A stretch of DNA of 64,000 bases, from the NCBI GenBank assembly GCA_023269615.1, contig JAHFSY010000004.1:1-64000 (forward strand), in the 5' to 3' direction. Below the pieces are notes generated by a model. That model was not told the DNA's origin and searched no databases. It worked only from the letters and a program-made list of their open reading frames with translations. This document shows, one piece after another, positions 1 through 64,000 of this stretch. The stretch comes from Verrucomicrobiota bacterium (GTDB lineage Bacteria; Verrucomicrobiota; Verrucomicrobiia; JABWAM01). Position numbers and translations under genes: made by a program. The first letter of the stretch is position 1; each line of letters opens with the position of its first letter.

Positions 1-1739
1 GACTCGTGGCCGGGAGCGCACTGAATGATGTTGCAGCCCTTCGCCTGAAATCGTTGAAGCTGGCGGATCTCATCGTCATGAAGACGCGCGCCGGGCGGGA
101 TGATGAAGTCGGCATAACGACGGCCGGCGGCGCTCACGACCACTCCTCCGACGGCCTTCATCGAGAGCAGGTCACGCTCATAGGTGTAATCATATTCGCG
201 TTGGTGGTAGGTCAACTGTTCGGCAATGAGCTCGATCTCCTTGGCAATGTCCGATTGATTGCGATAATAGTTTGCCAGCGGAACATGGAAGGCGGCCTTG
301 TCCATCGGTTCTCCGCGCGCCATCAGGTCGCACAACTTTTCCGTCCGCCCGTTGAGGATCGCCCCGTACTTTCGGATGGTGGGGTTGGACAGGGGCGACA
401 ACTCGGGTGGATGGAAGTGGAATGATTTTTTGAAATCATAATTTGCGAGTTTCGGCATGAACTTGTTCAGTCCCCGGACGACCTGATGCTCGAAGATGTA
501 GCGCATCTCGTTGAGGGAAACACCGTGTCCCATGCCGGCGCACGATTCGCTCATCGCCCATTTCATTCCGCGCACACTGGCCCTCGATCCCGCCATGCGT
601 GTGAAATCAAAGAATCGGCCCAGGGGAAGCTGGTCGAAGATCACGTCAACCCCCGGCATGTCGGAACGGTCCATGTCCTTGAAATAGGTGCCGCTGATGC
701 AATGGACATTTTTCACGCTCTCATCGGAGCCCTGGTGCCCGATGGAAAGCACCCCGTGAGCGTGGCACCATCGCTCGATGGCCCCGTAAAAGTGATCGGC
801 CATCAGGTCGGTCCAGACATCGTTGTAATCCTCGAGCGCCTGGAGGGTCTTTTCCTCCTGGGGAGCCCCCGCCATGTCGTACCCGTAAAAAGTCTGACGC
901 GCCATCATCGGAATCAAATGCTCCGTCAAATCATAATGTTTTCTGGAACGAAACTCGGTTTCGAGCCTGCCGGTCCATGGAAGGAGCGAGGGGATGTGCG
1001 GCTCGTCGTAGAAAAAGCCCTTGAGCGTGTTGCCGAAATATTTCCGCAGGCGCTTCCAATAGACCTCATGGATGCAGTCGAGGAATTTGCGCGTGGTGCG
1101 CGGATTCAGCATGTCCACAGAAAACGCCGTTTCATCGTTGCAGGTATAGATGTCGTAATTCCCCCTGCCCGTGAGATAGCGGCCATGGGACTCGACGGTG
1201 TGCCGCATCGCCGAAACATATTTCCAACCGACGACAACCACCCGGCTTCTGTGCGACGTGCGATGGCGGACGATGCCCTTGGAATCCGGATGCAACCGTG
1301 TAAGCCGTCCCGTCAGGTTGGTGTATTTGTCGGTTGCATACACGCCCGCGACGATGGTCCTCGGAGGCAGCGTTGCATGGAAGGATTCGTCTTTTTCCAG
1401 GACGACATCCATCGTCACTTCGAGCCTCCTGGATTTGTCTTCATCCTCTTTTCCAACGATCCCCCCGGCGAACCCGCTCGGAAAAATCCAGTCATCCCAG
1501 ATCCAGATTTCCATCGCGCTTTTCCTGGCGCAGCGCAGGATCCATTCCACCATGTCGAGCCAGGGCTTGGACATGAAGGCGTAGGGCAATCCTCCCCAGG
1601 GAATGATGAGTGCGCCACCAAACCCGCATTCCTTGAACGCAGCAAGCTGGGAGGAAAGCCCGGCCTTGGAGAGTTTCCCGTTGAGCGCCCATGCGATGAC
1701 GGGCTTGTGGCTGATTTTCACCTTGGAGAGCGGGGACAT
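1..1739 (-). CDS. GH106-like alpha-L-rhamnosidase family protein (partial, C-terminus beyond left edge)
   Basis: The minus frame stays open from an ATG at 1739 to the window edge (579 codons, no stop). I read it directly from the sequence. The N-terminus has FGGALIIPWGG and later IWIWDDWIFPSG, then VDMLNPRTTRKFLDCIHEVYW and GFFYDEPHIPS, the order seen in glycosyl hydrolase family 106 proteins (TIM barrel with a YDEP acidic motif). No signal peptide is visible, so it may act in the cytoplasm on imported rhamnosides; that is inference. It lies 25 bp downstream of the SDR gene and in the same direction, so the two are probably co-transcribed with the hydrolase before them. GH106 enzymes release alpha-L-rhamnose, for example from rhamnogalacturonan; the substrate cannot be told from sequence. 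Confidence 0.8.
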   Translation of the reverse strand, partial: MSPLSKVKISHKPVIAWALNGKLSKAGLSSQLAAFKECGFGGALIIPWGGLPYAFMSKPWLDMVEWILRCARKSAMEIWIWDDWIFPSGFAGGIVGKEDEDKSRRLEVTMDVVLEKDESFHATLPPRTIVAGVYATDKYTNLTGRLTRLHPDSKGIVRHRTSHRSRVVVVGWKYVSAMRHTVESHGRYLTGRGNYDIYTCNDETAFSVDMLNPRTTRKFLDCIHEVYWKRLRKYFGNTLKGFFYDEPHIPSLLPWTGRLETEFRSRKHYDLTEHLIPMMARQTFYGYDMAGAPQEEKTLQALEDYNDVWTDLMADHFYGAIERWCHAHGVLSIGHQGSDESVKNVHCISGTYFKDMDRSDMPGVDVIFDQLPLGRFFDFTRMAGSRASVRGMKWAMSESCAGMGHGVSLNEMRYIFEHQVVRGLNKFMPKLANYDFKKSFHFHPPELSPLSNPTIRKYGAILNGRTEKLCDLMARGEPMDKAAFHVPLANYYRNQSDIAKEIELIAEQLTYHQREYDYTYERDLLSMKAVGGVVVSAAGRRYADFIIPPGARLHDDEIRQLQRFQAKGCNIIQCAPGHE

Positions 1740-1764
1740 GAAATGCGCGCGACCCGGGTACGCG

Positions 1765-2514
1765 TTAAAATTTTGAAAAATCCGTGTCCGGCCAGTAGGT
1801 TTTGCCGCTCCATTCGGGGCGGGCGAGTTGGACGAGCTTGATCGTGGCGCGTGCGATGTCTTCCGGTTTTCGCAGGTTTCCCGAGTCAAAGGATTCTTTT
1901 GTGGAGGGAATCCATCTTTGGCCGGCGGCGCTCATTGCCTGGTATTCGGTCATCGGTGTGCGTACCAGGCCCGGGCCGGCGCCAAAGACCATCACGGAAC
2001 TTTTCAACATCTTGAGTTCATGAGTCATGATTCGCGTGAGTTCCATCAGGCCGGCTTTGCCGGCGGCGTAGCCCGTGCCGCCGACGGGGCGTCCACCGTC
2101 CATGTTGATGATGATGCCCTCGTTCCGCTGGATCATCCGGGGCAGCACTTCGCGGATCAAAAGCATGCTTCCCAGCAGGTTGACCTTGACGTCCTGCCAC
2201 CAAGCATCGGGGTCCGCCTCGTGAACGCCCGCGATCGAGCCAAAACTTCCCGCATTATTGAACAAGATATCAACGCCGCCGTACTGCTTCAGACATCGCT
2301 CCACGAGTTGCTGGACCTGCGACCGCTCCGTGATGTCCGTGGGAATGGCAAAAGAGCTTCCCTTGCCTGTCAGGCGGACGGTTTCATCGAGATTCTGCTT
2401 GTTGCGCCCGCAACAGACAACCCGCGCGCCGTTGGAGGCGAACTCGAGGGCCAGTGCGCGGCCGATCCCGCTGCCCGCGCCCGTGACAATCACCGTTTTA
2501 TTTTGAATGTTCAT
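1765..2514 (-). CDS. SDR-family oxidoreductase with atypical active site
   Basis: A 249-aa short-chain dehydrogenase/reductase. The Rossmann glycine motif TGAGSGIG (residues 11-18), NNAG (86-89), structural Asn (112) and the Y149-xxx-K153 pair are present. The catalytic Ser expected on the strand before Tyr is missing: the segment reads IIINMDGGRPVGGTGYAAGK, with Asp/Gly where Ser normally sits and a shortened loop. The ATG at 2514 is chosen over an upstream in-frame ATG (2589) because it starts right at the Rossmann fold; it overlaps the 3' end of the upstream hydrolase gene by 17 bp, consistent with translational coupling. It probably acts on a sugar or small hydroxy compound, given the GH106 gene that follows; substrate unknown. 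Confidence 0.85.
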   Translation of the reverse strand: MNIQNKTVIVTGAGSGIGRALALEFASNGARVVCCGRNKQNLDETVRLTGKGSSFAIPTDITERSQVQQLVERCLKQYGGVDILFNNAGSFGSIAGVHEADPDAWWQDVKVNLLGSMLLIREVLPRMIQRNEGIIINMDGGRPVGGTGYAAGKAGLMELTRIMTHELKMLKSSVMVFGAGPGLVRTPMTEYQAMSAAGQRWIPSTKESFDSGNLRKPEDIARATIKLVQLARPEWSGKTYWPDTDFSKF

Positions 2515-3274
2515 GGAGGATCCGTTTCTTGGCCAGCTGCGCAAGCACCCATGCGGCGGCATCCTCGTGGGCCATGGCGTACGTGGCATGGCCGATCACT
2601 GCCGAGAGATGGAATTCAATGTCCGCCGGCTTGTTGTTGTTCTTCGCCACCGCTGCTTCCATGAGTTTTCGGATGAAGCTCATGCAGCTTTCGGTGCTCA
2701 CGCGGTCGTCGAAGTTTCCGATGCACGACCAGATCGCGCGGTCCGCCAGCTTGTCCACGTGATGATGGATGGCCAGGGTCTTGGCGCCCGGATGATTCTC
2801 CATTCCAAAAAATTCCCGTGCCGCGACTGGATTGGTCAGGGGCGTGAACGCGAGCACGCATTTCACGCGGGGTTCCAGCGCAGCCCAGTGCAGGGCGAGA
2901 AATCCTCCGCGGCAATGGCCGCATGCGATCACCTGGTCCGGATCCGTGTATCCCTCGCGGATCAGGTGATCCAGCAGGTGCGAAGTCTTTGACGCAAAAT
3001 CGGCGATGAATGGCTCCCCTTTCTCGATCCGATCACGCCACCCGGGCAATCCCTCCTTCTCGCCGGGCTTCAAGTCCGTGACGTAACAGGGGCTGTCCGT
3101 GGCCACGCTTTGAATGCCATGCTCACGCAGGATGAAGCCGACCTTGTTGAAATCCTCGCGTGCCAGCAGGTTCATGATATCACCCCCAAAATGGATGATG
3201 GTCGGCGCTGGCTTCGCCCCCTTGTCGTTGAGATATCCCCAAGGCATCCAGCGCGGCGTGGGCGTTTCGCTCAT
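2498..3274 (-). CDS. Alpha/beta hydrolase with Cys nucleophile (dienelactone-hydrolase-like)
   Basis: A 258-aa protein from ATG 3274; an upstream in-frame ATG at 3379 would add 35 low-complexity residues. The nucleophile elbow is G-H-C-R-G-G with Cys121, as in dienelactone hydrolase-type enzymes, and is followed by NFDDRV (Asp189/190) and IGHATYAMAH (His229), giving a plausible Cys-Asp-His triad. No signal peptide, so cytoplasmic. It is first of three tightly packed minus genes (hydrolase, SDR, GH106-like), overlapping the SDR start by 17 bp. The set suggests a small catabolic operon for a plant or algal glycoside or ester; the exact ester substrate is not predictable. Confidence 0.8.
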   Translation of the reverse strand: MSETPTPRWMPWGYLNDKGAKPAPTIIHFGGDIMNLLAREDFNKVGFILREHGIQSVATDSPCYVTDLKPGEKEGLPGWRDRIEKGEPFIADFASKTSHLLDHLIREGYTDPDQVIACGHCRGGFLALHWAALEPRVKCVLAFTPLTNPVAAREFFGMENHPGAKTLAIHHHVDKLADRAIWSCIGNFDDRVSTESCMSFIRKLMEAAVAKNNNKPADIEFHLSAVIGHATYAMAHEDAAAWVLAQLAKKRILHEHSK

Positions 3275-3433
3275 CTTGATCCCACGAAAAAAAGGGCCCG
3301 AGGAGGACACTGCCTGCGTCTGGACGCCGGGCTGCGAAGGTCCTCCATCGCAAAAGCAGGAATTTTCAGGAGTGCTCATGGGATTTTGATTGGTTCAGTC
3401 AATGAAGATCCTCATCCACCGATTACTGAATCA

Positions 3434-3781
3434 TTACCCGGAACGGCGTGACTTCCGGACGGCGGCCTTCTTGTGTGCTTTGGAAATCGTGCGTCGTTTC
3501 CTTCCACCCGTGGCCTTGGCTCCATGCTTCGCATGAAACGCCGCCCATCGTTTCTTGAGAGCCGCAATGATCCTGGCGCGGCCTGCGCGTGTCATCTTTC
3601 GCCCTTTTTTGAGCGATGCCCTGGCAGTCGAGATCATCCCGGGCAGCCTTTCCCCGACAGCATTCGCCACGTCGGTAAGTTTGCCGCGAAGGGCGCTGGC
3701 ATGGGAGTCGTATTGCCTGGTGAGTTTTTCAGCTTTTTTAAGACGGGATTCGAGATTTTGGATGAGGGAGGTGAGGGTCAT
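3434..3781 (-). CDS. Small basic hypothetical protein
   Basis: A 115-aa strongly basic protein with a helical N-terminal half (SLIQNLESRLKKAEKL) and a Lys/Arg-rich tail ending in KAAVRKSRRSG. The middle has ARIIAALKKRWAAFHAKHG, a short motif of the AL+RW type that I have seen as a tail in many hypothetical proteins; it may be a DNA-binding or histone-like extension, but this is inference. It is divergent from the S1-domain gene starting at 3877, with 95 bp between. No catalytic features are visible. Confidence 0.6.
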   Translation of the reverse strand: MTLTSLIQNLESRLKKAEKLTRQYDSHASALRGKLTDVANAVGERLPGMISTARASLKKGRKMTRAGRARIIAALKKRWAAFHAKHGAKATGGRKRRTISKAHKKAAVRKSRRSG

Positions 3782-3876
3782 GGGCTGAGTTTAGCCCGGA
3801 TTTTTTGCGCTGCGAGAGAAATTCGGGCCAAGATTTTACTCCCCGCGGGGGTGTCTCGCGTCTATGTTTTGTGGTC

Positions 3877-4728
3877 ATGGCCATCATTGGAAAACGAAAT
3901 CGGCTCGCCGTGGTGAGGGATGCGCCTCCCGGCATTTACCTCGACGATGGCGGGCGGGGGGAAATTCTCCTGCCCGGGCGTTACATCCCCCGGGGCGTCG
4001 CCCCTGGCGACATGCTCGATGTCTTTGTCTATCTCGATTCCGAGGACCGCCTGGTGGCCACCACGGAAACGCCTCTTGCCATGGTCGGCGAGTTCGCGTG
4101 TTTGAAAGTCGTCAGCGTCAACCGCCAGATCGGCGCATTTCTGGACTGGGGACTTTCCAAGGATTTACTTCTTCCGTTTCGCGAACAGGTGGGAAAGGTG
4201 GGTGTCGGGCAAAGCGTGGTCGTGTTTGTCCATCTCGATTCAAGGACTTCCCGCATTGTGGCATCGATGCGACTCAACCAACATCTAAGCCGCATTCCGC
4301 CGTCCTATGTTGAAGGCCAGCCTGTGAGGCTTATCATCATCGGCAAGACGCCGCTGGGTTACAGCGCCATGGTGGAACATGCGCATCGCGGCCTCCTCTA
4401 TGACAGCAACCTTTCCGGGCCGCTCAAGATTGGGCAGGCGATCAGGGGATTTGTCCACGCAGTTCGTCCCGATGGAAAGATTGACCTTCGACTGGATGCT
4501 TCAGGATACCAGAAGGTTTTTCCGCTGAGGGAGCAGATCCTTCAAGCGCTCGAGCGGAATGGCCGGCGCCTGGAATTTGACGACAAGAGCCCGCCCCAGG
4601 CAATCCGTGAAGCCTTTGGCGTCAGCAAGAACACGTTCAAGCTGGCTCTCAGCGCACTCTACAAGGAACGCCGCATCCGGTTTCAGAACGGTGGAACCGA
4701 GCTTGTGGACATAGCGCCTTCCAGATGA
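3877..4728 (+). CDS. CvfB-like S1 RNA-binding protein
   Basis: A 283-aa protein with the domain order of the CvfB/YitL family: N-terminal S1-like barrel beginning AIIGKRNRLAVVRDAPPGIYLDDG, a second S1 segment with the typical VNRQIGAFLDWGLSKDLLLPFREQ (about residues 87-110), a third at about 175-210, and a C-terminal winged helix (IREAFGVSKNTFKLALSALYKERRI). Start at ATG 3877 fits the family; the frame opens 72 bp earlier. CvfB proteins bind RNA and influence translation or virulence gene expression in Firmicutes; the role here is unknown. Its TGA overlaps the ATG of the next gene by 4 bp (ATGA at 4725), an unusual coupling of an RNA-binding protein to a secreted glycosidase. Confidence 0.88.
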   Translation: MAIIGKRNRLAVVRDAPPGIYLDDGGRGEILLPGRYIPRGVAPGDMLDVFVYLDSEDRLVATTETPLAMVGEFACLKVVSVNRQIGAFLDWGLSKDLLLPFREQVGKVGVGQSVVVFVHLDSRTSRIVASMRLNQHLSRIPPSYVEGQPVRLIIIGKTPLGYSAMVEHAHRGLLYDSNLSGPLKIGQAIRGFVHAVRPDGKIDLRLDASGYQKVFPLREQILQALERNGRRLEFDDKSPPQAIREAFGVSKNTFKLALSALYKERRIRFQNGGTELVDIAPSR

Positions 4729-6266
4729 AAATCACGGCGCTTCTTCTTTCAGTGTTCACTACAGCCACCCTCGCCGGGATCCCCGCGGAGACGGGGCCTA
4801 CGAATGGAATCATCGTTGGCATGGAGTACATCCTGCTCGACAACGACCGTGTGGTGTCCGAACAGGCGCGGATGCTGGCGCCCATCGGGGCACCGGCTGC
4901 GAAGCACTATGCGGAACATCTCGAGTGGGGCCAGATGCAAAAGTCTGCCGGTGCACCGATTGATTTTCGACGCGCCGATTCATTTGTCCGTGAATTTCAA
5001 AACGCCGGCTTCACCGACCTCGTCATCTGCCTCCGCTCCCACAGCCCCTGGGCGTCGAGAGCGTACAGCAAACTGCGATCGGCCAACCCGACCCCGAAAC
5101 CCGAATTCGCCCAGGCCTACCGCGACTGGATTTCCGCCGTGGTGGAACGCTACGACGGCGACGGGCACGACGACATGGCGGGCCTCAAGCATCCCGTGCG
5201 CTTTTACGAGATTGGATCCGAATTCTCAAGTTACGAGCCCGAGCCCGTTGCCGATTATCTTGGGATGCTCGGGGATGCCCACGCCGCGGCGCATCGGGCG
5301 TGGGACAAGGTCCAGGTTGCGCATGCGGCCTTACTTGCCACCGGTGTGTTCAAGGACAAGCCCTCGGCCGGACAATATCCCGCGGCGTTCGCAGCCGCGC
5401 CCAAGCGATTCATGGAACACGGCCTCGATGACATTCGCAGGATCCTCGACAAGCCGGAGTTCTTTGATCTCGTCAACTTTCACGCCCTGGGCGACCCGTC
5501 CGAGATCGAGGACACGATGCGCTGGCTCGATTACGAAATGCGGCAACGCAACTATGCCAAGCCCACGATTATCAGCGACACGAGTTCCTCCCCCTTCATC
5601 GCCTGGGGCCCATCGACTGTGATCAATCTCCGCCCCGAGCAAATGGGGCTCGTGATTCCACCCGCGACCGAGGCGGACCGGCCTCGTCTCGCCGCGTACT
5701 TCAAGAAATTGGTGGATGGCGATCCCGCCACGGTGGAGTGGACGCAGGGATTCACCGGCACGGATCTTGTCAAGAAGGTCGTCATTGCCGCTGAACAGAG
5801 GGTTGTGTTGATTGACACCGCCTTCACACAGGACCTCGTCTGGCTCAAGCTGAAGGTGTTTCAGGGCGGGACTGGCACATCCGCATGGTCCGGGCTTGTG
5901 GACGTCCCAAAAAAAGAACGACGGGCGGGGTTTTTCGCCTTCCAGCAACTGATGACCCAGATGCGGGGATACCGGTCCATGCGGCGCGTTGCAACCACGC
6001 GCGCGGACGTGCGCTTGTATGAGCTTTCCGTTGAGGGCGAAAAACGTTGGATCGCGTGGCATGATCCGGGGCGGGTGATTCTGCCTGGCGACGCAATCCC
6101 TTCGGCCACTGTTGAAATTCGCGTGGACACTCCGGTGATCGAGATGGAGACATTGATCACCCGGTTTGGACAGAGCGAACCGACCCGGGAGGTGATCCAG
6201 ACAGTCGGAGGGATTGCGAAACTGGAGCTGACGCCAACCCCGATCCTGCTACGGCCTAAAAAGTAG
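4725..6266 (+). CDS. Secreted GH-A clan glycosidase-like protein
   Basis: A 513-aa protein with an N-terminal signal peptide (MKITALLLSVFTTATLAG). The body reads as a (beta/alpha)8 glycosidase-like fold: FTDLVICLRSHSPWAS, then HPVRFYEIGSEFSSY where the Glu occupies the acid/base position of clan GH-A, and KPTIISDTSSSPF where the nucleophile Glu would be expected but Asp/Thr/Ser are seen. It could therefore be an atypical or inactive glycosidase, or the nucleophile lies elsewhere. The start overlaps the CvfB-like gene stop (ATGA). The tRNA-Arg gene follows 110 bp downstream. Confidence 0.6.
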   Translation: MKITALLLSVFTTATLAGIPAETGPTNGIIVGMEYILLDNDRVVSEQARMLAPIGAPAAKHYAEHLEWGQMQKSAGAPIDFRRADSFVREFQNAGFTDLVICLRSHSPWASRAYSKLRSANPTPKPEFAQAYRDWISAVVERYDGDGHDDMAGLKHPVRFYEIGSEFSSYEPEPVADYLGMLGDAHAAAHRAWDKVQVAHAALLATGVFKDKPSAGQYPAAFAAAPKRFMEHGLDDIRRILDKPEFFDLVNFHALGDPSEIEDTMRWLDYEMRQRNYAKPTIISDTSSSPFIAWGPSTVINLRPEQMGLVIPPATEADRPRLAAYFKKLVDGDPATVEWTQGFTGTDLVKKVVIAAEQRVVLIDTAFTQDLVWLKLKVFQGGTGTSAWSGLVDVPKKERRAGFFAFQQLMTQMRGYRSMRRVATTRADVRLYELSVEGEKRWIAWHDPGRVILPGDAIPSATVEIRVDTPVIEMETLITRFGQSEPTREVIQTVGGIAKLELTPTPILLRPKK

Positions 6267-6376
6267 TTGTGGCTTGCAGCGATGCGAAAACTGGTCGGCG
6301 GGGGTGCTGGTATAAAATTGGTTTGCCTCCATCACCAACCCGCGGCATCATTGACCCCTCCGCAAAGGAGAGTGTC

Positions 6377-6453
6377 GCGCCCATAGCTCAATTGGATAGA
6401 GCATCTGACTACGGATCAGAAGGTTGTAAGTTCAAATCTTGCTGGGCGCACCA
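6377..6453 (+). tRNA. tRNA-Arg (anticodon ACG) with encoded CCA
   Basis: The cloverleaf can be drawn by eye: acceptor GCGCCCA pairs with TGGGCGC, D-arm AGCTCAATTGGATAGAGC, anticodon stem TCTGA/TCAGA with loop CTACGGA (anticodon ACG), T-arm GTAAG-TTCAAAT-CTTGC, discriminator A at 6450 and CCA at 6451-6453. It reads CGN arginine codons after A34 deamination. The 3' end is reused as an integration target: copies of its last 17 bases plus flank occur at 8567 and 9673. Confidence 0.97.
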
Positions 6454-6609
6454 CTCGAGCCAAGGGAGTCCACCCCTTGAAGGATTTCCATGAAAACCAC
6501 CTTGGTTGCCAATTTGGTTGCCAAATCGCTGCCGGTTCACCCCTCCTCTGCACGCCCTGACGGTCCATTTTTGGCGTACAGTATGAACGCCACACTATGT
6601 GCTGCCAGT
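6441..6609 (+). repeat. Island repeat copy A (tRNA 3' end plus about 150 bp flank; attL-like)
   Basis: Begins in the tRNA 3' end (GCTGGGCGCACCACTCG) and continues with a flank that includes AAGGGAGTCCACCCCTTGAA and a short frame starting MKTTLVANLVAKSLPVHPSS. Almost the same run, with scattered point changes and a 13-bp insertion early on, recurs at 9673-9854 (copy C). Interpreted as one boundary of a tRNA-targeted element. Confidence 0.75.
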
Positions 6610-6668
6610 TCTTCCGCACGTTGCTTCAGGATGAGGTGATGGAGATCGCGCGCGGAGACAGTTCCAGT

Positions 6669-8291
6669 TCATCTCCAAGACTTTATCAAAGAGTTGAATT
6701 CTCTTTGGAGCTGAGGCGCAACGTTCTGACCTGCTGAATTCATTGCATTCTGAAAGAGGTCCAGGTTCTCCTTTTTGGGCTGAAGGCCACTGTTTCGATT
6801 GTAGCGGGACCACCAACTCTGAATGTATCTTTTTGCCATCCGTGCGATTTCTTCATCCGCATCGCTACATGCCAGTACGAGAAAAGGAATTTTATCCCAC
6901 TTTCCCAAATGGTAAATGACGATCAGCGCCTGTTTACGCACATAACCCCTCGAATCGTTTTCAAAAACACTCCAGATATTTTTGGCGTTTAGAAAGCTGG
7001 CTTTTGAAACCAACACGTTTCTTGATTCGCGAGCGACGCCAGGCGAACCATCTTTCAGCAGCTCGACAAAATGGCCCACAGACTCGTCTTTCGATAGTTT
7101 GCCAGTCGCTCGAACGGCAGCTCGCCTCAAGATGATTTTTTTATCGTGTGAAAGAAAAGGTGCAATCAAACCAATATCAGTTGAACCACCGGTTTCCCCG
7201 AGACCCGCTATGGCACCGATCAGACGTTTGGGTTCAGCCACTGCGAGTGCCCTTCGATAAAAGTTGGAGGCAGAGGACCCGCTCCTTTCATATTCCTTCC
7301 GTCCGATTTCTCTAATGAGAGGGTGTTTGTCCAACAGTGCTGAGGGCAAAAGTTTTTCGACTTCGCTTGAAAATTTAGAGATGCGGTAGAATAGGACTTC
7401 ACGTCGCAACGTGGGGTTCTCATCGTTATCAAACCACTCCAGAGCTTTTCGCAAGGCTTCCGAACTTAATTCAGGGACAACCTCCCTGAACGCGATCAAT
7501 CGCAAGACCGGATTGTTGTGTGTCGCTAAATGTTTTAACAAACCTACTCGATCAGTCCCGCTGGATCGAAGGAGGAGTTTGAGACAACTACGTCTGGTAA
7601 AACCGTCATCAGACTCAAATCCTTGCTCAAGTACAGATTGGCACTCTTGTGATTTTAGAAGTTCTTCGACCGATGCAATAAACGGCTCGTGAGTCCCGCG
7701 AAAGCAGGATTTCAAGCGATACAAGAAAAAAAGATTGCTGACGAAATGGCGCCCATGCGCAGGAACGAGTCGCGTCTCCAATATCCTCCGCGTCGTCTCT
7801 CTGATGTTTGAAACCCAATCATTCAGCCGTATGAGCAGGAAGGGCAGCTCTCTGCCATCGGAGCACTCGCCCAAATGGAGGACCGCTTCTTCTCGAAGAT
7901 GCCCGTTCGGATGAAAAGAAGTGAGCCCTAGAAGCACAGAAGCTTGGGAAGATGTTTTAAGCGCTCGGAGATCCCCCTTGTTGATGGCAAACCACCCTCC
8001 GCCCACGAAATATGGGGAAAATTGCCGAATCTGTAGATCCAACAGGAGAAAATCTTGTGGTTTTAAACGTGAAGACAATTGAACAACTGCCTTTTTGGCT
8101 TCTTCTGCCAGAGCGCGATTTGAGTCGAAGACAAACGGAAACAGATGGGAAAGAACTCCTGGCTCATTTCTTTCTGCAATTTGACGTAAAAGCTCAACCT
8201 TTTTGGAGCCCCCGATGAATCGATCCAAGAGACCTTCCTTGCCATGCAAGGAATTCAACAGCTCCAAGGTTTCTTTTGAAACAGGCTTCAT
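6669..8291 (-). CDS. HEAT-repeat protein of unknown function
   Basis: A 540-aa protein made almost entirely of paired amphipathic helices of HEAT type, for example HLREEAVLHLGECSD, DGFTRRSCLKLLLRSSG, DKKIILRRAAVRATGKL and RGYVRKQALIVIYHLG. No enzymatic motif, signal peptide or membrane segment is visible. Base composition is clearly more A+T-rich than neighbouring genes, supporting horizontal origin with the island. HEAT arrays serve as protein-protein scaffolds. Because it is the main cargo of a tRNA-borne island, an accessory role (for example defence) is possible but unsupported by any motif. Confidence 0.75.
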   Translation of the reverse strand: MKPVSKETLELLNSLHGKEGLLDRFIGGSKKVELLRQIAERNEPGVLSHLFPFVFDSNRALAEEAKKAVVQLSSRLKPQDFLLLDLQIRQFSPYFVGGGWFAINKGDLRALKTSSQASVLLGLTSFHPNGHLREEAVLHLGECSDGRELPFLLIRLNDWVSNIRETTRRILETRLVPAHGRHFVSNLFFLYRLKSCFRGTHEPFIASVEELLKSQECQSVLEQGFESDDGFTRRSCLKLLLRSSGTDRVGLLKHLATHNNPVLRLIAFREVVPELSSEALRKALEWFDNDENPTLRREVLFYRISKFSSEVEKLLPSALLDKHPLIREIGRKEYERSGSSASNFYRRALAVAEPKRLIGAIAGLGETGGSTDIGLIAPFLSHDKKIILRRAAVRATGKLSKDESVGHFVELLKDGSPGVARESRNVLVSKASFLNAKNIWSVFENDSRGYVRKQALIVIYHLGKWDKIPFLVLACSDADEEIARMAKRYIQSWWSRYNRNSGLQPKKENLDLFQNAMNSAGQNVAPQLQREFNSLIKSWR

Positions 8292-8677
8292 GCTGATTTA
8301 TGCCCGAGACATGGGCCGACAATTGACAGCTTGCTGCAAGGAAATGGAAGCTTTTCTCGGTGGCTTCCGTCTACGAAGGAGCTGTGGCCTGGCGAACTGA
8401 AACACTTAAGGAAAAGTTTCCTCAAGTGTTGGATTGTCATAGACGACAACACGAATTGAAATCAAACCAAACGACCGCTTCTGAGCAGGCCGCTAGGGGG
8501 AGTTGAGCCTGTCGGAAAGATTCAACCTCCCGCAACCAGGAGACCAAATAGTTCAAACTAGAAATTGTTGGGCGCACCACTCGCTGTCATAGGGAAAGCC
8601 TTCGTTTTTCAAGCTTCGGCTTGGCGTGCCATTGTTTTTGTGTCGCTATCGATTCTGTCTCGGCTTATTGGGGGGAC
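8292..8677. other. Intergenic region inside the island
   Basis: No convincing coding frame. It separates the divergent HEAT-repeat and MscS-type genes and must carry both promoters, though I cannot fix them. The second half is repeat copy B. A G-rich ribosome-binding stretch (GGGGGGAC) sits just before the ATG at 8678. Confidence 0.6.
8473..8601 (+). repeat. Island repeat copy B (internal tRNA-end copy)
   Basis: About 115-130 bp related to 9579-9702: both contain ACCGCTTCT, AGTTGAGCCTGTCG, TCCCGCA, AGTTCAAACT and then the tRNA-Arg end (G[C/T]TGGGCGCACCACTCG) and CTGTCATAGGG. The copy keeps a T-loop-like GTTCAAA before the acceptor end but no full tRNA. It marks an internal junction in the island. 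Confidence 0.75.
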
Positions 8678-9493
8678 ATGGATCATGATCATTCCCTCCA
8701 CCAGATTATCCAGCAATTGTCGATTTGGGATGTCGTCATGATCGTGCTTGCCATCGGCACCTCCCGATTGCTTGCTTCTGGAATCAAGTTGGGATTAACC
8801 GCTCTCGCCGGCAGAACCTCACCGCCATGGCGAATCCGGATTCTGAGCTGGATGCCCATCTTCCGACTTTGCATCGTCCTGGCGGCCGCTTCATTCATCA
8901 TCTGGATCGTCATCGTCCCTTCCTGGCAGAATGTGGTGGCGCTGCTGGCGGGCACGGGTCTGATTCTTTCGTTTGCCCTGAAGGACTATGGAAGCTGTCT
9001 CCTGGCCGGGCTGGTCACCATTTTCGAACGTCTTTACCGGCCGGGTGACTGGATCGAGGTCGAGGGAGCATATGGAGAAGTCCGTTCCATTGGCATGCGT
9101 GCGGTGCGCCTGGTGACACTGGATGACACTGAAGTCATCGTTCCTCACGCTGCAATCTGGGCATCACCCGTCTTCAACGCCACCAGCGGCCAGCACACGG
9201 TCTTGTGTGTCACGGATTTTTATCTACACCCGGAACACGACGGCTTGCTTGTTCGAGACCGGTTGACTGAAATCGCCCTGGGCAGTTCATTCCTGATGCC
9301 TGGATCTTCCATCACCGTCATCGCGGAGGAACAACCGTGGGGAACGCACTATCGCCTCAAAGCCTACGCGAAGGACAGTCGCGAACAAAAACTATTGACC
9401 ACGGACCTGACCTTGCGCAGCAAGAAAGTTTTCAGGGATCTGGGGATCAAGCCTGCACTCGCGCCTGCAGCCGTGACCCATAAGTCCGTCTAG
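8678..9493 (+). CDS. MscS-family mechanosensitive ion channel
   Basis: A 271-aa membrane protein from ATG 8678 (preceded by GGGGGGAC). Three N-terminal hydrophobic segments (WDVVMIVLAIG, FRLCIVLAAASFIIWIVIV, VVALLAGTGLILSFALKDYGSCLLAGLVTIF) are followed by the beta domain RPGDWIEVEGAYGEVRSIGMRAVRLVTLDDTEVIVPHAAI, the hallmark of MscS channels. Such channels open on hypo-osmotic shock to release solutes. It is at the distal end of the tRNA-Arg island, directly after repeat copy B, and transcribed away from the HEAT gene. Length matches the compact MscS class. Confidence 0.93.
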   Translation: MDHDHSLHQIIQQLSIWDVVMIVLAIGTSRLLASGIKLGLTALAGRTSPPWRIRILSWMPIFRLCIVLAAASFIIWIVIVPSWQNVVALLAGTGLILSFALKDYGSCLLAGLVTIFERLYRPGDWIEVEGAYGEVRSIGMRAVRLVTLDDTEVIVPHAAIWASPVFNATSGQHTVLCVTDFYLHPEHDGLLVRDRLTEIALGSSFLMPGSSITVIAEEQPWGTHYRLKAYAKDSREQKLLTTDLTLRSKKVFRDLGIKPALAPAAVTHKSV

Positions 9494-9578
9494 CCGCGGT
9501 TGCATTCCTCGACTGTAAAACAAACGCGGATTGTTCGCGATTCGGCACCTCATCAAAGTTCCCGCCAAATCCATCCAA

Positions 9579-9854
9579 ACCGCTTCTAACTCAAGCCGCG
9601 ATGGACAGTTGAGCCTGTCGAAAGGACTCGATCTCCCGCACCCAGGGGACGATAGAGTTCAAACTGAAAATTGCTGGGCGCACCACTCGCTGTCATAGGG
9701 GAATCCAAGGGAGTCCACCCCTTGAAGGACTTCCATGAAAACCCCCTTGGTTGCCAATTTGGTTGCCAAATCGCTGCCAGTTCACCCCTCCTCCGCACAT
9801 ACTGACGGTACGTTTTCGGCGTACAGTATGAAAGCCACACTATGTGCTGCCAGT
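9579..9854 (+). repeat. Island repeat copy C (distal tRNA-end copy; attR-like)
   Basis: Its left half (9579-9702) resembles copy B and its right half (9673-9854) resembles copy A, so C combines both. It contains the tRNA end at 9673-9689, AAGGGAGTCCACCCCTTGAA and a short frame MKTPLVANLVAKSLPVHPSS starting near 9735. The similarity ends at TGTGCTGCCAGT in both A (6609) and C (9854). Confidence 0.78.
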
Positions 9855-9909
9855 CCAGGTAGGGATACACCCTAATAGCTCCTGTAGATTACCCGGGTTA
9901 TCTTTCATC

Positions 9910-10739
9910 ATGAACTGCAAACGCACTCGCATGATCGTGGGAAGATACATGCTTCAAACAATGAAATGCATGCTCGCAGCCGTTCTGTTCTCATGGGGCC
10001 TTCTCCCAGTATTCGGGAAGCCCGCATCGTCAGATGGATCTGACGCGTCACTGCTTGGTGCCGTCGAGAGGAATGATGTGGTCGCGGTGAAAGTTTTCCT
10101 GGATCAAGGGGCCAACGTGAATGAAATGGGGAGCGGGGGCATGACCGCCTTGCAGCTTGCGGCGTCGGAAGGAAAAACCGAGATCGTAAAGTTTCTTCTG
10201 AGCCGGGGGGCGACCCGGATGAATGGAGTAGAGGCCCCTATGCTTCGACTTCCATGATGCTGGCGGCATCGCATCTCAAGAGCGAGACTTTGAAAGTTCT
10301 CATCGAAAACGGATCTGACATCCATGTGAGAAACAGTTTGGGCAGCACCATCCTGGCATGGGCGGCGGAGCGTGGCGAGATTGGCATCATCGAAGAATTG
10401 CTGGCAAGGGGCGCTCACATTAACGAGACGGCCACAAACGGGTGGACCCTCGTGCTGAAGGCCTCGCACGGCGATCAAACAGATACCGTCCGATTCCTGA
10501 TCGAAAGGGGAGCTGATCCGAATTTGGGAGCGATTGGAACTGGTTGGACTCCGTTGATGGAGGCATCGTTTCGCGGTCACGTCGCGACCGTGAAAGCCCT
10601 GGTCGAGGGCGGCGTGGATGTGAATGCCACGAATTCTGAAGGACAGACGGCGCTCAAATATGCCGGAATGTCAGTCAACAAGACGGAGATCGTCGCTCTG
10701 CTTGAGAGGAACCCATCCGCCGCTGCAACCCCGCGCTGA
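9910..10739 (+). pseudogene. Ankyrin-repeat protein gene with one apparent frameshift
   Basis: Two overlapping frames form a single ankyrin protein: 9910-10256 (signal-like MKCMLAAVLFSWGLLPVFG, then repeats VFLDQGANVNEMG, TALQLAASEGKTEIVKFLLSRGA) and 10216-10739 (DPDEWSRGPYASTSMMLAASHLKSETLKVLIENGSDIHVRN and three further repeats). The join falls at a run of six G (10206-10211): one extra base there restores SRGADPDE. So this is either a true 1-nt deletion, a slippage-tolerant homopolymer or a sequencing error. The intact product would be a roughly 275-aa exported ankyrin protein, probably periplasmic. It ends 21 bp before the convergent ureohydrolase gene. Confidence 0.8.
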
Positions 10740-10760
10740 GTCGAAGCGGCACGCCACACT

Positions 10761-11741
10761 TCAAGAGCGGCTCTTGATGCGCTCCGCCAGCAAGGTGAGG
10801 ATTTCGTAGGCGATGGACGCGGTGTAGAACGCCGTCATCCGGGTGTCGCCGAGGAGAGGGTGGAAACAGACCATGTCACCGCCAATGAGATTGAGGCCAC
10901 GGCAACCGCGAACGATTCCAACCGCCTCCTTCGGTGTGAAGCCTCCCAGTTCGGGGACTCCCGTTGCGGGCACGTAGATTCCTTCGAGGGAATCAATGTC
11001 GAACGTGAGATACGTCTCGCCCTTTCCGACCACGCGTCGGACTTCCTTCACGGCGGCTTCAAGACCGATTTCGTCAAACTCGTCCTTGGTGATCAACCGC
11101 ATTCCAACGCTCTTCGCCCAGTCTTCCTGCTCTGCCGCGCCCAAGTGCCCATTCAAGCCGATTTGGACGACTCGCTTCGGGTCAACAATGCCGTCCTTCA
11201 CCAGTTGAAACATGAATGACGCGCAATGATCGTCGGCGCCCAGCACGTCGCCCGCCGTGTCGGTATGCGCATCCACATGGATCATGCCGACGGGACCCTT
11301 GCGACCGGAACCGGGGCCGGCGATCCCGCGCAGGATCGGGGCAGGGATTGTATGATCACCGCCGAATGAAAACGGAACGATGCCCTTGGCATGGAGCGCC
11401 CTGAAATACGCCGCGATGTCCGCGATGGTTTTCACATGGTCGAACAGATGGGGAACCGGTGTGTCGCCCAGATCGGCCATCCGACAGATCTCGAACGGAT
11501 TGATCCGAAACTGGCGATGGACCCGGACCATGCCCATGGAAATGTCGCGGATGGCGCGCGGCGCCAGAAAAGTCGTGCGCGCCACGGGATTGCCGCTGGC
11601 GAACGGGACGCCGACCAGACCGATGTCGATTTTCGAGGCGTCTTTGAGTTCGACGAACGGCCGCCTGAAGAATGTGGCGGGCCCATGCCACCCCAGGTAT
11701 TTCATCACCATCGCCTGACTGTCGGAGGAATCACTGCTCAT
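10761..11741 (-). CDS. Ureohydrolase (agmatinase/arginase family)
   Basis: A 326-aa enzyme from ATG 11741. The two-Mn site is intact: GGDHTI (His130), DAHTD (Asp157, His159, Asp161) and FDIDSLEG (Asp248, Asp250). Family members hydrolyse agmatine, arginine, guanidinobutyrate or related guanidines to urea and an amine; the specificity loop cannot be assigned here. A 57-codon upstream extension of the frame is rejected because family similarity begins after the ATG at 11741. It sits 95 bp downstream of the DUF3160 gene on the same strand and is convergent with the ankyrin gene. Confidence 0.9.
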   Translation of the reverse strand: MSSDSSDSQAMVMKYLGWHGPATFFRRPFVELKDASKIDIGLVGVPFASGNPVARTTFLAPRAIRDISMGMVRVHRQFRINPFEICRMADLGDTPVPHLFDHVKTIADIAAYFRALHAKGIVPFSFGGDHTIPAPILRGIAGPGSGRKGPVGMIHVDAHTDTAGDVLGADDHCASFMFQLVKDGIVDPKRVVQIGLNGHLGAAEQEDWAKSVGMRLITKDEFDEIGLEAAVKEVRRVVGKGETYLTFDIDSLEGIYVPATGVPELGGFTPKEAVGIVRGCRGLNLIGGDMVCFHPLLGDTRMTAFYTASIAYEILTLLAERIKSRS

Positions 11742-11836
11742 GAAGGAAGTTGTTAGGGTTGAGTGGCTGTAATCAAAGGTTTTTCCGATTTTCAGTGGAA
11801 TGCCTACGACAAGTGATGGCGGAAGTGAATCGAAAT

Positions 11837-14800
11837 CTACTTCGCGGCGCCCTTTTCCATAAATGAGGATCGGTTTTGCTTCCACCACTCCTGAATATCT
11901 TTGACATACCAATCCGGCCTCTCATTTTTCAGGTTCTTGACCCATTTTTTTCCGCTCATTCTTTCGACTGTGAGAACAGCCTCCTGGGACACGGCCGCCC
12001 AATGGTGTGCCGTGCCGCCCACGATCACTGCGTCAAGGGCGGCAGGACCGCCTTCTTTCTCCAGTGCGGCGAGCGCACCGAAACCGATGGTGTAGGAATC
12101 GATCGCGAAAATCGACTTGTCGAGCAACCCGCGTTCACCCGCGAAGGAATGCGCGATCAACAGCGCGGCTTTGTCACACGCATCGGGTTTGCCCGCGCTT
12201 TCAACCTTCCTGATGCAATCCCGGGTTCCTGGAGCCCCGGTGCGTGCAAGCAAAAGGCATGCGGCGGCCGGTGGAGAGGGATCCTCTTTGTCGTGAGACA
12301 ATGGATTCCAGGAAATCTGTCCCAAGGCTACTTGCTCCAGAAGCGTTGAGGTTTCCGAACCGGGATAGTGACCCACGCCACGCAAGGCCAGATCTCCATT
12401 GGCTCGATGATCGCTGCGCAGCACCGCAGCACACAATTTCGCGGCCGCAGGTCCTCGCTGGTCCACGCTCAGGCTGGCATCGAGATTCTCAAAAAAGAAG
12501 AGACGAGCTGCGCCCAGGAGGATCTCTTCATCTCCAGATTCCAGGAGCTTCTGAAAGGTGGCTCCTTTCAGGGATTTCCCGCACATGAGAACGAGCTGTT
12601 CCTTCGAGCTGCTGCAGCCCCAGGAACCTGTCTGAGCGCCTCCCTTCGAGAGTTTCCCAAGGCTCCGGGTCAGTGCCCGGCCGAAACTGAACTCATCCGT
12701 GAAAAGTTTCCGCAGCTCCGCCGCCTTTCTTGTCAGTTTCTTCTCCCCTGCTTCAAGTCCTTCACCGGACATGGTGTCCTCCCGAGCTTCCTCAAAGACC
12801 GCCTTGGCTTTTTCCGGAAATGCCGACATGAAATCCGCGTAGGCCTCCGATTCTCTTTTCTCATAGGCCACTCTTTCGGCGATCTCCGGGGGAAGCGGGA
12901 GTTTGGCTGAGACGGATCCCACCCATTCCGGCTGCTGCGGCGCGGCGGGAGAGCCCAGCATGGTTTTCCATTCCTGATCGTTGAGACGCTGGCCATGCGT
13001 AAACTCGTAGTAAGGCATCACCGCCCCGCGACAAAGCACCTCGCGGTTTTCGTACGGGTAAAGAACATAGATCGGATGAGGGCGTCCAATGGCCTCGATC
13101 AGGAATGATTTTGCATTGGGATTGGTGAAGACATCCACAGCGCGTGGAGCATCATCGCGCGGAACTTCATAGGAGTTTCCGCCGTAGAGCATCACACCCG
13201 CAAGCAGTTCTCCGTACTCCTGAATGAAGCCGTTTTCCTCGTTGTCGAAAGGTAGCTTGCGCAGTTGCTTGTGGGCCAGCGTCTCCAACCGACGGGTCAT
13301 CAGTTCCAGGCGATTCCATAAGGGGCCCAGATCCATGTCCATGGCGTTGATACCCTTTCCGATGGGGCTGTCCGCGGTAATTTTTCCGGACTCCAGATCC
13401 GAAGCCAATTGCCTCAAAACCGACACGATCCTGGCGCAGTCTGCGGGGCTGGGAGGCTTCTTTCCCATCAGATCGGATTTCGTCACCATCTGGGCGTATG
13501 AGATCGACTGCCACCATTGCCTTTCGTTATCGCCTCGAAGTTTCCGGGAAGCATTCTGACCCGATTTCGTGAATCCATGATCCACGAGAAATTGGGCGGC
13601 TTTCCTCACCTCCGGAGCGTGGCGAGATACGTTCGGCCGGAAAGCGCCATTTTCTTCGAGGAGCCCGGCCGTCGTCGAAATCAGGTGCGCAAACCGCGAG
13701 TAAAATTCCGGATTGGGCTCCACGAAGCCGGCGGGCTTCTCGGTCAAGCCTGCATACAAAACGTTTTCCTTTGCTTGAAGCACCCATGTGTGGCGCAGTT
13801 GCGCCCAGCCAGCCAGGATCGTCTGGCAGGACTTTCTGTGCCAGGCCTCCGCTTTCATGAACGCGGGTGCGTCACGGTCGGGGGAATCAGCGAGGGACTT
13901 GAGACAATCGAGATATACCGAATACAGACCGGAGGGCTCGAAGAGTTTTTTATTCGCCTCGACCGTCCGTGTCACAAACGAGCCTTCCTTGTCGTGCGAC
14001 AGCTGCGAAACGGCAAAGGGCGATCCAAGGGCGGCTGCGACTTCCAGCCCGGAGGGAAAGGGTCTGGAAGTACTGCGCGGATCGGTTGTTCTCTGAAAAA
14101 GGACTCCGTCAGGAATGCGAGACGCGGAGAGGATGCGGAACTGCGGTTCGGCAATCTGCGATGGATCTCCAGGAGGAAGTTGAACCTGATCGTTGACCTG
14201 CGAACCCGGGTCGCCCGCTTTTTTTGCGGCTTTAAGGATGCTGTTACGATATTCGGCGAAGTCGTTAGCTTTCCTGGTGAAATCGAGATCGTATTGAAAA
14301 TGAAAGTTGGAGGGACCCGAGACCAAATCCCAGTCATCGCCCCGTCCAAGAAAGAGGCGGTCACATGGCTGGAAAAATTCGAAGCGGTCGCGGTAGTTCC
14401 CCCGGGACCTGTTGCTTTTTTCAGCCAGATTCAAGGATCTCCCGATCATCCAGAATGCCAGGAGCTCCTCATCCCGGTTGACCCGAAAGGGAATGGCCTG
14501 AAGCCAGCTTACCGCGCGGAAATATCTCTCGAGACTTGCGTCGCCGGTATAGAAGCCGCGCGGCTTGAATCGGGTGTAGTCCATCTCCATGAAGCCGGGA
14601 TCGGCGGGCCCGAGCCAGCCGGGTTTGTCGTGGGCCGTTGCCTCCACAACCCGCGCGGCTTCCTTCTCCACCGCCTTCCTCAGGCCTTCATCCTCGATCC
14701 GGAACGCCGGATCAGCGAGGCGCAAGGCGACTCCAACCACCATTTGAGCTCTTTTCCTGGCCGCCGCCACAAGCTCAGGACGGCCTTTGCAGTAGCGCTC

Positions 14801-15175
14801 GATCGTGCCGAGTTCCCCCCAGATTGAAATCAGAGATCTCCGTAACTTCGGTTCATTCGCATACTCCAGACGCTGGACCGACTCTTCGAAAAGCACATGG
14901 AAACCGTTGAGCAACGAATCGGTTGTGATGAAGAGAGGAAACGTCGACTCAATATAAGGAGAGAAAATCTGGCTGAAAGTTTCGTCCGAGATCAGGATTT
15001 TATCTTTTTCCAGCCTTGCGACGTCTTGCGGGCCAAGGCTTGCCCCGGGAGCTTCCGCCTTCCAGTTGTAATTGGTGGCGGAAAAAGGGGTGAGTTCGTC
15101 AACCGGAGGACCGGCATATGAGGGCACGGTCGCGAAACACCATCCTGCCCAAAAAACGAAGGCGGTGTGCCACAT
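11837..15175 (-). CDS. Large secreted DUF3160 protein
   Basis: A 1112-aa protein from ATG 15175, which has AGGAA 8 nt upstream; a GTG nine codons earlier is the alternative. Signal peptide MWHTAFVFWAGWCFATVPSYA. The N-terminal two thirds match the DUF3160 type (FSQIFSPYIESTFPLFITTDSLLNGFH; later FIQEYGELLAGVMLYGGN and YVLYPYENREVLCRGAVMPYYEF). The C-terminal third is helical, HEAT-like (LLLARTGAPGTRDCIRKVE, AALEKEGGPAALDAVIVGG). Function of DUF3160 is unknown; an extracellular or periplasmic binding or hydrolytic role is plausible. Co-directional with the small 15591 gene upstream. Confidence 0.85.
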   Translation of the reverse strand: MWHTAFVFWAGWCFATVPSYAGPPVDELTPFSATNYNWKAEAPGASLGPQDVARLEKDKILISDETFSQIFSPYIESTFPLFITTDSLLNGFHVLFEESVQRLEYANEPKLRRSLISIWGELGTIERYCKGRPELVAAARKRAQMVVGVALRLADPAFRIEDEGLRKAVEKEAARVVEATAHDKPGWLGPADPGFMEMDYTRFKPRGFYTGDASLERYFRAVSWLQAIPFRVNRDEELLAFWMIGRSLNLAEKSNRSRGNYRDRFEFFQPCDRLFLGRGDDWDLVSGPSNFHFQYDLDFTRKANDFAEYRNSILKAAKKAGDPGSQVNDQVQLPPGDPSQIAEPQFRILSASRIPDGVLFQRTTDPRSTSRPFPSGLEVAAALGSPFAVSQLSHDKEGSFVTRTVEANKKLFEPSGLYSVYLDCLKSLADSPDRDAPAFMKAEAWHRKSCQTILAGWAQLRHTWVLQAKENVLYAGLTEKPAGFVEPNPEFYSRFAHLISTTAGLLEENGAFRPNVSRHAPEVRKAAQFLVDHGFTKSGQNASRKLRGDNERQWWQSISYAQMVTKSDLMGKKPPSPADCARIVSVLRQLASDLESGKITADSPIGKGINAMDMDLGPLWNRLELMTRRLETLAHKQLRKLPFDNEENGFIQEYGELLAGVMLYGGNSYEVPRDDAPRAVDVFTNPNAKSFLIEAIGRPHPIYVLYPYENREVLCRGAVMPYYEFTHGQRLNDQEWKTMLGSPAAPQQPEWVGSVSAKLPLPPEIAERVAYEKRESEAYADFMSAFPEKAKAVFEEAREDTMSGEGLEAGEKKLTRKAAELRKLFTDEFSFGRALTRSLGKLSKGGAQTGSWGCSSSKEQLVLMCGKSLKGATFQKLLESGDEEILLGAARLFFFENLDASLSVDQRGPAAAKLCAAVLRSDHRANGDLALRGVGHYPGSETSTLLEQVALGQISWNPLSHDKEDPSPPAAACLLLARTGAPGTRDCIRKVESAGKPDACDKAALLIAHSFAGERGLLDKSIFAIDSYTIGFGALAALEKEGGPAALDAVIVGGTAHHWAAVSQEAVLTVERMSGKKWVKNLKNERPDWYVKDIQEWWKQNRSSFMEKGAAK

Positions 15176-15225
15176 CGATATTCCTGAAGTTTGCCTGGTC
15201 ACATGAGGGAGTCACTTTTCCTTGC

Positions 15226-15591
15226 TCAAGCCCCACGCAGGGAAGCCAGGAGGCTCTCGGCGGAAGACGGATCAATCTGGCGTGGATTGGCGCTAAAATC
15301 GTGCTCGGTACGCAGTTCGTAGAAGGCTCGCAGCTCGGTTGACTCGATCACGTCTGCGATCCTGTTATGGCGCACGGCCTCCTGGGCGGCGACACCCGGG
15401 AACATCTCGGCCAGTCTGGCGACATCGATGTCAACGAATCCGATCGAGAGGATCTCGCGCGGATCCTCCAGCGATACCGAATTGAAGACCCTGGCCGGCA
15501 CACCGAAACCCTTGTCGGCCTCCCATGCCTTGATGAAATCTGCGAATGTGGCGCCCTCTTTGAGACGGCGGCGGAAGACGGTTACGAGCAT
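15226..15591 (-). CDS. Small conserved-type hypothetical protein (possible ferredoxin-like fold)
   Basis: A 121-aa protein beginning MLVTVFRRRLKEGATFADFIKAWEADKGFG. The pattern (beta strand, long helix starting FADFIKAWE, then REILSIGFVDID and a helix) resembles dimeric alpha+beta barrel proteins of the antibiotic-biosynthesis-monooxygenase type, but no catalytic residue is evident. It ends 50 bp before the DUF3160 gene in the same direction and is divergent from the NHL lipoprotein gene (88 bp). Confidence 0.65.
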   Translation of the reverse strand: MLVTVFRRRLKEGATFADFIKAWEADKGFGVPARVFNSVSLEDPREILSIGFVDIDVARLAEMFPGVAAQEAVRHNRIADVIESTELRAFYELRTEHDFSANPRQIDPSSAESLLASLRGA

Positions 15592-15679
15592 CCGCACCTT
15601 CTATCCGAAACGAGCTTGCAGCACCACTGCAAACAGGTAACAGTCCGTAGGAATCTGGATTCGACGAGCGGAAAATTTC

Positions 15680-16687
15680 ATGCCGAAACATTTTCATGCA
15701 GCGATGGCGGCGCTGTTCCTCGGCCTGGCATTTCTGGCTGGTGGATGCGGGAAGCCATCGCCGAAAACCGACGCGGCCAAATCGACGGAAACAGGTGGTG
15801 GTCCGGTCAAGCCGGCGTCCGTCGCGAGTTCCGGACTTCCCAACGGAATGCGCGTCCTCTTTTCACCGAAAGATTCCGGGGGGAAGGATCTGGCGAGGGC
15901 CAAGTTGATGGGGGTTGGTGCCCAGGGCAAAATCATCATCATCGAAGATTCCGACCAGCGTAAAGCGATGTATTGGTATTCAGCTGATGGCGATCTGCTT
16001 CGGACGTGGGACAGCCTTGTCTATGGACCCAACAAATACACCTTCTTTTTTCCGTTCAACCTGGCCGTGGACGGATCGGGAAACATCTATCTCTGTGACC
16101 AGGGATTTTATTGGGTGAACAAGTTCGATCCCGAGGGCGCCTTTATCAAGACGGTTGCGGGCCGGTCAGTGCCGGAAAGCGGGATCATGACCCCGGGCAA
16201 TGTGAACCTCGACAAGGATGGGAAGGTTTATGTGACGCAGGGGGAAAGCACCAAGATCCACAGGTACCTTCCTGACGGCACTCCCGACGGGATCGTGGAG
16301 ACCGCGTTGGGGGAGCAACCTTCGCACAAGGGGATTGCGGATGTCGCGGTGGATGGCGATGGAAATTTCCACGTGTTGTCGTCGGATGCCGATATGCTGC
16401 TTTCCTTCGATCGAGAGGGCAAGTTCCTGCGAGCCTGGAAAACCAATGCTAGTTTCTCTGTTGAATGCGGCGCCGGGGGGTCGATCTACTTGGCGGGAGG
16501 ATACGGCATCCAGAAGTACGATTCGGGGGGTAAGCTCCTCGCGGAATGGAAGACCGGTGACGATGCCCCCGCATTTTCCGTATGCTCGATCGGCGTTGAT
16601 CCCAAGGGTGGACTGCTGATCCTGGACCAGGTCATGGACTTCAGCACCACCACATTCAAGCCGTCGCGCGTGTTGCATGTGGAGTAA
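15680..16687 (+). CDS. NHL-type beta-propeller lipoprotein
   Basis: A 335-aa protein with a lipoprotein signal (MAALFLGLAFLAGGC, Cys at about residue 23) followed by a low-complexity linker and a six-bladed propeller. Blades carry the NHL-like signature: FPFNLAVDGSGNIYLCDQGFYWVNKFDPEGAFI, NVNLDKDGKVYVTQGESTKIHRYLPDG, IADVAVDGDGNFHVLSSDADMLLSFDREG. It is probably outer- or inner-membrane-anchored facing the periplasm. Propellers of this type bind proteins or small ligands; no enzymatic residue is evident. Confidence 0.85.
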   Translation: MPKHFHAAMAALFLGLAFLAGGCGKPSPKTDAAKSTETGGGPVKPASVASSGLPNGMRVLFSPKDSGGKDLARAKLMGVGAQGKIIIIEDSDQRKAMYWYSADGDLLRTWDSLVYGPNKYTFFFPFNLAVDGSGNIYLCDQGFYWVNKFDPEGAFIKTVAGRSVPESGIMTPGNVNLDKDGKVYVTQGESTKIHRYLPDGTPDGIVETALGEQPSHKGIADVAVDGDGNFHVLSSDADMLLSFDREGKFLRAWKTNASFSVECGAGGSIYLAGGYGIQKYDSGGKLLAEWKTGDDAPAFSVCSIGVDPKGGLLILDQVMDFSTTTFKPSRVLHVE

Positions 16688-16788
16688 ATCGGCCAGGCCG
16701 ATTTTCTAAAAACCGAGTCCTCGAAGAACCAGCCATTCGCCCGGGGCGGAGCCACCTTGCATCTGAAATGAGACCGGATTGCGTTGGC

Positions 16789-18453
16789 TCAGATTTTTTT
16801 CACGCCGAGTTCGAGGCTCACGATGCAGACGGAGTTCGCGATTCGTTCCTCGGGAGTTGCGCGTTGGTGGCTGCCATTGAAGACGAGGATCTCGTTCCAG
16901 CCCTCCTTGATTTGCGAGACTTCGAATTCGTAATTGAAGGCCCGGTGCTCGGGGAGGTGGTGGGTGTAGATGCCGGTGGGAAAGAGGAGTTTGTCGGTCG
17001 GCTTGGCGTCGAATTTTGGCCAGCAACCGTTGAAACTTGCCCCCAGGGCGGGAAGATTTGTTTTTTTCTCCACGACGAGCTGGAGGATGAGCCTGAGTTT
17101 TGACCCGGGCGGCTCGGCGCACATGGAAAGGCGGAAGGCGTGTTTCCATTCAGGCTCGATGATGCACGGAATCTGCTCGGCGTATTCGTAGAGTAGAAAC
17201 ATGTAGTAGCCGTGCCGCGAGGCGAGGGCATAATGCTTGGGCTTTCCGCGAAGGCTCCCGAGATCATGCAATCCGCGCAACGAGGAGTAATGGCTTTTGC
17301 GCCCGGGGGTGCCGAGATTGTGCGGGGCTTCATCGCTGCAGAAGAAGTTGAATTGCTCGATGCCATCCACGCCCATCGCGAGTTTGCCCGCTGCGTTGCC
17401 TCTTAGCAATTCGGGACTGGTTGAAAGGAGACGATAGTATTTTTTTCCGGATTTCGGGTCGCGACAGTGGAGCCAGTTGGGGGCATCTTCCACCACGCCA
17501 TAGATCGTGATGTCGTTTCCGAGTTCCTTGCGCAGTTCGTCATAGGGGACATCCCACGATGTCTGCCAGCCGTTGCTGAAGCCGACGAAATCGATGATGC
17601 CTTTTTTCACCATCGCGCGGATGTCGAGCCCGATGGCGCGCAACTGGCCGAGGCGGCACGGGATGCGGAGGCCGAGGGGATACGGCTTGCCGGTTTTTTT
17701 GGAGTGGGCCCGGGTCAGGCGTCGGATTTCGCCGTGCCACTCGGTGATCATGTCGGTCTGTTTCTGTGTGGCCGGGGCGTTGAGACAGAAAGCCTGGCGC
17801 ATCCAGTCGAGCTCCATCCCGTCAAAATCGTAGTCGTTCACCAGCTCCCTGGCCAGCAGGAGCATGTAATCGCGCACCTTCTTGAAGGCGTAGTTCAGGG
17901 ATTGTTGCATGGGCTGGATGCCGTCCTTCGGATTGATCTGTTGCCCACTGAGGCGATATCGCGGATCCCTTTGCGCGGCGCAATTCATGTAGCAGTCCGA
18001 CCAGTTGTTAGCGCCATGCATGTCGTTCATGCGGATGGAAGCCCACGGGGAAATGCCTCGCTTGCGGCAGCGCTTTGCAAGCTCGGCCATCCAGTCCACT
18101 CCCGCCTCGTACAAGTCGAGATAGCGGTTGTGAAACTTCACATCTCCATCGAGACGTTTCTCCAGCATTTCGGGCGTCCAGTCCTTGTCAAATGGAGGGT
18201 AGTATCCCCGGAGAAAATCGCGATCGCCCCGCTTGTAACCCGTAAGGATGTGGCGTGTGACCTTGCTGGGGTACCAGGGCACCTGGGCGTTGCCGTTGAT
18301 GAGAAAGGTGTCCACGCCGCTGTCGGCGAGCAGGTCCACGTACCGATGCATCACGGACGCCGTGTAGGGCGCGTTGCCCGGATTGTAGATGTCGGCGAAA
18401 AAGAGAAAGGTGCAGTCGCCGTTGAAAAGGTTGCGATGTTTTTTCAGCTTCAT
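16789..18453 (-). CDS. TIM-barrel glycoside-hydrolase-like protein
   Basis: A 554-aa protein from ATG 18453 (MKLKKHRNLFNGDCTFLFFADIYN). Features fit a GHL10-related (beta/alpha)8 enzyme: VDLLADSGVDTFLIN, WMAELAKRCRKRGISPWASIRMND, DYDFDGMELDWMRQAF (acidic residues at a strand end) and GIIDFVGFSNGWQ. The C-terminal 100 residues form a beta domain (LRLILQLVVEKKTNLPALG, HRAFNYEFEVSQIKEGWNEILVFNG). No signal peptide. It lies 34 bp downstream of the 1411-aa secreted protein gene, so it is the last gene of the regulator-pseudopilin-enzyme run. Substrate unknown. Confidence 0.72.
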   Translation of the reverse strand: MKLKKHRNLFNGDCTFLFFADIYNPGNAPYTASVMHRYVDLLADSGVDTFLINGNAQVPWYPSKVTRHILTGYKRGDRDFLRGYYPPFDKDWTPEMLEKRLDGDVKFHNRYLDLYEAGVDWMAELAKRCRKRGISPWASIRMNDMHGANNWSDCYMNCAAQRDPRYRLSGQQINPKDGIQPMQQSLNYAFKKVRDYMLLLARELVNDYDFDGMELDWMRQAFCLNAPATQKQTDMITEWHGEIRRLTRAHSKKTGKPYPLGLRIPCRLGQLRAIGLDIRAMVKKGIIDFVGFSNGWQTSWDVPYDELRKELGNDITIYGVVEDAPNWLHCRDPKSGKKYYRLLSTSPELLRGNAAGKLAMGVDGIEQFNFFCSDEAPHNLGTPGRKSHYSSLRGLHDLGSLRGKPKHYALASRHGYYMFLLYEYAEQIPCIIEPEWKHAFRLSMCAEPPGSKLRLILQLVVEKKTNLPALGASFNGCWPKFDAKPTDKLLFPTGIYTHHLPEHRAFNYEFEVSQIKEGWNEILVFNGSHQRATPEERIANSVCIVSLELGVKKI

Positions 18454-18487
18454 ACGGGTAATGGAGGATGACAGATGATCCGAAGGC

Positions 18488-21400
18488 CTACTTATACCCG
18501 AACCGGTCCTTGAGTGTGAACGCGAAGGGAGCAGAGGGTTTCGAAAGTTTGCCATCCTTGTCGGTGTAGAGGACGAACACGTAAAACTCAACGTCCGGGC
18601 GCAGGCCCTGGATCATCCGGCCGGATTCCGTCCAGCCCGTGTCCAACTGCAAGGCGCCGCGTCCGTCGGGGTAGGGGCTCACCCAGACGTCATATTTCGC
18701 CGCTCCGGGCACGAGATCGAAATGCACGTGGCAGCGGGTGCCATCGTATTGATGCAACGGATCCGTGACCTTCTGCACCTTTGTCGGGGTGCCCACGCCG
18801 GTTTTTTCGAATTCGGCGATGGGGTTGGTGAGCTCGGGCGCTCCCTTGGGTGCCGGCATGCGCAGCTTCGAGAGCCGCACCACGTCGTCGTCCTTGTCCT
18901 TCTCGTTCGCGTACTCCGCGTTCAGGTCACCCAACAGTACGTCATCCGGTTTGGCCTCCACGAGGTCGTTTCCGTAAACCAACTTGGGACGGCGTTCGAC
19001 CATGATCTTTTCCAACTTGAGCGGCAGGTCCACCACACCATCACCGCCATAGCCGCCCCACCAACTCGTGCCATATTCGCGGTAGCTGTCGTATGGGGCG
19101 CTCGAAGGCAGTTCGAATTGCAGATAACGCCAGCCATCGAAGCAGAACGCGCTCCAGGCGTGGATGTCGTCACAATTCCACTCCTCCTTGCTGCCCACGC
19201 TGATCCATTTTTCATTTTTGGCGTCGCGGAGGACATAAACGACGCGTCCCCAATCGCTCGCGGCATGGACCCACAAGCCGAGATGAGAAGCCTTGCCGGG
19301 GATTGTGATCGGACTTTTCGGCTCGAGCGTGGTGTAGAAAGGCATCACGCCGCGGTCCTTGTCCTGCTTTTCGAGGTGGACGGAGAGCGCCTTTCCGCCC
19401 TGGTCGCCCGGTGCGTCCACGGTTTTTCCGGTCATTTTTCCGGGAAAGCGTTCGATCTGGAACGGTTTGTTTTTCGTGTATTCTTCATCCCCCTTCTCCA
19501 CGATTTTCCATCCTTCCCCGAGGTTTCCAAGTTTCTCGATTTCCCGGGCCGGCTTGGAATCGGAGTGGTCGCTTTCGCCCAACGTGATCACGGGATCGGA
19601 CGTCAATCCCTCCAGGTACTGCGGAAAACGGTCCACGGTGAAGGTGACCACGCCTTTCTTTTCCCTGAGCGTCGTGGCGTTGTCATTTTGGTCGTAGATT
19701 TCCAGCGACCCGCCCGCCGGGACTTTCACGCTGACCGGGCGTGTCCCGCGGATGGTCCAGAGCACGTGGGCGAGTTTGCCGGTCTTGTGGTGTTTGAATT
19801 GCTCGCAATACACGGAGGTGCTGCCGGTCGGCACATACTTCATGAAGTTGGCGCGGTTGAGATGACGGGTGAGGGTGGCGACGCCGACATAGGCCAGCCT
19901 CGGCATCACCACGGGAAGACGATGGCACCATCCGGCGCCGTAGTGATTTTCGCCCCAGTAATTCGCGCAATCAAAAGGAGGGTTGGAGCTTTCGAAGCGG
20001 GTGACGCCGTAGCCCATGAGCGAGAGGAAGTTTCGCACGCCGATGTCCGCCTGTCCTTCATCTGCCGTGTCCACGTCTTTCGCGGAAATGCACGTGCCCT
20101 CGATCAGCACGAGATAGGGATCCTTCTTGTACTGCTTGATATCCTTCATGATCGGATAGAGACGGCTGAGGACGACCTGATTGACCTGTTGTTCGGGAAT
20201 GCGTTCGAAACATGGGAGGTCCAGCGCGCAGCCATCGATCAGTTCGCGGCACTCGGGGCTCAGGCGCAGCAACACCGCGGTGTTCATGGGATCTCCATAA
20301 GGAAGCAGGAGCTTGAGATTCGGCCATTCCTTGTGGATGGCGCGGGCGCCCAGGAGGAATTTCGCGACCATGTCCTCGTAGGCCTTTTGTTCGTCCGCGT
20401 TGAGTTTGTATTCCTCGCCGTAATGGGTGGGCCAGATGCCGGTGGTGATGATCCCCAATTGCGGCTCGGCGAAGAAGGGAACGTAGGTGGGGCGGCTGAT
20501 GGGGCCTGGAAAGTTCTCCTGTTTTTTCATGACGTCAATCAAAGCCCTGGCCGTTTCCTCGGGTTTCGTCGGATCGAATTTGGGCGAGTCCGGATAACCC
20601 GTGTAAAATGCGTTGTAGTACATCACTCCGCCCGCGAAGGCGGACTCGGCGATAAAATGATGTTTCACCGCGAGAGCCTCAATCTCCTTCTGCTTCTTCA
20701 GCTCGTCCAGTTGCTTGGCGTCCTCGAGCCGCTTGATTTCCCGGGGTGACAGCGAATAGTTGGCCGTCGAGGTTTCCGCGCCCGCGGCGGCCATGAACGG
20801 AATTTCCCTGTCGGCCGTCGGCGTGGTGTGTCCTCCGCCCCACGGCCAATAGCCGAAGATCGAACCGTGGCCGGATTCCCAGAGGTCATGCTCGCGCGTG
20901 TCGGGATGCAACATGGCGAAATTCCGGCGATAGACCGCCGATTCATCCCCCGCTTTCAACTCGACCGTCAACTCATGCAAGCCAAACTCCTTCGGCTTGA
21001 GCGTCACGGGCACCCTGACCGGCGAGCCGTTCGCCGGCAGCGAAACCTCCTGATCCTGCTTCGTGCTGTCCCTGCCATCGTAACTCTTCGTGGTCACGAC
21101 GAGTTTTGCCTTTGTGTCGGCGCCGGTCATGTTGCGCAACTGGATCGAGTAGGAAGGCTGGGCGGGAGCCGTCCAGACATGCCCGTACTGATCGGGCTCA
21201 AGGTCCACCTCCACGCCGGCCCGCTCCAGGGTCATGGCGTAAATCTGGACGGAACTCGGCAGGCCCGCCCCGTGCGCGCTGTATTCCAGCGGGTCGGGAT
21301 AGGCGCGATAAAACTGGACCTCCTTCGTAATCTCCATCCCGATCCGGTTGAGGTCGGTGAACCACGAGAAACTGTCCGGCGCCAGCGGGATGACCACATG

Positions 21401-22723
21401 ATAGAGGTTCGCGTTCTTGCCGCCCGCGAGCTTCACCGGCACAGACCGGGTCCCCGGAACATCGCCCTTCACCGTCGGCGCCATGCCGGGAAGATTGAAT
21501 GCGGGACCCTCCTTCGCGGGTTGGGATTTGCCTCCCGACACAGCGGGGACTGTCCCCGCAAAATTGATCGGATGGCCGGCGTCGGGGCGGAAGAACTGGG
21601 CGGAGACCACCGGCACGCCGTTTTCTCGTCCATCCGAAACGGCGAGCAGGTGAAGCGCCTTGTAGCGGCCTTTCGGAATGTACATCGCGATCCGGGCCGG
21701 GTCCATCCGGTCGGCGGCAACCCAGCGCCCCCCGAAGGTGCCGGAGTTGGCCAGGAAGTAGCCCGGCAACGCCCCAAATCGGGTCCAGCTGGTTCCCACG
21801 TCGATGTGATCCTCTCCCCGGGCGGAAGTACCCGGATACTGGAATGGCACGCCATCGACGGGCACTCCCGGGAGGGACGCGCGATCCACCTTCTCCCCGT
21901 TGAGCGTTGCGGAGTTGAGATGCCCCTCGATGGACAGAGGCTCGAAACGCGTGGAGGCAGGTGGGAGCGGACGCATCTGCACCGAAGCGAGTTCGGCTCC
22001 GGCGGGAAAAGTCATTCTCACGAGCCCGGACGGATCCATGTCAGCGACCAAGGGCACCTCGAACACAAAGCGTCCGTTGACCCACATCCGCGCGCGCCCT
22101 TTTTCCACGGCGCAGCGAAGAGTGAGGAGCGATTCCTCGATTTTCGGCGAGGCGGCGATCTGGGCTTCGATCGCCCTGCGCATCTCCTCCGACCAGGTCA
22201 GGCTTCGATCGCCCACGGCCTCGAAGTACAAGAACCCTGACAAAGGTGGCGACGGTGGTTTGACACCCTCCACCGACGCCGAGTAACTGACATATTTTGC
22301 GCCGCTCGAGGCGCTGACGGAAAAGCTGATCGATTGCGGGGTCTTGTCCGGGCGTTCCCCGCACGCCATCTGAACCTGGGCATAAGACGAGCCGCCCGGC
22401 GCGGGTTTGAGACGGAACGTGATGAGACACTCGCACGGAGCGGACTGCCGGTTGACGCTTTCGAGATTCAATCCGCCCGGCGACGAGAGGGTCGCCTGGC
22501 CTGGCCCACCTCCGCCAACCGGTTGTGCGGGTGTGAGCTTCCAGTCGGCCGCGTTGCCCAGCACCTCGGCCAGCTTTGAGGCATCCGCCGGCGCGTCGGC
22601 TCCCCGGAGGAGACCCATCATGGAAAAAATCAACACCATGAAAACAGCCGCCATCTCCCGCCTCAAAAACCCGCCGTAAGCACCATCCCACGGGTGTCGT
22701 TTTCTTCCGATATCCAGGTTCAT
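18488..22723 (-). CDS. Giant secreted multidomain protein, probable carbohydrate-active
   Basis: 1411 aa from ATG 22723. The signal region is FLRREMAAVFMVLIFSMMGLLRGADA; starting at 22723 keeps the RR before the hydrophobic core, which the internal ATG at 22654 would lose. The N-terminal part is beta-rich (LamG/jelly-roll-like with WVNGRFVFEVPL). The centre (about 620-980) looks like a (beta/alpha)8 domain: REHDLWESGHGSIFGYWPWGG, FFAEPQLGIITTGIWPTHYGEEY, NLKLLLPYGDP, PYLVLIEGTC. A further beta domain follows (SHLGLWVHAASDWGRVVYVLRD), and the C-terminal 90 residues form a fibronectin-III-like module (CHVHFDLVPGAAKYDVWVSPYPDGR). I do not recognise the family. It lies 66 bp after the pseudopilin gene in the same direction. 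Confidence 0.78.
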   Translation of the reverse strand: MNLDIGRKRHPWDGAYGGFLRREMAAVFMVLIFSMMGLLRGADAPADASKLAEVLGNAADWKLTPAQPVGGGGPGQATLSSPGGLNLESVNRQSAPCECLITFRLKPAPGGSSYAQVQMACGERPDKTPQSISFSVSASSGAKYVSYSASVEGVKPPSPPLSGFLYFEAVGDRSLTWSEEMRRAIEAQIAASPKIEESLLTLRCAVEKGRARMWVNGRFVFEVPLVADMDPSGLVRMTFPAGAELASVQMRPLPPASTRFEPLSIEGHLNSATLNGEKVDRASLPGVPVDGVPFQYPGTSARGEDHIDVGTSWTRFGALPGYFLANSGTFGGRWVAADRMDPARIAMYIPKGRYKALHLLAVSDGRENGVPVVSAQFFRPDAGHPINFAGTVPAVSGGKSQPAKEGPAFNLPGMAPTVKGDVPGTRSVPVKLAGGKNANLYHVVIPLAPDSFSWFTDLNRIGMEITKEVQFYRAYPDPLEYSAHGAGLPSSVQIYAMTLERAGVEVDLEPDQYGHVWTAPAQPSYSIQLRNMTGADTKAKLVVTTKSYDGRDSTKQDQEVSLPANGSPVRVPVTLKPKEFGLHELTVELKAGDESAVYRRNFAMLHPDTREHDLWESGHGSIFGYWPWGGGHTTPTADREIPFMAAAGAETSTANYSLSPREIKRLEDAKQLDELKKQKEIEALAVKHHFIAESAFAGGVMYYNAFYTGYPDSPKFDPTKPEETARALIDVMKKQENFPGPISRPTYVPFFAEPQLGIITTGIWPTHYGEEYKLNADEQKAYEDMVAKFLLGARAIHKEWPNLKLLLPYGDPMNTAVLLRLSPECRELIDGCALDLPCFERIPEQQVNQVVLSRLYPIMKDIKQYKKDPYLVLIEGTCISAKDVDTADEGQADIGVRNFLSLMGYGVTRFESSNPPFDCANYWGENHYGAGWCHRLPVVMPRLAYVGVATLTRHLNRANFMKYVPTGSTSVYCEQFKHHKTGKLAHVLWTIRGTRPVSVKVPAGGSLEIYDQNDNATTLREKKGVVTFTVDRFPQYLEGLTSDPVITLGESDHSDSKPAREIEKLGNLGEGWKIVEKGDEEYTKNKPFQIERFPGKMTGKTVDAPGDQGGKALSVHLEKQDKDRGVMPFYTTLEPKSPITIPGKASHLGLWVHAASDWGRVVYVLRDAKNEKWISVGSKEEWNCDDIHAWSAFCFDGWRYLQFELPSSAPYDSYREYGTSWWGGYGGDGVVDLPLKLEKIMVERRPKLVYGNDLVEAKPDDVLLGDLNAEYANEKDKDDDVVRLSKLRMPAPKGAPELTNPIAEFEKTGVGTPTKVQKVTDPLHQYDGTRCHVHFDLVPGAAKYDVWVSPYPDGRGALQLDTGWTESGRMIQGLRPDVEFYVFVLYTDKDGKLSKPSAPFAFTLKDRFGYK

Positions 22724-22788
22724 GGGTAGAGCGGTCGTATCACGTGATGAGATCATTCATAAACCGTACCACGACCCGAATTCCACAC

Positions 22789-23538
22789 TCACTTGTTATC
22801 CACGCCCCAGACGGAAAAGGCGCCAACCCCGCACCAGAGGCCATAGACGGCATAGGGCGCGACCGATGGGTCGGTTGACGGGGCCCACCAGTCCCACGTG
22901 GAAGCTTTGAGAAACTCGCCGTGTCCATCCACAAAAACGAAGTTGAGGCCCCTTCCTTTATGCCGCGGATATTCATAGACCCCCGATCCCCACGCGCCAC
23001 TGCAGGTCGCGTCGAAAGCAGTGGGGGTCTGGGGATACCAATAGTAACATTCGGCAATGAGGAAGGTCTTTTCCGGAAACTTCGCCTCGTCCAGGCTATG
23101 CATTTCCTGTGGGGTTGCCACAGTATAATAGTACACGAAAGCCGAATTCGCGCCGTAGGGATAACTTCCGTTCTGTCCGCCCTTCATGCCTGGACAAGCC
23201 TTGCTCATTTCCTTCGGGGCGGTGTAGCCGATCAGAGTGGAGCTGCGCAGATAGTTTGTCACAAGGTCCCACCAGGTTCCATTTGAAGGGGGCAGGACGT
23301 CGCGAGAACCGGTTCCATTGATCCAGCCGCCGTTATCCTGTCCAATCATCAGGGTGGTGATGCCCACCTGTCTCAGGTTCGACATGCAGGCGACCCGGTT
23401 CGCGCTCTCACGCGCATTTTTCAACGCGGGCAGAAGCAACGCGGTGAGGATCGAAATGATGGCAAGCACCACCAACAATTCGACGAGCGTGAATGCGCGT
23501 GAAACACGCGGAGCAGGGCTCAATGGTTTAAGGGTCAT
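22789..23538 (-). CDS. Type II-like pseudopilin (GspG/H-type N-terminus), copy 1
   Basis: A 249-aa protein. A 15-residue basic leader precedes [24 protein letters not shown], the class III signal of pseudopilins with Glu at mature position 5. The residue before the cut is Ala (SRA-FTLVE), not the usual Gly. The globular part shares [32 protein letters not shown] and [15 protein letters not shown] with the two other copies here (37102 and 43168). Such short-pilin proteins are numerous in Lentisphaerota and Verrucomicrobiota. It is preceded by a GntR-type regulator gene (72 bp) and followed by the giant secreted protein. Role: probably cell-surface fibre or secretion-linked substrate binding (inference). 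Confidence 0.9.
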
Positions 23539-23589
23539 GGACGGAAAAAAGTGAAGCTTTGAGCAAATTTCCAGCAGCCAGGCCTCCGG

Positions 23590-23630
23590 AACAAGTTTAA
23601 TGATCTGGACTTATTTTTCACCCACAGAAA
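23590..23630 (-). promoter_or_regulatory. Conserved upstream motif of pseudopilin copy 1
   Basis: On the minus strand: TTTCTGTGGG, an A-rich stretch, CCAGATCATTAAACTTGTT, ending 52 nt before the ATG at 23538. The same arrangement precedes the pseudopilin genes at 37926 and 43944. It overlaps the last codons of the regulator gene. Spacing conservation suggests a promoter or operator. Confidence 0.6.
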
Positions 23631-24690
23631 CCGGCGGCTTTCTGGAGGGCACTGTCTGCGCAACCATTTCAATCGGGATCCGTTTGCGAATGGGAGGCAG
23701 GGCGCCTTGTTCAAAATAATGGACCGCCGCCTGGCAGATGACCTTCGCAAACTTTTCCACCGGAAAAGGGTAGTAGACCGGCATCGGCACCAGGCGAATG
23801 GCCTGCAGCGTGGTATTCATGGCCACGACTTCGACCTGTTCCGGCACATCCAGCCCCCGCTTCATCAAGGCGGTCATCAACAAACCGGCCGGGACCGGAT
23901 AAAGGGCGATCAGACCGTGACGACCCTTGATGGATGCCGCGAAACGCTGGACGGCCAGGTTTTGTTCGCAAAGCCCGACTGGGATACGGACAACATCCCC
24001 GCGAAGCGACCGGGAAGCTTCCACGCAGATGCGCTGAAACAGTCTGGCCGTCGATCGCAGGCTCCCCTCCTTGACGATCAGGCTGATCCTGAAGAAGCCC
24101 CGTCGCACCAGCATGTGGGTGGCATGCCGAAGGGCCGACAGGATCTCGATTGAGATGAATGGCATTTGGAATCCTGAAAGGCGCGGTCTGATGACCAGAA
24201 CACTTTTCTTGAAAGTTGAGAACAATCCCAGAAATTGATCCGGCACGGCTCCCAGCAGAAACATTTCCCCGGGGTGTTCGCCCCTGCGATGGATGGCGCG
24301 CATCCGCGCCGCATCACACCTTTCAAAAGTGAGACGGATTCCCTGGGGCTCCAGTCTTTCTGAAATTGCCGCGCGGATTTCCACCAGGGCCGAGGCATCC
24401 GGATAATCCCTCCCGTAATAAAGCCAGCGCACCGCGCGGGACCGCTGCCACCCTTTTGCCAGGACCGGTGTGTGCGCAAGTTCGATTCCCTTGCGGGGTC
24501 GGACGCGCAGCAGGCCTTTGCGCTTCAGAATCTTGATCGCTCCTTTCAACGTGTCGCGGCTGACACCGAGTTGCGAACTCCAATCGCGGGTGTTCGGGAT
24601 CGGGCGGAGAACCTCCCCGCGGGCGATGCAGCCCCGGATATGATCGGCCAATTGCTCGGCCCTCGAACGGATGAAACTTGCTTGCTCCAT
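23611..24690 (-). CDS. GntR/LacI-hybrid transcriptional regulator, paralogue 1
   Basis: A 359-aa regulator from ATG 24690. Residues 1-70 form a GntR-type winged helix (AEQLADHIRGCIARGEVLRPIPNTRDWSSQLGVSRDTLKGAIKILKRKGLLRVRPRKGIEL). The rest is a periplasmic-binding-protein-like sensor of LacI type (MLVRRGFFRISLIVKEG, GLIALYPVPAGLLMTALMKRGLDVPEQVEVVAMN). The protein at 44049 is a close paralogue along its full length. It is immediately upstream of pseudopilin copy 1, so it probably controls this locus in response to a sugar. An upstream 26-codon extension of the frame is ignored because the paralogue starts at the equivalent Met. Confidence 0.9.
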   Translation of the reverse strand: MEQASFIRSRAEQLADHIRGCIARGEVLRPIPNTRDWSSQLGVSRDTLKGAIKILKRKGLLRVRPRKGIELAHTPVLAKGWQRSRAVRWLYYGRDYPDASALVEIRAAISERLEPQGIRLTFERCDAARMRAIHRRGEHPGEMFLLGAVPDQFLGLFSTFKKSVLVIRPRLSGFQMPFISIEILSALRHATHMLVRRGFFRISLIVKEGSLRSTARLFQRICVEASRSLRGDVVRIPVGLCEQNLAVQRFAASIKGRHGLIALYPVPAGLLMTALMKRGLDVPEQVEVVAMNTTLQAIRLVPMPVYYPFPVEKFAKVICQAAVHYFEQGALPPIRKRIPIEMVAQTVPSRKPPVSVGEK

Positions 24691-24865
24691 GACACAAACG
24701 ATCTCGAATTTGTGCGCACGATAGCATCCAGGCGACGGGCAGGCCATCTGTAAATGGCGGATGGACACAACCCATCCTCCGGCCGATTATTTTTTAATTT
24801 TCAAATTCGTCGCGAGGTGCTATCCGGAAGTTATGTCCGCGGATGATGGCGTCTCCCTGAATCCG

Positions 24866-25037
24866 AGGTGATCCAGCTCGGGCGCAAAGCGGCGTCTGCC
24901 CTGTCGCGACGGCATGGAAGGAGTACGTTTTGGATTATCAATGCACGGAAAATGGAAGCGTGCGGCTGAGCATTCGCCTGGAACAGCCCGGTGAACTGTG
25001 GGTGGATGCCATCGTCGTCGAAAGCATGGCCCCATAA
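24866..25037 (+). pseudogene. Possible 3' remnant of a carbohydrate-binding/glycosidase gene
   Basis: No intact gene is seen between 24691 and 25201. One plus frame reads ATAWKEYVLDYQCTENGSVRLSIR then LEQPGELWVDAIVVESMAP and a stop at 25037; this has the look of the last beta strands of a jelly-roll module at the end of a glycosidase. There is a stop just upstream and no start, so it would be a decayed remnant. Chance similarity cannot be excluded. The rest of this 500-bp gap, including an A+T-rich stretch near 24785-24810, must hold the regulator promoter. Confidence 0.3.
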
Positions 25038-25201
25038 ATGTTTGAGCATCATAAAAACCATGCCGCTGGTCTGTATTTCCGCATGCGGACATTGCCGGCC
25101 TGCTGTGCCCGGACACAAGATACCCAGGATGGATTCTGGAGGAGTTGAGGCTTCGGAGCTTGATTGGCCTATTTGTTTGTTGTCAGTTCTGCCGAAACCC
25201 C

Positions 25202-26026
25202 ATGCAAAACTTTCCGTTTACGCTCACTTTTCTCATTCTCATTTTGCTTGTCGTTGGCGTGCTAAAGCTCCTCGTCCACCTGGTGCTCAAAGGTGTTGGA
25301 AAAAAGGCCCTGGCGAAACAGCCGGACTCGATTCAGCTGGTGCCCATCGAACTCGGCTCCTGGAAAATGGCGCCTGCGGCTTGTGCGTTGGTCAAGCCAG
25401 CACTGTTGCTCGGTTTCCTGGAAACTGGGTCCTTTGAGATAAAGGAAATGACGGGAGTGAAGGTTCATTTTCTACTTTTGTCTGGGGAAGCGGCTTATGC
25501 GGCAGTCTATGAACACCCCGTGGCGGGAAGCTGGATCAATTTTATCAGTAAGTATCACGATGGGACGAGCGTGACCTTTACCAACCAAGGGCGCGGTGCG
25601 GGGTTGGAGCAACGCCCGGGTCATCCGATCATTTATGCCAGCGGGCTTGATGCCGCATCCCTCTATGAGCGTTTTAACATGGAGCGTCCCAAGAACAACC
25701 TGTTGCAACTGAATGCGACTCAATTGGCTCGTCTGTTCGAGGCTGCATATGCGGATTCGATTGCTTGGAGGAAAAACAAGGGAATCAGTGTTCAGGAAGT
25801 CATGAACGTGGCAGAGGAAGGCAAGCAGGCCATAATCCCATCTGATCAACCCAGTGTGGTTGTTGCAGGAACTCTTATATACATTGTCCGCCGAGGCCGG
25901 CAGGAAGGGCCCTTCATGAAGGAGCATGTTCTCGCCGAGATCGCTGGCGGTCGTTTGACTCTGGACGACCTCGGATGGTACGAGGGTTTACCCGATTGGG
26001 TACCACTTTCATCCTTGTTGAAATAA
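25202..26026 (+). CDS. Membrane-anchored protein with C-terminal GYF_2 domain
   Basis: A 274-aa protein from ATG 25202 (MQNFPFTLTFLILILLVVGVLKLLVHLVL: one N-terminal membrane anchor). The middle region (about 45-215) is not recognised. The last 50 residues (TLIYIVRRGRQEGPFMKEHVLAEIAGGRLTLDDLGWYEGLPDWVPLSSLL) fit the GYF_2/DUF4339 module: a GPF turn, then W-x-E-G-x-x-x-W. Such modules are proline-rich peptide or protein binders in bacterial membrane proteins. It stands alone on the plus strand, convergent with the kelch gene. Confidence 0.78.
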   Translation: MQNFPFTLTFLILILLVVGVLKLLVHLVLKGVGKKALAKQPDSIQLVPIELGSWKMAPAACALVKPALLLGFLETGSFEIKEMTGVKVHFLLLSGEAAYAAVYEHPVAGSWINFISKYHDGTSVTFTNQGRGAGLEQRPGHPIIYASGLDAASLYERFNMERPKNNLLQLNATQLARLFEAAYADSIAWRKNKGISVQEVMNVAEEGKQAIIPSDQPSVVVAGTLIYIVRRGRQEGPFMKEHVLAEIAGGRLTLDDLGWYEGLPDWVPLSSLLK

Positions 26027-26103
26027 AGACTGCGATCAGGGGCCGGTCCCATGGCTGCGTGACACTCACACCCAGTCCTTTGGCGGAAAGGATGGGCTTT
26101 GGA

Positions 26104-27042
26104 CTACTCCGCCCTCGTCAACTTCCAGACGTCCGGTGTCAAATTGTTGCCCGCCATCATCCACAACGCGTCGTCGTGCACGAATGCGCTCGCTGCATGG
26201 CGTGGGAGCCACGGAGTGCCGGGGACCTCCTCCCAATTCACCCCATCCGCGGAATGCCAGACGTCATTCATGTTCCCGATGCCCCGACAATATCCCTCCA
26301 TCACCCACAGCCGTCCGTCGAACACCGCCACGTCGTGGTACTGGCGGGCGGGCCATTGGGCGGACTTCGTGTGACACTTCCACTTCACGCCATCGGCGGA
26401 GCTCCAGACATCGTTGAAGTATTTTCGTTTCGGCTTTTTTGGCGTGTCGTACGTGCCGCCGCCGAGGATCCACATGCGCCCCTTGAATACCGCGGCGCCG
26501 CCGATCATGCCGCGCGGGCCCCAGGGTGCATTCTCCGTCACGCGCTTCCATTTGACGCCGTCGACGGAGTTCCAGACATCGCTGTAGAAAATCTCCTCTG
26601 CGGGTGCGTACTGGGGCAGCGTCTGCCCGCCCATGATCCAAAGCTTTCCCTTGAACGCCACGGTGGAATGAAGGCAGCGCGGGCCCCAGGGCACATGGTC
26701 GTGAACCCGCTTCCACCCTGCGCCGTCGGGAGTGGACCATACATCATTCTGGTAGTGGCCCTGGATGCAATCGCCGCCGATGATCCACATTTTTTTCCGG
26801 TGCACCGCGTAGCCGGCGGTATGGCGACATTCCCATGGAGCCTGCCTCAACTCGAGTTTCCAGGCTGCGCCGTCGGCGGTAGACCAGACTTCGCTGTTGC
26901 AGACCTTCGGAAAAAAAATGTTGTCGGTGGGATTCCACCCTCCGAGCAGCCACATGCGGTTGTTGAAGGCCAGCGCCCCTGCGCCGTCGCGCGCGGCAAA
27001 GGGTGCATTCTCGGTTACTTTTGTCCAGCGGTAGGTTGACAT
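26104..27042 (-). CDS. Kelch-type beta-propeller protein, cytoplasmic
   Basis: A 312-aa protein built from about six repeats of 45-55 residues, each with the pattern NDVW-S-DG--WK-----PW-PR-------F----W--GG (for example YSDVWNSVDGVKWKRVTENAPWGPR, FNDVWSSADGVKWK). This is a six-bladed kelch/galactose-oxidase-like propeller, unusually rich in Trp. There is no signal peptide, so it would be cytosolic unless exported otherwise. Kelch propellers of this kind include sialate mutarotases and binding proteins; the specific role is unknown. Independent of neighbours by spacing. Confidence 0.82.
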   Translation of the reverse strand: MSTYRWTKVTENAPFAARDGAGALAFNNRMWLLGGWNPTDNIFFPKVCNSEVWSTADGAAWKLELRQAPWECRHTAGYAVHRKKMWIIGGDCIQGHYQNDVWSTPDGAGWKRVHDHVPWGPRCLHSTVAFKGKLWIMGGQTLPQYAPAEEIFYSDVWNSVDGVKWKRVTENAPWGPRGMIGGAAVFKGRMWILGGGTYDTPKKPKRKYFNDVWSSADGVKWKCHTKSAQWPARQYHDVAVFDGRLWVMEGYCRGIGNMNDVWHSADGVNWEEVPGTPWLPRHAASAFVHDDALWMMAGNNLTPDVWKLTRAE

Positions 27043-27122
27043 GGTGGAAATGAGATTTGTGTCCTGTTCACTTGGAGGAAGAATTTACGCAAATCGAGAG
27101 AATAAATGGCTTCACTTCAGGC

Positions 27123-28034
27123 TCATCGCGATTTCAGGATGCGGGCGGCATGAAAGGCGCGCGTGAGGTGAAGACCCTCCGTGTCGGGTTTGGAGTTGAT
27201 CCACTCATCCAGTTGCTCGCGCGGAATCTCGGACTCATAATTTTTCAGCGCTTCAAAGGCGGCGCCCACGACGACAGTCTGGTTGATGCCTGCTTCTTCG
27301 GGCGGCGACTTCGGAGGGGACGCGATGATTTTCATCACAAAATCATAGATCGCCTGGTCGTGGGGGGCTCCGCCCAGCGCCTTGAGCGCCCCGGTTGCCA
27401 GATTTTCCCGCCACTGACTGCTGCCATGGCAAAACACATGCGGATTGCCTTCCAGGATGGCGTATGCTTCCGCAACAGCGGGGGGAAACGAGGACAGGTG
27501 CTTCGTCAGCTTGGTCCGCGTGTCGTTTTTCTCGGAAACGTCCATGGGCAGCCCGGATTTTTCGGAAATCACGATGGAATTCGGAACCGCATCGAGCAGG
27601 CCATAATCCGCCTGGACAACCCGCTCACCCCGGATGGTGCGCTGGCGCTGTTTTGAATCGCCACGCTGGCTGGCCATCCAGTTTGAGGAGAAGTCAACGA
27701 TCCAGAGCTCATAAACGCTGAGGCCGCCCGGATTGATGATGCTCACTTTGTCGGAAGTGATCTCGGTTTCAATCACATCCACAGGTTTTCCATCGTGAAG
27801 AACCTGGAATGTGTGCTTGCCCGGCGTGATTTCGATCTGCGCTGAAAAAGCGGGGCGCAGCGTTTGCAGGGGCTTGCCATCCAGAACAAATTGCCACGTT
27901 TCGTCGGACCCATTATCCAGGTTGACCCGCGCCTTGGGGGAAGCGTGCTCATGCGAACAGGCCATCGGAAAAGACAGGGCGATGGCAAGAATGGCTGCAA
28001 ACATACGTCGGCTGACATGCTCCACGCGATGCAT
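27123..28034 (-). CDS. Hypothetical lipoprotein
   Basis: A 303-aa protein from ATG 28034 with signal MFAAILAIALSFPMAC (lipobox FPMAC). The mature N-terminus has an Ig-like beta domain (RVNLDNGSDETWQFVLDGKPLQTLRPAFSAQIEITPGKHTFQVLHDGKPVD), the pattern seen in carboxypeptidase-regulatory-like or PEGA domains. The C-terminal half is helical (LTKHLSSFPPAVAEAYAILEGNP, DFVMKIIAS). No catalytic motif. Divergent from the Rsm22-like gene (112 bp). Confidence 0.7.
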   Translation of the reverse strand: MHRVEHVSRRMFAAILAIALSFPMACSHEHASPKARVNLDNGSDETWQFVLDGKPLQTLRPAFSAQIEITPGKHTFQVLHDGKPVDVIETEITSDKVSIINPGGLSVYELWIVDFSSNWMASQRGDSKQRQRTIRGERVVQADYGLLDAVPNSIVISEKSGLPMDVSEKNDTRTKLTKHLSSFPPAVAEAYAILEGNPHVFCHGSSQWRENLATGALKALGGAPHDQAIYDFVMKIIASPPKSPPEEAGINQTVVVGAAFEALKNYESEIPREQLDEWINSKPDTEGLHLTRAFHAARILKSR

Positions 28035-28146
28035 GGGCGCTGTTGTATGGGTGTCACCCCGCGATGTCAACGCGGCATGCTGCTGCTCATGGCCCGGCGG
28101 ATGGCGCCACTCGACAAACTCGTGGCGGGCGACGTAACATCCCGCG

Positions 28147-29118
28147 ATGAACTGGGATCATCTCGACTGGGCGGCGCTGCATCGGATGCGGTCCAGTTTC
28201 CTGGGGAAGCCCCAGGCGGATTACTGGAAATCCCTCAGTGACATCGAGGCTTATGACATGACTTTTGGCCAGCGCATCGCCTGGAAATGGGATGCGGTGC
28301 TTGGCGAGTTGCACCAGCGCGGTTGGGTTGCCCCTTCCCGGGCCGTGTTGGATTGGGGATGCGGCAGCGGGATTGCAGGGCGCCGCTTCATCGAATCGTT
28401 CGGACCTCAGAATTTTGACGCGCTCTCACTTTGGGATCATTCCACGCTGGCTTGTGAGTTTGCAAAGCAACAAGCCCGGGAGAAGTTTCCAGCCCTCGAT
28501 GTCAAGCGGGAGGAGCCTCCCTTGATTCCCGACTCAAGCATCTGGCTTCTCAGCCATGTGCTCAATGAACTCACGGAAAAAAATCGCGGCGAACTTTTTG
28601 GATTGTTGCCTCGTGCCACAGCCATCATCTGGGTGGAGCCCGGAACGCATGAAATCAGCCGCGACCTCATTGCGTTCCGGGACCGGCTTCTGGAACAATT
28701 TCAGGTGGTCGCGCCGTGCACGCATCAAGCAGGCTGCGGCCTCATGACGGAAGGAAATCAGAAACACTGGTGTCACCACTTTGCCCAGCCGCCCAGCCAC
28801 GTGTTTCGGGATCGGAATTGGCAGAGGTTTGGCCGGGAACTGGGCATTGATTTACGTAGTTTGCCCTACAGCTTTCTTGTGCTCGAAAGAAAGGGGATGC
28901 GGAGAACGGATGCACCGTTGGGGATGTCCCGGATCATTGGCGAACCGCGCCAGTACAAAGGCTACTGCAAAATTCTTTCATGCCAGTTCGCAGGGGTTGA
29001 GGAGTTGATGTTGCAGAAACGGGATGACCCGGAACTTTTTCGCGCAATCAAGAAACACGATGCATCCGCCATCCAGAAGTGGAAGCGGGAAGAGGGACGG
29101 ATCCTGGGCCTGGTGTGA
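28147..29118 (+). CDS. Rsm22-like small-subunit ribosome methyltransferase family protein
   Basis: A 323-aa SAM-dependent methyltransferase. The SAM motif is VLDWGCGSGIAG (residues 67-78). After it, SSIWLLSHVLNELTEKNRGELFGLL and AIIWVEPGTHEISRDLIAFRDRLLE match Rsm22, and the family's Cys/His cluster is present as CTHQAGCGLMTEGNQKHWCHHF. Rsm22 proteins associate with the small ribosomal subunit; the bacterial target is not well established. It begins a plus-strand RNA-related run with the DEAD-box helicase and RluA genes. Confidence 0.85.
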   Translation: MNWDHLDWAALHRMRSSFLGKPQADYWKSLSDIEAYDMTFGQRIAWKWDAVLGELHQRGWVAPSRAVLDWGCGSGIAGRRFIESFGPQNFDALSLWDHSTLACEFAKQQAREKFPALDVKREEPPLIPDSSIWLLSHVLNELTEKNRGELFGLLPRATAIIWVEPGTHEISRDLIAFRDRLLEQFQVVAPCTHQAGCGLMTEGNQKHWCHHFAQPPSHVFRDRNWQRFGRELGIDLRSLPYSFLVLERKGMRRTDAPLGMSRIIGEPRQYKGYCKILSCQFAGVEELMLQKRDDPELFRAIKKHDASAIQKWKREEGRILGLV

Positions 29119-29178
29119 GCCGAAAGTTCCGAAGTCTTTTGTTGGTGATGCGATTCGATCTGCCTATAGTGGGAGACT

Positions 29179-31023
29179 GTGAACAAACGACTTTTCTCCG
29201 ACATGGGGCTTTCCCCGGAAATCCTGAAGGCCATTGACAAGCTGGGGTTCGAGGAGGCTTCTCCCGTTCAAGCGGAGGCCATTCCCCTCATCCTGGAAGG
29301 AGGCGATGTCCTGGGACAATCGCAAACGGGTTCCGGAAAGACGGCCGCATTTGCCATTCCAGCCGTGGAGCGCGTGGATCCAAAAAATCGCGAGGTCCAG
29401 GTTCTCATCCTGTGTCCCACCCGGGAACTGGCCATGCAAGTGGCCGACGAAGTTCATAAGCTGTCGCTGTTCAAGAGCGGCGTTCGCTCAGTTCCCATCT
29501 ATGGAGGAGCATCCTATGAGCGCCAGCTCCAGGCGCTGCACCAGGGCGTGCAAATCGTGATTGGCACCCCGGGCCGCGTCATGGATCACATGCGTCGTGG
29601 AACCTTGAAGCTTGCCGCCGCACACATGGTGATCCTTGACGAGGCGGACCTGATGCTCGACATGGGTTTTCGGGAGGACATCGAGACCATTCTTGCGGCC
29701 GTGCCAAAAGAGCGTCAGTTCATTTTTTTCTCGGCCACCCTGTCCAGGCCGATCCAGGAGTTGATTCGCAAGTTCGCAAGGAATCCCAAAAGCGTGCGGA
29801 TCGACGAGAACAGGGCACTCACGGTGTCCACGGTGGAACAGGTTTACTATGAGATTCAGCGCTATGGAAAAATGGAGGCCCTCACCCGCATCATCGATCT
29901 GCATGACATCAAGCTGGCGATCATTTTTTGCAACACCAAGCGCATGGTGGATGAGCTTACGGACGACCTTCTGGCCAAGGGTTATCTTGCCGATCGCCTT
30001 CATGGGGACATCAACCAGGCGGTGCGAACCCGCGTGATGGAAAAATTTCGCAACTCGGCCTTCGATCTCCTGGTTGCCACGGATGTGGCGGCCCGCGGAA
30101 TTGACGTGGAAAACGTGGAGGCCGTCTTCAATTACGACCTTCCTTATTATACGGAAGACTACGTGCACCGCATCGGGCGCACCGGGCGGGCGGGGCGCAA
30201 GGGGCTGGCCATCACGTTTGTGCAGGGTCGCGACATCCACATGATCAGCCGCATCGAGCGCTTTACAAAAACCAGGATTCGGCGCGCCGTGGTGCCCACC
30301 ATGGATGAGGTGGATGAAAAACGCCTCGGAAGTTTTTTTGAAAAATTGCGGAAAACGCTTGAGCTCGGAAAATACAAAAAGCATGACCTGATGATTGACC
30401 AGCTTTTGGAACAGGGTTTTTCAGCCACGGACATCTCCTCGGCTCTTTTGCATCACCTTCTCGGCTCACAGTCTTCCCATGAGCAGGCCGCGCCAAAGAG
30501 GAAAAGCTTTGCGCCAGCGGAAGCTGCTCCCGTCCCAAACCGGCCCCAGGTGATTCCACTCCCGTCATTGACGCCCGCCGCTTCCCGGCCTTTTGTTGAA
30601 CATCGAAAGCCGGAGAATGGCCATGGTAAATTCCGCAACCCCACGGATCGGAGCCAGCCCCGGTCGCTCCCCGAGCGGGGGATGCAGCGCCTGAAGCTCA
30701 ATGTAGGCAAGGTTCTGGGAGTGGGGCCGGGTGATGTCGTTGGAAAAATTCTCGGCCTCACCAATCTTTCGCCGAAGATGGTGGGCGCCATTGCGCTTTT
30801 CGATGACCACCTGTTCGTGGATGTCGCACGGGAGCACGCTTCCCTCATCGCCACCAAACTTTCGAAAAATGAAATCCACGGCCAAAGGCTGCAGGTTGAC
30901 CTGGTGGAGGCGGCGAGCGGTCCGCCCCCAAGACGCGAATTCGGGGACGGCAAGGGAAGAAAACCCCATGTGTCTGGCCAGCGGCCCCCGGGCCAGGGGT
31001 TTTACCGCAAGTTCAAGAAATAA
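29179..31023 (+). CDS. DEAD-box ATP-dependent RNA helicase with DbpA-type RNA-binding tail
   Basis: A 614-aa helicase starting at GTG 29179 (GGGAGA just upstream). All core motifs are present: SQTGSGKT (48-55), PTRELA (80-85), TPGR, DEAD (154-157), FFSATL, and HRIGRTGR. The C-terminus has a basic linker and a DbpA/CsdA-type RNA-binding domain (LKLNVGKVLGVGPGDVVGKILGLTNLSPKMVG, HLFVDVAREHASLIATKL). It likely remodels rRNA during ribosome assembly or acts in cold adaptation. The pseudouridine synthase gene starts 17 bp downstream, suggesting one RNA-maturation operon. Confidence 0.95.
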   Translation: MNKRLFSDMGLSPEILKAIDKLGFEEASPVQAEAIPLILEGGDVLGQSQTGSGKTAAFAIPAVERVDPKNREVQVLILCPTRELAMQVADEVHKLSLFKSGVRSVPIYGGASYERQLQALHQGVQIVIGTPGRVMDHMRRGTLKLAAAHMVILDEADLMLDMGFREDIETILAAVPKERQFIFFSATLSRPIQELIRKFARNPKSVRIDENRALTVSTVEQVYYEIQRYGKMEALTRIIDLHDIKLAIIFCNTKRMVDELTDDLLAKGYLADRLHGDINQAVRTRVMEKFRNSAFDLLVATDVAARGIDVENVEAVFNYDLPYYTEDYVHRIGRTGRAGRKGLAITFVQGRDIHMISRIERFTKTRIRRAVVPTMDEVDEKRLGSFFEKLRKTLELGKYKKHDLMIDQLLEQGFSATDISSALLHHLLGSQSSHEQAAPKRKSFAPAEAAPVPNRPQVIPLPSLTPAASRPFVEHRKPENGHGKFRNPTDRSQPRSLPERGMQRLKLNVGKVLGVGPGDVVGKILGLTNLSPKMVGAIALFDDHLFVDVAREHASLIATKLSKNEIHGQRLQVDLVEAASGPPPRREFGDGKGRKPHVSGQRPPGQGFYRKFKK

Positions 31024-31040
31024 TCCTGCCGTCCATTTGC

Positions 31041-32030
31041 ATGGCGCTGAAGGAAATTCATCACGAGGTGGGCCCCCACGAGTCCGGGCGGATCGATCGC
31101 GTGGTCCAAAGCCTCACAAAGCTTTCCAGGGCCGATGTTCGCGGCCTCTTCGAACACGGCTGTATCTTCCTCAACGTGGCTCCATGCCAGGATTCGGGTA
31201 CCCAGGTGAGTCAGGGGTCCAAGGTTTCTATCAAGTATGATCCACATCAGCGTTATAAAGAGCGTGCGCGATACCGTAGCAGCCGATTCCGAACTATTCA
31301 CGAGGATCCGTATCTTTTGGTGGTGGAGAAATCAGCGGGAATCCTGACTGTGCCCACCAAGCGGCATGAAAAGGAAAATCTCATGGAGGCGATCAAGGTC
31401 TATTTGCTCCGAAGCGGCGCCCCGCGATCCCATGCCGCCGTCGTGCACCGCCTGGACAGGGACACATCCGGACTGCTGGTTGTTGGAAAAAACGATCATA
31501 TTGCCCAGAAGTTGAAGGCACAATTTGAAGCACACAAACCCCTTCGCGAATATCTGGCCATCGTTTCAGGAACCCTCGCGCAGGCAAGGGGAACCTTCCG
31601 GAGTATTCTTGAAACCGATGAGGATCTGAACCAGCGCTCGATCTCCGAAAACACGGGAGGACGAAAACCGCACGGAAAGATGGGGAACAAGCCACCTCAG
31701 CAGTCGAGGGGCAAACTTGCGATCACGCACTACGAAATCTTGGAAACTTTCCGGGACGCCACGCTGGTCAAAGTGAGGCTTGAGACCGGAAGACGAAACC
31801 AGATCCGCGTTCACTTCTCTGAAGCGGGCCATCCGGTCCTCGGCGATAGCCGTTATGAACCGGAACGTGCCCGCCATCGTTCATGGAGATATCCGCGCCT
31901 TGCCCTGCACGCAGCAAAACTGGGTTTCACACACCCAATCACCGGCAAAAATCTTTTTTTCGAATCCGCACCCGGCATCGAGTTCCAGGAATTTCTCGCG
32001 TCACATCGCACTAATAAAACTGCCTTGTAG
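31041..32030 (+). CDS. RluA-family RNA pseudouridine synthase
   Basis: A 329-aa enzyme with an N-terminal S4 domain (IDRVVQSLTKLSRADVRGLFEHGCIFLN) and the RluA catalytic motif HRLDRDTSG (136-144; Asp139). The later RLETGRRNQIRVHFSEAGHPVLGDSRY is the standard RluA block. It converts uridine to pseudouridine in rRNA or tRNA; the exact site is not predictable. Its TAG stop lies inside the left arm of a REP-like palindrome (32025-32118), so the repeat now supplies the end of the protein (NKTAL). Confidence 0.93.
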   Translation: MALKEIHHEVGPHESGRIDRVVQSLTKLSRADVRGLFEHGCIFLNVAPCQDSGTQVSQGSKVSIKYDPHQRYKERARYRSSRFRTIHEDPYLLVVEKSAGILTVPTKRHEKENLMEAIKVYLLRSGAPRSHAAVVHRLDRDTSGLLVVGKNDHIAQKLKAQFEAHKPLREYLAIVSGTLAQARGTFRSILETDEDLNQRSISENTGGRKPHGKMGNKPPQQSRGKLAITHYEILETFRDATLVKVRLETGRRNQIRVHFSEAGHPVLGDSRYEPERARHRSWRYPRLALHAAKLGFTHPITGKNLFFESAPGIEFQEFLASHRTNKTAL

Positions 32031-32118
32031 GAGCCGCTGTCAGCGGCGAAAAGCCTGCGGTGACGACGTTCACTTCGCAGTAGAAGCTCCCGGTCGCCGC
32101 TGACAGCGGCTCCTACAA
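32025..32118. repeat. REP-like palindrome, 24-bp perfect arms
   Basis: Left arm 32025-32048 (begins TTGTAGGAGCCGCTGTC) and right arm 32095-32118 are perfect reverse complements across a 46-bp spacer. It can act as a bidirectional terminator between the convergent RluA and uracil-DNA glycosylase genes. The left arm holds the RluA stop codon. A related copy lies at 32786-32851. Confidence 0.9.
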
Positions 32119-32139
32119 GCCCGGAATGCAAACACACTC

Positions 32140-32775
32140 TCAAGGTCCGGGGGATTTGATCCTTTGGAATGAAGAATGACGGGCGCAAAGCCTCAGGGCT
32201 TGTTGAAGCAGGGTTTTGCCGGGCTCCATGCGGTGCCACGGTGAGGCGCCGGAAGGATGGGGCAGGGGAATGAAGTCCGCCTCGTGCCCTGCATACGTGA
32301 TCCGGAACTGGCGTCCGATGACAGCGGCGAGTTTTTGGGCCGGCATGAACTGGTAAATCGCCAGCCGTCCCACGGCAAGAATGAGTTCGGGCTGCAGAAT
32401 TTCAAACTCGCCCTTGAGCCATCGGGAACAATTCGCAACTTCAGTGTCATCGGGTACCCGGTCACCGCCGGTCGGCTTTTTACCGGGAAAACAACGGCAG
32501 ACCGCAGCCATGTAAACACCTTTGCGAAATTGTTCCTCCGTGAGGCCGCAACTTTCCTGGAACCATCGGAACAGGGTCTTGCCGGCGGTCCAGGCAAAGG
32601 GACGTCCGAAGACCGGTTCCTTGTCGCCGGGAGCCTGTCCGACAAGGATGATCCTGCTCACCACCGGCCCGCAACTGACCACCGGCTTGTGCATCTTGGG
32701 ACAAAGTTGGCAGGCGCGCAGATTTTTGACGTGGCGCTCGAGCTTCCTGAACGTGGATGTGGGAGAGTTGGTCAT
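32140..32775 (-). CDS. Uracil-DNA glycosylase, Fe-S type (family 4/5-like)
   Basis: A 211-aa glycosylase. The Fe-S cluster Cys set is CQLC (22, 25), CRC (93, 95) and C116. The catalytic GQAPGDKE (46-53) and the base-flipping PLPHPSGAS (170-178, His173) are in place. Enzymes of this class excise uracil from DNA. The start codon ATG at 32775 is followed upstream by a REP-like repeat (32786-32851), which separates it from the MnmD-like gene on the same strand. Confidence 0.9.
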   Translation of the reverse strand: MTNSPTSTFRKLERHVKNLRACQLCPKMHKPVVSCGPVVSRIILVGQAPGDKEPVFGRPFAWTAGKTLFRWFQESCGLTEEQFRKGVYMAAVCRCFPGKKPTGGDRVPDDTEVANCSRWLKGEFEILQPELILAVGRLAIYQFMPAQKLAAVIGRQFRITYAGHEADFIPLPHPSGASPWHRMEPGKTLLQQALRLCARHSSFQRIKSPGP

Positions 32776-32785
32776 GACAAGTAAG

Positions 32786-32851
32786 TGTAGGAGCGGCTGT
32801 CAGCCGCGACCGGGGTGTTTTCCAGAATCGCCGCTGGCAACGGCTCCTACA
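32786..32851. repeat. REP-like palindrome, second copy
   Basis: Imperfect palindrome starting TGTAGGAGCGGCTGTCAGCC and ending GGCAACGGCTCCTACA, clearly related to 32025-32118 with a shorter spacer. It encodes the last residues (about VGAVASGDSGKHPGRG) and the stop of the MnmD-like gene. Confidence 0.85.
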
Positions 32852-33732
32852 AATTGAGGATGATTCCGGAGTTTTTCCCACGTCGAAGGCTCAAGCGGCG
32901 CCTGGCGGTAGGTGGGCGTCCACATGGGCTCGGCGCTGTGCGATTGCCGGGCCCGCTGCAGCCAGCGTGCTCCAAGAGGTTCTTTGAGCAGATTCATGGA
33001 GTTCGTGGCAATCGTCGTTTCCTCTTTTTTGCCCGTCGCATGGCCCGCCCCGACAAAAAATCCGGCCAGGAGCAGGGTTACACGAAGATTGGTGGCTCGC
33101 GAGTAAGTGGGCATCGCGCAAGGACGGTCCGGATCCAGCAGCTTGAAAATCTGCGCGAAGATCGAATGGGTCCACATGGTCGGATTTTTTGCCGGCGAAT
33201 ACGCGTCGAACAAAATCAAGTGGGGCTTCGGCAGACGGATGGAAGGGTTGGGACTGCAGGCCGCGTTGAGCAGTGTTGGGAAATCAGCCAGGTGAAATTC
33301 CCAATCCACGTGTTGCCGTCCATTTTGAAATGAGCACCTCCCGGCGGTCGCCAGCTCCCGGACCTGTCTGATGTAATCCCGCAGGTACGGAAATTGATCG
33401 ACGTGTTCCAACACAAACTCGAGAGGCTCCAGGGTCTGATCAAAGCTGACCATGCGAAGCGGGCAGGAATGTTCGCGTGAACAGCGGAGAATCGTGAGCG
33501 CGTTGGCGGCGGCGCCGAGGCCCACGTCCCAAACCACAAACTCGCCTTCGTGCTTCTTCAGCCATCCCGGGAGATCAAGTTGACGGACATAAAGCGCCTC
33601 CGCCTCGGCCACCGGCCCGATCACCGGATGAAATGTTTCTCCGTAGGCCAGCGAGTGCAGGCTGTGCGTCCCATTCGCCAGCCCGACGATCCGATAGCCG
33701 CCCGCAGGATCAATGATGGATTTTCGGTTCAA
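32800..33732 (-). CDS. MnmD-like tRNA methyltransferase family protein
   Basis: A 310-aa protein with the start typical of the MnmC2/MnmD family: HSLHSLAYGETFHPVIGPVAEAEALYVRQLDLP, then the SAM-binding VVWDVGLGAAANALTIL and LILFDAYSPAKNPTMWTHSIFAQIFKLLDP. In other bacteria this enzyme methylates nm5(s2)U34 in tRNA. The C-terminal 16 residues come from the REP-like repeat at 32786-32851, so the original end has been replaced. The next gene on this strand is the glycosylase; both may use one promoter upstream of 33732. Confidence 0.82.
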   Translation of the reverse strand: MNRKSIIDPAGGYRIVGLANGTHSLHSLAYGETFHPVIGPVAEAEALYVRQLDLPGWLKKHEGEFVVWDVGLGAAANALTILRCSREHSCPLRMVSFDQTLEPLEFVLEHVDQFPYLRDYIRQVRELATAGRCSFQNGRQHVDWEFHLADFPTLLNAACSPNPSIRLPKPHLILFDAYSPAKNPTMWTHSIFAQIFKLLDPDRPCAMPTYSRATNLRVTLLLAGFFVGAGHATGKKEETTIATNSMNLLKEPLGARWLQRARQSHSAEPMWTPTYRQAPLEPSTWEKLRNHPQFVGAVASGDSGKHPGRG

Positions 33733-33739
33733 AAATCAA

Positions 33740-33880
33740 GTGTCCGGTGAAATGTAGCCGCAAAGGAACGCAGAGAGCGCATAGAAAAACTGGTTCCTGT
33801 TCCCCTTTGTGTTCCTTGCGATCTTTTGCGGCTAAAATCTTTCATGATTCTCAGCCCTCTCACTTGGACTTTCCGGACAC
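33740..33880. repeat. MITE-like element, family A copy 1
   Basis: About 141 bp bounded by GTGTCCGG at 33740 and ACTTTCCGGACAC ending 33880. The interior differs from the other two copies and holds a TTTGTGTTCCTTGCGATCTT segment also found at 34608-34674. The right end is read through by the small membrane-protein gene. Confidence 0.55.
33773..33838. repeat. Direct repeat GAGAGCGCA-GCGGCTA, copy 1
   Basis: Shares GAGAGCGCA(T/A)AGAAAAACTG, then (T)TTTGTGTTCCTTGCGATC and TTTTGCGGCTA with 34608-34674. No coding role. It is a short dispersed sequence, also nested in the MITE-like element. Confidence 0.7.
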
Positions 33881-34165
33881 GCAACTCCGCCTCCGAAAAA
33901 GGTGCCTCAACATGAACAAAATCAGGAATGCAGTAAAGAAGATGGACCACTCAACCAACACAGGGATGATCAGGGTCTCTCGTGCCGCCGGCCGATGGTA
34001 AAGCAAATAAAATGCGGGAACATGACAAAAGAGAGCCAGATAAGTCAGAACACCAAAAACGGCATCAAACACACCGAGATGGAGGTGGTTGGAAATCCAT
34101 ATCGGGGTAACCAAAACCATTTCTGACCCCGTGCTCCACAAAAACACCTTGAGAATTATTTTCAT
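33860..34165 (-). CDS. Small membrane protein (three hydrophobic segments)
   Basis: A 101-aa protein with three hydrophobic stretches (IWISNHLHLGVFDAVFGVLTYLALFCHVPAFYLLY and IPVLVEWSIFFTAFLILFMLRHLF). Not a recognised family. Its last residues (RRRSCVSGKSK) are encoded by the terminal inverted repeat of a MITE-like element (33740-33880), so the original 3' end may be lost. It could also be a chance open frame, but the hydrophobic pattern argues for a gene. Confidence 0.5.
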   Translation of the reverse strand: MKIILKVFLWSTGSEMVLVTPIWISNHLHLGVFDAVFGVLTYLALFCHVPAFYLLYHRPAARETLIIPVLVEWSIFFTAFLILFMLRHLFRRRSCVSGKSK

Positions 34166-34246
34166 GCGAATACGGGACCGGAGCGGCCATATCAGACGTC
34201 ACTTGTCAGCCGCGACGCGTAGCGGCTGAACGAGACTGTTCGGCCT

Positions 34247-34576
34247 TCATGTTGTATGGGATTCGTGTTCAGGAATCATTTCTTCGGTGCGGAAAGCATC
34301 CCAAGAGGCAAAAAAACGAGTCGATGGCCATTGGGGATATTGATCGGGTTTGCCACTCCATGTGAGGTGGACAACTGCCAATGGGCCGTGTGTGGAGTTG
34401 GTCGCATAGAGAACATCATCGCAATTGCGACGCCATGCGATAGCACTGCAGCTTGCTGCAGAAAGGACGTGATCTGATCTTAATTCCTTCTTCAGCTCAG
34501 CTTCCAATCCCGACTTTTTCTCTTCCGGGATCATCATCCAAGGCTCTAGCAGTTCAAATGGTAGGGCGGAATTCAT
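34247..34576 (-). CDS. Hypothetical protein (109 aa)
   Basis: Begins MNSALPFELLEPWMMIPEEKKSGLEAELKKEL at ATG 34576. The C-terminal half (CDDVLYATNSTHGPLAVVHLTWSGKPDQYPQWPSTRFFASWDAF) has the regular Trp/Pro pattern of a conserved single-domain protein rather than a chance frame. No function can be assigned. A short repeat (34608-34674) lies in its upstream region. Confidence 0.6.
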   Translation of the reverse strand: MNSALPFELLEPWMMIPEEKKSGLEAELKKELRSDHVLSAASCSAIAWRRNCDDVLYATNSTHGPLAVVHLTWSGKPDQYPQWPSTRFFASWDAFRTEEMIPEHESHTT

Positions 34577-34607
34577 ATCTTTGCCGAACAGTATGATCAT
34601 GGAACTG

Positions 34608-34674
34608 GAGAGCGCAAAGAAAAACTGATTTCCAGCCTCTTTTGTGTTCCTTGCGATCTTTTGCGGCTAGAATT
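34608..34674. repeat. Direct repeat GAGAGCGCA-GCGGCTA, copy 2
   Basis: Second copy of the 33773-33838 repeat, in the gap between the divergent 34576 and 34740 genes. It shares the block TGTGTTCCTTGCGATCTT with copy 1. Confidence 0.7.
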
Positions 34675-34739
34675 CTCATGGTCTTTGTACATTGAGAAAA
34701 ATGGTTCGAATTTACGTGTGCATGGTGTATGACCGGCCC

Positions 34740-35405
34740 ATGATTCGCCGCAATCTTTTCCAGTTTTTGTTCCTGCTGGTGATCATATCCTGTTCCCTGG
34801 TCTTGAATGGGGAAGTGGTTGATGAGGCGATGGAAAAGCGCGAGAAGCGCCTCCAACAAAGCAAGGTCGGCGATTGGGTCGAATACTGCAACGTCATGCG
34901 GATGGACACCGCCCTGCTCGGCAACCAGACAATCACCAACATCGTCCGGACCGCCGTAATCCAAAAGGACGCGGTCTCCGTCACGCTCAAGACGGTGAAG
35001 GTGGACAGCGGGGAGGCGATGGGTGAAGAGAAGGTGATTTTTGGAAAGCCACGCAAGAAGGAGGATCCCAACCGCCAACTGCCGCAGGAAGCCTTGGGCT
35101 ATGAGTACCTGACTGTGGGAGGCCAGGATTTAGACTGTGAATGGACGGAGGATGAATATAGCTCCAAGCTCGCCACCGGCGACTCCATCCTCTACACCGC
35201 AAAAATCTGGACGTGTGACGATATCCCGGTCGAGGGAATCGTAAAGGAATTCATCGTCATCAAGCCAGACCCGGCGCAGCAGGATGAAAGGGCCATCCGT
35301 GGCGCCAAGACCGCCGTTGCAGGCTCGACCACCACCAAGATGATGCTGCGATTTGGGCGCGCCAGCGACTCTCCCAAAGTAGAGGACTCTTCCTCCAAAC
35401 CTTGA
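34740..35405 (+). CDS. Hypothetical secreted protein
   Basis: A 221-aa protein from ATG 34740 with a signal peptide (MIRRNLFQFLFLLVIISCSLVLNGE). The mature part is mostly beta (VGDWVEYCNVMRMDTALLGNQTITNIVRTAVIQKDAVSVTLKTVKVD) with a Gln/Glu-rich helix and a low-complexity Ser/Lys tail. The pattern resembles small beta-barrel periplasmic proteins that handle a bulk of polar residues; no family recognised. A MITE-like repeat starts 5 bp after its stop. Confidence 0.65.
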   Translation: MIRRNLFQFLFLLVIISCSLVLNGEVVDEAMEKREKRLQQSKVGDWVEYCNVMRMDTALLGNQTITNIVRTAVIQKDAVSVTLKTVKVDSGEAMGEEKVIFGKPRKKEDPNRQLPQEALGYEYLTVGGQDLDCEWTEDEYSSKLATGDSILYTAKIWTCDDIPVEGIVKEFIVIKPDPAQQDERAIRGAKTAVAGSTTTKMMLRFGRASDSPKVEDSSSKP

Positions 35406-35409
35406 GGGT

Positions 35410-35523
35410 GTGTCCGGAAAGTAAGTTGTTTTCTGATGGTAGGGCGCGACCGCCGGGCGCGCCGCTGTGCAGCGGACGGCCCGGCGGTCCGTCCCTACCT
35501 CGGAATTGAGACTTTCCGGACAC
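35410..35523. repeat. MITE-like element, family A copy 2
   Basis: 114 bp with terminal inverted repeats GTGTCCGGAAAGT and ACTTTCCGGACAC. The interior (GGTAGGGCGCGACCGCCGGG ... GGCGGTCCGTCCCTACCTCGGAATT) is itself palindromic and recurs at 57130-57244 with few changes. It separates the 34740 gene from the convergent GH43/32-like gene. Confidence 0.85.
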
Positions 35524-35532
35524 GGCTAACAG

Positions 35533-37011
35533 TTACAAAGCCATTGACCAACCAAAGACGGCCGCCTTTCGCATTTTAAGGCGAAGACGGACCGGGCCGC
35601 GGGTTGGAAATTTCAAGACCCTTTTCGGCCCCGCGCCGATGTCGGGACCGAATGTGAACGGGATGTCCACGGAGTCCAGGGGGCCTTCGATCGGCGGACG
35701 GAGATCGAGGTCAAAGTCGGTCAGCGGAGAGCCGCGTTCGTCGTCGAAACTGACCGCGATGTGTCCGCCCTTCTCGATGCGTGCGTTGAGCGTCAGACGG
35801 CCACCATTCCAATTCATCGGCGAGCTTACCAGTTCGCCCTCGACCTCGCCGGCCGAATAGCCGACCCAGCGGTCGCGCTTGGTTGCCAGCAGCATGATCT
35901 TCGTTTCACTCACCATGCCTTCTTTGTGGATGTTCTCAAGGCAATGCTTCATGGGAGTCTGGCTGACGTAAATGAAGTGTTCATCTCCCTCGAGAAATGG
36001 ACCCGTCTGCATCATGATGAACATGGTGCCCCGCATGCCATCGGGATTGCCGTCCGCGATGTACGCCGGGCGATTCAATTCCCGGCGCCACTGGATGCCG
36101 TCGTAACTGTGCACCAGCTCGACGGACAACGTGCCCGGCTTGACATCAAAAATCGTGACCAGCCCGATGAGCAGGTCGTGATCCTGCCAGGCGGTGAAAT
36201 TGTAGAACTGCTTGTCGCGTCCGCGAGCGCCGGCTCCCATGACAGCTTCCTGAAAGGTCGGAACCGCCGGCGCATCCAGATCGTCGGTCACAAAAACGAT
36301 TTTTGGGAGCGACCAATGCACCAGGTCGGGGCTGGTGTAACGCGCGATCTTACGTGTCGCGTTGTGTTTTGGCTCCCTGCCCGCATTGACCATCAACGGA
36401 CGTCCGTACAACACATACTCGCGGGCAATCGGGTCATAGTAAGTGGTGGTCAGCGTGTCGCTGATTCCCGCGATGATCGGGTTCTCGGGGTAAGACGTCC
36501 AACGCAGCCCGTCTTCGCTGTAAGCCGCGCACACGCCGCCGTGGCGATCGCATGGCGATGCGCGATACAACGCGGTGTAGCGCGCCCGCGCCGCAGGGTG
36601 CGGAGTGAGATGCGCGTCAATGACCTCGAACCCCTCCGGTCCGCCCGATCCGGACATATCGTTGCCTGCCTGGTCGTAGTGATACCGCTCCATGATCGCG
36701 TTGTTGGGCGAGAGCTTGTCCGGAACCTCGATCAGGTTGAGGGCTGGCTTTTCCCAGTCAACGCCGTTGGTCGATGTTGCGTAACATATCCGATAGATGA
36801 TGTCAGCCATCGGCGGCACGCCCTGCCGTCCGCCGAGATACCACATCTTCCAGCGTCCCGGCGCCTCGCGGATCACGGTGCCGTACATTTGTCCCGGCGC
36901 GACCACGGGTTCGCGCTGCTTGAGACGGGGAGGCTCGACAAAGCGCGTGAGAAAATGGGTGTCTTCGATCAGGCGCGCGTCAATCAAAGAACAGGTGTTT
37001 TTTTCATTCAT
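35533..37011 (-). CDS. Five-bladed propeller glycosidase-like protein (GH43/GH32-like)
   Basis: A 492-aa protein whose repeated strand pattern fits the five-bladed propeller of clans GH-F/GH-J: WKMWYLGGRQGVPPMADIIYRICYATSTNGVDWEKP, AYSEDGLRWTSYPENPII, YYDPIAREYVLYGR, ARYTSPDLVHWSLPK, ELVHSYDGIQWRREL. A C-terminal beta sandwich follows (GGRLTLNARIEKGGHIAVSFDD). No signal peptide. It is last in the minus-strand run from pseudopilin copy 3, 90 bp after it, and probably hydrolyses arabinan, fructan or related side chains; the substrate is uncertain. Confidence 0.72.
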   Translation of the reverse strand: MNEKNTCSLIDARLIEDTHFLTRFVEPPRLKQREPVVAPGQMYGTVIREAPGRWKMWYLGGRQGVPPMADIIYRICYATSTNGVDWEKPALNLIEVPDKLSPNNAIMERYHYDQAGNDMSGSGGPEGFEVIDAHLTPHPAARARYTALYRASPCDRHGGVCAAYSEDGLRWTSYPENPIIAGISDTLTTTYYDPIAREYVLYGRPLMVNAGREPKHNATRKIARYTSPDLVHWSLPKIVFVTDDLDAPAVPTFQEAVMGAGARGRDKQFYNFTAWQDHDLLIGLVTIFDVKPGTLSVELVHSYDGIQWRRELNRPAYIADGNPDGMRGTMFIMMQTGPFLEGDEHFIYVSQTPMKHCLENIHKEGMVSETKIMLLATKRDRWVGYSAGEVEGELVSSPMNWNGGRLTLNARIEKGGHIAVSFDDERGSPLTDFDLDLRPPIEGPLDSVDIPFTFGPDIGAGPKRVLKFPTRGPVRLRLKMRKAAVFGWSMAL

Positions 37012-37101
37012 GGATGTGGATGGTTGCGGAAGAGCTGAGCACAGCCAATTTTAATCCGATGGGTGGCACAGCCGGGGGCGGTTGATTTTTCTGACGGTTT
37101 C

Positions 37102-37926
37102 TTATTCACCCATCATGTCGTAGGTGCCGGTGTTGGGCCAGAGCACCGCCTTTCCATAGGTGAACCCGGTTACCTGGTCCCAACTCGCCACCCCATACCG
37201 TTTCAAGAACTCGCCATGCCCGTCAACAAAGATGCAATTCAAACCATTCCCCACTTTCATGACTTCGGGAGTGGCGTTGGGGGATGCGGGATGGGGTGCA
37301 TGAATGTAAGTACCACTGCTCCAGGAACCGTCAATGGTATAAGCCCCCAGGTATTGTGGATCGAGGGTGTATACATTGGGATAACAACAGTCCGCGATCA
37401 GAAAAATCCGGGTGGTGTTCACCACTTCATTCAGCGAGTGCATTGGAACCGCCCCCCCCACTACGCCGGTAAAAAAGCCGTTGACTCCAAAAGGCGATTT
37501 GTTGTCGACCGTCTGGCTGAGGACAGTGTCGTAATAGGATTTTCTCCGTCCCGGGCAACCTGTCCCCTCCGCCGTGACCATCTTGTCTTCTCCCGCTGGA
37601 GTGACGCCACCGCCCAGATAGGGATGGACCGCGATGAGCCAGTTGGTAACGATGGTGTTGCCGGCGGCGGAATCGAGTGGCGCATTGATGCCATTGAGCC
37701 ATCCGCTGTTTTCGTTTCCGAGCATTTGAAGCGCCAGGGAAACCTGCTTCATCTGCTGCATGCAGGCCACACGCTTGGCGGTCAACTTGGTCCGCCCCAG
37801 CGCGGGCAGCAGCAAGGCTGCAAGGATCGAGATGATGGCGATCACCACGAGCAGCTCGACCAGGGTGAATCCCGCCACGACCCGTCGGCCAGCGTTTGAC
37901 GATGAAATGAATGGCTTAAGGCTCAT
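37102..37926 (-). CDS. Type II-like pseudopilin, copy 2
   Basis: A 274-aa protein from ATG 37926 (MSLKPF, similar to MTLKPL of copy 1). The class III signal is [26 protein letters not shown] with the canonical Gly at -1. The globular part has [34 protein letters not shown] and [14 protein letters not shown]. Its upstream DNA carries the conserved motif at 37978-38018 but no adjacent regulator gene. The GH43/32-like gene follows on the same strand. It is more distant in sequence from copies 1 and 3 in the middle region. Confidence 0.88.
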
Positions 37927-37977
37927 TGACTGGGCTGGGAAAAATTCACCCAAACCCTAAGCCATCAGACCTGCCGT

Positions 37978-38018
37978 CACAAGTTTGATGATCTGGTTCT
38001 TTTTTGTGCCCACAGAAA
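37978..38018 (-). promoter_or_regulatory. Conserved upstream motif of pseudopilin copy 2
   Basis: On the minus strand: TTTCTGTGGG, A-rich stretch, CCAGATCATCAAACTTGTG; it ends 52 nt before ATG 37926, the same distance as at copy 1. Here no regulator gene overlaps it, so its conservation is not explained by protein coding. Confidence 0.6.
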
Positions 38019-38070
38019 ATCATCTCCCGTTGCGCGGCCGCACGTTCAGGGTGACATCATGGGACTGCTC

Positions 38071-38784
38071 TCAGGCAAACTCGATCCGGATTTCGTCGAA
38101 CATGACGCAGCCCTCGGGCAGGCGCGAACGATCCACCTCGTATTCGCCGCCCGCATACAGGATGTGCGGGTCACCCTGGATGGGTTTGAGCGGCACCACA
38201 TCGAGCGGAGCCAGGACAAAGATCATATTGAGATTCACGTCGCGCAACAGATCGGCAATCGGGGCCTTGCCGTACTTGTCGCGGCGGTCGTGACGGGATC
38301 CCAGGTCCCGCCATTGTCTTTGATCCGGCACAAGATGCAGCGTTTGCTCCGACCAATCGGGGGTGATCTTCAAGGGTTGGCCGGCAAGTTCCTGGTTGAC
38401 CACGTTCATCGGCCGTTCCGCAGTCGGCACATTGCCCTGCAGGTGCAGGAGCAATTCCGCTCCCCGGAGTTTGACATCGCCTTTGAGGCGGACCGTCATT
38501 TTCGCGTTCGTCAGGTTCGTGGGAAATCCACCTTTCACGTAGGGATTTGGCCCGCCGGCATCGAGGGTCGCCTTCGAAAAATCCGGCCCGTGACGGGTGT
38601 GCAGCGCAAAAAGAATGTGCAGATAACCGCCATCGGGCGGCTCGATGTGGTTGGCATCCACCCACCATGGGCCGCGCGACACCGCGACGCTGTCGTGGAT
38701 TTCCACAGGCGTCACCCCAATGGCTCCGTCCCAACCGATCCAGCCGCAGGGACCGTTGTCGAAGGTTTCGATAAATGTTTTCAT
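38071..38784 (-). CDS. Jelly-roll/carbohydrate-binding-like protein
   Basis: A 237-aa protein starting MKTFIETFDNGPCGWIGWDGA. The composition is a beta sandwich (KMTVRLKGDVKLRGAELLLHLQGN, PDWSEQTLHLVPDQRQWRDLGSR, GCVMFDEIRIEF), typical of carbohydrate-binding jelly-rolls found beside glycosidases; the last strands DEIRIEF fit a CBM terminus. No signal peptide. It lies 12 bp after the PL22-like gene, so it is co-transcribed and may bind or act on the same sugar product. Function otherwise unknown. Confidence 0.65.
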   Translation of the reverse strand: MKTFIETFDNGPCGWIGWDGAIGVTPVEIHDSVAVSRGPWWVDANHIEPPDGGYLHILFALHTRHGPDFSKATLDAGGPNPYVKGGFPTNLTNAKMTVRLKGDVKLRGAELLLHLQGNVPTAERPMNVVNQELAGQPLKITPDWSEQTLHLVPDQRQWRDLGSRHDRRDKYGKAPIADLLRDVNLNMIFVLAPLDVVPLKPIQGDPHILYAGGEYEVDRSRLPEGCVMFDEIRIEFA

Positions 38785-38796
38785 TGGTCAATAAAT

Positions 38797-39972
38797 TTAC
38801 CCAAGGCTCTTCAAAAACTCCGGGGTGATCTCCGCGGCGAACACATGGGGCGCCCCGTAGCCGTCTGAATTGAAGATCACATGGCGGTTGTCCGTGGTGA
38901 TGTAAGGATGACAATGAGACACCTGGTTGCCGCCGCCGGTGGCGCGCGTGTTGCTCACCAGGACGCGGTACTTGCCGCTGCGAAAATTACCCATCACCAG
39001 CGCCATGGGTTTGATGACGTTCTCTTTGTCGTAAATGCAGCCTTCATAGGAATCCATCACGAAATAGGTGCCGCATCGGCTGGCGGCGATGTGGTTGCCG
39101 CGATGTTCGGGGCACGGGAACGGCGTCGGCTTCGCATCGCCCGGCCCGGCGGTCATCACCGTGGTGTTCGGATGCAAGGGATCGCATTCCCAGGTGTCCA
39201 CGTTCCAGTGGGTGGTGAAGCAAACCCGGTTCGTTCCGGGGATGAAGCACTGGTGACCCAGCCCGGCAGTGTGTGGCCGACCGACGGGTACAGGAACCTC
39301 TTTTCCGGATTCGACATCCACCAGGAACGTGACGGCGCCGTAATCACCCAGCAGCTTCTCCACCGCGCCGTCGGCGGAGAGTTTCGAGCCGTGGTTTCTC
39401 ATGATCAGGACGTACCTACCCGTGACCGGTTCCCAGATCGGATGCGGGTTCACGATCTCGGGATGCTCGTAGAAGATTTCCCGACGGCCGCTCTGCAGGT
39501 CGTACCGCATCACGACGGGACGCGGGCCCGGCAGGTAGAGACCGAACACCATGTACCGGTGATCCGGCGAGACCGATCCTCCTCCGCGTGACACGATGGG
39601 CTCGTCATCAACCAGGATTAACTTCGACTCATAGGTCATCAGCGACACACGTTTCAGTTCGTTCTTGTTCGTCCAATAGTAAACGAACTCGCCGAATGCA
39701 TTGTTGCAGGGGCGGATGAATGAGGAGACATCATCCGCCACCAGCGCGAGCTGGAACCGGTCCAGGTCGGCTACAAGAAGCATTGCTGTCGGCGTGAAGC
39801 TTGGGTCAACGAACCGCTCGATCGCAACCCGTCGTCCGTTGGGTGAACAGTAGGGCTGCTCGCCGTAGATGTTGATGTTGTTGCTCGAGCCGCACGTGAG
39901 CTGGATGACCCAGCCTTTGCCGGCCGGGTCGCGGTACCGATGACATGTTTCACTGCCGAATCGGATGCTCAT
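38797..39972 (-). CDS. Oligogalacturonate lyase-like propeller protein (PL22-like)
   Basis: A 391-aa protein from ATG 39972. It begins SIRFGSETCHRYRDPAGKGWVIQLT and continues with propeller blades typical of oligogalacturonate lyases: NNINIYGEQPYCSPNGRRVAIERF, GSVSPDHRYMVFGLYLPG, GHQCFIPGTNRVCFTTHW, and the His-rich CHPYITTDNRHVIFNSDGYG near the C-terminus, where PL22 enzymes hold a metal-binding His. PL22 enzymes cleave oligogalacturonides from pectin in the cytoplasm; here no signal peptide is seen, in agreement. It sits between a CocE-type hydrolase gene (17 bp upstream) and the jelly-roll gene. The chemistry is inferred from family resemblance. Confidence 0.75.
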   Translation of the reverse strand: MSIRFGSETCHRYRDPAGKGWVIQLTCGSSNNINIYGEQPYCSPNGRRVAIERFVDPSFTPTAMLLVADLDRFQLALVADDVSSFIRPCNNAFGEFVYYWTNKNELKRVSLMTYESKLILVDDEPIVSRGGGSVSPDHRYMVFGLYLPGPRPVVMRYDLQSGRREIFYEHPEIVNPHPIWEPVTGRYVLIMRNHGSKLSADGAVEKLLGDYGAVTFLVDVESGKEVPVPVGRPHTAGLGHQCFIPGTNRVCFTTHWNVDTWECDPLHPNTTVMTAGPGDAKPTPFPCPEHRGNHIAASRCGTYFVMDSYEGCIYDKENVIKPMALVMGNFRSGKYRVLVSNTRATGGGNQVSHCHPYITTDNRHVIFNSDGYGAPHVFAAEITPEFLKSLG

Positions 39973-39988
39973 GTGGGGGGGATGTGAA

Positions 39989-42022
39989 TTACAGGAGATT
40001 GCGCGGGATGGATTCGGTCCACCGTTTCTCGAAATGCAGAGCATTGTTGATCCGGACATGAAGATCAATCGTTACATGAAAATGGGTGGCGGTACTCCGG
40101 ATGATGGCTTCGGAACTTCCCTCCACCACCTCCTGCGGACGGTGGACCCGGCTCACGTGAAGGCCGCGCGTGGTCACGTGTGCCGGATCGGCGGGATCCA
40201 CCTCGGTCAGAAGCGTGCATTCACGGTTGATCACCGTGCGCTCGTCCACGCGATAATCCACCTTGTTGCGGATGTGAACGCGTTTGCGTCCCGTCAACAC
40301 GTCCTCGGTGACCTCCCACACGGGCGGCGCGGTGGCGGAGGAAACCGGCGGGATGTTGACGGAGGAGGGAAGAAATGTCGGCGGCGTGGCGCTGCCTTTT
40401 GCCGGCACCACGGGAAGGATGAGGCGTGACATGAATTTTCCGCCGTGATGGACGCGGTTCGTGCCGGGTTCCGGTGTGGGCCAGACGTTCGGCCAGTCCG
40501 CGCTGGCAACATTCAGGCGGATGCGATGGCCTTTGCGAAATTTCCAGCCCGTGCAGTCGATCAGGATGTTGAGATCGGCCACTTCACCCGGCTCGAGCGG
40601 TTCCGGATCACTCATGGATTTTCGACGCGAGGTGTTCAGCATTCCCTTCGCAACCAGGTATGATGTGCCGTCCGACGCGACTTCGCACAGGTTGGCGGTG
40701 AAGCCCATGACGCGGGCGCTGGAGGCGACATGCAGCACGGCACGCGCGCAGCCGATGATGGAGATCTCCTCGGTGAGCGGCTCCGAAGTGTACACAAGGG
40801 AAAAGGCTTCGTCGGGACGCTGGTCGCCGGGAAGCCCGAACGGGAGGCCGCATGACCAGAGGCCGCCGGTGACGCCGACCGTGGGGTTGTAGTCAAACGT
40901 GTCGGCCCCTTCGCTTTTCGTCATGTTTCCAAGCGTCCCATTTCCGCCAAGATAAAGAACCTTCTCCGTGGCGCCCGGGGGCGGCCATTGGGTTTCGGAA
41001 CGCCATGCGCCGGGCGCTTCGACCCGGTCCACGATCGGTTTCTGGTATTCCTGCATGTACACGGTGACGGGCGGTTCGTCCATGATGCCGGTGTCCTTGC
41101 CTTTGCACCAGTGATCGAGCCAGCGGATGACCTCGCGCAGGTGATCAATGCGAGGACCGGGCAGGGCGATGTCAGGGAACGAATGGTCCCAGGGTCCCAG
41201 GAGCACTTTCTTGGGCACTTTTAACTGGTGGAAAAGACGGAGCGGCGGATTGTGATAACCGTCGCGCCAGCCGTTGATCAGGAACGCGGCGCACTTGATT
41301 TGGTCGGAAGTATAGCGCACGGAGGCGCGACGCCAGTAGTCGTCGTCGGTCTGGTGCTGGAGCCATTTGAGGAGGTAGGGCTCGTTATGCTTGAGGTGGT
41401 GTTCCCACAATTTTGCCCACTCCCCGCCCGACCATTCGGCCACGGGCGGCATGGCGTTGAAGACGATCATGAAATTTCCGTAATAGCAGAGGTCGTAATA
41501 GAGACGGAGCAGTCCGCCGCGGTAATGACATTCGTCCTTGTAACGGTCATCACTGAAAGCGAAGGGAATGATGCTCGTGAGATGGGGCGGAGCGTGCGCG
41601 GCAACCTGCAACGAGGAGAAGCCGGCGTACGAGATGCCATACATGTTCACGTGCCCCGTGCACCAGGGCTGCTGCGCAATCCATTCGATCATGTCGTATC
41701 CGTCCTCCTGCTCCAGCTGCATGTATTCGTCGGTGTTCACACCCTCCGAGCCGCCGCTGCCCCGGACGTCCACGCGGGCGATGATGTAGCCGTGGCGTGG
41801 AAAATAGGAATAATGGCGCGCGCGTCCCGCATTCACCTCGTCCTTGTGATAGGGCGAGTATTCGACAACGACCGGAAATTTCGCCCCGGGTTTGCGGTCG
41901 TCCTCGTCGCGATCAGGCATGTAGAGATCGGCGGCGAGACGGGTGCCGTCGCGCGTGGGGATGCGAATGTTTTTGAGAAGGCGGACGCCCTCGATGGGGT
42001 GGAGCGTGATGGGATCAGTCAT
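39989..42022 (-). CDS. CocE/NonD-type alpha/beta hydrolase (peptidase S15-like)
   Basis: A 677-aa protein. The N-terminal hydrolase domain has the S15 pattern: NIRIPTRDGTRLAADLYMP, YSYFPRHGYIIARVDVRGSGGSEG, and the nucleophile elbow GISYAGF. LGPWDHSF supplies the expected His region. The C-terminal jelly-roll (GPLTEEISIIGCARAVLHVASSARVMGFTANLCEV, WKFRKGHRIRLNVASADWPN) completes the CocE layout. The last 130 residues are an extra C-terminal extension. Enzymes of this type cleave esters or X-Pro peptides; in this pectin-like locus an esterase role on acylated sugars is possible. Cytoplasmic by lack of signal peptide. Confidence 0.85.
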   Translation of the reverse strand: MTDPITLHPIEGVRLLKNIRIPTRDGTRLAADLYMPDRDEDDRKPGAKFPVVVEYSPYHKDEVNAGRARHYSYFPRHGYIIARVDVRGSGGSEGVNTDEYMQLEQEDGYDMIEWIAQQPWCTGHVNMYGISYAGFSSLQVAAHAPPHLTSIIPFAFSDDRYKDECHYRGGLLRLYYDLCYYGNFMIVFNAMPPVAEWSGGEWAKLWEHHLKHNEPYLLKWLQHQTDDDYWRRASVRYTSDQIKCAAFLINGWRDGYHNPPLRLFHQLKVPKKVLLGPWDHSFPDIALPGPRIDHLREVIRWLDHWCKGKDTGIMDEPPVTVYMQEYQKPIVDRVEAPGAWRSETQWPPPGATEKVLYLGGNGTLGNMTKSEGADTFDYNPTVGVTGGLWSCGLPFGLPGDQRPDEAFSLVYTSEPLTEEISIIGCARAVLHVASSARVMGFTANLCEVASDGTSYLVAKGMLNTSRRKSMSDPEPLEPGEVADLNILIDCTGWKFRKGHRIRLNVASADWPNVWPTPEPGTNRVHHGGKFMSRLILPVVPAKGSATPPTFLPSSVNIPPVSSATAPPVWEVTEDVLTGRKRVHIRNKVDYRVDERTVINRECTLLTEVDPADPAHVTTRGLHVSRVHRPQEVVEGSSEAIIRSTATHFHVTIDLHVRINNALHFEKRWTESIPRNLL

Positions 42023-42070
42023 GGGACAGGATGAGACGGGGATTGGAAGTTGAACGGATCCTGAAACATT

Positions 42071-43132
42071 CTACAACCCAAGAACCTTCGGGATGTCCGC
42101 GACGGCGATCATGGGTTCCTCGCCTTCAAACGCCATCACGGCCGACGCCGGATCCTTGAATCCGTGTCCGCTGAGGACACAGACCACCGTTTCATCGGAC
42201 TTTACAACGCCCTCGCGAACCGCGGCGACGAGCCCAGCCACCGAGACCGCCCCCGCAGGCTCAACCCATAGCCCTTCCTTTGTCAGCAACTCGCGCTGCC
42301 AGTGCCACGCATCCTCGTCCGAAACCAGGAATCCCGATCCTTTCGTGGCGCGTGCCACCTCGATGGCATCATGTCCGTCATAAATCTCCGGCGCCACGAG
42401 CCCGCTGATGCGGGTGATGGTGTTCAGCGTGCGGGCGCGATTGAGTCCCTCGCGGAGCGGGGTCACGACGGTGTCATTCAGTTCCGGCTGGACAAGATGG
42501 ACGCGCGGGCAGGATTTGGTTTCCAAAAACCCGCGGGCCACTCCCACATACAATCCACACGCGCCGCCCGGCACAAACACGTGCGATGGCTGCATTTGTT
42601 CCGCGATTTCATAACTCAATGTTTTCACCCCGCACATCCCCTGCGGCGAGGAGGAAAAGGCGGAAACGACAGTGGCTGTCCCCAACCGCTTCGCGGTGGT
42701 TTCCAGCAGGAGCATGATCTCCTCGGTGGACTCGCGCGCGACACAAAAATCCTTCACGCGATACACTTTGGCGCCATGGGCGCGCATCTGGAGAAATTTG
42801 CCGGAGGGGGTCCGCTCGCAGACGAAGAGATGGCAGGCGATCCCGTAACGCGCCGCATACGCGGCAAGGGAGGAACCGTTGTTGCCTGAGGAATGCCCGA
42901 TCACGACCCGTGCGCCGGCCTGGCGCAGCAGCGAAAGTTCCAAGGCAACGAAGCGGTCCTTGTACGAGCCCGTGGGATTCTGGTGCTCGCATTTGAAGAA
43001 AAGCTTTTTGAGCCCGAGCTGCCGCCCGAGCGCACGGCTTTCAATGAGCGGCGTTCCGCCCTCCCCAAGCGTGCAATGGAATTCCTCCCGGACAGGGGGC
43101 AGGCGTGATGCGTAACGGGCAAGGATGCTCAT
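42071..43132 (-). CDS. Threonine synthase-like PLP enzyme
   Basis: A 353-aa beta-family PLP enzyme with the lysine motif NPTGSYKDRF (Lys58), the phosphate loop HSSGNNGSSLAAYAARYG, and SGHGFKDPAS near the C-terminus, all in the threonine synthase pattern. It would convert O-phosphohomoserine to threonine, or act on a related phospho-substrate (cysteate synthase is a close family). The placement between a CocE-type hydrolase gene and a pseudopilin gene within a carbohydrate locus is unexpected for an amino-acid biosynthesis gene. Confidence 0.87.
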   Translation of the reverse strand: MSILARYASRLPPVREEFHCTLGEGGTPLIESRALGRQLGLKKLFFKCEHQNPTGSYKDRFVALELSLLRQAGARVVIGHSSGNNGSSLAAYAARYGIACHLFVCERTPSGKFLQMRAHGAKVYRVKDFCVARESTEEIMLLLETTAKRLGTATVVSAFSSSPQGMCGVKTLSYEIAEQMQPSHVFVPGGACGLYVGVARGFLETKSCPRVHLVQPELNDTVVTPLREGLNRARTLNTITRISGLVAPEIYDGHDAIEVARATKGSGFLVSDEDAWHWQRELLTKEGLWVEPAGAVSVAGLVAAVREGVVKSDETVVCVLSGHGFKDPASAVMAFEGEEPMIAVADIPKVLGL

Positions 43133-43167
43133 GAAGTGAAGACGGTTGATGACGTCCGATCAGGGAA

Positions 43168-43944
43168 TCATTCAGCCCAGATTCCATAGCCGGGGGCATA
43201 ACTCCATTCCGTGGACGCGGGAGGATTGTACCATGCGCCCGACCTGAGAAATTCACCGTGTCCATCCACGAACACGAAATTCAAACCCCGGCCCCGGTGC
43301 CGTCCCACGACATAGTAGCCTCCGCCCGAATACGGGGGATTGCTGGACACGGTGATGTCAAAACTGCTGCCAACATTGGGATCCGGATAGTAACAGTCCG
43401 CGACAAGGAAGATGCGCGTCGGGTTTTTGACTTCATTGAATGAGTGGCAGGGGGGATAGGAGAGTCCCACACCCCCGGTGAACAAGCTGTTGACGCCGTA
43501 ACTGTAGCTGATATCGCCCTCTTTTTTGCCGGGGCACCCCTTGTTGCCGACACCGGCAACAAAATCACAATAGGAGTCCACCGCCGCGTCACGCAGATAA
43601 TTGGTGATGGAATACCCCCACCAGATGGGCACGGGGGTGTAGGCTCCCACCTGGGTGCCGTTGATCCAGCCGTTGTTCTCCGAGGCCATGATCTGCAGCG
43701 TCAGGCTGAGCTGCCGCTCATTGTGCATGCAGGCCACCTGGCGGGCGGAATCACGCGCATTTCTCAATGAGGGCAGCAACAGGGCCGCAAGGATCGAGAT
43801 GATGGCCACGACAACAAGAAGCTCGACGAGGGTGAACGACTGTGGAGAACGCCGGCCGGGCCGACGGGAGTCGTCTGGCCATGCAACGGATGCGACAGGC
43901 GGAACACCTGTTTTCCAATCTGGCACACCCGGGCCAGGGATCAT
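43168..43944 (-). CDS. Type II-like pseudopilin, copy 3
   Basis: A 258-aa protein from ATG 43944 (a GTG at 43962 is an alternative). A long 36-residue leader ends in SPQS, followed by [24 protein letters not shown]; Ser rather than Gly is at -1. Shared globular blocks are RQVACMHNERQ, NGWINGT, GCPGKKEG, CYYPDPN and [15 protein letters not shown]. The regulator gene (44049-45110) is directly upstream with the conserved motif in between, and the threonine synthase-like gene follows 36 bp after the stop. Confidence 0.88.
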   Translation of the reverse strand: MIPGPGVPDWKTGVPPVASVAWPDDSRRPGRRSPQSFTLVELLVVVAIISILAALLLPSLRNARDSARQVACMHNERQLSLTLQIMASENNGWINGTQVGAYTPVPIWWGYSITNYLRDAAVDSYCDFVAGVGNKGCPGKKEGDISYSYGVNSLFTGGVGLSYPPCHSFNEVKNPTRIFLVADCYYPDPNVGSSFDITVSSNPPYSGGGYYVVGRHRGRGLNFVFVDGHGEFLRSGAWYNPPASTEWSYAPGYGIWAE

Positions 43945-43990
43945 TGGCTTGAAAAACAACACACAAACACTTTAGCAGGCAGACTTGGTC

Positions 43991-44032
43991 CAACAAGATC
44001 GGGAATCTGGATTTTTTTTTAACCCACAGAAA
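43991..44032 (-). promoter_or_regulatory. Conserved upstream motif of pseudopilin copy 3
   Basis: On the minus strand: TTTCTGTGGG, a run of A, CCAGATTCCCGATCTTGTTG; 47 nt before ATG 43944. It is downstream of the regulator stop (44049), so wholly intergenic here. Confidence 0.6.
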
Positions 44033-44048
44033 TCTTCGCAAACTTTTT

Positions 44049-45110
44049 TCAGATGAACCCGCGTTGATGGCCGTCCCCGGCAATCATTTCGATGGGAATC
44101 ATCTTGCGAATGGGGGGAAGGGAGCCCTGTTCAAAATAGTGAATCACGGCCTGGCAGACGGCTTTCGCAAACTTTTTCACAGGATAGGGATAGTAGACCG
44201 GGAGCGGCACCACGCGTATGGCCTGCAGGGTGGTGCTCATCGCAACGACTTCGACACGTTCCGGCACATCCAACCCTCGCTTCATCAAGGCGGTCATCAA
44301 CAAACCGGCCTGGACCGGGTAGAGGGCGATCAATGCGTGGCGGCCCTTGATGGTCGCCGCGAAACGCTGTGCGGCCAGGTTTTGTTCGTGAAGCTCGCCG
44401 GGAATGCGGATGACGTCTCCCCGAACCGGCTGGAAAGATTCAGTGCAAATCCGCTGAAATTGTCCGGTCAGCAGCTGGCGGCTTCCTTCCCTGACAACCA
44501 GGCTGATCCTGGAAAAACCGCGCCGCGCCAGCATGTGGGTTGCGTGACGGATGGCCGGCAAAACATCCACTGAAATAAACGGGAGCTGGACTCCTGGGAA
44601 TGGCGGTCTGACAAGCAGGGCGCTCGCCTTGAAATTGGAGAACAAGCCTTGAAATTGATCCGGCAGGGCTCCAAGCAGAAACATTTCACCGGGGTGTTCC
44701 CCCCTCTGATGAATGGCGCGCAAGCGCGCCGCATCACATTTTTCAAAAACAAGACGGATTCCATGGGATTCCAATCCTTCGGAAATCGCCGCCTGCATTT
44801 CCACGAGGGCCGAAATATCCGGATAATCCCTTCCATAATAAACCCAGCGTACCATGCGCGATCGCGGTGAACCCGCAGCCGCGCCCGGTGTGTGTAAAAG
44901 CTCGATCCCCTTGCGAGGACGGACGCGCAACAACCCCTTGCGCTTCAGAATCTTGATCGCCGTCTTCAACGTGTTGCGGCCAACGCCAAGCTGCGAACTC
45001 CAGTCGCGTGTGTTCGGGATCGGGCGGAGGATCTCCCCGCGCGACATGCAGCCCTGAAGATGATCCGCCAATTGTTCGGCTTTCGAACAGTTGAAATTTG
45101 CCTTTTCCAT
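44049..45110 (-). CDS. GntR/LacI-hybrid transcriptional regulator, paralogue 2
   Basis: A 353-aa regulator very similar to the one at 23611-24690 over its whole length: N-terminal winged helix (SKAEQLADHLQGCMSRGEILRPIPNTRDWSSQLGVGRNTLKTAIKILKRKGLLRVRPRKGIEL) and LacI-like sensor (SRISLVVREG, HALIALYPVQAGLLMTALMKRGLDVPERVEVVAMSTT). The start codon is 4 bp downstream of the spermidine-synthase-fusion stop, so it may be translated from the same transcript. Directly upstream of pseudopilin copy 3, as for paralogue 1 and copy 1. Confidence 0.9.
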   Translation of the reverse strand: MEKANFNCSKAEQLADHLQGCMSRGEILRPIPNTRDWSSQLGVGRNTLKTAIKILKRKGLLRVRPRKGIELLHTPGAAAGSPRSRMVRWVYYGRDYPDISALVEMQAAISEGLESHGIRLVFEKCDAARLRAIHQRGEHPGEMFLLGALPDQFQGLFSNFKASALLVRPPFPGVQLPFISVDVLPAIRHATHMLARRGFSRISLVVREGSRQLLTGQFQRICTESFQPVRGDVIRIPGELHEQNLAAQRFAATIKGRHALIALYPVQAGLLMTALMKRGLDVPERVEVVAMSTTLQAIRVVPLPVYYPYPVKKFAKAVCQAVIHYFEQGSLPPIRKMIPIEMIAGDGHQRGFI

Positions 45111-45113
45111 TTT

Positions 45114-47294
45114 TTAATCCCAGTGCAGAAAGCCGTGTTTGCGGAGGAGGAAATACTCGTTGATCGGATGGTCGTCGTCGAGGGCCGGAACCTTGGGCGC
45201 TGTCGCGATGAGTTCCCGGATACTGCCGGGGTAGGGGATGGTCGTCTCAAAAATCGCGGCCGGGTTGTGACCGCTCCATTCGCCGGCATCGGCGGCCGCC
45301 CGGGCCGGCATGCGGGCGATCAATGACCGCAGCTCGGGCTGTTCCAACGGCTGGAGCGAAGCCAGGAGCTGGTGGCCGTACTTTCCGTAGGAGGAATAAA
45401 CCTGCACATGCGGAAAGACCGAGGAAATGGACTTTGCAATCGCCGCCTCGATCGCCGGATCGTTTTCATTGGTGGGAATGCGGTGGCAGAGAATGCCGTT
45501 GGGTGTCAGGTGCTGGCGGACAATCTCAAAGAACTGGCGCGAATGAAGGAGGCTCGTGCCGACGGATTCAACGGGCGGCGAGGGATCCACCATGATCAGG
45601 TCGAAACGGTCCTGCGTTCGCTCGAGAAACCGGCGCCCGTCATCCACGACCAGGTGGCAGTTCGGCAAACGGGCAAGGCGGTCGGCGTCGGCATGAAAAT
45701 AATTGAACACATCATAGACGCCGGGAACCAGCTCAACGGCGGTGACATCGGCGCCCCATGTTTCCGCAGAACGAAAAGCGGTGCCCATGCCAAAGCAGAG
45801 AACAAGGACCTTGCGCGGTTTTTCCCTTGCCATCGCCATCGGCAGATGAGCCATGGTTTTGCAGATGTCGGAGAGCGCTGTCATGGAGCAACCGTTGACA
45901 TAAAGTTTCTTTTTCATGCCCTCCCCAAGAGCGACGGTGGTTGCCGCATGATCGCGGACCGTGCGCGCCTCCGGATGTTCAAGCTCGAAAATATCGTAGC
46001 GCGTCCTTGCAAAGAGGAGGATCAACACGATGATTGGCATCACTGCAACCACTGTTGCGACACGAAACTGTGCGTGCAGGATGGGAATGGCCGCGGCAAC
46101 CAGGACCAGGGCGAGCGCCAGTCCGGCCCAGCGTTCCCCCATCCACGGAATCATGACGAATCCACCCAACAGCGGCCCGAGGATGCAGCCCACGGTGTTG
46201 AGAAAGTAACAGAAGCCGGCGCGCCGCGGTTCGCCTCCCGAGCAGCGGTCAACAAGCTGCGGGGTGATCATTCCCATGAGAACGCATGCCGGGACAATTC
46301 CGACGAGGCGAAACATGTCGCTGCCAAAATGAATGCGAGGATCCACAAAGAGGTAGGAACCGGCACAGGCCAGGCTGAACAAGGGCCACGTCACGTGCAG
46401 GGGAAATGAAAAAAACCGCGAGGAAGCAATGCGGTACGCGAGGGAGCCGAGATAATTGGACGCGAGATAGATTCCCAGGATCCCCGCAAACGTATAAACG
46501 TAGCTGTTGAGAAAGGGAGTGTAGAGACGGATCCAGAGGACTTCGATGACCAGGCTCGAGAGCCCCATCAGGAAAAGAAGAGCCAGCGGCCATCTCGACC
46601 GATCGGCTTCCTCGCCGACGATGGATATCGCTTTTCCCAACGGTTGATTCTCACGGCCGTCCCCAGTTGCGCGGCGCAAAAAGCAACCGATGGCGACCAG
46701 GGCGATCAGCAGGTTGAGACTGAATGCCACCCAGAGCGTGTCGGCAAAACCGATGATCTCGATGAGGAGAAACGCAGGAATGATTGTTCCGAGCGTGGCC
46801 CCCACGACATTGGCGGTGTAAAGAAAGCTGAAATTCCGCCCGCTTGGCGGAAGCCTGTCGCGCATCACCGCCATCGCCAGCGGAAATGTGCCGCCCATGC
46901 AAAAGGTCCATGGCAGAAGCGCCGCCGCGATGAGCACGCCGCTGGCCACCGTGAACCCGGGCGATCCCCACGCGGCGTTGCGGTGCAGCAAAAGATTGCG
47001 TCCAAACGTCAGCATCACGGGAACCGTCACCGCACCAATTCCGATCATCAACTCGCAAACAGCATACAAGACCAGCGGCGAACGCCATGAATCCTGGCGT
47101 CGGACCGCAACGATCCTGCCCAACGTCAGCGAACCCGCGGCCAGCCCCAGCATGAAAACCGAGAGAATGATCGAGACGGTGGCGGAGTTCGCCCCGAAGT
47201 GGGCCATGGCATGACGCGACCAGACGACTTCATCCAGAAGACTTGCGAATCCCGAAAGGAGGAAAAAGATGAAGAACAGAACGCGGATGTTCAT
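45114..47294 (-). CDS. Membrane protein fused to spermidine synthase-like domain
   Basis: A 726-aa protein. The N-terminal half (about 1-440) has a dozen hydrophobic segments of MFS-like layout (IRVLFFIFFLLSGFASLLDEVVWSRHAMAHFG, STVSIILSVFMLGLAAGSLTLGRI). The C-terminal part is a spermidine/spermine synthase-type Rossmann fold: KVLVLCFGMGTAFRSAETWGADVTAVELVPGVYDVF, DRFDLIMVDPSPPVESVGTSLLHSRQFFEIVRQHL. Such fusions are widespread and of unclear substrate; an aminopropyl transfer or decarboxylated-SAM reaction at the membrane is likely. It is the first gene of the minus run containing the second regulator and pseudopilin. Confidence 0.85.
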   Translation of the reverse strand: MNIRVLFFIFFLLSGFASLLDEVVWSRHAMAHFGANSATVSIILSVFMLGLAAGSLTLGRIVAVRRQDSWRSPLVLYAVCELMIGIGAVTVPVMLTFGRNLLLHRNAAWGSPGFTVASGVLIAAALLPWTFCMGGTFPLAMAVMRDRLPPSGRNFSFLYTANVVGATLGTIIPAFLLIEIIGFADTLWVAFSLNLLIALVAIGCFLRRATGDGRENQPLGKAISIVGEEADRSRWPLALLFLMGLSSLVIEVLWIRLYTPFLNSYVYTFAGILGIYLASNYLGSLAYRIASSRFFSFPLHVTWPLFSLACAGSYLFVDPRIHFGSDMFRLVGIVPACVLMGMITPQLVDRCSGGEPRRAGFCYFLNTVGCILGPLLGGFVMIPWMGERWAGLALALVLVAAAIPILHAQFRVATVVAVMPIIVLILLFARTRYDIFELEHPEARTVRDHAATTVALGEGMKKKLYVNGCSMTALSDICKTMAHLPMAMAREKPRKVLVLCFGMGTAFRSAETWGADVTAVELVPGVYDVFNYFHADADRLARLPNCHLVVDDGRRFLERTQDRFDLIMVDPSPPVESVGTSLLHSRQFFEIVRQHLTPNGILCHRIPTNENDPAIEAAIAKSISSVFPHVQVYSSYGKYGHQLLASLQPLEQPELRSLIARMPARAAADAGEWSGHNPAAIFETTIPYPGSIRELIATAPKVPALDDDHPINEYFLLRKHGFLHWD

Positions 47295-47593
47295 GGAGCG
47301 TAGCGGACACGGTTATCCCAACAACGGGGAATGTACAGCCGGGAATAAAGTGGGTCTCAGGATAACGGAGGGACACGCTCCGTCGTGTCCGCTGCTGGAT
47401 GGGTCCGCAACCGCTGAAACGGGCCTGAACTGGGACCGCATGCTTTCGTCGCTCCCGAAAAACATCATGGCTTGAAAATTCATCCGTGACGCCATGGACA
47501 CGACGGCCCGCGCTACGCCGTAGGCTTTCCGACTACGCCAGAGCGCTTCGTCGCGACGGCGAGCGGCGAGGCGAGAGCGTGTCCTTCCGTATA
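47295..47593. repeat. Intergenic gap dominated by MITE-like family B copy 1 (element 47363-47592)
   Basis: The element starts AACGGAGGGACACGCTCCG near 47364 and ends GTCCTTCCGTA at 47591. The inner part CACGACGGCCCGCGCTACG ... GAGAGCGTGTCC also occurs at 61768-61860. The right end directly abuts the aminotransferase stop at 47594. The remaining 60 bp next to the fusion gene holds nothing I can identify. Confidence 0.8.
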
Positions 47594-48751
47594 TCAGCCG
47601 CTGCCGATCACTTCCATTGCGCGTTCCAGTTCCGCCCGCGTGTTGTAAAAATGAGGTGACAGACGAATCCATCGCCGGTCATCACGCGTGTAACGCAGCG
47701 AGGCAATGATGCCGTCCTTGGTGAGTTTGCGGTGCAATGCCTCCACGTCCATGCCTTCGCGACGGAAGGTCGTGATGCCGCTCACCGCCTCGTCGGACAA
47801 TCCCGCCAGCGTGAAGCCGCGCTTTCGCAATCCCTCGCGCAAAAAACAGGTGTGTTCCCGCACGGCCGCCTCCACCGCCCCGACACCACATTCGAGAAGC
47901 ATCGTGAGCGCGGCATGCAGCGCCACCAATCCAAGAAAATTCGGCGACCCCGCCTCGTATCGCCCCGCGTGATGCGGAAACCCGAGGTGCTCCGGCGTGA
48001 TATAGCCGGGGCAGACCACGTTGTTCGATCCCAGAAGTTCCGGGCGCAGCTTCTCCTGTGTCTCGTTTCGCACAAACAAAATCCCCGCCGCGCACGGGCC
48101 CAGCATCCACTTGTGCGAATCCGCCGCAAGAAAATCCACGTGCTTCACCGGCGTCCGCATCGCCCCCACCGTCTGGATCCCGTCCACGCAGAAAAGCGCC
48201 CCGCGCGAACGGACCATCTCGCCGATGGCGTTCACATCCAGGAGATGGCCGCTGATGAAATGCGCCGAGGCCAGTGACACGAGCCGCGTGCGGCCGTCCA
48301 GGAGCGGGGCCACGTCATCCACCGTGATCGCGCCGAGATGTTTTGGCATGACGCGCCGCAGCTCCACGCCCTTCCTTCGTCCCAGCGCCATCCAGGAAAC
48401 GGCATTGGAGGGATAATCATCACCGTAAAAAACCACGTTGTCGCCCTTCTGCCAGTCGAGTCCAAGCGCAACCATCGAAAGCGCCACGGAGGTCGGGCCG
48501 ACCAGCGCGATCTCCTCGGGAATGCACCCGAGCCATTGTGCGGCAAGTTTGCGTGTCGCGAGAATAATCCCTTTCGGAAGAACCGCCTCCTGGTCGCCCT
48601 TCATGCATTCCGAGACATAATGGACCGTGGCCGCCGCCACGCGACGAGGGATGGGACATACGCCCGCATGCGCGAGAAAAATGGATTCGCCGCAAACCGG
48701 AAATTCACGCCGTCGCGCCGCTTCATCACGCTGTATTTCCAAGGGTGTCAC
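47594..48751 (-). CDS. Class V aminotransferase / cysteine desulfurase-like PLP enzyme
   Basis: A 385-aa protein from GTG 48751; the frame extends 79 codons upstream but there it runs through palindromic repeat DNA. PLP features: AHAGVCPIPRRVAAA, PTSVALSMVALGLDWQKGDNVVF, VDGIQTVGAMR (Asp190) and DSHKWMLGP (Lys214 as Schiff-base lysine). The fold type I pattern fits isopenicillin-N epimerase/cysteine desulfurase-like enzymes; the substrate is unknown. It is divergent from the GT2 gene at 49089. Confidence 0.83.
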   Translation of the reverse strand: MTPLEIQRDEAARRREFPVCGESIFLAHAGVCPIPRRVAAATVHYVSECMKGDQEAVLPKGIILATRKLAAQWLGCIPEEIALVGPTSVALSMVALGLDWQKGDNVVFYGDDYPSNAVSWMALGRRKGVELRRVMPKHLGAITVDDVAPLLDGRTRLVSLASAHFISGHLLDVNAIGEMVRSRGALFCVDGIQTVGAMRTPVKHVDFLAADSHKWMLGPCAAGILFVRNETQEKLRPELLGSNNVVCPGYITPEHLGFPHHAGRYEAGSPNFLGLVALHAALTMLLECGVGAVEAAVREHTCFLREGLRKRGFTLAGLSDEAVSGITTFRREGMDVEALHRKLTKDGIIASLRYTRDDRRWIRLSPHFYNTRAELERAMEVIGSG

Positions 48752-49088
48752 CCCGCCCTTTTCCCAAAGCGACAGCCTGACATCAATCCTGATCGGAACG
48801 GAAGCGGAAGAGGTTCTCGCAAAGACGCAAAGGCGCAAAGTTTTGAAGCCCCGACTGGCCCCTGATCCCAACCGCGCCATCCTGGTTGAAAACGCGGTTT
48901 TCAACCAGGATGGCGCGCTTTCATGCCATTCAGAAATCTGCTTAAGGATCAACCGAATCGCACCATATGCTGCGGCACGCCGCAGCATATGGCGCGATTC
49001 TTTTCAGACCTTTGCGCCTTTGCGTCTTTGCGAGAGACTCTTCTGCTTCCTCTTTGAATTTTCCGGCTCCTCCAGATACGCTCTCCGC
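48752..49088. repeat. Nested palindromic intergenic region
   Basis: Outer 26-bp perfect inverted repeat (48815-48840 with 49010-49035; left arm starts TCTCGCAAAGACGC). Inside it are two perfect hairpins: 48874-48916 (20-bp arms, GCG loop) and 48963-48992 (14-bp arms with a 2-bp loop, extendable to 48955-49000 with one mismatch). The region separates two divergent genes. The CGCAAAGGCGCAAAG motif recurs at 56075-56092. Confidence 0.9.
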
Positions 49089-50033
49089 GTGACCAGCATC
49101 ATCATTCCGCTGAAACATGACCAGGGCTACTTGAAGCCCTGCATTGAGGCGTGCGTGACTTACGCGGGCTCCAACACGGAGATCATCGTGCTCCCCGATG
49201 ACCCTCTTCCGTGGAATGATCCGCGCATCATTGTCGAAGCCACGGGCCCAGTTTCACCCGCACGCAAGCGCAACCGCGGCGCGCAAATCGGCAAGGGCGA
49301 TATCCTCGTGTTTATTGACGATGACACGCGTCCACGTTTCGGATGGCTGGAGGCCGCACTCGCCCATTTCAAGGATCCCCGCATCGGTGCCGTCGGCGGG
49401 CCTTCCATCACGCCCGCAAGCGATCCCTTCATGGCGCAGGTTAGCGGGGTAGCGTACGAGTCATGGATGATGTCCGGCAGCGAACGTTATCGCTATCGCC
49501 CCGAGGCGGAGCGCGACGTGGATGATTTCCCGAGCTGCAACCTCATCGTGCGGCGTTGTGTGTTCGACACCGTGGGCGGGTTCGGCACGGATTTCTGGCC
49601 GGGTGAAGATACGGAATTCTGTCTCGCGGTGGTCAAAAAGGGATTCCGCATCCGCTACGAACCCAGGGCAGTCATCGAGCATCATCGCCGTCCCACGCTC
49701 GCGAAACATCTGCGCCAGCTCGCCAACTACGGATTGCACCGCGGCTATTTCGTGAAAAAATTTCCCGAGACCTCCCGCCGTCCCGCCTACTTCGCGCCCT
49801 CAGCGATGGTCATCGTCGGAACCGCCCTGGCCTTTGGCACGCTGATGGGCAGCCTCGAATGCCGATGGCTCCTTGGTTTTCTCGCAACGGTTTATGCAGT
49901 TCTCACCCTGATTAGCCTGCCTAAACACCGCCTCGTGGGAACCGCGATTGTCTTCCTTTCCCACCTGACCTATGGTACATTCTTCGTGATGGGCCTGCTT
50001 GCCCAGAAGCTCCCGGAGGAAAAAATCCAGTAA
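49089..50033 (+). CDS. GT2-family glycosyltransferase, membrane-anchored
   Basis: A 314-aa protein from GTG 49089; upstream frame is repeat DNA. It begins TSIIIPLKHDQGYLKPCIEACVTYAG and has the nucleotide-sugar/metal DDD (77-79, VFIDDDTRP), ARKRNRGAQIGKGDILVF, and GGFGTDFWPGEDTEFCLAVVKKGFRIRYEPRAVIEHHRR with an ED motif of catalytic acids. Two C-terminal hydrophobic segments (SAMVIVGTALAFGTLMGSL, AIVFLSHLTYGTFFVMGLL) suggest a membrane anchor. Probably builds a surface glycan with the downstream rSAM and GT2 genes. Confidence 0.88.
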   Translation: MTSIIIPLKHDQGYLKPCIEACVTYAGSNTEIIVLPDDPLPWNDPRIIVEATGPVSPARKRNRGAQIGKGDILVFIDDDTRPRFGWLEAALAHFKDPRIGAVGGPSITPASDPFMAQVSGVAYESWMMSGSERYRYRPEAERDVDDFPSCNLIVRRCVFDTVGGFGTDFWPGEDTEFCLAVVKKGFRIRYEPRAVIEHHRRPTLAKHLRQLANYGLHRGYFVKKFPETSRRPAYFAPSAMVIVGTALAFGTLMGSLECRWLLGFLATVYAVLTLISLPKHRLVGTAIVFLSHLTYGTFFVMGLLAQKLPEEKIQ

Positions 50034-50082
50034 ATCATGTCAATCCTGTCAAAAAATCCGGATGGCTGCGGCTTGCTTTCGG

Positions 50083-50175
50083 CTATCAGCTTTCAGCCAT
50101 CAGCTTTCAGCAGTCTGAACTCCAGACTCAGGACTCAAAACATTCCGCGCTCCGCGTTCCGCGCTCCGCGTTTCT
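50083..50175. repeat. Short tandem-like intergenic repeats
   Basis: Tandem TATCAGCTTTCAGCC / ATCAGCTTTCAGC, then TCCAGACTCAGGACTC, then TTCCGCGCTCCGCG written twice. No gene; 146 bp before the rSAM start codon. Low-complexity repeats of this look are typical of intergenic REP-like DNA. Confidence 0.6.
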
Positions 50176-50179
50176 TCCC

Positions 50180-51814
50180 ATGTCTCTAAAAGTCATGATC
50201 GCGTATCCGCCCCTTCCCGACAAACGGGGTGTGCCGCTCATTTCCCAGAACCGCCAGTTCCAGTGGTTCAACAAACCGACGTTCATCTACCCCTGCGTCC
50301 CCGCCTACGCCGCCACGCTCCTCAAACAATCCGGCCACGAAGTCTTCTGGGAGGATGGCGTCGCGCAGCAGGACACGGTGGAGGACTTCGACCGCCGCTT
50401 TGCCGAGATCGCCCCCGACGTGATCGCCATCGAGGTAAAGACCCCGATCGTAAAACGTTATTGGAAGTACATCGACAAACTCAAGGCGCAGTATCCGAAG
50501 ACCAAGTACGTGTTGATGGGCGACCACATCACGGGGATGCCCGAGGAATCGCTTCGCAACTGCACCGTGGATTATTGCATCACGGGCGGTGATTTCGATT
50601 TCGCGCTGCTCAACCTCTGCGCGCACATCGAGCATGGAGTGGAACTCGAGCGCGGCGTCTGGTTCTGGCGCGATGGAAAGCGCGATGACACCGACAAGCC
50701 GATCTCCACCGGCCCCTTCGAGCTGAAGCACGGGCTCGACAAGCTGCCGATGATTGATCGCGAGCTCACCAAGTGGAAGCTCTACTCGCGCGAAAACGGA
50801 AATTTCAAACATCTCCCCGGCACGTACACGATGGTCGGACGCGACTGCTGGTGGGGACGCTGCACGTTCTGCTCCTGGACCACCACCTTCACCAACTTCC
50901 GTTGCCGCACCGCGCAGCAGCATGCCGACGAGATCGGCCATCTCATTGATCTGGGTGTGAAGGAAGTCTTCGACGACACCGGCACATTTCCCGCGGGCGG
51001 ATGGCTCACGGAATTCTGCACCGAGGTGATCAAGCGTGGTTACCACGAAAAGATCACGCTCGGTTGCAACATGATCCCGGGCGTCCTCTCCCAGGAGGAT
51101 TACGACCTGATGGGCAAGGCAAACTTCCGTTTCATCCTTTACGGTCTCGAATCCGCCAACCAGTCCACGCTCGACCGACTGCACAAACTGGGCGAAGCCG
51201 GGAAGCTGGAAGAATCCATGCGCATGGCGAAACAAGCCGGCCTCATGCCCCATGTCACCTGCATGGTCGGTTATCCTTGGGAGAGCAAGGAAGACGCCCA
51301 GCGCACCATTGACCGCACGCGCAGTCTCTTCGACAAGGGTTACATTGACACGCTGCAAGCGACGATCTGCATGCCCTACCCCGGCACCCCGCTCTTCAAG
51401 GAGTGCAAGGAAAAGGGTTGGTTACGAACCGAGGATTGGGACGACTACGGAATGCGCGATCCAATCATGAAGTGTCCCATCCCCGACGACGAGCTGCTGG
51501 AGATGACGCGCGGCATTTACAACAGCTTTCTAACTCCAAGATTCATCTGGAACCAGATCATCTCCGTCCGCAAATGGGACGACGTGCGATATCTCGTGCG
51601 AGGCGGCATGCGCCTGCTGGGTCATCTCGCTGATTTCAATTTCTTTGGCATGGGTCAAAAACAAACCAAAGACATGCGCATGGAGATCAAGGGCAAGGAG
51701 GGACTGGACGAGCCTGTGAGCGACAACCCCGCTCCCGAGCCCAGAGGCCGCGTCGCCCGTCCGCTTCCCAAGTCAGTCCGAGACCGTGGCGAACAGCCCG
51801 TCGAGAAAGTTTGA
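50180..51814 (+). CDS. B12-binding radical SAM enzyme, CX4CX2C type
   Basis: A 544-aa protein. The N-terminal 180 residues form a B12-like Rossmann domain (KVMIAYPPLPDKRGVPLIS, IAPDVIAIEVKTPIVKRY, KTKYVLMGDHITGMPEE). The radical SAM cluster is at residues 223-231: C-WWGR-C-TF-C, i.e. CX4CX2C. Then GVKEVFDDTGTF, RFILYGLESANQST and HVTCMVGYPWESKEDAQRT follow the usual rSAM barrel. The C-terminal 80 residues end in a Pro/Arg-rich tail. Likely a methylase or C-C bond-forming enzyme using cobalamin; a second, more canonical family member is encoded at 57409. Confidence 0.9.
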   Translation: MSLKVMIAYPPLPDKRGVPLISQNRQFQWFNKPTFIYPCVPAYAATLLKQSGHEVFWEDGVAQQDTVEDFDRRFAEIAPDVIAIEVKTPIVKRYWKYIDKLKAQYPKTKYVLMGDHITGMPEESLRNCTVDYCITGGDFDFALLNLCAHIEHGVELERGVWFWRDGKRDDTDKPISTGPFELKHGLDKLPMIDRELTKWKLYSRENGNFKHLPGTYTMVGRDCWWGRCTFCSWTTTFTNFRCRTAQQHADEIGHLIDLGVKEVFDDTGTFPAGGWLTEFCTEVIKRGYHEKITLGCNMIPGVLSQEDYDLMGKANFRFILYGLESANQSTLDRLHKLGEAGKLEESMRMAKQAGLMPHVTCMVGYPWESKEDAQRTIDRTRSLFDKGYIDTLQATICMPYPGTPLFKECKEKGWLRTEDWDDYGMRDPIMKCPIPDDELLEMTRGIYNSFLTPRFIWNQIISVRKWDDVRYLVRGGMRLLGHLADFNFFGMGQKQTKDMRMEIKGKEGLDEPVSDNPAPEPRGRVARPLPKSVRDRGEQPVEKV

Positions 51815-51998
51815 AGCCGCAGCGAGGGGTCGGTTTTTAACCGTCAGCATTCAGCCATCCATTTTCCGCCTGACCCCTGTATGTTTTTTTCCATTGTTGG
51901 ACGTTGGAAGTAAATTTTGGCTTGCACGTGTTTTTGAGCCGGTTCCTTTTTCACTATTCGGTTGACGCTGCCCAGTCCGGTGGACACGGTTTCGGCCT

Positions 51999-53501
51999 AT
52001 GACCGATGTCCTCATCATCGGTGCGGGGCCATCTGGATTGTTTGCGGCCGGGGAACTTGCCCGTCATGGAGTTTCTGCGCGGCTCATCGAACGCCTGCCG
52101 ACCCCTCATCTTCAAAGTCGGGCTACCAGCGTGCAGCCGTCCACGCTGGAAATGTTCGCCCGCATCGGGCTTCTGGAATCATTCATCCAGAACTCGGTCA
52201 TTTTGCGTCGGGCGGTCGTCACGGATGGTTCTTTTCGGACACTTTCCTCGTCCACCCTGGACGGGATGGATACCCCGTATTCCTTCAAGTGCTCCCTGCC
52301 GCAATTCAAAACTGAGGAGCTCCTCGATCAACACCTGCAGTCCCTGGGCGGAAGCGTGGAGCGCGGGGTCCGGGCGGGAAGCATTGAATTGCAGGATCAG
52401 GGATCACGCGTGGTGCTGGAGCATTCCGACGGCCGTCGCGAGGAGGTTTTCGCGCGATACGTCATCGGCGCGGGTGGCGCCCACAGTCCGGTGCGCGGCG
52501 CCCTCCACGAGCACCTGGAGGGAAAGACCTATCCGCTCCGATACCTTGTGGCGGACATCGCGGGGGACATTCCATTTGAACCCGGATGCATGGCCGTGAT
52601 CGTTTCCGGCAATGGAATTGCCTTTTACGCCGCGCTGCCGGGAAATCGCGGGCTCGTCATCGTGGACCGTCCCGACGGCCCGATCCAGGAAACGCCATCG
52701 CGTGAGGAACTCCTTGCCGCGCTGCGCTTGCATCTGGAGAAGGTGCCCGAGATTTCCGACATCCGGTGGGCCTCCTACTTTCACACGCACCGCCGCATCG
52801 CGCCGAAATTTGGTGATGGACGCCGTTTCCTCGTCGGAGACGCAGCACATATCTGCAGTCCCTTTGGAGGGACAGGGTTGAATGCCGGCTTGCACGATGC
52901 GGCGGATATCGCATGGAAACTGGCCCTGGTCTTGAAGGGATGGGCCCTGCCGAGCCTGCTGGACTCCTACAACGAGGAACGCATCCACGTGGCCAACCAG
53001 ATTCTGTCCATGACCGACGCCGCCCATCTGGGGTATTACCAGATGGTTTCCCAGATGGCCGCAGGAGAGAAAAACCCGCACCTTCCAACGAATGAAAAGC
53101 AGATCTCTCCTTCACTGCTCGATGTTTCCTTAGGCGAGAGCCGCTTGGTGGGCTGCCATCCGGCAGCCGGCTCCACAGAAAACACAAACAGTCCCGGGCA
53201 ACGTTTTCGGGATCGAACCCTTCTTCGTGGAAAGGCGCATCATCTGGTCACTTTCAAGGGAAAACGCAACACCGATCCCGATCCCCGCGTTTTCCTGCGC
53301 CGGTGGGGAAGGCTGATCCAGGTGAGCGACGCCTCGAGCCTGCGTCCCGATCTTCCCTCACGGGTCGGGATGGATGAGGGCGGCGCCATGCTCATCCGGC
53401 CCGACGGCTACATCGGTTACCGTGCCGATCCATGGAACGAGGCGGCGATGCAGGCACTCGACTCACACCTCGCCGTGAATTTTATCAAACAGGAGCCATG
53501 A
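51999..53501 (+). CDS. FAD-dependent monooxygenase (PHBH/aromatic hydroxylase type)
   Basis: A 500-aa flavoprotein. FAD-binding GAGPSGLFAAGELARHG (8-24), the middle DG/GAGGAHSPVR (about 160-170) and GDAAHICSPFGGTGLNAGLHDAADIAWKLALVLKG (about 285) are the three standard group A monooxygenase motifs. The C-terminal domain is shorter and less conserved. The enzyme would hydroxylate an aromatic or polyketide-like substrate with NAD(P)H and O2. An alpha/beta hydrolase gene follows close behind (start 53552, alternative ATGA overlap at 53498), so the two may act in sequence. Confidence 0.9.
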   Translation: MTDVLIIGAGPSGLFAAGELARHGVSARLIERLPTPHLQSRATSVQPSTLEMFARIGLLESFIQNSVILRRAVVTDGSFRTLSSSTLDGMDTPYSFKCSLPQFKTEELLDQHLQSLGGSVERGVRAGSIELQDQGSRVVLEHSDGRREEVFARYVIGAGGAHSPVRGALHEHLEGKTYPLRYLVADIAGDIPFEPGCMAVIVSGNGIAFYAALPGNRGLVIVDRPDGPIQETPSREELLAALRLHLEKVPEISDIRWASYFHTHRRIAPKFGDGRRFLVGDAAHICSPFGGTGLNAGLHDAADIAWKLALVLKGWALPSLLDSYNEERIHVANQILSMTDAAHLGYYQMVSQMAAGEKNPHLPTNEKQISPSLLDVSLGESRLVGCHPAAGSTENTNSPGQRFRDRTLLRGKAHHLVTFKGKRNTDPDPRVFLRRWGRLIQVSDASSLRPDLPSRVGMDEGGAMLIRPDGYIGYRADPWNEAAMQALDSHLAVNFIKQEP

Positions 53502-53521
53502 CTGTTCAAAACAGGGGAATA

Positions 53522-54299
53522 GGGGTCAGGCCGCGATCCGTTGAGATTGTGATGGCTGGCTTCCTGCTGATTCACGGCGGCTCGCACGGGGCCTGGTGCT
53601 GGAAACTCTTGATCGACGAGCTTGCCCATCGTGGCCATCGAGGTTATGCGTTGGATCTTCCGGGTCATGGGAGTGACCCCACCCCACGCGCTTCTGTAAC
53701 CAGGCAATCGTACGTCCGCGGCGTGCTGGATTTCATTCAAGAAAACGATCTGCACGATATTGTCCTCGTGGGTCACTCGTTGGCCGGGATCATTCTTCCC
53801 GATGTCCATGCCGCGATGGGTGAACGAATTCGCGGCATCGTTTTTCTCTCAGCCCTTGTTCTTTCCCAAGGAGAATCAGCCTTGGATTTGGTTCCATTGA
53901 GCCGACGTGCTTCGTATCATGAAATCGCGAAGCAATCTTCGGACAACACGATCATGTTTGACCGTCAACGAGCCAGGGCACTCTTTTTCAGTGATCTTTC
54001 GGAAGAGGCGGCAGCCCGATACTACCGGTTGCTTACGCCCCAACCGTTCAGTGTTTACCTTGAGGCCGCAACGAGGTCGCCTGATTTTGGTGGCACGAAT
54101 GTTCGCTACATCCTCGCATCCCAGGACAAGGTATTACCGGTTGAACTTTGCACCTCATGCGCCATGAAATTGGGAGTAGAACCAGAGCGCATGGATTCCG
54201 GGCACGATAGCATGTTATCAGAACCTTCGAAGCTCGCGTCATTGCTGGTACGCGGGCCATATTGATTGATATGTAATCATCAAGAAGTGGCCTGACCCC
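53522..54299. repeat. Inverted GGGGTCAGGCC copies flanking the hydrolase gene
   Basis: An 11-bp GGGGTCAGGCC occurs at 53522-53532 and its inverse GGCCTGACCCC at 54289-54299, on either side of the hydrolase gene. A related GCCTGACCCC lies at 51868-51877, and a similar core forms a perfect hairpin at 56591-56644. Confidence 0.55.
53552..54265 (+). CDS. Alpha/beta hydrolase (plant-methylesterase/hydroxynitrile-lyase-like)
   Basis: A 237-aa hydrolase from ATG 53552; the first residues MAGFLLIHGGSHGAWCWKLLIDELAHRGHRGYALDLPGHG match the family start. The nucleophile is GHSLAG, and DSGHDSM supplies the His. A longer start at ATG 53498 overlaps the monooxygenase stop but its extra residues come from repeat DNA (GGGGTCAGGCC). 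It presumably hydrolyses a small ester or lactone made or consumed by the adjacent monooxygenase. Confidence 0.85.
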   Translation: MAGFLLIHGGSHGAWCWKLLIDELAHRGHRGYALDLPGHGSDPTPRASVTRQSYVRGVLDFIQENDLHDIVLVGHSLAGIILPDVHAAMGERIRGIVFLSALVLSQGESALDLVPLSRRASYHEIAKQSSDNTIMFDRQRARALFFSDLSEEAAARYYRLLTPQPFSVYLEAATRSPDFGGTNVRYILASQDKVLPVELCTSCAMKLGVEPERMDSGHDSMLSEPSKLASLLVRGPY

Positions 54300-54346
54300 G
54301 GACCCGCAGCCGTTCCAAGCAAGAAGCCTCATTGACTTTCTAGAAA

Positions 54347-54503
54347 AACGGAGGGACACGCTCCGTCGTGTCCGCCCACGTCACGAATAAATCTCGAGCA
54401 GGATTTTTTCGAGAGCGATGAACACGTGTGATATACGCTTGCACTGGATTGAAACCGTTGTCTTGTCTGTACCAACGGACACGACGGAGCGTGTCCCTCC
54501 GTT
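54347..54503. repeat. MITE-like element, family B copy 2
   Basis: 157 bp bounded by 28-bp perfect inverted repeats: left 54347-54374 (AACGGAGGGACACGCTCCGT...), right 54476-54503. The interior differs from copies at 47364 and 61700. It fills most of the 314-bp gap between the hydrolase and aldehyde dehydrogenase genes. An in-frame extension of the dehydrogenase frame runs through its right arm. Confidence 0.9.
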
Positions 54504-54579
54504 ACCATGCGACCCTCAAGGATGGATTCGATCTGCGGGGAAAGTTGTGGTAGATTTCCGCCAACCCACACCATTCCCC

Positions 54580-56052
54580 ATGAAACACGCTTGGATCAAC
54601 GGCTCTTTCCACAAGGTCACCCGTGAAGCGATTGCAGTGATGGATCCCGCCACGGAACGGGTCATCGGACACATCCCGCGCGGTACAACCGAGGATGCGG
54701 ACCTCTCCGTAAAGGCGGCGCGGGACGCGTTCAAAACCTGGCGATGGTTGCCCGGTGGGGAAAAGGGCGCGCTGCTGCACGAGATCGCGCGACGCATGCG
54801 CGCGCGCAAACCCGCCCTCGCGCGGATCATGACGCGGGAGGGAGGGAAACCCTTTTGTGAAAATCGTGATGAGGTGGAGTGGAGCGCCTCGTGCTTCGAT
54901 TTCTACGCCGAGATCGGGCGCAACTCGCGCGGGAATTCCGTGCCGCCCTCGTTCGAGCGCCAGGTCAATTTCACGATCAAGGAGCCGTACGGTGTCGTTG
55001 TGGCCATCATCCCATGGAATTATCCGCTGCTCCTGCTCTCGTGGAAACTCGCGCCGGCGCTCGCGGCCGGCAACACGGTGATCATCAAGCCGAGCAGCGA
55101 AACACCACTGGCCACGCTTGATCTCGTGGACGCCTTCAAAATCCTTCCGCCTGGCGTGGTGAACATTGTCACGGGCGGCGGCGGTGAGATCGGCGAGGCG
55201 CTCATCGAGCATCCCGGTACCGACCTCGTTGCCATCACGGGCTCGACGGAAACCGGAATCCATGTCGGGCAGCTTTGCGCGAAGCAAGTGAAGAAATCAC
55301 ACCTCGAGCTGGGCGGCAACGATCCGTTCATCGTGTGCAGTGACGCCGACATGGAAATCGCCAGCCGCGCCGCCTGCTGGGCCGCGTATCTCAATACGGG
55401 ACAAGTTTGCACGGGCGCGAAACGCTTTTATGTCTTTGACAGGATTGCCGATGAATTCACGCGGCGCGTCGTAAAATTTACACGCACGCTCAAGCTTGGC
55501 AACGGGCTCAATCCCAAAACGGACATTGGGCCGATGATTCACCTGCGTCAGTTGGAGGATGTTCATGCGCGGGTTGAGGAAGCCGTGGCGGATGGGGCGA
55601 AGGTTTTGTGCGGAGGAAGGCGCTCGCGGAAATTCAGGAAAGGATTTTTCTACGAGCCGACCGTGGTGGTGAACGTGCGCCAGGCAATGCGGCTTGTGAA
55701 AACGGAAACTTTCGGCCCGATCCTGCCGATCATCCGCGTTCGCGGGATTGACGAGGCGATCGAACTCGCGAACGACAGCACGTACGGGCTGGGCGCGAAC
55801 ATTTACACGAACAACATGGAATGGGCGATGAAGGCCATGGAGCGGATCACCGCCGGTACATTCTGGATCAACGATCCGCTGAGCGACAACGATGCCGCTC
55901 CCTTTGGAGGAATGCGTCAAACGGGACACTCACGCGAGCTGGGCGAGGAGGGACTGGATGAATTCCGGGAAACCAAGCACGTGCATCTCGACTACAAACA
56001 GGAGATCAAGGCGTACTGGTATCCGTACGCAGAGTACAACCGGAAGTCCTGA
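54580..56052 (+). CDS. NAD(P)-dependent aldehyde dehydrogenase
   Basis: A 490-aa ALDH from ATG 54580 (MKHAWINGSF); the frame extends upstream into a MITE. Catalytic residues: Asn147 (IIPWNYPL), Glu243 (HLELGGND) and Cys277 (GQVCTGAKRF). The Rossmann part has NTVIIKPSSETPLATL and TGSTETG. Sequence style suggests succinate-semialdehyde or other small aldehyde dehydrogenases; the substrate is not determined. It stands as a single gene after the MITE. Confidence 0.93.
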   Translation: MKHAWINGSFHKVTREAIAVMDPATERVIGHIPRGTTEDADLSVKAARDAFKTWRWLPGGEKGALLHEIARRMRARKPALARIMTREGGKPFCENRDEVEWSASCFDFYAEIGRNSRGNSVPPSFERQVNFTIKEPYGVVVAIIPWNYPLLLLSWKLAPALAAGNTVIIKPSSETPLATLDLVDAFKILPPGVVNIVTGGGGEIGEALIEHPGTDLVAITGSTETGIHVGQLCAKQVKKSHLELGGNDPFIVCSDADMEIASRAACWAAYLNTGQVCTGAKRFYVFDRIADEFTRRVVKFTRTLKLGNGLNPKTDIGPMIHLRQLEDVHARVEEAVADGAKVLCGGRRSRKFRKGFFYEPTVVVNVRQAMRLVKTETFGPILPIIRVRGIDEAIELANDSTYGLGANIYTNNMEWAMKAMERITAGTFWINDPLSDNDAAPFGGMRQTGHSRELGEEGLDEFRETKHVHLDYKQEIKAYWYPYAEYNRKS

Positions 56053-56094
56053 GGGGGGAGAGCCTCGCGTAAAGGCGCAAAGGCGCAAAGTTTT

Positions 56095-56421
56095 CTAACT
56101 CTTTTTCAATTCAGCAAGGAGCGCAGTTGTTTCCTCCAGCGGACCGTCGTGTTTTTGCTCGATGGCGAGTTTGCGTCCGAGCTCCAGGTAGTGACGCGCC
56201 TTGTCGCGGTTTCCTTGCTTGATCCAGCAGCGTCCAAGCAAGATCGCCACGAGCATCCAGTCTGGTTTTTTGGAAAGGGCTGCATCCAGGTGCTCGATCG
56301 CGCCCGTGAAGTCACCTGAGTCAAAAAGCGCCTTGCCGAGGCTGAATCGAAACAGCTCGCCGTCCGGAAATTGTTCCACCCGCTTGCGAAGCGGATCAAG
56401 GTTGGAAGCGGGAGCCGTCAT
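56095..56421 (-). CDS. Small tetratricopeptide-repeat protein
   Basis: A 108-aa protein from ATG 56421 with about two and a half TPR units (LDPLRKRVEQFPDGELFRFSLGKALFDSGDFTGAIEHLDAALSKKPDWMLVAILLGRCWIKQGNRDKARHYLELGRKLAIEQ). TPRs mediate protein binding; no partner can be named. Its 3' end lies 42 bp from the convergent dehydrogenase gene and close to a CGCAAAGGCGCAAAG repeat (56065-56092). Confidence 0.75.
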   Translation of the reverse strand: MTAPASNLDPLRKRVEQFPDGELFRFSLGKALFDSGDFTGAIEHLDAALSKKPDWMLVAILLGRCWIKQGNRDKARHYLELGRKLAIEQKHDGPLEETTALLAELKKS

Positions 56422-56590
56422 GAACCCAGAATGTCGCCAGCAAATGGCGAAGCAGACAATGAAAATCCGGACACAGCAGCGCATCATCCTTGTGCCTCTT
56501 GCGCATCTTCGCGGCTACATTTCTCCTGTCCGAACACCTTGGTTTGGCCACAAAGAAGCACAAGAGCCGCAGTTCAGACGTCATTCAGGC

Positions 56591-56644
56591 GTCAGGCCAC
56601 AATCCGTGAACTCATGTTCCAATCTTAATGGATTGTGGCCTGAC
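56591..56644. repeat. Perfect hairpin GTCAGGCCACAATCC
   Basis: 15-bp perfect stem: left 56591-56605, right 56630-56644, 24-base loop. It is in the 250-bp gap between two minus-strand genes and resembles the GGGGTCAGGCC repeats at 53522 and 54289. The right side has no T-tract, so an ordinary terminator is not obvious. Confidence 0.8.
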
Positions 56645-56672
56645 ACCTTGGTTGGCGCCTGGTTGGGCTATT

Positions 56673-56984
56673 TCATTTTTCTTCGTAGCCAATTTCATTG
56701 TTGATCTGCTCAAGCGCTATCCAAACAGGCTCCACGCACGTCTCCCCGTGAAGGGTTGAAAGACGGTTCTTGAAGCTGAGTAGTCGCTCCTTCTTTTCTG
56801 CCGAGCGAAATGCCCTAAAAGATTCCCGCGCTCGCTTGGCTAAGATCTGCAATTCTTCTTCTGAAAACGGAAGAGCTTTAAGATCGAAACGCCTCGCAAG
56901 CCGGCTGATCGAATCGCTCACGACACGAGCCTCGTAAACCTTTCGATGTTCGGATTTCCAGTTCACGGCTTTTCTTCTGCCCAT
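56673..56984 (-). CDS. Hypothetical protein (103 aa)
   Basis: A charged, mostly helical protein (MGRRKAVNWKSEHRKVYEARVVSDSISRLARRFDLKALPFSEEELQILAKRARESFRAFRSAEKKERLL). No family recognised. The frame is compact, starts at a normal ATG, and its composition fits a real gene rather than antisense. G+C is a little lower than neighbours. Confidence 0.55.
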   Translation of the reverse strand: MGRRKAVNWKSEHRKVYEARVVSDSISRLARRFDLKALPFSEEELQILAKRARESFRAFRSAEKKERLLSFKNRLSTLHGETCVEPVWIALEQINNEIGYEEK

Positions 56985-57408
56985 CGTCTATCCAACTAAC
57001 CAAGAAAGGCGGTGTGTTGATGCGCGGATGGGGGACTGCATGGCGCTGGGTGGAATTCGGAAACTTGGGTCAATCTAGCTTTGGTCTTGGTGGATGTCAA
57101 TGTGTGGCTGCCCTTGGCTCGGAGCGAGCGTGCCCGGAAAATCAATTGCTTTGCTGATGGTAGGGCGCGGCCGCTGGGCGCGCCGCTACGCAGCGGACGG
57201 CCCGGTGGTCCGTCCCTACCTCGGAATTCAGACTTTTCGGACACGTTCTGACGAAGCCAAGACTTTAAGGTTCCAATTTGGAACCATAGAGCGAGGCCAG
57301 CACTTCAAACGCCCGCCTCATGGCTTCACCGAGAGAAGCAAGGCAAATTGTGCTTTTCCATTTGACAGGACGGAAATGAGAGGGAAGCTGTAAGGATGAG
57401 GTGGAATT
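56985..57408. other. Non-coding gap with MITE-like element
   Basis: 424 bp. The left 140 bp has no recognisable feature; 57130-57244 is a family A MITE-like copy; the last 160 bp before the rSAM ATG (57409) shows a purine-rich GGATGAGG stretch near the start but no clear promoter. Confidence 0.6.
57130..57244. repeat. MITE-like element, family A copy 3
   Basis: Starts GTGCCCGGAAA at 57130 and ends TTTTCGGACAC at 57244, about 115 bp, with an interior nearly identical to 35410-35523 (GGTAGGGCGCGGCCGCTGGG ... GGTCCGTCCCTACCTCGGAATT). TIRs have two or three changes. Confidence 0.85.
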
Positions 57409-58923
57409 ATGAACAAGGGAATTGACCTGCTGGTTGTCGCCCCCGGGAACAACAAGATCATTTACCAGGGGCTTGCCTCGCAGTACGCGGCCATCGAGCC
57501 TCCCATCTGGGCCAGCCTCATTGCGAATTTCGCGCGTCACAAGGGCCGCGAGGTGGCGCTCATGGACCAGGAGGCGGAGGGGCTCACTCCGGAACAGATC
57601 GTGGCGCGTGCCTCGGAATACAATCCGCGCCTGGTTGCGATTGTCGTGTACGGGCAGCAGCCCTCGGCGTCCACGCAGAACATGACGATGGCGCTGGAAA
57701 TCGCCCGGTGTTTCAAGGAGAGCGGCACTTCGGCGAAGACGATTCTCATCGGCGGGCATCCTTCCTCGCTGCCCGAGCGTTCCCTCAGCGAGAGCGCGGC
57801 GGATTTCGTCTGCCAGGGCGAGGGGCCACACACGATTGACGGGTTGTTGCAGTTGTCGGACATGAATGACACGTCGCTGCTCAACAAGGTGCCGGGGCTT
57901 TGGTATCGTCAGGACGGGAAACCGGTGACGACCATGGCATCGCCGGTGATTCCCGAGGGCGAGATGCCGGCGGTATTGCCGGGGATGGCGTGGGATTTGC
58001 TGCCGATGCATGTCTATCGCGCGCACAACTGGCATTGTTTCACTCACATCGGGGAGCGCCAGCCGTACGCGTCGCTCTACACGAGCCTGGGCTGTCCCTT
58101 CAAGTGCACGTTCTGCTGCATCAATGCGCCCTTCGGCACGCCGAGCATCCGTTACTGGGACCCGCAGTTTGTGATCAAGGAGCTCGACATCCTGGCGACG
58201 AAATACAACGTGAAGAACGTGAAGATCGCCGACGAGATGTTTGTGCTGAACGAGCGGCACGTGCTGGGCCTGTGCGACCTGATCATCGAGCGCGGCTACA
58301 ACTTCAATTTCTGGGCGTACGCGCGGGTGGACACGGTGAAGGAAAAATTCCTGGAGAAGATGAAAAAGGCCGGCTTCAACTGGCTCGCGCTGGGGATCGA
58401 GTCCGCGAGCAAGCACGTGCGCGACGGCGTGAGCAAGGGGCGCTTCAAGGAGGAGGACATCCGCGCGGTGGTGAAGCGGATCAAGGACGCGGGGATCCAT
58501 GTGATCGGCAACTACATCTTCGGCCTGCCCGATGACGATTACGAGTCCATGCAGAACACGCTCGACATGTCGCTGCAGCTCAACTGCGAGATGGCCAATT
58601 TCTACTCGGCGATGGCGTACCCGGGATCGAAGCTCTACAACATGGCGATTGAGAAAGGGTGGGCGTTGCCGGCGAAATGGCATGATTTCTCGCAGCATTC
58701 GTACGAGCAGCTTCCGCTTCCCACGGAAAAAGTTTCCGCGGGGGAGGTCCTGGCGTTTCGCGACAAGGCGTGGCAGGTGTATTTCACCGATGCGAAGTAC
58801 CTGGCGCTCGTGAAGGAAAAGTTCGGGCAGAAGACGGTGGATCACCTGCGGGAGGTGGCGGCCGTCCCGCTCCGCCGCAAATACACGGCCGCGCTGCAGG
58901 CCGAGCCCCGCGCGCTGGCTTGA
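57409..58923 (+). CDS. B12-binding radical SAM enzyme, canonical CX3CX2C
   Basis: A 504-aa protein. N-terminal B12-binding-like domain (LLVVAPGNNKIIYQGL, PRLVAIVVYGQQPSASTQNM, TILIGGHPSSLPERSLSESAADFVCQGEGP) is followed by the cluster motif C229-PFK-C233-TF-C236. Further rSAM features: VKNVKIADEMFVLNERHVLGLCDLI, WLALGIESASKHVRDGVSKG, HVIGNYIFGLPDDDYESMQNTLDMSLQL. The next genes (E1 alpha, E1 beta, GT2) follow on the same strand with gaps of 65, -4 and 1 bp, suggesting one operon. Probably a methyltransferase or carbon-skeleton enzyme for a sugar or lipid precursor. Confidence 0.9.
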   Translation: MNKGIDLLVVAPGNNKIIYQGLASQYAAIEPPIWASLIANFARHKGREVALMDQEAEGLTPEQIVARASEYNPRLVAIVVYGQQPSASTQNMTMALEIARCFKESGTSAKTILIGGHPSSLPERSLSESAADFVCQGEGPHTIDGLLQLSDMNDTSLLNKVPGLWYRQDGKPVTTMASPVIPEGEMPAVLPGMAWDLLPMHVYRAHNWHCFTHIGERQPYASLYTSLGCPFKCTFCCINAPFGTPSIRYWDPQFVIKELDILATKYNVKNVKIADEMFVLNERHVLGLCDLIIERGYNFNFWAYARVDTVKEKFLEKMKKAGFNWLALGIESASKHVRDGVSKGRFKEEDIRAVVKRIKDAGIHVIGNYIFGLPDDDYESMQNTLDMSLQLNCEMANFYSAMAYPGSKLYNMAIEKGWALPAKWHDFSQHSYEQLPLPTEKVSAGEVLAFRDKAWQVYFTDAKYLALVKEKFGQKTVDHLREVAAVPLRRKYTAALQAEPRALA

Positions 58924-58988
58924 GGCCGCTTTTTCAGAAAGATTTTTCTACAACTTCCGTCTGATAGCCTGTAGCCTGTGGCTCCCCG

Positions 58989-59951
58989 ATGAACTCCCGC
59001 GACGAAGCATTGCGTTTGTATCGAAAGCTCCTCCTGGCCCGGCTCTCGGAGGAAAAAATCCGGGAACTTTATCCCTCCAACGAAATCAAGAGCCCGGTCC
59101 ATCTCGGGATCGGCGGCGAGGCGATTCCCGTGGGCGTGTGTCACTGCCTGCCGGAAAATTCAAAATATTTCGGAACCTATCGCAACCACACACTCTACCT
59201 CACGCTGACGGGCGACACCGACGGATTTTTTGCGGAGCTGTACGGGCGCGCTTCCGGGGCGGGAGGGGGCAAGGCCGGCTCGATGCACCTGATGGCACCG
59301 GACCGGGGGCTGATGGCGACCTCGGCGGTGGTGGCCACGACGATTCCCGTGGCGGTGGGCGCGGCGATGGCCGCGCGTTATCGCGGGTCCGACGACTGGG
59401 TCGCGGTATTTTTCGGCGATGGTGCGATGGAGGAGGGCGTATTTTGGGAGAGCCTCAACTTTGCCTGCCTGCACAAGCTGAGGATTCTTTTCGTGTGCGA
59501 GGACAACGGGCTGGCCATCCATTCGCACGACACCACACGGCGCGGATTTCGATCCATCCCCGAATCGGTCGGCGGTTTTCGCTGTCATGTCCTCTCCGGG
59601 GATGGCAGCCGTCTTTCGACGGTCGTCGAGAAAACGCGGGAAGCCGTCACGCGGATGAAGAAGGATTCGCAGCCGGCGTTTCTGCACCTGACCTATTTTC
59701 GCTTTTTGGAACACGTGGGGCCGAAAGAGGATTTCGCGGCGGGCTATCGGCCGGCCCCCACGGAAGCGGAGCGCGGAGGGAGGGATCCCGTCGCGATTTT
59801 CGAGGGCGAGCTGAAATCATTGAAATGCTCCAGGCCCGAGATGGATGCCATACGGAGCGAACTGGCGAAGCAGGTGGATGCGAGCTCGCGGAAAGCGCAG
59901 GCCGCGCCGTCCCCGTCTCCCCCGGACTTGTTGACGGATGTGTTTTCATGA
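58989..59951 (+). CDS. 2-oxoacid dehydrogenase E1 alpha-like subunit (TPP-binding)
   Basis: A 320-aa protein with the thiamine-diphosphate motif FFGDGAMEEGVFWESLNFACLHKLRILFVCEDN (about 142-173), plus GGKAGSMHLM and GLMATSAVVATTIPVAVGAAMAARYRG from the alpha subunit fold. The last four bases overlap the E1 beta ATG. No E2 or E3 gene is nearby, so this pair may act as a decarboxylase/ligase making an activated aldehyde or acetoin-like group for a glycan or natural product rather than feeding CoA ester synthesis. Confidence 0.9.
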   Translation: MNSRDEALRLYRKLLLARLSEEKIRELYPSNEIKSPVHLGIGGEAIPVGVCHCLPENSKYFGTYRNHTLYLTLTGDTDGFFAELYGRASGAGGGKAGSMHLMAPDRGLMATSAVVATTIPVAVGAAMAARYRGSDDWVAVFFGDGAMEEGVFWESLNFACLHKLRILFVCEDNGLAIHSHDTTRRGFRSIPESVGGFRCHVLSGDGSRLSTVVEKTREAVTRMKKDSQPAFLHLTYFRFLEHVGPKEDFAAGYRPAPTEAERGGRDPVAIFEGELKSLKCSRPEMDAIRSELAKQVDASSRKAQAAPSPSPPDLLTDVFS

Positions 59952-60988
59952 GTGCGACCATGACATTTCGCGATGCGCTGGCCTTGGGCATGGCGAGGGA
60001 GATGGAGGCTGATCCCTCCGTGTTTGTCTTTGGCCTCGACGTACCGGATCACAAGCGCATTTTTGGGAGCACGCGCGACCTGGTTGAAAAGTTCGGTCCA
60101 TCCCGCTGCTTTGGCACGCCGCTTTGCGAGGATGCGCTCACGGGAATTGCTCTGGGCGCGGCGATTTCCGGTCTTCGGCCCGTGCTGGTCCACATCCGCG
60201 CGGATTTTCTACTCCTGACGATGAACCAGATTGGCAACATGATTTCCTGCCTGCGCTACATGAGCGGCGGCAAGGTGAAGGTTCCGCTCGTGATCCGCGC
60301 CATCATCGGGCGCGGCTGGGGCCAGTCGGCCCAGCATAGCAAGTCGCTCCACGGGATGTTCGCTCATTTTCCGGGGCTCAAGGTCGCGCTGCCCAGCAGG
60401 CCGCAGGATGCCTACAGCCTGATGCGCGCGGCGGTGCGCGACGACAATCCCGTGATGATTTTCGAGCATCGCTGGCTCTACGATGTTTCCGGCGTGGTGG
60501 ACGAGAAGGTGAAGGTGGAGCTGGGAAAAGCGAGCGTGATCCGCAAGGGGGCGGCCCTCACGGTGGCCGGTGTTTCGTGGATGAACGTCGAGGCGATGAA
60601 GGCGGCGGAGGTCCTCGCGCGCCGCGGAGTCGAGCTGGAAATCGTGGATGTGCGCAGCGTGGCGCCGTTTGACGAGGAGACGCTGATAAGATCTGTGGAG
60701 CGGACCGGTCATTGCATCGTGGCGGATTACGACTGGGTTCATGCGGGGTTCAGCGGGGAAATCGCCACGCGGATCAATTACCGCTGCTTTGGAAAACTCA
60801 AGAAGCCGGTGGAACGCCTTGGATTCCGCCACACCCCGTGTCCCTCCACGCGAACGCTTGAAAACCTTTTCTATCCCTCGGCGATTGACATCATCCGCAC
60901 GGCGGAAAAGATGCTGGGCTTGAGCGAGACCGACCTGGCGGGCGAGGAATTTTTCAGTTACGAAAAAAATTTCAAGGGGCCTTTTTGA
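59948..60988 (+). CDS. 2-oxoacid dehydrogenase E1 beta-like subunit
   Basis: A 346-aa protein starting MSATMTFRDALALGMAREMEADPSVFVFGLDV at the ATGA overlap with E1 alpha. It has the beta-subunit landmarks FGTPLCEDALTGIALGAAISGLRPVLVHIRADFLLLTMNQI, the Pyr-domain Glu in LCED, VALPSRPQDAYSLMRAAV and EIVDVRSVAPFDEETLIRSVERTGHCIV. With the alpha chain it forms a heterotetrameric TPP enzyme. The GT2 gene starts one base after its stop. Confidence 0.9.
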   Translation: MSATMTFRDALALGMAREMEADPSVFVFGLDVPDHKRIFGSTRDLVEKFGPSRCFGTPLCEDALTGIALGAAISGLRPVLVHIRADFLLLTMNQIGNMISCLRYMSGGKVKVPLVIRAIIGRGWGQSAQHSKSLHGMFAHFPGLKVALPSRPQDAYSLMRAAVRDDNPVMIFEHRWLYDVSGVVDEKVKVELGKASVIRKGAALTVAGVSWMNVEAMKAAEVLARRGVELEIVDVRSVAPFDEETLIRSVERTGHCIVADYDWVHAGFSGEIATRINYRCFGKLKKPVERLGFRHTPCPSTRTLENLFYPSAIDIIRTAEKMLGLSETDLAGEEFFSYEKNFKGPF

Positions 60989-60989
60989 C

Positions 60990-61691
60990 ATGACCTTCAC
61001 CCTGTTCATTCCAACGCTCAACGAGGAGGAGGGCATGCGGGTCATCATGCCAAAAGTTCCGCGCGAGCTTTTCACGCAGGTTCTCATTTCGGACGGCAAT
61101 TCCACGGATGGGACCGTGGCGTACTCGAAGTCACAGGGTTACGACGTTCACATTCAAAAGCGGAAAGGCATCCGCAACGCGTACATGGAGGCGTGGCCGA
61201 TGATCCGTGGGGACGCGGTGGTGACGTTCAGTCCGGATGGCAACTGCCGCCCCGAGGACCTGACGGGCCTGATCGAGAAGATGAAGGAGGGGTACGACAT
61301 GGTGGTGGCCTCGCGGTATTTCGGCGGGGTGAAGAGCGAGGATGACGATCCGATGACGGCGTTCGGGAACTGGCTTTTCACGGGGACGATCAACCTGCTG
61401 CATGGGGGGCATTACACGGATGCAATGGGGATTTACCGCGCGTACCGCACAAGCCTTTTCAACGAGCTTGATCTTCACAAGGAAGAAACATACGTCACCG
61501 AAAAACTGTTCGCCTGCGTGATGGGCTGCGAGCCCGTGCTTTCCGTGCGCGCGGCGAAGCGGAAGCTGAAGATCGGGGAGGTGCTGGGCTTCGAGCCGGC
61601 ACGCGTCGGGGGCGTGCGCAAGCTATTGCCATTCCGATGGGGAGGCGCCTACATGACGCAGGTCATCCGCGAGCTGTTTTATTGGAAGTGA
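60990..61691 (+). CDS. GT2-family glycosyltransferase, dolichol-phosphate-mannose-synthase-like
   Basis: A 233-aa protein with FTLFIPTLNEEEGMRVIMPKVP and VLISDGNSTDGT (Asp35) at the start and SPDGNCRPEDL (81-91) as the catalytic acid region, the pattern of DPM1-type enzymes. It lacks the C-terminal membrane segments of the 49089 enzyme. It is the last gene of the rSAM-E1-GT2 run and would transfer a sugar to a lipid or tailored acceptor made by the upstream enzymes. Confidence 0.88.
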   Translation: MTFTLFIPTLNEEEGMRVIMPKVPRELFTQVLISDGNSTDGTVAYSKSQGYDVHIQKRKGIRNAYMEAWPMIRGDAVVTFSPDGNCRPEDLTGLIEKMKEGYDMVVASRYFGGVKSEDDDPMTAFGNWLFTGTINLLHGGHYTDAMGIYRAYRTSLFNELDLHKEETYVTEKLFACVMGCEPVLSVRAAKRKLKIGEVLGFEPARVGGVRKLLPFRWGGAYMTQVIRELFYWK

Positions 61692-61699
61692 TTTGATGC

Positions 61700-61870
61700 A
61701 ACGGAGGGACACGCTCTGTCGTGTCCGCTGGCAGGGTTCAAAAAGTTGCCTGATATCCATTCGTGACGTGGGTGGACACGACGGCCCGCGCTACGCCGTA
61801 GGCTTTCCGACTACGCCAGAGCGCTTCGTCGCGACGGCGAGCGGCGAGGCGAGAGCGTGTCCCTCCGTTA
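61700..61870. repeat. MITE-like element, family B copy 3
   Basis: Starts AACGGAGGGACACGCTCTGT at 61700 and ends GTGTCCCTCCGTTA at 61870. The interior block CACGACGGCCCGCGCTACGC ... GGCGAGGCGAGAGCGTGTCC is nearly identical to that in copy 1 (47363-47592). It fills most of the gap between the GT2 gene and the convergent flippase gene. Confidence 0.87.
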
Positions 61871-61897
61871 TTTTGAGAGATGCCCGCAGCAAGGCGG

Positions 61898-63139
61898 TCA
61901 TGCCCGACTCAGGCGCGCTGCGATGAATCCCAGGAGAAGAAGGCCGACGATTCCCTCGACGGCGAAAACGTGCTCCAGGCTCTGGCAGAAGATGATGCCC
62001 AGCGGCAGCAGCGCGCTCAACAGCGTGAATTCCAGCAGATACCGTTCCTGCCTTCGCGCAAAGAGCGAGGGAATCACCAGCTGGCAGAGGGAAAGCGGAA
62101 TGAGGCACCAGACGGCCACGCGAAGAAGGTGGACCATTTCAGGATTCGACCCGCGTCGCAGGAATTGAAAGCCCAGGGGCGCAAGAACCCCGATCGCTGC
62201 GGCGGCGGCCACCAGGATCACGGTGCCAAGCGCCAGCGCGCGGCGCACCACGCGCTCCTCCCGCACCGCATCCTCACCCAGATGGGTCGTGGCGGTTTTG
62301 GGAAAGACGACAATGGCGATCGGGCCGATCAAGAAAAAAATAATTCTGGCCAGGATGATCACCTGCGAAAAAATGCCGGCCTCGTGCTCGGCGAAGACAT
62401 GCCTTACCATCAGCAGGTCGGATGACAGGATGCAATAAAGGGAAATGGCCATCCATGCCGACGCCATCCATTCGGTGCGGGATGGGATGAGCGATCGGAA
62501 CGGGAGATCAGACCAGCCGGGCCAGCGGATGTTCCACGCCACAAGGGCGACAAGGATCACGCCGCTGACGCTCGTCGCCATCACTGCGCCGCTGACGGGA
62601 ACCTGCCAGTGAATGCCGGCCCAGCCCAGGGCGATGCGCAGCAATGCGCCCGCAACGCTGCCCAGGGCAAGCAACCCAAACCATTGGCGGGCTGTCGCCA
62701 GGGGCGCCGCCAGCACCAGCACGGCGCTGATGCCCGCGCCGACCACGGTGACGCTTACCGCGCGGAAATTGGTTGTATGGATCCAGCCCGCGATCCATGG
62801 GACGCAGGCAAGAGCGATCAACGTGATGAATGCGTAGGCCACCGTGGCGGCGAGCATGAGGGCACACCAGCTGCGGTCCGCCTCCGCCTCGCGCGAGGAG
62901 TGGGTGAGTTCCGCCCACTGGCGTGTCAGCAAGTTTGAAAAGATCATCGCCGGGATCGCGAGCAACCCGGTGAGGTTGACGAAGAGGACGTTCATCAGGC
63001 CGAAATCAGCGTCATTCAGCGCCTGGCGCTTCATCATTGCCTGGAAAATAAAATTCAACACCGCGGCGACATTTCCGAAGCAAAGCAACAGGAGGCTTGC
63101 GGAAAAAAAGCGGGACGGGACGGCTGTGGAGGATTTCAC
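61898..63139 (-). CDS. Polysaccharide flippase-like membrane protein (Wzx/MATE-type)
   Basis: A 413-aa integral membrane protein from GTG 63139, which overlaps the upstream gene stop (GTGA). About twelve hydrophobic segments are visible, including FGNVAAVLNFIFQAMMKRQALNDADFGLMNVLFVNLTGLLAIPAMIFSNLLTRQ, LLALGSVAGALLRIALGWAG, AGIFSQVIILARIIFFLIGPIAIVVFPK, CQLVIPSLFARRQERYLLEFTLLSALLPLGIIF. The layout is that of oligosaccharide-lipid flippases (MATE/Wzx fold). It would move the lipid-linked glycan made by the nearby glycosyltransferases across the inner membrane. The upstream 79 codons of the frame are ignored; they overlap the neighbour. Confidence 0.82.
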   Translation of the reverse strand: MKSSTAVPSRFFSASLLLLCFGNVAAVLNFIFQAMMKRQALNDADFGLMNVLFVNLTGLLAIPAMIFSNLLTRQWAELTHSSREAEADRSWCALMLAATVAYAFITLIALACVPWIAGWIHTTNFRAVSVTVVGAGISAVLVLAAPLATARQWFGLLALGSVAGALLRIALGWAGIHWQVPVSGAVMATSVSGVILVALVAWNIRWPGWSDLPFRSLIPSRTEWMASAWMAISLYCILSSDLLMVRHVFAEHEAGIFSQVIILARIIFFLIGPIAIVVFPKTATTHLGEDAVREERVVRRALALGTVILVAAAAAIGVLAPLGFQFLRRGSNPEMVHLLRVAVWCLIPLSLCQLVIPSLFARRQERYLLEFTLLSALLPLGIIFCQSLEHVFAVEGIVGLLLLGFIAARLSRA

Positions 63140-64000
63140 AGATCGCTCGCGGTTGGCCGCAGCCCTGGCCTGGGGCTCCACAGGAAGGCCCCAATCCCGT
63201 AGAGGATGAAGACGCCGATGAAGGCCGATGAAATCCAGAACCCGGTTTGATCCGGTCGATATTCCATGCGCACCGTGTGGGTTCCCGGTCGCAGTTCGAC
63301 AGCCCGCATGAGCCAGTTGGCCTTCAGGATTCGCGTGGGCTGATCGTCCACCCATGCCTTCCAGTCGGCGTCCCATTTGTCGCCGACAACGAGAATGGTC
63401 GGGACGTCGGAATCCGTTTTTATCTCAAGGAGGTTGTCTTCGTAGCGGACGAAATGTGCGTCCCGCGTTTTTTTCGCGGGCTGAATTTCCGCCTTGGGAT
63501 GCGCGCCTTTTTTCGCAGGCTCGGGAATTTTCTTCGCAGTTTGAAATTCCGAACCCAGGGGGGTGGATGGCGCATCCTCGAGCACCACCGTTTCGCGCAG
63601 TTTCAACGATGGATGGATCACGGCGCCCATCACCGCGTCGGGCCCGTCCTTCACGACCCTGGCTGATGTGGCGAGCCATGCGCGGGGCATGGGTTCCTCG
63701 CGCTTGTAAATGCGTATGTCGCCCCATTTTGCAAGCGGCTTGAAGCCGCCGTTCTGGACCGCAAGATCCTCCATGCTCAGGATATACTTGATGTTAAAGA
63801 GATCGTAATACCGGTCTTCCCCGAGAAAATGCTTGTCGCAATAATGGAAAAAATCACTGTAATCGGCGGGCATGCGCGACATGGCGATCGGGTCCACCAC
63901 CTGGACCCTGTGGAATGGGAGCAAGTTGCAGACGAGGTCGTTCAGCATGCCGAATTGCTGGGGATGGATCACCTTGACCCGGTACACATCGGCATCCTTT
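63136..64000 (-). CDS. YfhO-like membrane protein (partial, N-terminus beyond right edge)
   Basis: The frame is open from the right edge (at least 287 codons) and ends at 63136. The visible C-terminal part has the soluble beta domain of large YfhO/PMT-like membrane glycan proteins (YYDLFNIKYILSMEDLAVQNGGF, RIYKREEPMPRAWLAT, TILVVGDKWDADWKAWVDDQPTRILKANWLMRAVELRPGTHTVRMEYRPDQTGFWISSAFIGVFILYGIGAFLW) ending with one membrane segment. An in-frame Ala/Lys-rich repeat (AKKIPEPAKKGAHPKAEIQPAKK) is inserted in the middle. It overlaps the flippase start by 4 bp, so both act in the same export pathway. Confidence 0.8.
   Translation of the reverse strand, partial: KDADVYRVKVIHPQQFGMLNDLVCNLLPFHRVQVVDPIAMSRMPADYSDFFHYCDKHFLGEDRYYDLFNIKYILSMEDLAVQNGGFKPLAKWGDIRIYKREEPMPRAWLATSARVVKDGPDAVMGAVIHPSLKLRETVVLEDAPSTPLGSEFQTAKKIPEPAKKGAHPKAEIQPAKKTRDAHFVRYEDNLLEIKTDSDVPTILVVGDKWDADWKAWVDDQPTRILKANWLMRAVELRPGTHTVRMEYRPDQTGFWISSAFIGVFILYGIGAFLWSPRPGLRPTASDL

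Follow-up and report, generated by a model that had tools for sequence, protein, structure and literature searches.

In Bacillus subtilis, AraR joins a GntR-type HTH to a LacI/GalR-like ligand domain and binds palindromic operators at the promoters of carbohydrate genes (PMC4218819). AraR is a repressor and recognises a compact palindrome of 16 bp, At(T/A)tGTaCGTAcaa(A/T)T (PMC4218819). GntR regulators of the YtrA subfamily bind long palindromes with conserved bases far from the centre (PMC4494728). In Verrucomicrobiota, Verruconatronum alginivorum upregulates a pseudopilin on alginate and has a genome with 67 homologues of one pulG-like pseudopilin (PMC13274419).

Here, we describe a block shared by three pseudopilin genes in a 64,000-nt window (the whole stretch of DNA that was analysed) from a Verrucomicrobiota bacterium. 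The linked regulators resemble AraR in the fusion of a GntR HTH with a LacI/GalR-like domain and in a palindromic, putative operator at the promoter. They differ from it in their wide dyad (TG-N15-CA), in its place ahead of the -35 box and in having a pseudopilin as target. The long palindrome with conserved bases distant from its centre is reminiscent of YtrA; however, YtrA has a short C-terminal domain and ABC transporter targets, whereas the regulators here carry a LacI-like domain and adjoin pilins. The many paralogous copies per genome are shared with the expanded pulG-like pseudopilins of Verrucomicrobiota, for which the text consulted describes no dedicated regulator-operator pairs (PMC13274419).

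Results

Three copies of the block in the window

The first-pass annotation had noticed a motif common to the upstream regions of all three pseudopilin genes. A fixed-spacing pattern search for TTTCTGTGGG-N12-CCAGAT-N7-CTTGT returned three perfect matches with identical spacing, at 23591-23630, 37979-38018 and 43993-44032, all on the minus strand and within 1-2 bases of the positions first assigned; 0 copies are expected in the window from 100 dinucleotide shuffles. The end of CTTGT precedes the start codon by 52, 52 and 48 nt at loci 1, 2 and 3, respectively, and all three pseudopilins bear the N_methyl prepilin signature (Pfam, NCBIfam). The surroundings are also as annotated. At locus 1, the block overlaps the 3′ end of the GntR regulator 1 gene (23611-24690). 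At the other two loci it lies outside the genes upstream, beginning 17 nt past the stop of regulator 3 at locus 3 and sitting between the pilin and an unrelated ORF (38071-38784, no family match) at locus 2. The features assigned to the three loci are:

23602..23628, minus strand: locus 1 dyad, putative operator TCTGTGGGTGAAAAATAAGTCCAGATC, axis near 23615 (alignment columns 8-34, symmetry, covariation)
23589..23594, minus strand: locus 1 -35 box TTGTTC (sigma70 hexamer scoring)
23566..23571, minus strand: locus 1 -10 box GAAATT, weak, 17-bp spacer (profile, hexamer scoring)
22789..23538, minus strand: pseudopilin 1, 249 aa (Pfam N_methyl, NCBIfam prepilin signature)
23611..24690, minus strand: regulator 1, GntR HTH and LacI-like ligand domain; start probably 24690 (24768 also possible for the ORF)
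37990..38016, minus strand: locus 2 dyad TCTGTGGGCACAAAAAAGAACCAGATC, no regulator gene adjoining (pattern, profile, alignment)
37977..37982, minus strand: locus 2 -35 box TTGTGA (sigma70 hexamer scoring)
37954..37959, minus strand: locus 2 -10 box TAGGGT, 17-bp spacer (profile, hexamer scoring)
37102..37926, minus strand: pseudopilin 2, 274 aa (Pfam N_methyl, NCBIfam prepilin signature)
44004..44030, minus strand: locus 3 dyad TCTGTGGGTTAAAAAAAAATCCAGATT (pattern, profile, alignment, symmetry and covariation)
43991..43996, minus strand: locus 3 -35 box TTGTTG (sigma70 hexamer scoring)
43969..43974, minus strand: locus 3 -10 box TAAAGT, 16-bp spacer (AAAGTG with 17) (hexamer scoring)
43168..43944, minus strand: pseudopilin 3, 258 aa (Pfam N_methyl, NCBIfam prepilin signature)
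44049..45110, minus strand: regulator 3, same subfamily as regulator 1 (74-75% identical)

The block is not scattered at random through the genome, an outcome that the first-pass annotation had named as fatal to its proposal. The whole 4.48-Mb genome holds no copy beyond the three window sites at up to two mismatches, and a single extra match at three mismatches (C129:10138) has no pilin beside it. Matches to the exact pattern at three mismatches in 188 relatives were without the A-tract and were taken as chance; two matches on Bacteroidia contigs were close to the chance-expected number. A known RNA element or riboswitch was rejected, as no Rfam match falls at the three sites; a tRNA is the sole Rfam match in the window.

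Two minus-strand ORFs downstream of pilin 1, at 16789-18591 (600 aa) and 18488-22756 (1422 aa), have no Pfam or NCBIfam match and are possibly co-transcribed with it. The minus-strand genes downstream of pilin 3 (38797-43132) encode a PLP-dependent enzyme, an X-Pro dipeptidyl-peptidase-like protein (S15) and a weak match to an oligogalacturonate-lyase/TolB-propeller; no plain glycoside hydrolase was seen among them.

Shared ancestry explains some of the likeness between loci 1 and 3, not that of locus 2. The ends of the regulator 1 and 3 genes are 82% identical in DNA, and their proteins 74-75% identical, so the likeness of these two loci alone is weak proof. The same figures would suit a functionless residue of recent duplication, which we nevertheless hold to be highly improbable: the gene upstream of locus 2 is unrelated, and the block is shared there all the same; the DNA from the block to the coding region has diverged among the loci; and the layout is kept both in another genus and where the paired regulators have no more than 36-46% identity. 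The three window pilin proteins share a mere 36-48% pairwise identity.

A wider element upstream of eleven pseudopilin genes

The genome encodes 80 pseudopilins by N_methyl matches. Scoring of pilin upstream regions with the three window sites gave weaker but suggestive relatives, and reading by eye pointed to a common layout. A profile built from nine non-window sites ranked the window sites 1-3 over both strands, with scores of 24.2, 19.7 and 19.5, the next match scoring 4.4; the C115 site scored poorly in a leave-one-out profile. Since the nine sites had been picked by eye, the search was redone blind. Expectation maximization (EM) was run on seven non-window pilin upstream regions chosen solely by a nearby homologue of the window GntR regulator. 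A single gapless motif emerged, placed alike in every one of the seven, with a score of 247.6 against 186-193 for shuffles at width 40, and 369 against 265-289 at width 70. The three best matches of this motif in the window are the three sites.

A model of 11 sites, comprising the three window loci and eight further pseudopilin genes of this genome, found just those 11 at E ≤10 among the 150 of 589 first-look candidates that were scored, each upstream of a pseudopilin. These are the model's own training set, so the scores carry no weight as evidence; what counts is that no further site came up. The window block is the local form of a wider element, in which a dyad precedes a sigma70-like promoter whose boxes are 17 bp apart. 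The remaining 69 of the 80 pseudopilins are without it, so the element is not a general signal of FTLVELL genes. Counts of inverted 4-mers in 44 pilin upstream regions were uninformative, because the half-site letters differ between groups.

The pilin at C88:6999 (L107) is preceded by TTGTAA-17-GATATT with CAGA 9 nt upstream, and has no clear outer half-site; its contig holds no regulator of the GntR/LacI-like subfamily. It was excluded from the 11 sites, having similar -35 and -10 boxes without a clear dyad and regulator.

The dyad and its covariation with the regulator

The alignment of 11 sites has invariant columns 10, 12-13 (TG), 29-30 (CA), 42 (T), 44 (G) and 66 (A). The dyad spans columns 8-34 with its axis at column 21, and takes the form of a wide TG-N15-CA with an AT-rich middle. 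About this axis, 62% of tested position pairs are complementary, compared with 39% for the next best axis. In loci 1-3 the dyad was first read as N17 (TCTG...CAGA), and the gapless alignment to the remaining sites led to N15 instead. The dyad is centred near -56, with half-sites ~17 bp apart, and always ends upstream of the -35 box.

An UP element formed by the A-tract, with the flanking letters incidental and no regulator bound, is very improbable. Loci 1-3 and C1 do have such a tract ahead of the -35 box; however, the middle of the dyad is a T-run in C70 and CATAAT in C76, whereas every one of the 11 sites keeps TG...CA, and an UP element leaves unexplained both the dyad and its covariation with the regulator.

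Half-site identity tracks the identity of the regulator DNA-binding domains (Mantel r 0.77, P<1e-4; r 0.62, P 0.0035 without near-duplicates). The linker, -35 box and spacer do not covary with this domain (P 0.08-0.11 for all pairs, 0.33-0.47 without near-duplicates), and the -10 box gives r 0.34 and P 0.015 for all pairs, and P 0.18 without near-duplicates. Among these nine related pairs selection and joint inheritance are separable only in part, and joint inheritance would be expected to mark the spacer too. The evidence supports the reading of TTTCTGTGGG...CCAGAT as a dyad and the putative operator of the linked GntR-type regulator.

Like GntR-family operators, the dyad is palindromic by its symmetry, and it covaries with the HTH in the Mantel comparison. 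It has TG-N15-CA instead of the short-centre consensus NyGTNxACNy of the FadR and HutC types, and it departs from the compact form of an ara box (16 bp, GT near the centre) in that TG and CA stand 15 bp apart. At the recognition-helix position matching AraR R41, regulators 1, 3, C68 and C115 have Arg, with G at column 14; Ser or Tyr occurs where column 14 is T or A. This pairing would fit the known Arg-G contact, with too few pairs for a claim.

The promoter

The match to sigma70 hexamers is best of all offsets at column 42 with a spacer of 17, where it averages 6.55/12 (overall mean 3.15, sd 0.86). CTTGT is therefore the -35 region. The first-pass annotation had proposed a promoter or a GntR operator as alternatives; the evidence favours both, as halves of a single element, the dyad covarying with the regulator and CTTGT belonging to the promoter. 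The spacing of the boxes lies within the 16-18 bp of sigma70-type promoters, and the predicted leader is ~17-21 nt long. As in an ordinary sigma70 promoter, TTGNNN is followed after 17 bp by an A/T-rich -10 box ending in T; the differences are the weak hexamers in the window and the dyad, which is always at a fixed distance upstream. In the window the -10 boxes match poorly, and at locus 3 a 16-bp spacer gives the better hexamer score (7/12, against 4/12 for 17 bp).

The same annotation had also raised a pilin-specific sigma factor, which would read the whole block, and the fixed spacing of all elements and their restriction to pilin genes would agree with it. The hexamers are sigma70-like, including TTGTCA-17-GATAAT in a related genus, the upstream letters vary among pilins together with the neighbouring regulator, and 69 of 80 pilins are without the block. 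We regard such a factor as scarcely credible, and the combined operator and sigma70-type promoter is the reading that we retain.

The linked regulators

In the linked regulators, a GntR HTH is joined to a ligand domain that is LacI-like but divergent. The N-terminal GntR winged-helix domain (PF00392) scores above cut-off in regulators 1, 3, C1, C70 and C115. The C-terminal LacI/GalR-type domain (PF13377) does so in regulators 1, 3, C1 and C68, and falls below it in C70, C76 and C115; the profile of the ligand domain matches CcpA effector domains. All nine regulators of the subfamily in the genome adjoin a pilin, save that of C125, which shares a 7.5-kb contig with three pilins. The C120 and C125 regulators are cut by contig ends. 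At C120 and G002:C443, the outer half-site of the dyad holds the regulator's own start codon, which suggests autoregulation.

Besides the nine GntR-type regulators, about nine of LacI type adjoin pilins in this genome. The second set, with a LacI-type HTH in all six tested, is found at C15, C33, C9, C51, C98, C109, C91, C130 and C28 (e.g. L012, L117, L114, L116, L115 and L108). These regulators end 28-185 nt before a same-strand pseudopilin, measured from the end of the ligand domain to the N_methyl match, and 16 of the 20 Peripla_BP_3 proteins of the genome have a pilin no more than 1.5 kb away (P about 3e-16). At L117:4614-6410 (G000:C33), a LacI-type regulator and a pseudopilin occupy one continuous 599-aa frame, which may represent a fusion, a lost stop codon or internal starts. 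Another shared upstream motif, approximately GTCAAGATTGTCCTGATTTTTGTCAAAAC, precedes pilins C28:75969, C28:76918, C15:21037 and perhaps C29:9357, and TTCTGTGGGATG is also found upstream of both C28 pilins. Since the GTCAAGATTGTCCTGATTTTTGTCAAAAC-like motif is distinct, other pilin groups may own separate operators.

Spread of the pairing

In G002, a genome of the same family and another genus, a site at E 5.6e-7 lies between a divergently oriented regulator of the subfamily and a pilin. It reads TTCATCTGACCTAAATATTAGATCAGA, followed by TTGTCA 9 nt past its CAGA and, after 17 nt, GATAAT. Two weaker matches in G002 (E 0.15 and 0.18) also precede pilins, one with a regulator C-terminus upstream. 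Close regulator homologues at L121 (G004) and L122 (G003) have no directly adjacent pilin. A simple pattern search found no pilin within 1.5 kb of distant regulator homologues from other families (E about 1e-20 to 1e-30). With no pilin near the distant homologues and none adjoining in G003 and G004, the pairing seems limited to few genera.

Discussion

We consider it very likely that the block combines a sigma70 promoter with an operator of the linked regulator placed upstream of it, probably for activation. A regulator dimer would occupy the wide dyad near -56, just upstream of the -35 box. From CTTGT onwards, a weak sigma70-type promoter (-35 TTGNNN, 16-17 bp, -10) would start transcription ~17-21 nt before the start codon. 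The LacI-like domain would sense a ligand, probably a sugar to judge from its domain family, and the bound dimer would probably aid RNA polymerase at a poor promoter. Such ligand-dependent help could tie the production of a pilin to the presence of its substrate. Where the module is arranged divergently, the site touches the regulator's own start codon, and binding there probably represses the regulator too.

The same operator and promoter could instead serve repression in the manner of AraR, the unliganded regulator keeping the pilin off until the ligand frees it. AraR, which likewise combines GntR and LacI domains, is a repressor that arabinose releases (PMC4218819), and the dyad over the regulator's start codon at C120 and G002:C443 fits repression of the regulator gene. 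At the pilin, however, the dyad centred near -56 always stops short of the -35 box, and the weak window promoters fit a need for help. Repression of the pilin is thus possible, if rather unlikely. We lean towards activation on two grounds, the lack of any overlap between dyad and -35 box and the poor quality of the window promoters; on position, the regulator is probably an activator.

Lacking a regulator in cis, locus 2 is probably under the control of one in trans. The regulators and sites of loci 1 and 3 are closely alike, and locus 2 has a site without a regulator; the three pilins therefore probably belong to a single mini-regulon with cross-control.

Each part is of a known kind. What sets the system apart from the AraR, FadR and HutC patterns is the wide TG-N15-CA dyad, its pseudopilin targets, a fixed place ahead of the -35 box, and a series of paralogous pairs whose half-sites have diverged. 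We found no such pilin regulon in the open-access papers searched.

We tentatively speculate that sugar-sensor-like regulators were duplicated together with pseudopilins, so that each pair has the same promoter geometry, its own operator and private, substrate-specific control; the idea is plausible, though it may well prove wrong. If true, this would be a pilin-based counterpart of polysaccharide-utilisation loci with insulated regulators. The co-divergence of half-sites and DNA-binding domains at constant promoter geometry offers a compact natural data set on the insulation of paralogue regulators. For the most part, expanded pseudopilin families lack an explanation; a dedicated regulator whose operator can be read gives a handle on when the pilins are made, and the ligand of the LacI-like domain one on what they may act upon.
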